The position numbers were made by a program, and so were the translations under genes. From a virus, in the IMG/VR virus record IMGVR_UViG_3300021963_009173, positions 1 to 25,498 of that record: DNA of 25,498 nt, one strand, 5' to 3'. Below are positions 1-25,498 of the stretch, in pieces. The notes under the pieces are model-generated. The model did not search any database, was not told the origin of the DNA, and worked only from the letters and a program-made list of their open reading frames with translations. The number at the start of each line of letters is the position of its first letter. Position 1 is the stretch's first letter.

Positions 1-182
1 TAATTAATGTAGCAAACAATTCAGAAAACTCTAGCAACAAAGATCTTGTTGAGGTTAGAGATTTTTTAATTGAAGAATATACCGAAACTAAAAATTTGAT
101 AATTGATTTAACAAAACATTTAGACGGCATTGAAGAGCTATATAATAAAGTTAACGAAGAATTAGAAAAAAGAATTAAATAA
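1..182 (+). CDS. C-terminal end of an unknown helical protein (5'-truncated by window edge)
   Basis: An open frame enters from the left edge (codons in phase with position 3) and ends at TAA 180-182, giving a 59-residue tail with no start in the window. The tail is rich in Glu, Lys, Asn and Leu with regularly spaced hydrophobics and ends in EELEKRIK, which suggests an amphipathic helix or coiled coil. Its stop overlaps the ATG of the next gene (TAATG), an arrangement typical of translational coupling, so it probably belongs to the same tail/baseplate operon. The family cannot be recognised from this fragment. Confidence 0.7.
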   Translation, partial: INVANNSENSSNKDLVEVRDFLIEEYTETKNLIIDLTKHLDGIEELYNKVNEELEKRIK

Positions 183-1669
183 TGGCACAAATAATAACCA
201 TTGGAGTTGTAGTTAATGTCAACGATCCAAGAGGATTTGGTAGAATAAGAGCTAGAGATATTACTGAAACAGATAGTACTAGAGCAAACGCCATTCCAGA
301 TTGGCAACAATGGTCTAAGGACGATCCGTTTGTTTATTCACCATTTTTACCTACACATATTAATATAATTCCTAGAGTAGAACAAGCGGTTAAAATAATC
401 AGATACGACACTAGAAAAGATTTACAAAATCAGGAATATGTCCCTGGGCCATATACAACACCACATGATTTTAAAGAACAAGATCAAGAATCACAAATAA
501 GTGAAACAACATTTGGTGCAAGATCAAAGAAAACACCAAGCATTAAATCATTTGCATCTAATAAAAAAGTTTATGATGATAATTTTATTAGAGCTGAATC
601 TGTTGGTTCTTTACCAAGGGTTTCAGATGTTGCGTTAAGTGGTAATTACGGTTCGGACGTTATACTAACAGAACATGGTGTTAATATTAGAGCTGGTAAA
701 TTTATTGATAAGTTTATTGATAATATTGAACTTAAACAAGATTTAAAATTTTATCCAACCTATTCTAGAAAAAATGCTAGATTATCTTTAAAAAAATTTC
801 CGGAAACATTTAAATTAATTTCAACAGAAATCACAGATTCAGTTGTTACTAGAACTGATATTAAACATTTATTAGAGTACGATTTAGATAGTATTAGTAA
901 TCCAACAGAAATTACTATAAATTTGTATAGAATCAATACTCCAGAAGGGGATAAATATAAAACAGATGTATTCAATATTGATTCAGAATTAGGTGTACAA
1001 ACATCCGAACTTATCTATACTGAATCAACAACACTAGAAGACACAGGTAATAAATTACAAGAAGCGTATATTCTTATTAGGGAGTTTATTAGTAGATTAG
1101 ACAGGGAAAGATTAAATATAATTGATGGTACGCTTCAAGATACATTAGCTCACCCCTTTTATTATAGACCAGTTCCGTCTTTAAGAGCACAACCCGGAGC
1201 AACTAGTTTTTTAGAAAATGTTGTGTTTTTAACAAGAGCAAGTGGTTATGGTTTGGTTTTCTCACAGGACAATCTTGAACCACCAATTAAAGAAGAAAAA
1301 AGAATTGTATCTGATCTTAAAAAGATAAGTGATGTTGATCAAACATTCTCTGCTTTGACTTCAGATTTTGTTTTACAATTATCAACACAAAATCCCGGAA
1401 TAGATGGTAAAAAAATAGACTTTAGTTCTTTAGACAGATATGAATATACACAAGAAGACTATCTCAAAAGAATTGTTCCAAATACCTTTTCTTCTGTTAG
1501 AGGGGAAAAATTAATAGAATTATTAGAACTTATGTCAAGAATGTTAATTGATCATACTCATGGTATATTAACCCCGCCATATTATTTTGCAGATAAAATC
1601 GCCAGAATTGAATCAATTATTGCTAATGCCAAAAGTGAAATGGTAAATACATCGATAAGAATCAATTAA
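182..1669 (+). CDS. gp5-like baseplate hub/spike protein with N-terminal OB-fold
   Basis: The protein has 495 aa. Residues about 1-75 resemble the OB-fold of T4 gp5 and related VgrG/gpV-type spike proteins: a first strand ITIGVVVNVNDPRGFGRIRA, then a PFLP segment and a final strand with VEQAVKIIRYD. In that family the OB domain sits in the central baseplate spike. Near the C-terminus (about 447-470) is a helix followed by DHTHG, a His-rich motif often seen at the end of such hub proteins. No lysozyme domain like that of T4 gp5 is visible, and no clear beta-helix repeat. The start ATG overlaps the previous stop. A short tandem repeat (KFIDKFIDN) lies near residue 175. The OB assignment is fairly secure; the exact structural position in the virion is inferred. 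Confidence 0.6.
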   Translation: MAQIITIGVVVNVNDPRGFGRIRARDITETDSTRANAIPDWQQWSKDDPFVYSPFLPTHINIIPRVEQAVKIIRYDTRKDLQNQEYVPGPYTTPHDFKEQDQESQISETTFGARSKKTPSIKSFASNKKVYDDNFIRAESVGSLPRVSDVALSGNYGSDVILTEHGVNIRAGKFIDKFIDNIELKQDLKFYPTYSRKNARLSLKKFPETFKLISTEITDSVVTRTDIKHLLEYDLDSISNPTEITINLYRINTPEGDKYKTDVFNIDSELGVQTSELIYTESTTLEDTGNKLQEAYILIREFISRLDRERLNIIDGTLQDTLAHPFYYRPVPSLRAQPGATSFLENVVFLTRASGYGLVFSQDNLEPPIKEEKRIVSDLKKISDVDQTFSALTSDFVLQLSTQNPGIDGKKIDFSSLDRYEYTQEDYLKRIVPNTFSSVRGEKLIELLELMSRMLIDHTHGILTPPYYFADKIARIESIIANAKSEMVNTSIRIN

Positions 1670-1674
1670 TTTGA

Positions 1675-1682
1675 TATTTATT
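1675..1682 (+). promoter_or_regulatory. variant of the late-type motif (TATTTATT)
   Basis: TATTTATT, 10 nt before the ATG at 1693, differs by one base from the TATTTATA octamer found before several late genes in this window. It is a weak promoter candidate because AT-rich intergenic DNA yields such words by chance. Confidence 0.3.
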
Positions 1683-1692
1683 AAATAAAAAG

Positions 1693-3063
1693 ATGTCATA
1701 TTTCCGTTCATATTTTGAGAAAAACAACACAATATTAAAACAGTCTCAGGTTAATACAGCAAAAAACCCGAATACTGAGCTTATTTATGGTTCAACATTT
1801 TCTAAGTTCATTTTTAAGGTCGATTTTACAGATCTCAAAAACAAAATAGATAATGGTGATTTTGTTATCGATTCAAATACAAAACATTATTTAAAAATGA
1901 CAAACACCATTTTTGGTGACGAGTCATTATTGGGTCAAAAAAACGGTAAAGGACGTGATAGAACATCTTCATTTGACCTTATTGTCTTTAAAGTAACCGA
2001 GTTCTGGGATGAAGGTCTAGGGTTTGACTATGAAGATGAAATTTATGACTTTACCAGTGGTAACAACACGTTTAATGAAAGACCATCAAACTGGTTTAAT
2101 AGAACTACACTAGATACTTGGGCATCTGCTGGTGTTTACAGCAGCCCAATTATTATCGATACGGTACACTTTGATAATGGAAATGAAGATCTGGTTGCTG
2201 ATGTTACAGATTATGTAAATGGTATCATTTTATCTGGTAACACAAATCACGGCTTAGGGATCGCTTTTGCACCATTATATGAGGGAATAAACAGTGAGGT
2301 AGACCAATCTGTTGCATTTTTTACAAAATACACACAAACATTTTTTGAACCATTTGTTGAGACGGTGTTTGAAGATAGAATAGCCGACAATCGTCAAAAT
2401 TTTATAGCAGAAGTAACTCAAAATCTTTATTTATATGTCACTAAAGGGACTAATTTTTACGATTTAGATAATAACCCTACTGTTGATATTACCGATCAAT
2501 CTGGAGCGATTTTAGGGGGGTTAACGGGGCTTACAACCACTAAGATACGTAAGGGAGTATATCAAGTTAGTTTTGGTTTAAGCGGTAATCTTTGTGACGG
2601 AAAACGCTTTTATTATGACAAATGGAAGAACCTATCACTTGATGGTGTTTCAATAGCTAATGTTACTCAAAAATTTGTACCAAAACCATATACATCATTG
2701 TTCACTGTAGGTGAAAATGTAAAAGAGCTTGAAAGATACTCAGTCCAATTTTTTGGTATTAAGTTAAATGAAAAAATAAAAAGAGGAGAAAATAGAAAAA
2801 TCGTTGTTAGTTTCAGATCATTAGATGTTCCTAAAACACAGCTATTTGAGGAGGTTTTCTATAGAGTTTATATAAAAGAGGGAAGAACAAATGTTAATGT
2901 ATTTGATTGGACCCAGTTGGATGTTACAAATGAGAACTCTTTCTATTTGAATACCGATATAATGATTCCTAGAGAATATTATTTAGAAATTAAGGGTAAA
3001 ACACATACAGAAGAGATATATTATAATGATCAGATCAAATTTGAAATAATATCAGAAAAATAA
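1693..3063 (+). CDS. Probable virion structural protein, beta-rich
   Basis: The protein has 456 aa and no family I can name with certainty. The first 220 residues look like a jelly-roll-type domain: alternating strands, many aromatic and Asn/Asp residues, and a YLKMTNT.FGDESL segment. A segment near 235, FEDRIADNRQNF, resembles the 'D-N-R' signature that follows the jelly-roll domain in several phage structural proteins. The C-terminal third (about 355-456) again has strands and resembles an Ig-like domain. It lies 23 nt after the gp5-like gene on the same strand, so a tail, baseplate or fibre role is the natural inference. No signal peptide or membrane segment is visible. Confidence 0.55.
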   Translation: MSYFRSYFEKNNTILKQSQVNTAKNPNTELIYGSTFSKFIFKVDFTDLKNKIDNGDFVIDSNTKHYLKMTNTIFGDESLLGQKNGKGRDRTSSFDLIVFKVTEFWDEGLGFDYEDEIYDFTSGNNTFNERPSNWFNRTTLDTWASAGVYSSPIIIDTVHFDNGNEDLVADVTDYVNGIILSGNTNHGLGIAFAPLYEGINSEVDQSVAFFTKYTQTFFEPFVETVFEDRIADNRQNFIAEVTQNLYLYVTKGTNFYDLDNNPTVDITDQSGAILGGLTGLTTTKIRKGVYQVSFGLSGNLCDGKRFYYDKWKNLSLDGVSIANVTQKFVPKPYTSLFTVGENVKELERYSVQFFGIKLNEKIKRGENRKIVVSFRSLDVPKTQLFEEVFYRVYIKEGRTNVNVFDWTQLDVTNENSFYLNTDIMIPREYYLEIKGKTHTEEIYYNDQIKFEIISEK

Positions 3064-3065
3064 AG

Positions 3066-3073
3066 TATTTATT
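3066..3073 (+). promoter_or_regulatory. variant of the late-type motif (GTATTTATT)
   Basis: GTATTTATT (motif core 3066-3073) ends 3 nt before the ATG at 3077, the same geometry as at the portal and terminase genes, but with T in place of the final A. If it works as a -10 element, transcription would begin at or inside the start codon. Confidence 0.35.
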
Positions 3074-3076
3074 GTT

Positions 3077-3598
3077 ATGAAAATAGAACAACTAATTAGA
3101 GAACATCTAATCAAATTATCCGAGCAAAAGGAATCACCTAATTATATGTTTTTCAGTAACTTAGAGCAAATGATAAGACAGTGCAATATGTTACTAGAAA
3201 TGGATCAAGAAAGAATTGATAGTATATTATTAAATGGACACGACTGGGCTGCGGATCACGTAACTGTTGCTAAAGAAAACATGGATCAAGTTTTTGATTT
3301 TATTATGAATGAAGTCAAGGGAGCCTCTTCAAATGATGAAGAAAGTTTAAATGAAGCCAAAAGTTCAGCACAACAAGCAGCAATAGCTGTTAATATGAAA
3401 AAACAAGGTAAAAAACCTAAAGAAGAATCATATCAAGAAATAGACGAAAGTAAAAACTGTCCTACCGATCCAGCAAAATGGGCTGCGTCAAAAGCGGCAG
3501 CAAAAAGAAAATTTGATGTTTATCCATCAGCATATGCAAATGGATGGGCAGCCAAAAATTACAAAGCTAAAGGTGGTGGTTGGAAAAAATGTAAGTAA
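3077..3598 (+). CDS. Small modular phage protein, probable head-associated
   Basis: The protein has 173 aa. Three parts are visible: an N-terminal amphipathic segment ending in LSEQ (11-17); a helical domain (about 25-83) that contains NGHDWAADH; and a basic C-terminal module (128-173) beginning CPTDPAKWAAS and containing VYPSAYANGWAAKNYKAKGG, a short Cys/Trp/Lys-rich module that I associate with T4-like and other large phages. A linker contains LNEA (91-94), which fits the T4 gp21-type cleavage consensus. The next gene starts 1 nt after its stop, so the two are probably coupled. Function is unknown; a DNA-binding internal head protein is one reading of the basic C-terminus. Confidence 0.6.
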   Translation: MKIEQLIREHLIKLSEQKESPNYMFFSNLEQMIRQCNMLLEMDQERIDSILLNGHDWAADHVTVAKENMDQVFDFIMNEVKGASSNDEESLNEAKSSAQQAAIAVNMKKQGKKPKEESYQEIDESKNCPTDPAKWAASKAAAKRKFDVYPSAYANGWAAKNYKAKGGGWKKCK

Positions 3599-3599
3599 T

Positions 3600-4460
3600 A
3601 TGAAGTTTATTGTTTCTAAAGAAGATAAAAAATACATCGAAGAAGCCATCAAATCTGGGGAAGTTCTAAAAGAAGACCTTAGAAGATGGTTTAAAGAAAA
3701 GTGGGTTGATGTAAGTAGAAAGGTTGATGGTAAACATCCTCCTTGTGGTAGAAAAGATGCAGATGGTAAATCATATCCAAAATGTAGACCATCTAAAAAA
3801 GTATCGAAAGAAACACCTAAAATTTCTTCATCTTATGACAAAAAAGAAAAGAAAGCAATGACTTCTCAAAAAAGAAGAGCAGAGAAAAAAGAACCTAAAA
3901 TTGGTAAGGGTAACAAGCCAACAATGACAAAATTTGACGAAAGCAAAAGCAAAGACATGAAGATAATTTGTGACGGATGTAATTGGTCTTGGAAATTGTC
4001 AGAAGGTGGCGATAAACCATATCTGTGTCACAAATGTGGTAATGACAATACTAAAAAATACAAAAAAATGATTATAACTGTTACTGAAGAACAATTCGAA
4101 AGATTATTCGAATATAATGAAGAAACCCCTGTTTTAATATATGAAGATGAAGATGGTTCAGTTCAAATGACTAACTATGTTATAAACAATATGTTAAACG
4201 AAGCTGAATATCAAGGACGTAAAGTACAATTGGGTAAAATCATGCAGGGAGACATTAAAAAGTTCAAAGTATATGTTAAGAACGATAAGGGTAAAGTAGT
4301 TAAAGTTAACTTTGGTTTTGGTGGTAAATCAGCTAAAGGTAAGAGAATGGTTATTAAGAAAAATAACCCAGAAAGACGCAAATCTTTTAGAGCAAGACAC
4401 AACTGTGAAAATCCTGGACCACGTTGGAAACCAAGATATTGGGCTTGTAAAACTTGGTAA
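3600..4460 (+). CDS. Modular basic phage protein with zinc ribbon
   Basis: The protein has 286 aa. The start at 3600 is chosen over an upstream in-frame ATG (3513) because the extra 29 residues would lie inside the preceding gene in another frame and look non-coding. Modules in order: RRWFKEKWVDVSRKV...CGR...YPKCRPS (28-64), like the small phage/bacterial family I know as DUF5872; a basic linker (65-117); a zinc ribbon with CDGC and CHKCG (124-127, 143-147); an acidic stretch; and a C-terminal module (205-286) with KKFKVYV, RRKSFRARHNC and RYWACKTW, found widely in T4-like phages. NEAE (200-203), within MLNEA, could be a prohead protease site that frees the basic C-terminal module. The role is unknown; packaging inside the head is inference. 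Confidence 0.65.
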   Translation: MKFIVSKEDKKYIEEAIKSGEVLKEDLRRWFKEKWVDVSRKVDGKHPPCGRKDADGKSYPKCRPSKKVSKETPKISSSYDKKEKKAMTSQKRRAEKKEPKIGKGNKPTMTKFDESKSKDMKIICDGCNWSWKLSEGGDKPYLCHKCGNDNTKKYKKMIITVTEEQFERLFEYNEETPVLIYEDEDGSVQMTNYVINNMLNEAEYQGRKVQLGKIMQGDIKKFKVYVKNDKGKVVKVNFGFGGKSAKGKRMVIKKNNPERRKSFRARHNCENPGPRWKPRYWACKTW

Positions 4461-4462
4461 AA

Positions 4463-4780
4463 TCATATTAATTTCATTTTTGACCAATACCATGTTCTGT
4501 TATCAGAATATCTATTTAAACATTTAGCTTCTTTTTTTTCAACAAGTTTACCAATTTGCACTAAATCTGCATGTCTTTTCAGATCAATTCCCACATTAAA
4601 CCCTCCATCACACTTTTCATATAGTATTTCACCAATCGGTTCGACATACTTTCCCTCATCGTCAAGTTTTAATAACCTGACCATCTCGTCCTTTTTATTT
4701 TTACAATCAATACCTCTTTGTTGTATTAATTTTTGAAGAACATCCAATCTTAACTTACTGTAATCAGTAGTTTCTCTCAT
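4463..4780 (-). CDS. SAP-domain protein
   Basis: The protein has 105 aa from ATG at 4780; a GTG five codons upstream is also in frame but lies within the promoter. Residues about 7-42 fit the SAP helix-turn-helix DNA-binding motif: KLRLDVLQKLIQQRGIDCKN followed by KKDEMVRLL. The rest has a Cys (CDGG) and a Trp/Tyr-rich tail. SAP domains bind AT-rich DNA in many proteins; the phage role is not known. It is convergent with the 286-aa gene (2 nt between stops) and lies beyond the terminator of the capsid gene, so it is its own transcription unit with the promoter at 4785-4816. Confidence 0.6.
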   Translation of the reverse strand: MRETTDYSKLRLDVLQKLIQQRGIDCKNKKDEMVRLLKLDDEGKYVEPIGEILYEKCDGGFNVGIDLKRHADLVQIGKLVEKKEAKCLNRYSDNRTWYWSKMKLI

Positions 4781-4784
4781 TTTG

Positions 4785-4816
4785 CAAAAATACACATTTT
4801 TTTAGAATATTCCAAA
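4785..4816 (-). promoter_or_regulatory. Bacteroidota-type promoter for the SAP gene
   Basis: On the minus strand: TTTG (4816-4813), 20 nt, then TATTTTTG (4792-4785), which matches the -33/-7 pattern TTTG-N19/20-TAnnTTTG. The -7 box ends 4 nt before the ATG, so the transcript would be leaderless or nearly so. The -33 box lies in TTTTTTGGAATATT, repeated before the gene at 9105. Confidence 0.55.
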
Positions 4817-4820
4817 AAAC

Positions 4821-4849
4821 AAAAAACCCCAGATTTCTCCGGGGTTTTT
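4821..4849 (-). terminator. Intrinsic terminator after the major capsid gene
   Basis: An A-run, CCCC (4827-4830), a 10-nt loop, GGGG (4841-4844) and a T-run form an A/T-flanked hairpin. On the minus strand it reads GGGG stem then T6, 20 nt after the capsid stop codon; it could also stop rightward transcription. Confidence 0.7.
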
Positions 4850-4868
4850 ATATGATCTACAATTAAGA

Positions 4869-6584
4869 TTATCTTAATGTATCCAAGCTAAATGTAGTTA
4901 AACCTTTAACTGTGATAGTAGCGAAGTAACGGTTGTTTACCATTTTCTTTGCGTATCTTGTCATGATACCTTTGATTGGAGTCATGTTGAAAGGGTTATA
5001 CATTGTTGGAGTTAATTGTAAAGGTACATATGGAGCGTAGATATAACCTGCGTCTAATAATGATTTACCTTTGTGTCCAATTAACACTTTACCAGCTGGG
5101 AAGTAAGGATCACGATATACTTGATATCTACCAGCAAGTGTACCTACTTTTTCGATACCCATGTTGTATTGATCTTGCTCAGGACCAGCGTTTGATACGT
5201 GGAAATATTCTAAGTCATCGAATACTGCAGAAACTTCTGAAGAAACAACGATCCAGTTTGCACCACCACGTAATGTAGTTTTATGGATTTGAGCTGATAA
5301 TTGGTTGATTTTAGTTACCAATGTTTGGTTCCAGTCTTTTTGAGTGTAACCAACATAAGCAGATCCACCGTTACCATATTTCCACTCATTGTAATCCCAC
5401 TTAGCATTCCATGCAGCACCTTTACGTAAGTCACGTAAGATCTCACGGTCGATTTCTGCAGCAACTTGCTCAGATAATAAAGCTGTTAATTCAGCTTCAG
5501 CATCGATGTTGTGGAACGCAGAAACGTCTTGTGCTAATTCTGGAGACCAGCTAGCTCTTAACTTTCTTTCAGTAACAGAAACTGTTACAGAAGATAAGTC
5601 GAAAGATACTTCACCGATTTCATCTTCGAATTCTAAGTCTTCGTAAACTCTGTAAGTTACAGTGAATCCAGAAGCTGCGAATCCAGCAGGAGTAGTTAAA
5701 TTAGCGAAACCTGCAGTTGCAGAATAGTTTTGTACGTCTACACGTAAAAACATTACACCATCTTCATCACAGATATCTTCATATTTTCCACCAGGACCAG
5801 TTGCAGGGAATGTTGTTGTTCTCTTTTGACCATATTCAACAATACCTTTACCATATTTCTGAGTTACAATAGTGAAATCTCTTGCAACACCAGAATAAGA
5901 TACTGCTAAAGAAGCTAAGAACTCTTCAGTATCCATTTCGTTACCGTTAGGTCCGATTAATTTACCTTGACCGTTTTTAGTGAAACCAGAAACTTTCAAG
6001 ATAACTTCAGAGATAGATTGGCCTGAAGCGATTGACGCGTCAGAAACAACTCCACTATTAAATTCAACGAAAGCTACGCCAGTTTTAGTAACACCACTGA
6101 AAGCTCCTTTTGAATAATCGAAAAGACCTGAATCAGCAGCATCTGACTCTTCGTAGAAACGATCGTATAAATTTAAACCATCATAACCACCGTTAGTTGT
6201 GTCACCATTTGGAGAACCGAATGGAGTTAAGTGGTTACCATTGCTTCTATCTTGGATTTTAGGTACGAAGAAGAACAATTTACCGATAGGTAAGTTCATT
6301 GCTTGTACAGAAACGATGTCGTTTGCTAATAATTTAGAGAAAACACGACGGATGATTGGGAAAACTACAGTCTCGAAAGAACCAGAAGCATCAGCTACTG
6401 CTGCTTCGTTGATTAAATAAGACGCTTGGTTTTCATACAATTGCGCGATGTTATCTTTTTGGTGACCGTCAAGGTTTTCTAAGAAACCTAAGTCATCCCA
6501 TTTTTTGATGGTATCTTCTTTGATAACACGAAGGTGCTTAAGACCGATGTTACCAACCATACCTGATTCTAATAATGCTCCCAT
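4869..6584 (-). CDS. 23: Major capsid protein (T4 gp23 family)
   Basis: The protein has 571 aa and forms the head shell. It matches T4 gp23 in several places: an N-terminal pro-segment, then YLINEAAV (56-63), the expected gp21-type cleavage site after Glu60 (T4 cuts at FLTE/A); PIIRRVFSKLLANDIVSVQ and MNLPIGKLFFF (about 76-108); and a C-terminal core with SPELAQDVSAFHNIDAEAEL, EIDREILRDL and later FDDLEYF. The start ATG follows an A-rich leader with no Shine-Dalgarno sequence. It lies 27 nt after the scaffold gene and is probably co-transcribed with it, ending at the terminator 4821-4849. Its coding sequence appears slightly richer in G+C than its neighbours, as expected for a very highly expressed gene. 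Confidence 0.95.
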   Translation of the reverse strand: MGALLESGMVGNIGLKHLRVIKEDTIKKWDDLGFLENLDGHQKDNIAQLYENQASYLINEAAVADASGSFETVVFPIIRRVFSKLLANDIVSVQAMNLPIGKLFFFVPKIQDRSNGNHLTPFGSPNGDTTNGGYDGLNLYDRFYEESDAADSGLFDYSKGAFSGVTKTGVAFVEFNSGVVSDASIASGQSISEVILKVSGFTKNGQGKLIGPNGNEMDTEEFLASLAVSYSGVARDFTIVTQKYGKGIVEYGQKRTTTFPATGPGGKYEDICDEDGVMFLRVDVQNYSATAGFANLTTPAGFAASGFTVTYRVYEDLEFEDEIGEVSFDLSSVTVSVTERKLRASWSPELAQDVSAFHNIDAEAELTALLSEQVAAEIDREILRDLRKGAAWNAKWDYNEWKYGNGGSAYVGYTQKDWNQTLVTKINQLSAQIHKTTLRGGANWIVVSSEVSAVFDDLEYFHVSNAGPEQDQYNMGIEKVGTLAGRYQVYRDPYFPAGKVLIGHKGKSLLDAGYIYAPYVPLQLTPTMYNPFNMTPIKGIMTRYAKKMVNNRYFATITVKGLTTFSLDTLR

Positions 6585-6611
6585 TTTTAAATATTTGGTT
6601 TTTTTTATTTA

Positions 6612-7862
6612 TTATTTTATTTTTTTCATCAAATCTTTCATTCTTGCAAATTGAGGTGCTTCGTAAACTTTTGATTCAGAAAGTACTTCACTAGAAGAAC
6701 TTGAAGGAGTAGATGAGATTTTTTCCGCAACAGATTCGGTAACTGGTTTTTTAGTACCTAATTCTGCATTGATTGAGTTATAAAGATTTTTAGATTCTGT
6801 TATAGTAGAAATTGAATCAAATCTTTTTAAAATATTCAATTTTTCGCTTTTAGTTGTTGAATGTTCTGTAAACAGTCTAGTTGCATAAGCTAAATTTGCA
6901 TTGAAAACAGCAACTTCATTAAGTTTTTCTTTAAATAAAACTAATGCTTTTTTATATTCAGCATTTTGCTTCTTTAAGTTTTGAACTTCTTCGTTGATTG
7001 CTTTCTTTTGTGCTGCAGATTCATTTGTAGTTTTCTTAGCACCGGCTGCAAACATTTTTTTAGTAGGCAAGCCAGCTCTATCACCACCATGTGCATTCCA
7101 CTTAGTGTGAGCAGCTTCGTCAACTTCAACCTCTTCTTCAGGTAATTCAAGATCATCAGGAGTTCCAGAAACTTCGTAAACTTCTTCGTCTCCCATCTCA
7201 TCATCCATACCGTCTAATTCGATTTCGTAAATTGCTTCGTCAGACATTTCTTCTTCTTCTGCAACTTCTTCATCACCAGATAAATTGATTTCTTCTTCTC
7301 CTTCGTTCCAGTCTTCTGCAACGTCTTCAGAAGAAAGATCTTCTTCATCTAGTTTAATGATGTACTCATCTTCTTCATCTTTCAATGAGATGTTACCACC
7401 ATCTTTTTTAACGATAATACCATCTTCATCTGACATTGCTTTGAATACTTTCAAAACTTCTTCATCTGAAGCGTTGGTCATGTCTAACATGTCATCGTCC
7501 ATTGATGGTTCTTCAGCATCATCAAATGTTGGGAAATCGTCTTCAGCTTCTGTTTCAGAATCTTCATCTTCTGCTTCTTCGTCTTCCCCATCGATGTCTT
7601 TAGATGGTTCGTCATTTATTGAGGCCATGTCATCATTTTCTTCCGCATCATCATCAGATTCTGCGTCAGACATATCATCTGTCTCCTCTTCTTTAGAAGG
7701 TTGTTCTGCAACTTCCTCCTCTTCTTCCATGCTTTCTTTAAGCAAATCGTTTAGTTCTTGCTTCATTACTGAAGAAAGTATACCTTTTGCATTTTGCTTT
7801 ACTGCTTCTTCAAGTGTATTAACTTGAAGTAACGCTTGTTCTAAAATGGATTTTTCGCTCAT
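6612..7862 (-). CDS. 22: Prohead core scaffold protein (T4 gp22-like)
   Basis: The protein has 416 aa. Residues about 44-250 are extremely acidic with runs of Glu and Asp; the C-terminal part (about 275-416) is helical and predicted coiled coil, with LKRFDSISTITESKNLYNSI, a stretch like the C-terminal part of phage gp22-type scaffolds, and a basic end MKDLMKKIK. Candidate protease sites (LNEV, ITES, VTES) are scattered through it, as expected for a core that is digested to peptides. Position between the gp21-like protease and the gp23-like capsid gene supports the call. The long acidic insertion makes it larger than T4 gp22 (269 aa). The candidate late motif is at 7882-7889. Confidence 0.8.
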   Translation of the reverse strand: MSEKSILEQALLQVNTLEEAVKQNAKGILSSVMKQELNDLLKESMEEEEEVAEQPSKEEETDDMSDAESDDDAEENDDMASINDEPSKDIDGEDEEAEDEDSETEAEDDFPTFDDAEEPSMDDDMLDMTNASDEEVLKVFKAMSDEDGIIVKKDGGNISLKDEEDEYIIKLDEEDLSSEDVAEDWNEGEEEINLSGDEEVAEEEEMSDEAIYEIELDGMDDEMGDEEVYEVSGTPDDLELPEEEVEVDEAAHTKWNAHGGDRAGLPTKKMFAAGAKKTTNESAAQKKAINEEVQNLKKQNAEYKKALVLFKEKLNEVAVFNANLAYATRLFTEHSTTKSEKLNILKRFDSISTITESKNLYNSINAELGTKKPVTESVAEKISSTPSSSSSEVLSESKVYEAPQFARMKDLMKKIK

Positions 7863-7881
7863 TTATTTGTTTGATTTACTA

Positions 7882-7889
7882 TATAAATA
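7882..7889 (-). promoter_or_regulatory. Candidate late promoter motif before scaffold
   Basis: On the minus strand the sequence reads ATATTTATATAG; the TATTTATA octamer ends 19 nt before the ATG at 7862. The region 7863-7953 between the protease and scaffold genes has no convincing hairpin terminator. Confidence 0.5.
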
Positions 7890-7953
7890 TGTGGATTATT
7901 AAAAAAAACCTATTTTCTGATATTATAAAAAGGAAATAATTACTCTTTATCCC

Positions 7954-8637
7954 TTATCTTGAAAGAAAAGAATCAAATTTATTCATCAATGTTTTCATTT
8001 TATCTTCAACAACGGGTTTTTCTTCTATATTTTCATTGTATTTGTCTTTATCAGCAATATCCTGAAATACATACGCACCAGGAGTAGATGGAGATGAAAC
8101 TAAATCAAAGCATACTAATTCAAAATCATCTTGAACAATATTTTGACCTTTGATTTGTTTTAATGATCCAACACCTCTAGATGAAATACCTAGTGTGACA
8201 CCATTCATAATTAACATTGCTGCTTGATCACCTTTACAACTAACAACACCCATTTTTCTCCATCCTGGAGAAGTTAAGATTTTGATTTTACCCATTAAGG
8301 TTTTACCATCCCACCAAGTTTCGGTAATTGTATGTGATACTCTATCTAGATCGATAAGAGAAGATGAAGGGTGGTTTAATTCATTTAACGCAGACCCCTT
8401 CTTTATAATTTGTTGATATTTTTCGTTTTCCCTTTTTAATAGAACTTCAGGGTATATTCTACCGTTTTTGTTTGGTGTATCAAACTTTTGTAAAACGGCA
8501 TACAGAATAAGGTCTTCAGAGAAGTCCATATTCTTCATTTCTGTGATTACATCTTTATTGTCATTAGGAGAAACATGACCAGCGTCATATTCAATTAAAA
8601 TCCCCCTACCTATTTCATTTGGTCCCAGTACTTTCAT
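7954..8637 (-). CDS. 21: Prohead maturation protease (T4 gp21 family)
   Basis: The protein has 227 aa and is the serine protease that digests the core and trims the capsid protein. Family motifs: NKNGRIYP (57-63), the catalytic His in ELNHP (His89), the catalytic Ser in LGISSRG (Ser152 or Ser153), and the conserved DFELVCFDLVSSPS segment (171-184). Length fits T4 gp21 (212 aa). The acidic/basic C-terminal tail (about 198-227) may be an autoprocessing or core-binding segment. Its start codon lies inside a 9-bp inverted repeat (8622-8669), see findings. It precedes the scaffold gene, as in T4. Confidence 0.92.
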   Translation of the reverse strand: MKVLGPNEIGRGILIEYDAGHVSPNDNKDVITEMKNMDFSEDLILYAVLQKFDTPNKNGRIYPEVLLKRENEKYQQIIKKGSALNELNHPSSSLIDLDRVSHTITETWWDGKTLMGKIKILTSPGWRKMGVVSCKGDQAAMLIMNGVTLGISSRGVGSLKQIKGQNIVQDDFELVCFDLVSSPSTPGAYVFQDIADKDKYNENIEEKPVVEDKMKTLMNKFDSFLSR

Positions 8638-8669
8638 TTATAACAGTTATATTGTATAAATACTGGGAC
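8622..8669 (-). repeat. Inverted repeat enclosing the protease start codon
   Basis: GTCCCAGTA (8622-8630) and TACTGGGAC (8661-8669) are perfect 9-bp inverted arms separated by 30 nt. In an mRNA that reads through from upstream they would pair and enclose the protease ATG (8637-8635). The left arm encodes residues 3-5 of the protease. The candidate late motif overlaps the upstream arm, so transcripts begun there would lack that arm. Confidence 0.6.
8655..8662 (-). promoter_or_regulatory. Candidate late promoter motif before protease
   Basis: The minus strand reads GTATTTATACAAT; the octamer ends 17 nt before the ATG at 8637. The following TATAACTGTTATA (loop region) is a small palindrome. Confidence 0.55.
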
Positions 8670-8676
8670 TTATGAA

Positions 8677-9105
8677 TCAAATCTTAGTTTTATTGAAATT
8701 ATATAACGTTTTGTCTGTCAAACACGTATCAATAGCACTATGTAAAAATTTTTTTAATAAATTTTTTATTTCGGACGATCTAACATCAAAAAAATTGTCA
8801 ACAAATAAAGTGATCTCTAAATTCATAAAAGACCTTTTATTCATTTTAATTCCCTTTGTCCTAATATCTAAGTCAACTATACTTTCTTTTTTAAAATAGT
8901 CTCCTAAGTTATACGTTCGTATATGTTCTTTTATTAGCTTTCTGGTTTTAAGAATTGTTCTATCAAAATCCAATTCCTCGTTTTGAGGTTCAACCCAAGC
9001 GTTCATCTTTATGTATATGGTTTTTAAATTTTTAAAATCTACGGTACCATATCCAACCTTTACTTCTTTATAATCCCCTAAAGGGATATATTTTCCACTT
9101 TTCAT
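8677..9105 (-). CDS. Unknown phage protein in the head gene cluster
   Basis: The protein has 142 aa with no recognised family. It has a beta-rich N-terminal half (KTIYIKMNAWVEPQNEELDF), a central segment with KTRKLIKEHIRTYNLGDYF, and a strand/helix C-terminus (FMNLEITLFVDNFFDVRS then a helix). No signal peptide or membrane segment. It sits between the portal/246-aa unit and the protease gene; small core genes (67, 68) lie there in T4, but this protein is not acidic like gp67 and I see no similarity. It has a good host-type promoter (9147-9178), unlike the late genes around it, so it may be expressed earlier. Confidence 0.6.
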   Translation of the reverse strand: MKSGKYIPLGDYKEVKVGYGTVDFKNLKTIYIKMNAWVEPQNEELDFDRTILKTRKLIKEHIRTYNLGDYFKKESIVDLDIRTKGIKMNKRSFMNLEITLFVDNFFDVRSSEIKNLLKKFLHSAIDTCLTDKTLYNFNKTKI

Positions 9106-9146
9106 TAATTTTTTTCATTCATTATTGTATTTTATGGTGATATTAC

Positions 9147-9178
9147 TAAAAATAAATAAAAAATGTTAATATTCCAAA
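9147..9178 (-). promoter_or_regulatory. Bacteroidota-type promoter for the 142-aa gene
   Basis: On the minus strand: TTTG (9178-9175), exactly 20 nt, then TATTTTTA (9154-9147), one base from TAnnTTTG. It shares the 14-bp word TTTTTTGGAATATT with the SAP promoter at the same spacing. A start near 9140 would give a leader of about 35 nt. Confidence 0.5.
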
Positions 9179-9190
9179 AAATATTATATA

Positions 9191-9198
9191 TATTTATA
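9191..9198 (+). promoter_or_regulatory. Candidate late promoter motif before bS21
   Basis: ATATATTTATACATT precedes the ATG at 9203; the octamer ends 4 nt before the start. Fourteen bases (ATATATTTATACAT) are identical to the motif before the candidate small RNA at 21905. Confidence 0.5.
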
Positions 9199-9202
9199 CA
9201 TT

Positions 9203-9394
9203 ATGATCATTATAAACATTTCAAAGGAAAAAAACATCGAATCTGCGTTAAGAACGTATAAAGCAAAAGTTCAAAAAACTAAGCAAATTCAAAAATTGAG
9301 AGAAAGACAGGAATTTGTGAAACCTTCTGTGATCAGAAGAAAAGAGGTATTGAAAGCGATATATCTTGAGCAGAAAAAAAATGGTCTAGATTAA
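9203..9394 (+). CDS. rpsU: Ribosomal protein bS21, phage-encoded
   Basis: The protein has 63 aa, the normal bS21 length in Bacteroidota. It begins with a beta strand MIIINISK, then NIESALRTYKAKVQKT and LRERQEFVKPSVIRRKEV, which follow the bS21 pattern (ALRRFKR...VRRREFYEKPSVxRK in cellular proteins); the KPSVIRRKE helix is the clearest match. bS21 binds the 30S platform next to the 3' end of 16S rRNA; in Bacteroidota it takes part in hiding the anti-Shine-Dalgarno sequence. It is the only + strand gene between 4460 and 19845, with its own candidate promoter, and ends in a terminator shared with the converging 246-aa gene. bS21 genes are known in some other phages. Confidence 0.88.
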   Translation: MIIINISKEKNIESALRTYKAKVQKTKQIQKLRERQEFVKPSVIRRKEVLKAIYLEQKKNGLD

Positions 9395-9407
9395 TCCAGA
9401 CCATTTT
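9378..9407. terminator. Bidirectional terminator overlapping convergent stop codons
   Basis: AAAATGGTCT (9378-9387) and AGACCATTTT (9398-9407) form a perfect 10-bp stem with a 10-nt loop. A T-run follows on the minus strand (the A-run at 9374-9380 on +) and TTTT on the plus strand. It lies inside the last codons of bS21 and of the 246-aa gene, whose stops overlap. Confidence 0.65.
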
Positions 9408-10131
9408 GTAACTCTTTTAAACGATAGTAATTATACTTCGTTGGACTCATACTGTCCATTTCTTTCTTAACATCCGTTAATTTATCTTTAAATGAATTAT
9501 CGGTAGATTCGGATAATAAGGTATTAACTTTATTATATAAACTTTCTTTAATTTCACTTACTTTACTTTTAACATCTTCATCAGAAAGAGATATGATATT
9601 TTTTAAAGTTTCTTTTTGTTCATCATTTAATGATGACTCATACAATACATTGAAATTATTTGCCAATACGGCGTGTAATAAATTTTCATTAACAGTGTAA
9701 GTTTCTGCTGATTTTTCTTGTACCTGTTTTTTGGTTGTCAAATGCTCAACTAATTTTTTCTTAGCAATTACCTTTTTTTCAATATTAGTTAAATTATCTT
9801 CTTCTAATAGTTGGTCAATTGAATCATATAACTCGTTTTCATCTATTTGTGTGTCATAAACCGACATATTAATAACCTCGCAAAAACTATTAATCTTTGA
9901 TGCTTTTTGTTTTAATATTGAACTTAGTTCTTCAACATATAATTTTGCAGTTTCTTTATCTTCAAAATATTTGTTTTCAATTTCTTCATAAAACAAATAC
10001 ATTTCTTTAAAGTCTTTGTTTTTCTTTATTACTTTAAAAAGGTTCTTACTGTTTTGCTTTAATGTATTTTCAGCATAAGCCTCAGTAAGCTTTTTAAGTA
10101 TTTTTGATTTTATTTTACCAAAGTTGTTCAT
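9391..10131 (-). CDS. Helical protein downstream of portal, possible internal head protein
   Basis: The protein has 246 aa, is Lys/Glu/Leu/Asn-rich and almost wholly helical, with coiled-coil-like stretches. The N-terminus KSKILKKLTEAYAE carries LTE/A (15-18), the same P3-P1' pattern as the T4 capsid cleavage site, preceded by a short basic amphipathic helix, as in capsid-targeting sequences of T4 internal proteins. It follows the portal gene by 2 nt and so is in one operon with it. No enzyme motif is visible. A prohead core or portal-associated protein is an inference from position and the N-terminal signature. Confidence 0.6.
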   Translation of the reverse strand: MNNFGKIKSKILKKLTEAYAENTLKQNSKNLFKVIKKNKDFKEMYLFYEEIENKYFEDKETAKLYVEELSSILKQKASKINSFCEVINMSVYDTQIDENELYDSIDQLLEEDNLTNIEKKVIAKKKLVEHLTTKKQVQEKSAETYTVNENLLHAVLANNFNVLYESSLNDEQKETLKNIISLSDEDVKSKVSEIKESLYNKVNTLLSESTDNSFKDKLTDVKKEMDSMSPTKYNYYRLKELQNGLD

Positions 10132-10133
10132 TT

Positions 10134-11939
10134 TTAATCGTTTAAGATATCTTTTAATTTATTTTCTATTTCATAAATATTCTTCTGTGCCTTTTCAAGA
10201 TTGAATAAGTCACCAATTTCATCACTTTCACCTAACATTCCCAATAATTTACTCTTTTTGCTTTCACTTAATGGTTCTGCTGCGTCTGCTGGTTCTGCTG
10301 ATGGTGTTGATGCTGGTCCACCCATGTCCATTCCTCCAGCTTCACCCTCCGCTCCCTGTGCCATCATTTTTTCTCTTTCTTCTTCCGGTATACCATATTT
10401 AGAATCAACTTCATCAAATACCCCAGAACGCTTAATAACTAATTGTGAGTTTGTTAACTCAAATCCCATTGCTCTCTCAAGACGTTGTTGTTGTAAATCA
10501 AGCAATACTTCATTATCACTGAAACCAAGAATATTCTTTTTAGCCCAAGTATGTGATACTGGCAATATACCAACCTGTGATTGATCTGATGTTGCGTCTT
10601 TATATAAAGTTATTTTTTCTTTCCATTGCTCAATACGTAATAAATCAGATTGTGCCGATGGGTTTGTTAAACCTAATGTAAAGTTGTTTAATTCATCATC
10701 TAAACCTAACATGTGTAGGTGTATCAGAGCGATTTTATTTAACTCTTGAATTAAAGATTTTTGAATTCTATTAATTGTTCTAGCAAAACGAATATCCATT
10801 AATGCAAGATTTTTACCATCACCAACAACTTCTTCGAAACCTAAAAATGCTTTAGGAATACGAAGTGCCGCTAATAATTTCTTTTGAATATATTCAATAT
10901 CCGCAATCTCACCTAAATTTTGCGCACCAGCTAATGTTTCAATTGGACTTGGTGCCGCCGGATCACGAACAGGTATAAAATAATCTTGGTCTACTGCCAT
11001 TTGATTATATCTCATATCTACTTGTCCGTTTCTAGAATCAACAATTTGATCTCTTTTAAATTTATTTGCAACACGTTGTACATATGGTTCAATATCTTTA
11101 TCATCCATGTTTCCAACAAATATTTTAAATACACGTCTTTCTGGTGCTCTTGATGTTCTATAAATCAACATAGCATCTTCTGCTAAAAGTAATTGTTTCC
11201 AAATTCTTCTGATTTTATCTAACATTGATGTACCATATGGTAATTTTCTATCGTCACCCAATAATCTAAAGTGTGCAATTTCCCATGCTTGGAATTCCAT
11301 ATCTCTATTCTTCCAAGTAAAACGTAATTCTTTTGTGTGTGTTTTAATGTCCGATGTTGTTTTATTCCCCGGAACACCTTGAGCACCTTCTAATCTATCA
11401 ATTTCAATGTTAGGTAATTGATGACAACCAATTACACCTTTCTCCGGATCAATTTTTAAATACACAAAGTTATCACCATACTTACATAGGTTTCTAGCCC
11501 ACATTTGTAAATTAGTATTCACATCTAATTGATTTTCAAATAGATCTATTAAAACACTTTTAACTCTGTTTGATTCAGAATAAACATTTAGTATATGACC
11601 CTTCTCGGACATTGTTGTTGATTCTTCTGCGTATATGTCTAAAGCAGCAGAAACCTCTGGAGTAAACTCCATAGATTCATAATCATAATATGCTGCTAAT
11701 CTGTTTGGTTCATAATAAACCGATTGATTATATAGTGAGTTGTCTAACTTAGCCCACTTATCAAATAAAAACTGACTTTGTTGCGCTTGTAACTTGGCCT
11801 TCTCAAATTCAACCGGATCATCTGTCTTAAGTAATTCTTCTCTAGAAAAATTAAATGACGGAGGTGTTTGTTGTGATCTACCTTGCCACCCAAATATTTG
11901 GGTTAGTTTCTGAAATATTGTTAAATCTTGATTTGCCAT
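10134..11939 (-). CDS. 20: Portal protein (T4 gp20 family)
   Basis: The protein has 601 aa and forms the dodecameric ring through which DNA enters and leaves the head. T4 gp20-type segments: LYNQSVYYEPNRLAAYYDYE (70-88), a region with MWARNLCKYGDNFVYLKID (146-164), RAPERRVFKIFVGNM (264-278), and a long stem/wing region with ETLAGAQNLGEIADIEYIQK and LLAALRIPKAFLGFE. The C-terminal 70 residues are Gly/Met/Ala/Pro-rich and disordered, followed by a helix, with LSES as a possible processing site. It begins 48 nt after the terminase stop. The candidate late motif lies 4 nt before the start codon. Confidence 0.94.
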   Translation of the reverse strand: MANQDLTIFQKLTQIFGWQGRSQQTPPSFNFSREELLKTDDPVEFEKAKLQAQQSQFLFDKWAKLDNSLYNQSVYYEPNRLAAYYDYESMEFTPEVSAALDIYAEESTTMSEKGHILNVYSESNRVKSVLIDLFENQLDVNTNLQMWARNLCKYGDNFVYLKIDPEKGVIGCHQLPNIEIDRLEGAQGVPGNKTTSDIKTHTKELRFTWKNRDMEFQAWEIAHFRLLGDDRKLPYGTSMLDKIRRIWKQLLLAEDAMLIYRTSRAPERRVFKIFVGNMDDKDIEPYVQRVANKFKRDQIVDSRNGQVDMRYNQMAVDQDYFIPVRDPAAPSPIETLAGAQNLGEIADIEYIQKKLLAALRIPKAFLGFEEVVGDGKNLALMDIRFARTINRIQKSLIQELNKIALIHLHMLGLDDELNNFTLGLTNPSAQSDLLRIEQWKEKITLYKDATSDQSQVGILPVSHTWAKKNILGFSDNEVLLDLQQQRLERAMGFELTNSQLVIKRSGVFDEVDSKYGIPEEEREKMMAQGAEGEAGGMDMGGPASTPSAEPADAAEPLSESKKSKLLGMLGESDEIGDLFNLEKAQKNIYEIENKLKDILND

Positions 11940-11943
11940 ATTG

Positions 11944-11951
11944 TATAAATA
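11944..11951 (-). promoter_or_regulatory. Candidate late promoter motif before portal
   Basis: The minus strand reads GAAAGTATTTATACAATATG; the octamer ends 4 nt before the ATG. The same GTATTTATACAAT word occurs before the protease gene. Confidence 0.55.
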
Positions 11952-11987
11952 CTTTCGTAATTAATCTAATTAAAAAATATGGATAAA

Positions 11988-13766
11988 TCAACCTTTTTTT
12001 GTTCTACCACCAAATAGCCAAGAATGTTGAGCATACAATTCTTTGTTGGCATTTGTTGATGACCTAGCATAAGGTGAACCATCCATTTGCATTGAACCTA
12101 TTTGATCGAAAGAAGTACCATATGAATAAAATTCTTTCCCAGCATCATATGTTCTTTCAGCCATAACCCAGGATTCTAACATGGCTTTATTGGCTGTTTC
12201 GTTTCTTTTTAATTGAGTAAATGATATATCACCAGCATATAATGCAATAGCCATACTCATAATTGCGTCATCATGAGCACCTTTCATATGATTTGGTTTA
12301 CCATTTATGTAAACAAATGTGTTTAATTCGTTTAATAATCTGTTAGATCTTACAGTAAACCCGTGTCTTAATTCTTCTTCAAATGCAGATACAATTTGTG
12401 TTCGTTTGTTATTGAAGTTAATCCCTGGAATTTTTTCTAAAATCTTTGAATTATATTCCCACATGTTTTGTGTGTTAATACCATCAAAAAATAAATTCTT
12501 ATAACCCATTTCTTGAAGTTTTCTAGATGTACCTACACCCATACCACCGGTAATATCAATAACAATAAAACAATTATATAATACCCCCCACTTGTATGCA
12601 ATAGCTGCTAAATCATCAGGTGGGATTTTTCCAATGTATTCCATTACCTGACATCTTTCGTCAAAATTAATAATATTAATTGATGAAAAATCTTCACTAT
12701 CACCTCTACTAACATCGACCCCCATAATATATCTACAGCCTTCTTTTGGTTCATCCCATAACCACAAATTCCCCTGCATGTATTTTTCTTTTGGTGTTCT
12801 GATCATTGTTTTAGCGATACGCTCCATTGTATCACCAGGAATTACACTATCTCCAGAACCCAAAAAGTCACACTCCAATTCCTGTGCGATTTTTCTTTTA
12901 TCATATTTAAATTTCTTAGACATTGATTCAAACCAACTAGAATATGGTGTGTAACCTTCTTCCATTAATTTTTTATAATCATTTATGTCATATTCTCTTA
13001 AAACAACTTCGTCATCATTATATTGTTCTCTGTTTAACATGTAGTGAACAATATCGGGAACCTTTATCCAAACTAAATCTTTGGTATAACGAGGATCTTT
13101 AAACCATCTTAAATCAGTAATATGGAAATCATTAATATTACGTAATGCTTGGTCATATACACCATAGTAAATTGGGTCATAACCATTTGGTGTTGAAATC
13201 AATATAATTTTACCACCCGTTGACAAGGATGCCATAGATGCTGCCCAGAAGTCTTCTCCCGCTTCTATATAAGCTGCTTCGTCAAATATAAGTACTGTTG
13301 GTGTATAACCACGTAACGCATCCGCAGATGTTGCTACCGCTTTAACCTCACAACCATTATTTAGTCTAAATCTACTTTCAGAGTTTTTGTCCGCAGAAAA
13401 ACCAACATTTAACCAATCTGGCCACTGTTCCAAAAAATGTCTAACCTTATTAGCCATCTCAATAGCGGTATCTCGCTTATTGGCAATAATCAAAACTCTT
13501 TCTGGGTTTTCTGGTTTAGCTAATTGTAATTTTTTAGAAAGCCATGCCGCAGTTACGGTTGTTACCCCGGCTTGACGATATTTTTTTGTGATGTTTTCAT
13601 TATAATCTTCGTAATCTTGAATCAATTGTAATTGATCAGGAAATAGATCCATTGGAACATATTTCTTTTGTGTGTTGTCATATGTTTGAAGATATGTTCG
13701 TAACGCATAAGGAGTATCTTTCATAATCCTTGCGTATTCCATAAGTTGTTCTGCTCTTGAATTCAT
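11988..13766 (-). CDS. 17: Terminase large subunit (T4 gp17 family)
   Basis: The protein has 592 aa, close to T4 gp17 (610). ATPase part: adenine-binding/Q region FPDQLQLIQDY (42-52), Walker A region KKYRQAGVTT (61-70), Walker B VLIFDEAA (158-165, Asp162/Glu163) and motif C LISTPNG (190-196). Nuclease part: RNase H-like metal site with GVDVSRGDSEDF (Asp352), VIDITGG (Asp405) and AHDDAIMSMA (Asp500/501). The Walker A loop has Val where T4 has Lys in GKTT; related terminases use an upstream Lys or Arg, here KKYR. It packages the genome through the portal. It is preceded by a terminator and its own late-type motif. Confidence 0.95.
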   Translation of the reverse strand: MNSRAEQLMEYARIMKDTPYALRTYLQTYDNTQKKYVPMDLFPDQLQLIQDYEDYNENITKKYRQAGVTTVTAAWLSKKLQLAKPENPERVLIIANKRDTAIEMANKVRHFLEQWPDWLNVGFSADKNSESRFRLNNGCEVKAVATSADALRGYTPTVLIFDEAAYIEAGEDFWAASMASLSTGGKIILISTPNGYDPIYYGVYDQALRNINDFHITDLRWFKDPRYTKDLVWIKVPDIVHYMLNREQYNDDEVVLREYDINDYKKLMEEGYTPYSSWFESMSKKFKYDKRKIAQELECDFLGSGDSVIPGDTMERIAKTMIRTPKEKYMQGNLWLWDEPKEGCRYIMGVDVSRGDSEDFSSINIINFDERCQVMEYIGKIPPDDLAAIAYKWGVLYNCFIVIDITGGMGVGTSRKLQEMGYKNLFFDGINTQNMWEYNSKILEKIPGINFNNKRTQIVSAFEEELRHGFTVRSNRLLNELNTFVYINGKPNHMKGAHDDAIMSMAIALYAGDISFTQLKRNETANKAMLESWVMAERTYDAGKEFYSYGTSFDQIGSMQMDGSPYARSSTNANKELYAQHSWLFGGRTKKG

Positions 13767-13769
13767 ATA

Positions 13770-13777
13770 TATAAATA
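13770..13777 (-). promoter_or_regulatory. Candidate late promoter motif before terminase
   Basis: The minus strand reads TTTGTATTTATATATATG; the octamer ends 3 nt before the ATG and begins 5 nt after the stem of the preceding terminator, so the T-tract and motif are contiguous. Confidence 0.55.
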
Positions 13778-13782
13778 CAAAA

Positions 13783-13804
13783 AAAGTGGTCTTTTGACCA
13801 CTTT
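13783..13804 (-). terminator. Intrinsic terminator between the 432-aa gene and terminase
   Basis: AAAGTGGTC (13783-13791), loop TTTT, GACCACTTT (13796-13804) form a perfect 9-bp hairpin. On the minus strand it begins 1 nt after the stop of the 432-aa gene and is followed by a T-run (T7). Confidence 0.85.
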
Positions 13805-13805
13805 A

Positions 13806-15104
13806 TTAATCTTTTGGTTTATCTATTCCCATGTCTCTAAGGAAATCTAAAAAATCGTCATCATCTGTGTTTTCTGCTGTGTTACTTAATTCACTATTAA
13901 ATTCTGACATAGCCACTTTATATTCATAATCTTGGATTTCTCCATTAATCATATCATATAATAACTTCATAAGACGTTTTCCATTATCGGTTCCCTTCAA
14001 AATTTCTTTCATAAAAACAAGAAACTCTTTTGCTGGTTTAGATACGATTTGTTTAAAAAATATTAATTGAATACCTTTTTTGTCATCATCTGTGATTGTT
14101 TCTTCAGGAAATGAATCTCTCATTATATCCCAAATTGCTGGCCCAAGTCTAAGATCCCAAATTTCTTTATTTAGGGTGTCTTCTTTGTCCATTACTTTTC
14201 TTGCAAGTTCTTTATCTTTTGGTAACCCATGTAACGCAGCAATAACTTCTAGAGTCCCCTTAATTAATTCATGAACTAATATTGGAAAATTAATTGCCGT
14301 TGCAACAACTCTTGGTGGATTTTCGTTAGGGAAAATCTTTTCTTTTCCTCCCGCCATAGGTGTTTCACCACCCCCAGATCCTAAACCTAGATTAGAGTTT
14401 CCAGATTGCCATAACATTGCTTCAGCAGATGCCATAACAGCACCATATAATGCAACAATTTCATTTGAACCGGTTATCTCTTGTAGTTTTCCGTTTACTA
14501 ATTGATACATATAATGACCTCTAGCAGATGATCCGGCTAATATTGCATTGACCATTCTTCTTTTTGCTCTTTCTAAATTAAATGATTCAAGCTCATCATA
14601 TAGTTCTTTCTCAATTTCAATCTCTTCCGGTTCCATTTCGTTAGGTGGTGTACTTCTAAACCCCTGTCTATTTGGTCTCTCTATTTTCACTTCGTAGTTA
14701 ATGTCGCCATCTTCAACACCAAGTTCTTTCATAACAACTTCAATTGCTAATTGCTCTAATTCTCTTAGGTGTCTACTTTCAATTCTACTAATTTTACTTT
14801 GGGCTTCCATCATTGTATCAAATAAAGTACCTAAACTTTGTGGACCTTGACCCAATGGTAGACCCATATATTGTCTAACATTAGATACAATTTGTTGATA
14901 TCTTTTTGACGCTAATTGCTCCTCAAAATTTGAATGTGGTTCATTAACGTCTTTTGGAAAATTTACTTTTTTAAACGGATGTTCTCTATTTGCCAAATCC
15001 CTCTCAATATCTTGATTGGGTCTATCTGGCGTATCAAATGTCATTGGCATTTCACTAAGGGTTTGTTTTACCCTCAATAATAACTCTTTTTTTGATATTT
15101 TCAT
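13806..15104 (-). CDS. Conserved-type phage structural protein of unknown function
   Basis: The protein has 432 aa. The N-terminus MKISKKELLLRVKQTLSEMP is a basic amphipathic segment ending in LSE, like the first residues of two other proteins here. The middle has a long helix with KISRIESRHLRELEQLAIEV (about 113-132), then FNLERAKRRMVNAILAGSSA and GHYMYQL; a segment FPILVHELIKGTLEVIAAL contains His-Glu but not HExxH, so a metalloprotease is not supported. The C-terminus is acidic. It lies directly upstream of the terminase gene and ends at a strong terminator. I read it as a virion or neck/head protein from context, with no firm family. Confidence 0.6.
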   Translation of the reverse strand: MKISKKELLLRVKQTLSEMPMTFDTPDRPNQDIERDLANREHPFKKVNFPKDVNEPHSNFEEQLASKRYQQIVSNVRQYMGLPLGQGPQSLGTLFDTMMEAQSKISRIESRHLRELEQLAIEVVMKELGVEDGDINYEVKIERPNRQGFRSTPPNEMEPEEIEIEKELYDELESFNLERAKRRMVNAILAGSSARGHYMYQLVNGKLQEITGSNEIVALYGAVMASAEAMLWQSGNSNLGLGSGGGETPMAGGKEKIFPNENPPRVVATAINFPILVHELIKGTLEVIAALHGLPKDKELARKVMDKEDTLNKEIWDLRLGPAIWDIMRDSFPEETITDDDKKGIQLIFFKQIVSKPAKEFLVFMKEILKGTDNGKRLMKLLYDMINGEIQDYEYKVAMSEFNSELSNTAENTDDDDFLDFLRDMGIDKPKD

Positions 15105-15112
15105 AGTTAAAA

Positions 15113-15784
15113 TTATTCCGCAGCCATAGACATTTTTGAAAGTCTATTTAATTTATTGGCTTTTCTTTTTGCTTTTGGATCAACATCTGGAACCGGTTCT
15201 TCATTTGGGTTTCTAAATGGAGATCTTCTAGGGTCGTCTTCTCTTTTAGGAGGTTTTTCTCTAGTTGGCGTGTCTGGAATAACTTCTGGTTGACTAGGTG
15301 CTTCTTCTGGTTTTGTGGAAGAAACAATTGAATCGTATGTCATAAACTCAGGAATACCATTATGACCTCTTTTCGCCTTTGCTGGCATTGGTATCATTGT
15401 TGCTTTTTCTTGAATCTTAACTTTAATTGTTTCTAAAATTGCTCCCTTTGTTGCAACTGCATGATAATTTTTCTCAATTACTTTTTTTACCCACTCATTC
15501 ATCTCTTCTGTATTATCTACAGCTTCTTCATTTTCTTCATCTACTTCAGTTTCTTTCACTTCAATACTTCCCTTTAATTGTGTTGGGTTTTTAAGTGCTT
15601 GATTTAAAGCCGCAACTTGTTTTGGGTCTTTACTATCATAAACAGTCTTTGTAGATTGAACAACAGTTTGTTCACTCAATATCTTTTTAGCTAAGTTTTT
15701 TAGCTGATTGTCATTAAATTTAACTAAAGTTTTTTCAGAAAAACCTTCTTTGATTAATTGACTAACAATTTTTTCTCTATTCAT
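15113..15784 (-). CDS. Modular head-associated protein, unknown function
   Basis: The protein has 223 aa. The N-terminal module (1-38) reads SQLIKEGFSEKTLVKFNDNQ and then LKNLAKKILSEQ, an amphipathic helix ending in LSE/Q. A central domain (about 94-155) has MNEWVKKVIEKNYHAVATKG and PAKAKRGHNGIPEFMTYDS, conserved-looking and mixed. The rest is a Pro/Arg/Asp-rich disordered tail ending in a basic RKANKLNRLSKMSMAAE helix. The start is 1 nt after the stop of the 133-aa gene, and the 432-aa gene follows after 8 nt, so the group is one operon. Probably a structural or core protein; no enzymatic motif. Confidence 0.55.
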   Translation of the reverse strand: MNREKIVSQLIKEGFSEKTLVKFNDNQLKNLAKKILSEQTVVQSTKTVYDSKDPKQVAALNQALKNPTQLKGSIEVKETEVDEENEEAVDNTEEMNEWVKKVIEKNYHAVATKGAILETIKVKIQEKATMIPMPAKAKRGHNGIPEFMTYDSIVSSTKPEEAPSQPEVIPDTPTREKPPKREDDPRRSPFRNPNEEPVPDVDPKAKRKANKLNRLSKMSMAAE

Positions 15785-15785
15785 T

Positions 15786-16187
15786 TTATTTTAATTTGTA
15801 TTTGATTTCTTCGTTTATTAATCTTAACCCCTTTGATGACAATTTTTCTGTTACACTATCAAGCTCTTCTCCAAAATGAAAAGAAACCCTCACAGGTCTC
15901 TCTTCCGCTTCTATATCGAATGCTTCCCATCCTAATGCAACAATACCATCTACGGCGTCAATTACTCCAAAGTAATCAGAATTTTGAACCAATTCAAGCT
16001 TTAAATCAGAATTTTTTAACAATCCCACTAAATCAATTGATTCCACTTCTGGAGGTAATGCTCTACCTGCTGACGGAATGATAAACCACTCTTCTACCAA
16101 TGTATCTGGGTCTTCACCAAATATGAATTCATATTGTCTTTGACCTTTATAGTCTTGACCCAGTTCATTAATATAAAGTAGATACAT
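15786..16187 (-). CDS. Unknown small phage protein
   Basis: The protein has 133 aa and is acidic, with alternating strands: MYLLYINELGQDYKGQRQYE at the N-terminus suggests a beta-hairpin, then EFIFGEDPDTLVEEWFIIPS, and a C-terminal part with LGWEAFDIEAEERPVRVSFH. The start overlaps the preceding stop (TAATG), showing coupling to the 376-aa gene. I do not recognise a family. Constant association with the upstream acidic head protein suggests it is made in similar amounts. Confidence 0.6.
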   Translation of the reverse strand: MYLLYINELGQDYKGQRQYEFIFGEDPDTLVEEWFIIPSAGRALPPEVESIDLVGLLKNSDLKLELVQNSDYFGVIDAVDGIVALGWEAFDIEAEERPVRVSFHFGEELDSVTEKLSSKGLRLINEEIKYKLK

Positions 16188-17317
16188 TATTCAAAATATT
16201 TGCTTAATGTTGTATTAATTGATTCATTTATATCACCACTAAGTTCTGGTGTGATATCGTTATCCATATCTTCTTCGTCCTCATCATAATACATATCTTC
16301 CTCTTCCTCATCATCATACATACGAGATGGTCTGTTATCCATTAGATAATCGTCTGTTGGATCATAATCTAAATGGGTTCTATCTTCATATGCTGAATCT
16401 GGATCAGGGGCATACTCATCTGAATATTCCATATCGAATTCACTTAAATCCGTTTCAGCTTCACCAAATTTTGAATTAATCAATTCTTCTAACTTAGACA
16501 TTCTTTCTGCTAAATCATCTTCAGCTGGTGGGCCATCTGCTGGTGCTTCTTCATCAGGGAACTCATCTGTTGGCATTTCTTCACCGCCCATACCTTCTTC
16601 TTCATCGCGTTCAAATTGTTTACCAATAGCTTCTAAATCTTCTAAATCCAATTTATCTAAATCAACAGCAGAAATGATCATATTAAGAACATACTTAATG
16701 TCATCACTTTCCATTTTTGGTTGTTGATCTCTAAGTTCTTGACCCAACTTACCAGAATACTTTTGAATTTCAGCCATATAACTTGAACGCTTCTCATCAG
16801 CACCATCTTGTGCTTCTGGACTAATTTCATCTTCAGGTGAAATTGGTGTTGTATCATTTTCTGGTTCAGCTGGAGCTGCTTCTGGCGCTGGCGCAACATC
16901 AGATGCTGGAGCCGGAGCTGGTGGCAAATCATTCATTGGTGGTGCTGACGGTGCGGCTGCTTCACCAGTAGGTTTGTTTGTTTTTAAAACATATTTCGTT
17001 TCTTCTTGAAGCTCCTGAGAATTTAGTAATTCTAATCTCTTTAAAGCTTCAGCATATGAATTAAATCTATTTTTATTTTTCATGAATAGACCGCCGATAT
17101 AATCTAATGATTGCTCATTAAGACCTTTCTTTACATAATACCCGTCTTTTTCTTTTATAATGCCATAAACACCGTTAGCACTTTCTTTTACTAATTCGGC
17201 TTTAACACTATTATTCTTGTTGGTAGTTCTTTCATTAAAGTATGTAAGTTCTAAGATACGATTTAGTTTTTCGTTACCTTTTAACTTCTCACTACCAAGT
17301 GGTTTTAAATCTCCCAT
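16187..17317 (-). CDS. Acidic modular head protein with Pro/Ala linker
   Basis: The protein has 376 aa. Residues about 48-95 form a small domain with NGVYGIIKEKDGYYVKKG, YIGGLFMKNKNRFNSYAEAL, a module I associate with phage structural proteins. Then a Pro/Ala/Glu linker (about 113-170), a helix (180-235) with YVLNMIISAVDLDKLDLEDL, and a strongly acidic Asp/Glu/Tyr/Met tail (240-360) that ends in ELSGDINESINTTLSKYFE. INES may be a prohead protease site. The composition resembles core/scaffold proteins, and it may act alongside the gp22-like protein. It is the first gene of the operon led by the late-type motif at 17352. Confidence 0.6.
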   Translation of the reverse strand: MGDLKPLGSEKLKGNEKLNRILELTYFNERTTNKNNSVKAELVKESANGVYGIIKEKDGYYVKKGLNEQSLDYIGGLFMKNKNRFNSYAEALKRLELLNSQELQEETKYVLKTNKPTGEAAAPSAPPMNDLPPAPAPASDVAPAPEAAPAEPENDTTPISPEDEISPEAQDGADEKRSSYMAEIQKYSGKLGQELRDQQPKMESDDIKYVLNMIISAVDLDKLDLEDLEAIGKQFERDEEEGMGGEEMPTDEFPDEEAPADGPPAEDDLAERMSKLEELINSKFGEAETDLSEFDMEYSDEYAPDPDSAYEDRTHLDYDPTDDYLMDNRPSRMYDDEEEEDMYYDEDEEDMDNDITPELSGDINESINTTLSKYFE

Positions 17318-17351
17318 TGTTTATAAATTAAAAATAAGCTTATTCTTATCC

Positions 17352-17359
17352 TATAAATA
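17352..17359 (-). promoter_or_regulatory. Candidate late promoter motif before the 376-aa gene
   Basis: The minus strand reads TTCTGTATTTATAGGATAAG; the octamer ends 34 nt before the ATG at 17317, the longest leader among the motif sites. The GATAAGAATAAGCTTATT that follows can form a short hairpin (AATAAGCTTATT). Confidence 0.5.
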
Positions 17360-17390
17360 CAGAATAAAAGCAAAAAAATACAGTTATTAA

Positions 17391-18185
17391 TTATGATAGA
17401 GATAATTTCTTATCTTTAACAGCAACATTTAGATCAGCTAATTTACCAATATAGCCATTTCGTCTCAATAATTTGAATGTTAGGTTCTCATAAGAGTATT
17501 CCCCCCCACTTTCTAGACCACTTTTTCTGAATTTCTTGAGTTTTTCCTTTATTGACTTTATTTCGTCACTAACATCTTTTCCTTCTTCTGTGGATTCAAT
17601 AACCCCATCAATTAATTTAGCAAAATACTCACCTTTCTTTAAAATACTCTCTTTGTCAATATCTTCCTTTTTTTCAGACGGCTGTGATATCCATTCATCA
17701 TTTAGTACCGAATAAACACCTGAAGACACATATTCGTGACTTACATCTTGAACATACAATTCAACATCAAAATTTTTAATCTTAATGTTATGTGTATCAT
17801 TCCAGTTTTTCTTTTTAGAATCAAAAAACTCCATAACAATATCACGCAAAGCAGTTGAATTAAGTTCAATATCATCGTTTAATTCATTCATGTCAATTAC
17901 TATGTGTAAATCAACATCCGAATATTCTGACCAATTATAGTTTGCTAATGAACCTATAAGAATTAAATCATGAACGAAAAAATCCACCCCGGTGAATTCA
18001 ATAAAAGAATCAGTAATTTCTAAAAGTTTATCTCTGACTTCCTTATTCAATTTATACCCTTCTTGAGTTTTTTCAAAAATATCTTCACATAAACTATCTT
18101 TAACTTTAAAAGAGTCTATGATTTTATTATCTAACTTGGGGTCAGACAATTCTAATAATTCATCAATCAGGGCTTTATTATCCAT
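17391..18185 (-). CDS. Nucleotidyltransferase-fold protein
   Basis: The protein has 264 aa. The signature of the polymerase-beta nucleotidyltransferase superfamily is present: helix-turn IGSLANYNWSEYSDVDLHIV (77-96), with GS at 78-79, Asp90 and Asp92 as metal ligands, and a third acid at FDVELYV (Asp140 or Glu142). All three catalytic acids seem present, so it should be active. The C-terminus is helical and basic. The substrate cannot be read: tRNA, another nucleic acid, a protein or a small molecule are possible. Its start overlaps the stop of the KTSC gene (TAATG). It is followed by 73 nt without a gene that hold the motif at 17352. Confidence 0.72.
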   Translation of the reverse strand: MDNKALIDELLELSDPKLDNKIIDSFKVKDSLCEDIFEKTQEGYKLNKEVRDKLLEITDSFIEFTGVDFFVHDLILIGSLANYNWSEYSDVDLHIVIDMNELNDDIELNSTALRDIVMEFFDSKKKNWNDTHNIKIKNFDVELYVQDVSHEYVSSGVYSVLNDEWISQPSEKKEDIDKESILKKGEYFAKLIDGVIESTEEGKDVSDEIKSIKEKLKKFRKSGLESGGEYSYENLTFKLLRRNGYIGKLADLNVAVKDKKLSLS

Positions 18186-18430
18186 TAGTTCATTTTTTTG
18201 TGAGCATATTTGCTCTTAATCTTAGCATTTAAAAAAGAACCTTGTGAGTCGCTCATTCTAAATTTTGCGAATAAATCCCAAGGGACTTTCTCGTATTCAT
18301 AAATACTACCGTTATTGAATGTAACGGATAACAACTCTGATTCGGTATTGTATACCGCGCTTTTCATATTTGAGGATTTAATATCAACTGATATTAATGT
18401 TCCTACGATTTTTTCTGATATTATTGCCAT
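18185..18430 (-). CDS. KTSC-domain protein
   Basis: The protein has 81 aa, nearly all of it one KTSC domain: SVDIKSSNMKSAVYNTESEL, then LSVTFNNGSIYEYEKVPWDL and SQGSFLNAKIKSKYAHKK. The pattern 'SSN..., L.V.F.NGS.Y.Y..VP, S.G..LN..I...Y' is the family signature. KTSC is named for its occurrence at the C-terminus of some lysyl-tRNA synthetases and is common as a stand-alone phage protein; its function is unknown, with nucleic acid binding suspected. It is coupled to the nucleotidyltransferase gene through TAATG. Confidence 0.8.
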   Translation of the reverse strand: MAIISEKIVGTLISVDIKSSNMKSAVYNTESELLSVTFNNGSIYEYEKVPWDLFAKFRMSDSQGSFLNAKIKSKYAHKKMN

Positions 18431-18459
18431 ATACTAATATAACTAAAATATAGCTAAAA

Positions 18460-19710
18460 TTAAAGTAGCTTTCTAAGTGATGTTTTAACCAACAATTTAA
18501 TTGCTTCATTGATCTCTTCTTCATCACTAACACTATCAACCCCATCAATAATAAATGCTGAACATTTAGTAATCACTTGTAAATTTTTCATAATTTTTTC
18601 ATTATTAGCTTTCCACAATGCCAAATATGTTGGATGTTGAGTAACTGGTAGATCATAATGTTTCATAACAGCATATGAAACAGATTCAGCTTGAAGTTCT
18701 CTCATTTCAGCGGTTTGTACGCTTGGGTCATCAATATAGAATGGTGATTTGGTTTTCCAGTGAAGTAACTCGTGAGCTAATTCATGGACTAATACACTCG
18801 CTTCTGCCACGCCAGATATATCAGAAGATAAATTAATATGTTCTCCAGCACTATACCCCTTTTCACCTTTTTTTGAGTCAGATTTTGTGATTTTTATTTT
18901 TAATGTCTCAGCAAATTTCTTTAACCTAACAATAAGTTTGTCAGCAACTTCACTAGGGGTGTTGTCAGCTTCCCACTTTGGTGTTTCCGGTACCTCTCCT
19001 TTTTCGTTTTTTGGGTATGTGTCAGAAATATCATATACTTTAGATAAAACAAAACTAGTTCTTGGTTTTTCAGCTGCTGATTTCATTAATGAGTCTAAAT
19101 CAGTAAAATCAACCTTAGTAGTCTCAGGTTTTTCACCTGAACCCGTATTTGTTATCGGTCTCCAAATCCATATTACTGTAGCACCTGTTTTAACTCCTCT
19201 ATTTTTTGCATTCCAAGTAGTATAACTAGCAACTTTTGTTGCGTCCTTTTTTTGTAGGTAAATCAACCAGGTGTTTTGTAAACTATAGTTATGGAATTTA
19301 CTATAAAAAGTTAAGTAATTTCTAATAGCGGCGTCCATAGCTGTTTGATCCGTAGCGTTAGCTAAATCACGAATATAATCATCTAACTTCTTTAAAATCA
19401 AACTTTTAGCAGATGGGTCAGCATCAGTATCCTCAATAAAATCCTCAATCTTTTCTAAATCTTCAACAATTTTTCTAATTTTATTGTGTGATTTAATTAA
19501 TTGATTAATCACATCAAATTGTGAATAATCACCAACCCAATGACCTAATTCTTTTATCCAATCAAATCCTAGTTTTCTAAATTCCTTATACAAACCATAA
19601 GTTTCATTGGACGCTTTTCTTTTGTCTTCGATGTCTGAAAAAATATAAAGTTTCTTTTCAGTTTCGTTCTTTTTAAGATATAAATCTTCAAATATTTGGG
19701 ATCTTCTCAT
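18460..19710 (-). CDS. ArdC-like anti-restriction protein with zincin domain
   Basis: The protein has 416 aa. Residues about 130-190 fit the N-terminal ssDNA-binding domain of ArdC/LtrC-type proteins: FYSKFHNYSLQNTWLIYLQ, ATKVASYTTWNAKNRGVKTG, ATVIWIWRP. The C-terminal half holds a metallopeptidase of the ImmA/IrrE-ArdC type: VLVHELAHELLHW with HExxH at 309-313, and RELQAESVSYAV with the likely third zinc ligand at Glu338 or Glu342. ArdC proteins protect incoming DNA from host restriction. Unlike plasmid ArdC it has an extra helical N-terminal region (1-125). The C-terminus EEINEAIKLLVKTSLRKLL carries INE/A. It is divergent from the ClpC-like gene. Confidence 0.75.
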   Translation of the reverse strand: MRRSQIFEDLYLKKNETEKKLYIFSDIEDKRKASNETYGLYKEFRKLGFDWIKELGHWVGDYSQFDVINQLIKSHNKIRKIVEDLEKIEDFIEDTDADPSAKSLILKKLDDYIRDLANATDQTAMDAAIRNYLTFYSKFHNYSLQNTWLIYLQKKDATKVASYTTWNAKNRGVKTGATVIWIWRPITNTGSGEKPETTKVDFTDLDSLMKSAAEKPRTSFVLSKVYDISDTYPKNEKGEVPETPKWEADNTPSEVADKLIVRLKKFAETLKIKITKSDSKKGEKGYSAGEHINLSSDISGVAEASVLVHELAHELLHWKTKSPFYIDDPSVQTAEMRELQAESVSYAVMKHYDLPVTQHPTYLALWKANNEKIMKNLQVITKCSAFIIDGVDSVSDEEEINEAIKLLVKTSLRKLL

Positions 19711-19727
19711 TTTAACTAATATATTAA

Positions 19728-19735
19728 CATAAATA
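19728..19735 (-). promoter_or_regulatory. Variant of the late-type motif before the ArdC-like gene
   Basis: The minus strand reads ATATATTTATGTTA; TATTTATG ends 17 nt before the ATG at 19710. One base differs from the octamer. Confidence 0.3.
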
Positions 19736-19789
19736 TATTTTTAAAATAAAAAACCACGGTTTAAATTTTTTTGGACAATTTGTCATTTA

Positions 19790-19821
19790 TTTGGTTTTTA
19801 GATCGAAATATGTTATGTTTG
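19790..19821 (+). promoter_or_regulatory. Bacteroidota-type promoter for the ClpC-like gene
   Basis: TTTG (19790-19793), 20 nt, TATGTTTG (19814-19821): a full match to the -7 box TAnnTTTG. It places the transcript start near 19828, which rules out the ATG at 19815 and supports the ATG at 19845. A palindrome GACAATTTGTC (19774-19784) lies just upstream of the -33 box and could be an operator. Confidence 0.65.
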
Positions 19822-19844
19822 TTAAAAATAAACAAATTAAAGAT

Positions 19845-21854
19845 ATGGCAGTAGACTACGGATACGAAGACACCCCTAAAACCAACCCAAGAAACAAAAA
19901 ACCATCATCCAATACACCGATACTGGATAATTTTTCCAGGGATTTAGTAAGATTGGCTCAAGAAGGTAAAATTGATCCGGTTGTTGGTAGAGACAAAGAG
20001 GTTAAAAGAATTGCACAAATTCTTTCCAGAAAGAAAAAAAATAATGCGGTTATTGTTGGTGATGCTGGTGTAGGTAAATCAGCATTAGTTGAAAAATTAG
20101 CATTAATGATTGCTAACGGAGATTGCCCATCAAACCTACTCGATAAAAGATTGGTTTCTTTAGATTTAACTTCATTAGTAGCCGGAACAAAATATCGTGG
20201 TCAGTTTGAAGAAAGAATTAAAGCCATATTACATGAATTACTTGAAAATCCAGAAGTAATTGTTTTCATCGATGAATTACACACAATGGTTGGTGCCGGA
20301 AACGCTAGTGGTTCTATGGATGCCGCTAATATTTTAAAGCCAGCCTTAGCTCGTGGTGAAATTCAATGCATTGGAGCAACAACATTTGATGAATTCAAAA
20401 AACATATTGAAAAAGATGGTGCATTGGTTAGAAGATTTCAAAAAATCATATTAAAAGAGCCAACTGAAACAGAAACAATAGAAATATTAACCAATCTGTT
20501 ACCATCATATGAAGTTTATCATAGAGTATCATATCAAGAAGAAGTTGTTGAAACAATTGTTAAACTGTGTGGTAGATATATGACAGATAAACAATTTCCA
20601 GACAAGGCTATAGATGTTTTAGATGAACTTGGATCAGAAAAACGAGTTGTTGTTAAAATTCCCGAGGTAATTGAAAAATTAAAGAAGGAAGCTGATGAAA
20701 CTAAAGAAAAGAAATTACAAGTTGTTAAAAGTCAACAATACGAGCAAGCCGCTGCATTGCGTGACCAAGAACAAAAAATTTTAGCAAAATTAGAAAAGGA
20801 AAAAGCTAATTGGCTTAGTGCACAAAAAAATAATTTAATTCCAATTAGTGTTGATGATGTATATGAAATGATTTCATATATTGTTGGTGTTCCTATTTCA
20901 AAAATGGATGTTAGTGAGGTTGATAATTTATTAAATTTAGAAAATAAATTAAATGAAAAAGTAATTGGTCAACAAGAAGCTATTTCAATAATCTCAAAAG
21001 CTATTAGGAGAAATAGGGTTGGTATTAAAGACACCGCAAAACCAATTGGGTCTTTTATCTTCTTAGGCTCTACTGGTGTCGGTAAAACATTTTTAGCTAA
21101 AACATTAGCGGAACTTATTTTTGGTTCTAAAGAAAATGTTATTCGTGTTGATATGAGTGAATTTATGGAAAAACACAGTGTTTCAAGATTAATCGGTTCT
21201 CCTCCAGGATATGTTGGTTATGATGAAGGTGGTCAATTAACTGAAAAAGTAAAAAACAATCCTTTTTCTGTAATCTTGTTTGATGAAATTGAAAAAGCAC
21301 ATAAAGACGTTTTCAATTTATTGTTACAAATTTTAGATGAAGGTCACCTAACAGACTCTTTTGGTAGAAAAGTTAATTTCACAAACACATTAATTATTTT
21401 AACATCTAATGTTGGTGCTAAAAAAGTAAGTGAGTTTGGTGCTGGCGTTGGGTTTTCAACAAATGGTAGCGAAGAACAGCAATTTGAGGTTAAAAAGACA
21501 ATGATTCAAAAATCTTTGAAGCAACAATTTAATCCAGAGTTCTTAAACAGAATTGATGATGTTATTTTATTTAATAGTCTTAAAGAAGATTCATTAAAAA
21601 CCATCATTAAATTAGAAATCAATCATCTAATTAATAGATTAGCTGAAAAGAAATATGTTCTAAAATTTGATGATAGTGTTTTAAATGAAATCCTAAACAG
21701 AAACAAAGAGGAACAATATGGAGCAAGACCAATTAAAAGAATAATCCAATCTTTATGTGAAGATTTTTTAAGTGATGAAATTTTAAAAGGTAATATTAAA
21801 GTAAATGTGCCAGTAAAAGTTTCATACAAGGATAAATTGATATTAAAATCTTAA
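19845..21854 (+). CDS. ClpC-like AAA+ unfoldase (Clp/HSP100), without N-domain
   Basis: The protein has 669 aa from ATG 19845 (A-rich leader, correct distance from the promoter). Domain 1: GDAGVGKS (72-79), pore loop KYRGQFE (116-122), Walker [10 protein letters not shown] (138-146), arginine finger ALVRRFQ. Then a short UVR-like coiled coil (about 293-319), as in ClpC rather than the long ClpB middle domain. Domain 2: GSTGVGKT (408-415), pore loop GYVG (455-458), VILFDEIE (476-483), NRID (568-571) and [12 protein letters not shown] tripeptide (535-537) stands where ClpC binds ClpP. The adaptor-binding N-terminal repeat domain is absent. It probably unfolds host or phage proteins for host ClpP, or helps in head assembly. 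Confidence 0.93.
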
Positions 21855-21904
21855 TTTTTTCTAGAAATTAGTATTAATATTTAGGTTTTTTTTAAAAACA
21901 CATA

Positions 21905-21912
21905 TATTTATA
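21905..21912 (+). promoter_or_regulatory. Candidate late promoter motif before a non-coding unit
   Basis: ACATATATTTATACATCTAG: 14 bases are identical to the motif before bS21. No start codon with an open frame follows; a terminator is reached about 80 nt later. Confidence 0.5.
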
Positions 21913-21917
21913 CATCT

Positions 21918-22013
21918 AGAGGTTCTCTTTGTCGATTACCTTTTCGTTTTTAAAACAGGTGGCGTTGAACCCACTGAATGACCTAAAACCCCGACTTCCT
22001 GTTGGGGTTTTTT
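21918..22013 (+). ncRNA. Candidate small RNA of about 95 nt
   Basis: Between the motif at 21905 and the terminator at 21985-22013 there is no plausible coding frame. The sequence can form small hairpins: AGAGGTTCTCT (about 21919-21929), and a GTGG...CCAC stem inside AGGT...ACCT (about 21957-21984), followed by the terminator stem. Its 5' end is inferred from the motif. It does not look like a tRNA. It could instead be a leader or the 3' end of the clp transcript. Confidence 0.45.
21985..22013 (+). terminator. Intrinsic terminator of the candidate small RNA
   Basis: AAAACCCCGAC, loop TTCCT, GTTGGGGTTTT: an 11-bp stem with one G-U pair, followed by a T-run to 22013. Confidence 0.9.
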
Positions 22014-22021
22014 ATTTGAAA

Positions 22022-22053
22022 TTTGATATTTCGGGTTTTTTTATGTATATTTA
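22022..22053 (+). promoter_or_regulatory. Bacteroidota-type promoter for the lipoprotein gene
   Basis: TTTG (22022-22025), 20 nt, TATATTTA (22046-22053), one base from TAnnTTTG. It ends 5 nt before the ATG, which would give a leaderless or very short-leader transcript. Confidence 0.45.
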
Positions 22054-22058
22054 ATATT

Positions 22059-22238
22059 ATGAAAAAATATATTTTAGTTTTAGCTCTTGGTGTGTCTATC
22101 ACACTAACAGCATGTGGTTCAGGATCTACCACAACAGAAGCACAAGATTCTACAGCTGTACAAGTTGATAGTTCAGCAGTAACAGCAGTTGATTCTACAG
22201 TTGCGGAAGTCCCAGCAGATAGCACCGTAACCAAATAA
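22059..22238 (+). CDS. Small lipoprotein
   Basis: The protein has 59 aa from ATG 22059 (a longer frame from a TTG at 22023 overlaps the promoter). Signal peptide: MKKYILVLALGVSITL then the lipobox LTAC with Cys19 as the lipidated residue. The mature part of about 40 residues is Ser/Thr/Ala/Val/Asp-rich with repeats of the type DSTAV/DSSAV/DSTVAEV and has no fold signature. In Bacteroidota such Ser/Thr-rich short lipoproteins are anchored in the outer or inner membrane. In a phage it may alter the host surface, for example to exclude a second phage; that is inference. It is flanked by two terminators, so it is a separate unit. Confidence 0.75.
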   Translation: MKKYILVLALGVSITLTACGSGSTTTEAQDSTAVQVDSSAVTAVDSTVAEVPADSTVTK

Positions 22239-22240
22239 TT

Positions 22241-22270
22241 AAATGGTCGGTTTATGCCGACCATTTTTTT
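22241..22270 (+). terminator. Intrinsic terminator after the lipoprotein gene
   Basis: AAATGGTCGG (22241-22250), loop TTTATG, CCGACCATTT (22257-22266) and further T: a perfect 10-bp hairpin, 2 nt after the stop codon. Confidence 0.92.
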
Positions 22271-22281
22271 AAAAAAAATTG

Positions 22282-22289
22282 TATCTTAG
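22282..22289 (+). promoter_or_regulatory. Possible -7 box before the RNA-repair genes
   Basis: TATCTTAG in TTGTATCTTAGCCCCC looks like the TATCTTTG form of the Bacteroidota -7 box, 25 nt before the kinase ATG. No good -33 box is found, since the terminator occupies that place. Confidence 0.35.
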
Positions 22290-22314
22290 CCCCCACAAAC
22301 TTAAAATTGAACAA

Positions 22315-22737
22315 ATGGAAAAAGAATGGACTGGAGATTTAATTCTTTTAAGAGGTTTACCTGGATCTGGTAAATCTACGCTAGGGGATGTTGTACTCTA
22401 TACAAACAAATTAGGAAATCAAGATGTACTATCTGCGGATAATTTTTTTATTAATGAGAGCGGTGAATATATTTTTGACGCCACTAAATTAAAAGAAGCG
22501 CATAACTCTTGTCAACAAAAATGTGCTGAAAGAATGAAGTACCAATTTGTAAAGATAGTTGTAGCAAATACATTTACAGAAGAGTGGGAAATGAAACCAT
22601 ATTTTGATATGGCAGAAAGATATAACTATAGAATTCATACAGTTATTGTCGAGAACAGACATGGTAATCAAAACATCCATAACGTTCCGGAAGATAAACT
22701 CAAAAGCATGAAGGCCCGTTTTGATATTAAACTATAA
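22315..22737 (+). CDS. P-loop polynucleotide 5'-kinase-like protein
   Basis: The protein has 140 aa from ATG 22315; a TTG start at 22279 is less likely. It is an AAA_33-type kinase: P-loop RGLPGSGKST (13-22), a substrate-side Asp42 in SADNFF, KEAHNSCQQKC (60-70), VVANTFTEEWEMKPYFDMA (82-100) and a lid segment VENRHGNQNIHNVPE with Arg115. This matches the 5'-OH polynucleotide kinase part of T4 Pnkp and N4BP2-like kinases. The 3'-phosphatase domain of T4 Pnkp is absent. With the adjacent RNA ligase it suggests a healing-and-sealing pathway for broken RNA. It could instead act on another small substrate, but the neighbour makes RNA likely. Confidence 0.78.
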   Translation: MEKEWTGDLILLRGLPGSGKSTLGDVVLYTNKLGNQDVLSADNFFINESGEYIFDATKLKEAHNSCQQKCAERMKYQFVKIVVANTFTEEWEMKPYFDMAERYNYRIHTVIVENRHGNQNIHNVPEDKLKSMKARFDIKL

Positions 22738-22798
22738 ATGAGCAAGTTTATCAAATCTTTTACTGAAACTATCCACCAACCCAAAAACCTAAAAGAGC

Positions 22799-23989
22799 AT
22801 GTCAAGCTTTTTACAACAATTAGAAACCTATTACGAAAATGGGTTGCTACACAAACAAAATCATCCAACGCTTGATTTAACGATTTGGAATTATTCCCCT
22901 AAAGTTCAATATGAAAGATTGTGGGATGATATTACCATACAATGTCGTGGTTTAGTTACTAACTCTAAAGGTAGTATAGTTGCAAGACCGTTTAAAAAGT
23001 TTTTTAACTACGAAGAACACAAACCAGAAGATATCCCAAATGAAGAATATATTGTATATGAAAAGATGGACGGTTCTTTAGGTATTCTTTTTTATTATGA
23101 GTATGATTTAAGTGACGAAAGAAGATACAATATTTGGTTTAATAACAATTATGAAACGGGAATGGAAAGATTCTTTGATCCAAACAATCTACCCGATTTT
23201 GATAATTCATATTACGAACCAACACCCAAAAGAAAAGGTGAGTGGATTTTAGCAACAAGGGGGTCGTTTATTTCTACTCAAGCAATGATGGGTAAACATA
23301 TACTTGATACTAAGTATAATGTTGATTCATTAAGAAAAACCAGAACTTATTTATTTGAAATTATCTATCCTGAAAATCGTATTGTTGTGGATTATGGTAA
23401 TGATGAAAAACTAGTTTTGCTTGGTGTTATTGATACCGAGAGCGGAGAAGAAATACCCAACAGCGCATTACCGTTTATGGTTGAAGATGGTTGGGAGATT
23501 GTAACCACATACAAAACCTGGGGGGAAACATACGATCTACTAAAGGAAGAAATTTCAAAAGATAAAGAAGGTTATGTAATTCGTTTTAAAAATGGTTTTC
23601 GTATGAAAATCAAAGGAGAAGAATATAAACGATTACATAAAATTTTAACAGGTATCTCATCAAGGGATATTTGGGAATATGCTAAAGATGGCAAGCCGCT
23701 TAATGAATTATTAGATAAAGTACCTGACGAATTTTATAACTGGGTAACCGAGACTTTACTAAAATTTATGGTGCAGTATTCAACAATCGAAGACTTATGT
23801 AAATTTGATTTTGAGGAATATAAAACAAAAACCGAAAGTAAAAAAGAATTTGCTTTAACGGTTAAACATCATTTATATTCTCCAATTCTTTTTGCCATGT
23901 ATGATGGTAAATCATATAATCATATTATTTGGAAATTAATATATCCAGAACACACAAAACCGTTTAAAAATTATTCTTGCGCGGAATAA
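22799..23989 (+). CDS. rnlA: RNA ligase (T4 Rnl1-like)
   Basis: The protein has 396 aa (T4 Rnl1 is 374). Motifs of the ATP-dependent nucleotidyltransferase fold in order: CRGLVTNSKGSIVARPFKKF (49-68) leading to FFNYEEH, motif I YEKMDGSLG (Lys89, the AMP acceptor), motif IIIa FEIIYPENRIVVDYG (186-200), motif IV EGYVIRF (257-263) and motif V MKIKGEEY (269-276). The C-terminal helical domain (about 280-396) is like the tRNA-specificity domain of Rnl1. It would join 3'-OH and 5'-phosphate RNA ends, for example tRNA cleaved by a host anticodon nuclease. It starts 61 nt after the kinase stop on the same strand. Confidence 0.9.
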   Translation: MSSFLQQLETYYENGLLHKQNHPTLDLTIWNYSPKVQYERLWDDITIQCRGLVTNSKGSIVARPFKKFFNYEEHKPEDIPNEEYIVYEKMDGSLGILFYYEYDLSDERRYNIWFNNNYETGMERFFDPNNLPDFDNSYYEPTPKRKGEWILATRGSFISTQAMMGKHILDTKYNVDSLRKTRTYLFEIIYPENRIVVDYGNDEKLVLLGVIDTESGEEIPNSALPFMVEDGWEIVTTYKTWGETYDLLKEEISKDKEGYVIRFKNGFRMKIKGEEYKRLHKILTGISSRDIWEYAKDGKPLNELLDKVPDEFYNWVTETLLKFMVQYSTIEDLCKFDFEEYKTKTESKKEFALTVKHHLYSPILFAMYDGKSYNHIIWKLIYPEHTKPFKNYSCAE

Positions 23990-24006
23990 ATTTTTTTATA
24001 TATTTG
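23977..24006 (+). promoter_or_regulatory. Bacteroidota-type promoter for the 122-aa gene
   Basis: TTG (23977-23979), exactly 19 nt, TATATTTG (23999-24006): a full -7 match at consensus spacing. The -33 box lies in the last codons of the RNA ligase gene. A start near 24012 gives a leader of about 20 nt. Confidence 0.7.
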
Positions 24007-24031
24007 TAGAACAAACCAAACTACCCAACCT

Positions 24032-24400
24032 ATGGCAAAATCAACAAGAAAACCAAGAGAGATTTTTAAAACAATCAAGATAAAAGGAGCATATGATGGT
24101 TTTAATGAATTCTATAAAAAAAACCAAGAAGTAATTTTAGATGGTATACTCGATGTTTTTAATGAGTTCAAAATTACAGACAAGAAAAAATTAACATTTT
24201 TAATTAAAGTTAATTTAAATATAGAAGATGGTGAGACTATGTGGGATAGTGAATTTACATTCACAAGAAACGATTATCCAGTTCTAATAAAAGAAGTGAT
24301 TCCCTTTTATGAAGAAAAAGAAAATTATGAAAAGTGTTTAGATATAATGAATCTTTATAATGACTTTACAAAAGGTAAAAAAATACCTATTTTAGAATAA
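24032..24400 (+). CDS. Unknown small protein
   Basis: The protein has 122 aa and I do not recognise a family. It begins with a basic segment AKSTRKPREIFKTIKIKG, then an alternating helix/strand part with GILDVFNEFKITDKKKLTFL and a beta strand IKVNLNIEDGETMWDSEFTF, and ends in a helical, acidic part KENYEKCLDIMNLYNDFTKG. No signal peptide, membrane segment or metal motif. It has its own host-type promoter and is followed by a strong terminator, so it is likely an early or middle single-gene unit. Confidence 0.65.
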   Translation: MAKSTRKPREIFKTIKIKGAYDGFNEFYKKNQEVILDGILDVFNEFKITDKKKLTFLIKVNLNIEDGETMWDSEFTFTRNDYPVLIKEVIPFYEEKENYEKCLDIMNLYNDFTKGKKIPILE

Positions 24401-24448
24401 ACGTATTGTAGAGAATTCGTTTAGTTATTTCTTGCCAAAGAAGGACAG

Positions 24449-24475
24449 CCCCCGGCTTTTTAGCTGGGGGTTTTT
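24449..24475 (+). terminator. Intrinsic terminator after the 122-aa gene
   Basis: CCCCCGGC, loop TTTTTA, GCTGGGGG, then TTTTT: an 8-bp stem with one G-U pair. The 48 nt between the stop codon and the hairpin can also fold (TTCTT...AAGAA near 24430-24442). Confidence 0.92.
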
Positions 24476-24533
24476 ATTTATGAAAAATTTAATTGTACTA
24501 TAAAAAGAACTTCTTGTTATAATCCTATTTTTC

Positions 24534-24564
24534 TTTGTTTTCTATAATTTTAGTTGTATTTTTC
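24534..24564 (+). promoter_or_regulatory. Bacteroidota-type promoter for the 41-aa gene
   Basis: TTTG (24534-24537), 19 nt, TATTTTTC (24557-24564), one base from TAnnTTTG, at consensus spacing and 30 nt before the ATG at 24595. Confidence 0.5.
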
Positions 24565-24594
24565 TAATAGTTATATAAAAAAAACACAATTATT

Positions 24595-24720
24595 ATGATC
24601 AATTTATTTATAGGTATTTTTATTTTATGCTCAACATTTGGATTAGCAATTTCTAAAACAACAAAAGATTATGGTTTCAGAAAAACGAGAGAACATGTTG
24701 AACCATTAAAATTGGATTAA
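24595..24720 (+). CDS. Short membrane peptide, 41 aa
   Basis: ATG 24595 to TAA 24718-24720 encodes a 41-residue peptide. Residues 2-19 (INLFIGIFILCSTFGLAI) are one hydrophobic helix, followed by a polar, basic tail KTTKDYGFRKTREHVEPLKL. It could be a single-pass inner membrane protein with a cytoplasmic tail; small membrane peptides of this kind are common in phage early regions. The stop overlaps the stop of the convergent gene by 4 nt. The promoter at 24534-24564 supports it; no terminator is visible after it. Confidence 0.55.
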   Translation: MINLFIGIFILCSTFGLAISKTTKDYGFRKTREHVEPLKLD

Positions 24721-25498
24721 AGAATCATTCTACTTCCAATTAAAATATTACTTAAAAATGGTGACCCCGGAGCAGTATTACCACTTAATTTGTAGTTAAT
24801 ACTAAGCCCAAATCGTTTACTTAATTTATAGTCAAACGAAGATCCTAAAAGAAATCCCATATTTCTATTTACCGTTGATGTTCCAGCAACACTGTTCCAA
24901 GATAGTGGAGCAAACATTGTAAATATTTGAGGTGAAATCGTTAATTTTTTACTATACTGATATGGTTTTGTCCAAAACGCAACAACGGATGTTGACATAT
25001 TATAATCATATCCATTATCACTATTTTTTAGTAATAAATTTATTAACCCCAAATTATAACCAAAAACCCCTTTTTTAGGTGTTGGTTTAATCCAAGTATA
25101 ACCAAGTAAATTCATGTAGTTTCCATTCAAATATGCAAACGCTGTGGAGTAAGAATGTATAGCATTTAATTTACCATTAGAAAAATCCATTTTTGTATAA
25201 CCCCCACTAACAATGAATGTTTTTAAATCACTCATAATAACGGTGTTTGCTGAATAGCTTTCGTCTCCCATTAATGATGATTTTGAAACGCCTATTGTTG
25301 CAGATTGTAACCATCTACCATCTGGTGATTCTATTGTTGATAAATCTGAAGACAATAACATTGGATTAGATACCGCGGCTTTTTCTTTTTTCTTCTCCTC
25401 TTTTTTTTCTTCTTTCTTTTCTTCTTTTTTCTCCTCGGATTTACTTTCTTCCTTTTTTTCTTCTTTAGATTCAGATTTACTTTCTTCTTTCTTTTCTT
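24717..25498 (-). CDS. Unknown protein with Lys/Glu-rich segment and beta-rich C-terminus (N-terminal part outside window)
   Basis: The frame is open to the right edge, so the ATG at 25361 is not the start: the 45 codons before it continue in frame. These encode an almost pure Lys/Glu/Ser stretch of KKEE, ESKS and EEKK units, followed by AAVSNPM. The C-terminal 214 residues have alternating polar/hydrophobic and aromatic strands (IMSDLKTFIVSGGYTKMDF, TSVVAFWTKPYQYSKKLTIS, LGSSFDYKLSKRFGLSINYK) and end in SNILIGSRMIL. This looks like a beta-barrel or beta-sandwich, possibly an outer-membrane type barrel or a virion protein. The charged segment may be a stiff helix or linker. No signal peptide can be checked. 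Confidence 0.6.
   Translation of the reverse strand, partial: EKKEESKSESKEEKKEESKSEEKKEEKKEEKKEEKKKEKAAVSNPMLLSSDLSTIESPDGRWLQSATIGVSKSSLMGDESYSANTVIMSDLKTFIVSGGYTKMDFSNGKLNAIHSYSTAFAYLNGNYMNLLGYTWIKPTPKKGVFGYNLGLINLLLKNSDNGYDYNMSTSVVAFWTKPYQYSKKLTISPQIFTMFAPLSWNSVAGTSTVNRNMGFLLGSSFDYKLSKRFGLSINYKLSGNTAPGSPFLSNILIGSRMIL

Follow-up and report, generated by a model that had tools for sequence, protein, structure and literature searches.

The DNA analysed here (the window) is the whole stretch from position 1 to 25,498, about 25 kb, of IMG/VR record IMGVR_UViG_3300021963_009173. It is a fragment of a T4-like phage, and next to its block of structural and packaging genes it carries the open reading frame considered here (Table 1). 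Judged by its sequence, this reading frame is a double-AAA+ unfoldase of the ClpC type (Hsp100 class I) with all catalytic motifs kept.

Table 1. Features of the window, with residue numbers referring to the 669-aa phage ClpC.
Feature	Position	Strand	Basis or remark
T4-like block: gp23 capsid, Peptidase_S77 prohead protease, gp20 portal, gp17 terminase	4869..13766	-	Pfam, sequence matches
Divergent neighbour, weakly ArdC-N-like, HELAHE zinc-protease motif	18460..19710	-	In the slot of the relatives' Hsp20
GACAATTTGTC inverted repeat, operator-like	19774..19784	.	Kept upstream of the family's ClpC
Bacteroidota-type promoter, TTG (19791) - 20 nt - TATGTTTG (19814-19821)	19791..19821	+	Motif count in relatives' upstreams
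ClpC-type AAA+ unfoldase without Clp_N domain	19845..21854	+	669 aa, frame free of stops
N-terminal tail, residues 1-20	19845..19904	+	Low-confidence in AlphaFold2 model; residues 1-9 kept, M[SAP]V[DE]F..[ED][DE]
AAA+ module D1	19923..20648	+	Pfam and alignment of viral relatives
D1 motifs: Walker A 72-80, pore loop 113-122, Walker B 138-147, sensor 1 175-180, Arg finger 193-199			
Short ClpC-type middle domain (M-domain), UVR motif, Tyr299	20664..20828	+	Pfam, alignments
AAA+ module D2	21039..21557	+	Pfam and alignment of viral relatives
D2 motifs: Walker A 408-416, pore loop 451-463, Walker B 476-486, sensor 1 518-524, Arg finger region 562-571			
Predicted ClpP-docking loop, residues 533-540 (AGVGFSTN)	21441..21464	+	Alignments, AlphaFold2 model
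VGF, residues 535-537	21447-21455	+	Alignments
D2-small domain (ClpB_D2-small)	21579..21818	+	Pfam

Pfam models for AAA, AAA_lid_9, AAA_2 and ClpB_D2-small match the protein, together with a UVR-type M-domain motif (PF02151, residues 280-312) that scores just under its cut-off (20.7 bits vs 21.5). The closest solved relatives by sequence are the ClpCs of S. aureus and B. subtilis, and the top solved-structure matches of an AlphaFold2 model (mean pLDDT 82.5) are ClpC chains out of ClpC-ClpP structures. These domains, alignments and structure matches bear out the first-pass annotation, which had called the protein a ClpC-like unfoldase. It had also described both ATPase sites, the pore loops and the arginine fingers as intact, and in both AAA+ modules the Walker A and B motifs, sensors, pore loops and arginine fingers hardly vary among 63 distinct complete viral relatives. 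Purifying selection acts on the gene (dN/dS roughly 0.03-0.16, with dS near saturation), and a quick tree with well-supported deep nodes nests the protein within the ClpCs of Bacteroidota and phages. The M-domain between D1 and D2, modelled as helices 274-295 and 299-328, is of the short ClpC type with a UVR motif and one coiled coil, unlike the long one of ClpB. ClpB was ruled out by the ClpP loop, the short M-domain and a TIGR03346 score of 784 against a cut-off of 1232, and ClpA by the presence of an M-domain and a TIGR02639 score of 693 against 993; the equivalog models for ClpB, ClpA and others all score well under cut-off.

The N-terminal Clp repeat domain is missing. Pfam detects no Clp_N in the 669 residues, and in alignments to S. 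aureus and B. subtilis ClpC the phage protein matches from its residue 18-19 onward to ClpC residue 154-155, directly past the N-domain. In each of the 89 viral relatives (73-100% identity) the protein opens with M[SAP]V[DE], and a stop closes the reading frame 1-39 codons before it. The 80 cellular homologues extend by 116 aa or more ahead of the matching region, and the best of the ClpC-like matches present in 60 of 61 Bacteroidota genomes lie in open frames of 832-914 aa. A separate Clp_N gene was not found in 43 records of related contigs. The Bacteroidota-type promoter lies 24-54 nt 5' of the ATG, so that a transcript from it could not include an N-domain encoded further upstream. Its -7 element, TAnnTTTG, occurs in 49 of 56 distinct ClpC upstreams, mostly at -29 to -32, vs 8.9 expected from shuffles, and the inverted repeat GACA-N3-TG[AT]C, often in two or three copies, in 50 of 58 (0.16 expected from shuffles). 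A TTG start at 19791, which would give 687 aa, was rejected because relatives show no conservation of the frame ahead of the ATG and this TTG serves as the promoter's -33 element. By these alignments the loss is real and family-wide, and the first-pass annotation was correct in regarding the domain as absent, whether from the protein, from the frame ahead of it or from related contigs. Where it described about 25 disordered residues as the replacement, residues 1-20 are modelled with pLDDT under 50, but the first nine are conserved. Hardly any other gene in the window has this promoter type, and the late genes lack it; this rarity suggests early, host-driven transcription of clpC. Besides clpC, only the gene at 24032 has a TTG-TAnnTTTG promoter immediately in front of it in the window (23977-24031).

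The VGF tripeptide aligns with the docking-loop region of B. subtilis and S. aureus ClpC, between TSNVGA and FxPEFxNRID. In the phage protein TSNVGA, VGF and a ten-residue segment follow in that order, and Bacteroidota ClpC has DFGxGVGF at the equivalent place, the segment being TSNVGARQLKDFGQGVGF. Among the 63 distinct complete viral relatives, position 535 is V in 59, I in 2 and M in 2, and none departs from G536 or F537, while positions 538, 540 and 544 close by vary; ClpB controls are without a VGF-type tripeptide. In the AlphaFold2 model residues 533-540 form a low-confidence loop flanked by helices 525-531 and 543-561, and low confidence is what a flexible docking loop should show. VGF is thus predicted to be a genuine ClpP-docking loop of the ClpC type, and alignment to ClpC of B. 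subtilis, S. aureus and Bacteroidota puts it exactly where the first-pass annotation had placed it.

Which ClpP the loop would serve is a separate matter. The 25-kb window itself is without a clpP gene, and we infer one in the window's own phage from its relatives. Among 22 ClpC contigs, the three longest have a match to PF00574 (ClpP), and a scan with the phage ClpP gave 80 viral loci. ClpC is also found on 9 of 23 long ClpP contigs, which makes 10 contigs with both genes when a 118-kb contig is counted, about 8 of them independent since two pairs have identical ClpC score and spacing. The two genes are divergent and 104-122 kb apart in all 10. Every one of the nine ClpP contigs that extend ~122 kb in the right direction has ClpC, and those without it all stop shorter. 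By sequence the phage family is an ordinary ClpP, its triad of Ser128, His153 and Asp202 invariant in 51 of 51 distinct sequences. At the position aligned with Tyr62 of E. coli ClpP (E. coli numbering), a residue of the docking pocket, all 51 phage ClpPs have His, vs Tyr in 33 of 33 Bacteroidota ClpPs. After the catalytic His, HQS replaces HQP in the phage proteins (L164:1492-2166 (-) and 50 other distinct sequences). Neither ClpX nor ClpS was found in the nine records with both genes, where the ClpX model matched only the ClpC frame itself, and the N-less ClpC is the only Clp unfoldase partner found for the phage ClpPs in these records.

With a ClpP of their own in the long relatives and no second Clp unfoldase found, the obvious partner of ClpC is the phage ClpP, and the proposal of the first-pass annotation that the phage redirects host ClpP does not stand in that form. 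We consider it probable that this Bacteroidota-derived, N-less ClpC is the predicted ATPase ring of a phage-owned, adaptor-free ClpCP protease. This is the parsimonious reading; use of host ClpP is possible and not needed. The ClpC hexamer would thread substrates, driven by ATP, through the pores of D1 and D2, and the VGF loop would dock the ring on the ClpP of the phage itself, whose gene in relatives lies ~104-122 kb off. Lacking Clp_N, the ring would not need an N-domain adaptor, and substrates would probably enter by their tails at the pore. That the phage ClpC docks mainly on host ClpP and redirects it away from host adaptors appears unlikely: its VGF loop does resemble the one in Bacteroidota ClpC, which presumably pairs with host ClpP, and ClpP is present in every Bacteroidota genome searched, but where their contigs are long enough the phages prove to have a ClpP gene of their own. 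Against a phage-owned ClpCP it can be said that ClpP and ClpC lie far apart and share no operon, and that the pocket of the phage ClpP has His for Tyr62, docking itself being predicted.

The M-domain raises a further objection. Tyr299 aligns with F436 of S. aureus ClpC, the repressive M-domain aromatic, and this residue is Tyr in 87 of 87 readable relatives. S. aureus ClpC deleted for its N-domain binds ClpP without MecA but forms head-to-head ring dimers and inactive rods via F436, and proteolysis is free when the deletion is combined with F436A (PMC12583610; PMC5699869). The rods indicate that loss of the N-domain alone does not give free proteolysis, and because the phages keep the Tyr, constitutive activity of their ClpC should not be assumed; that the N-domain-deleted S. 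aureus protein ends with ClpP in inactive rods (PMC12583610) counts against a working phage ClpCP. The first-pass idea of escape from host adaptor control is accordingly plausible for adaptors that bind the N-domain, but the M-domain repression surface, comprising the aromatic and an LRD motif, is retained. Either the Tyr makes weaker contacts, or the conserved N-terminal peptide or a phage factor governs the ring, or ring dimers belong to the biology. A rival reading is a chaperone or disaggregase that works independently of ClpP, with head-to-head ring dimers through Tyr299 as in ClpL or N-deleted S. aureus ClpC, with Hsp20 as its companion and with the loop as a leftover. The Tyr in all 87 readable relatives, the published dimers of N-domain-deleted ClpC (PMC12583610) and an adjoining Hsp20 gene in 56 of 80 loci would all suit such a protein, yet we rate it as quite unlikely, as a leftover would not be expected to keep G536 and F537 unchanged in 63 distinct proteins, and the same phages encode ClpP.

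The location of clpC is stable across 80 family loci. The Hsp20 gene, where present, is divergent from it at a distance of 110-190 bp (e.g., L018:7463-7825 (-) and L007:7472-7840 (-)). Upstream lie KTSC and nucleotidyltransferase-like genes in 78 of the 80 and terminase in 76, and downstream a lipoprotein-like gene, an AAA_33 kinase and an RnlA-like ligase in 65-72. The last two adjoin each other in the window, an AAA_33 kinase-like gene at 22279-22737 and a T4 RnlA-like RNA ligase gene at 22799-23989, and could form an RNA repair pair. The frequent divergent Hsp20 beside ClpC suggests that the proposed phage-owned ClpCP would serve the quality control of phage (or damaged host) proteins. A virion-assembly factor that remodels capsid or tail apart from bulk proteolysis is improbable, although clpC adjoins the terminase/portal/capsid block, since it lies on the opposite strand behind a host-type promoter not found at the window's late genes and the phage already has a T4-type prohead protease.

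An enlarged tree with extra phage relatives from a second scan places the window clade inside Bacteroidota ClpC, in a phage group that includes Clp_N-bearing ClpCs. On this tree the state of the N-domain changes seven times, and placing all N-less proteins in one clade is rejected (p-AU 0.0006); since the tree was built quickly, the exact number of losses is uncertain. On an earlier small tree independent loss was without support (p-AU 0.35-0.59). Many nominal phage matches were fecal, Listeria or similar bacterial-looking contigs and were excluded as phage evidence. N-domain loss is, on the enlarged tree, recurrent among phage ClpCs. It shows no link to the presence of ClpP: among other phage contigs, 12 of 20 with an N-less ClpC and 7 of 10 with an N-bearing one carry ClpP. 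In N-bearing sisters the N-D1 linker has a conserved Met (15 of 15 in the closest sister clade) near the point where N-less proteins start, and in 17 of 19 genes the bases upstream of it are more phage-start-like than those of any ATPase-core Met; the linker is Lys-rich, which favours A-rich DNA, and the start-like context is hence a lead only. The linkers of N-bearing phage ClpCs (L363-L410, e.g., L401 and L392) could hold an internal start that yields an N-less form. We tentatively propose, as a conjecture that may well prove wrong, that repeated shedding of the N-domain led to adaptor-free ClpCP, that the sisters make the short form internally and that the window lineage is a short-form-only end point with a co-evolved, altered-pocket ClpP.

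Compared with known systems, the phage protein shares D1, the short M-domain, D2, the VGF/IGF loop and pore loops with bacterial ClpC (B. subtilis, S. aureus, Bacteroidota; ~50-54% identity), and differs in having no Clp_N and in beginning within the N-D1 linker. Like the N-domain-deleted S. aureus laboratory construct (PMC5699869; PMC12583610) it combines a missing N-domain with an M-domain aromatic and a ClpP loop, but it is natural and conserved, there is a ClpP in its lineage and the aromatic is Tyr instead of Phe. SPO1 Gp53 also represents phage intervention in ClpCP, as an adaptor-like protein on host ClpC, whereas the window ClpC is an unfoldase (PMC6873191). In ClpC the N-domain is both resting-state latch and adaptor dock, and its deletion in S. 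aureus opens ClpP docking yet stalls in rods. Phages appear to have made this deletion naturally several times, keeping the ClpP loop and, in the window's lineage, adding a ClpP. Their ClpCs offer a direct test of how ClpC chooses substrates and is controlled without its N-domain, and bear on what phages gain from a private protease. The long relatives, from a T4-like Bacteroidota phage lineage and with their own ClpP, probably have a stripped-down degradation machine of their own, not merely a borrowed host one.

A 'ClpA' (VOG02072, 24 occurrences) is a core gene of moraphages, aquatic T4-like jumbo phages of Bacteroidota (Perez-Hernandez et al., 2025, PMC12619734), and is probably the same gene family; the likeness of the lineages is by description. 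The window lineage is compatible with the moraphages in its promoter type, its T4-like genes and the size of related contigs (200-311 kb), and may well belong to them. The main text of that paper lists the annotation and does not discuss N-domain loss, the docking loop or ClpP. Jumbo phages with Clp ATPases and ClpP are already known (PMC6102473; PMC11242549; PMC7824862). Atu_ph07 and AP-J-162 encode several Clp-family proteins, in Atu_ph07 Clp ATPases and a ClpP subunit (PMC6102473; PMC11242549), but they are of other hosts and lineages and have ClpX, with ClpS too in Atu_ph07; their relative, Sinorhizobium phage Phosso, has a Clp ATPase with a long region ahead of D1, unlike the window ClpC. 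No paper came up in phrase searches of the literature for 'phage ClpP' or 'phage ClpC'. As far as searched, what is new is that the whole family has lost the N-domain and conserves the ClpP loop, that phage ClpP occurs in a fixed layout, that the loss recurs and that an internal start is possible. An N-less ClpC together with at least one ClpP gene is also seen in three huge uncultured phages of 484-642 kb (L254, L255 and L256; LR745206, LR756502 and LR756508).
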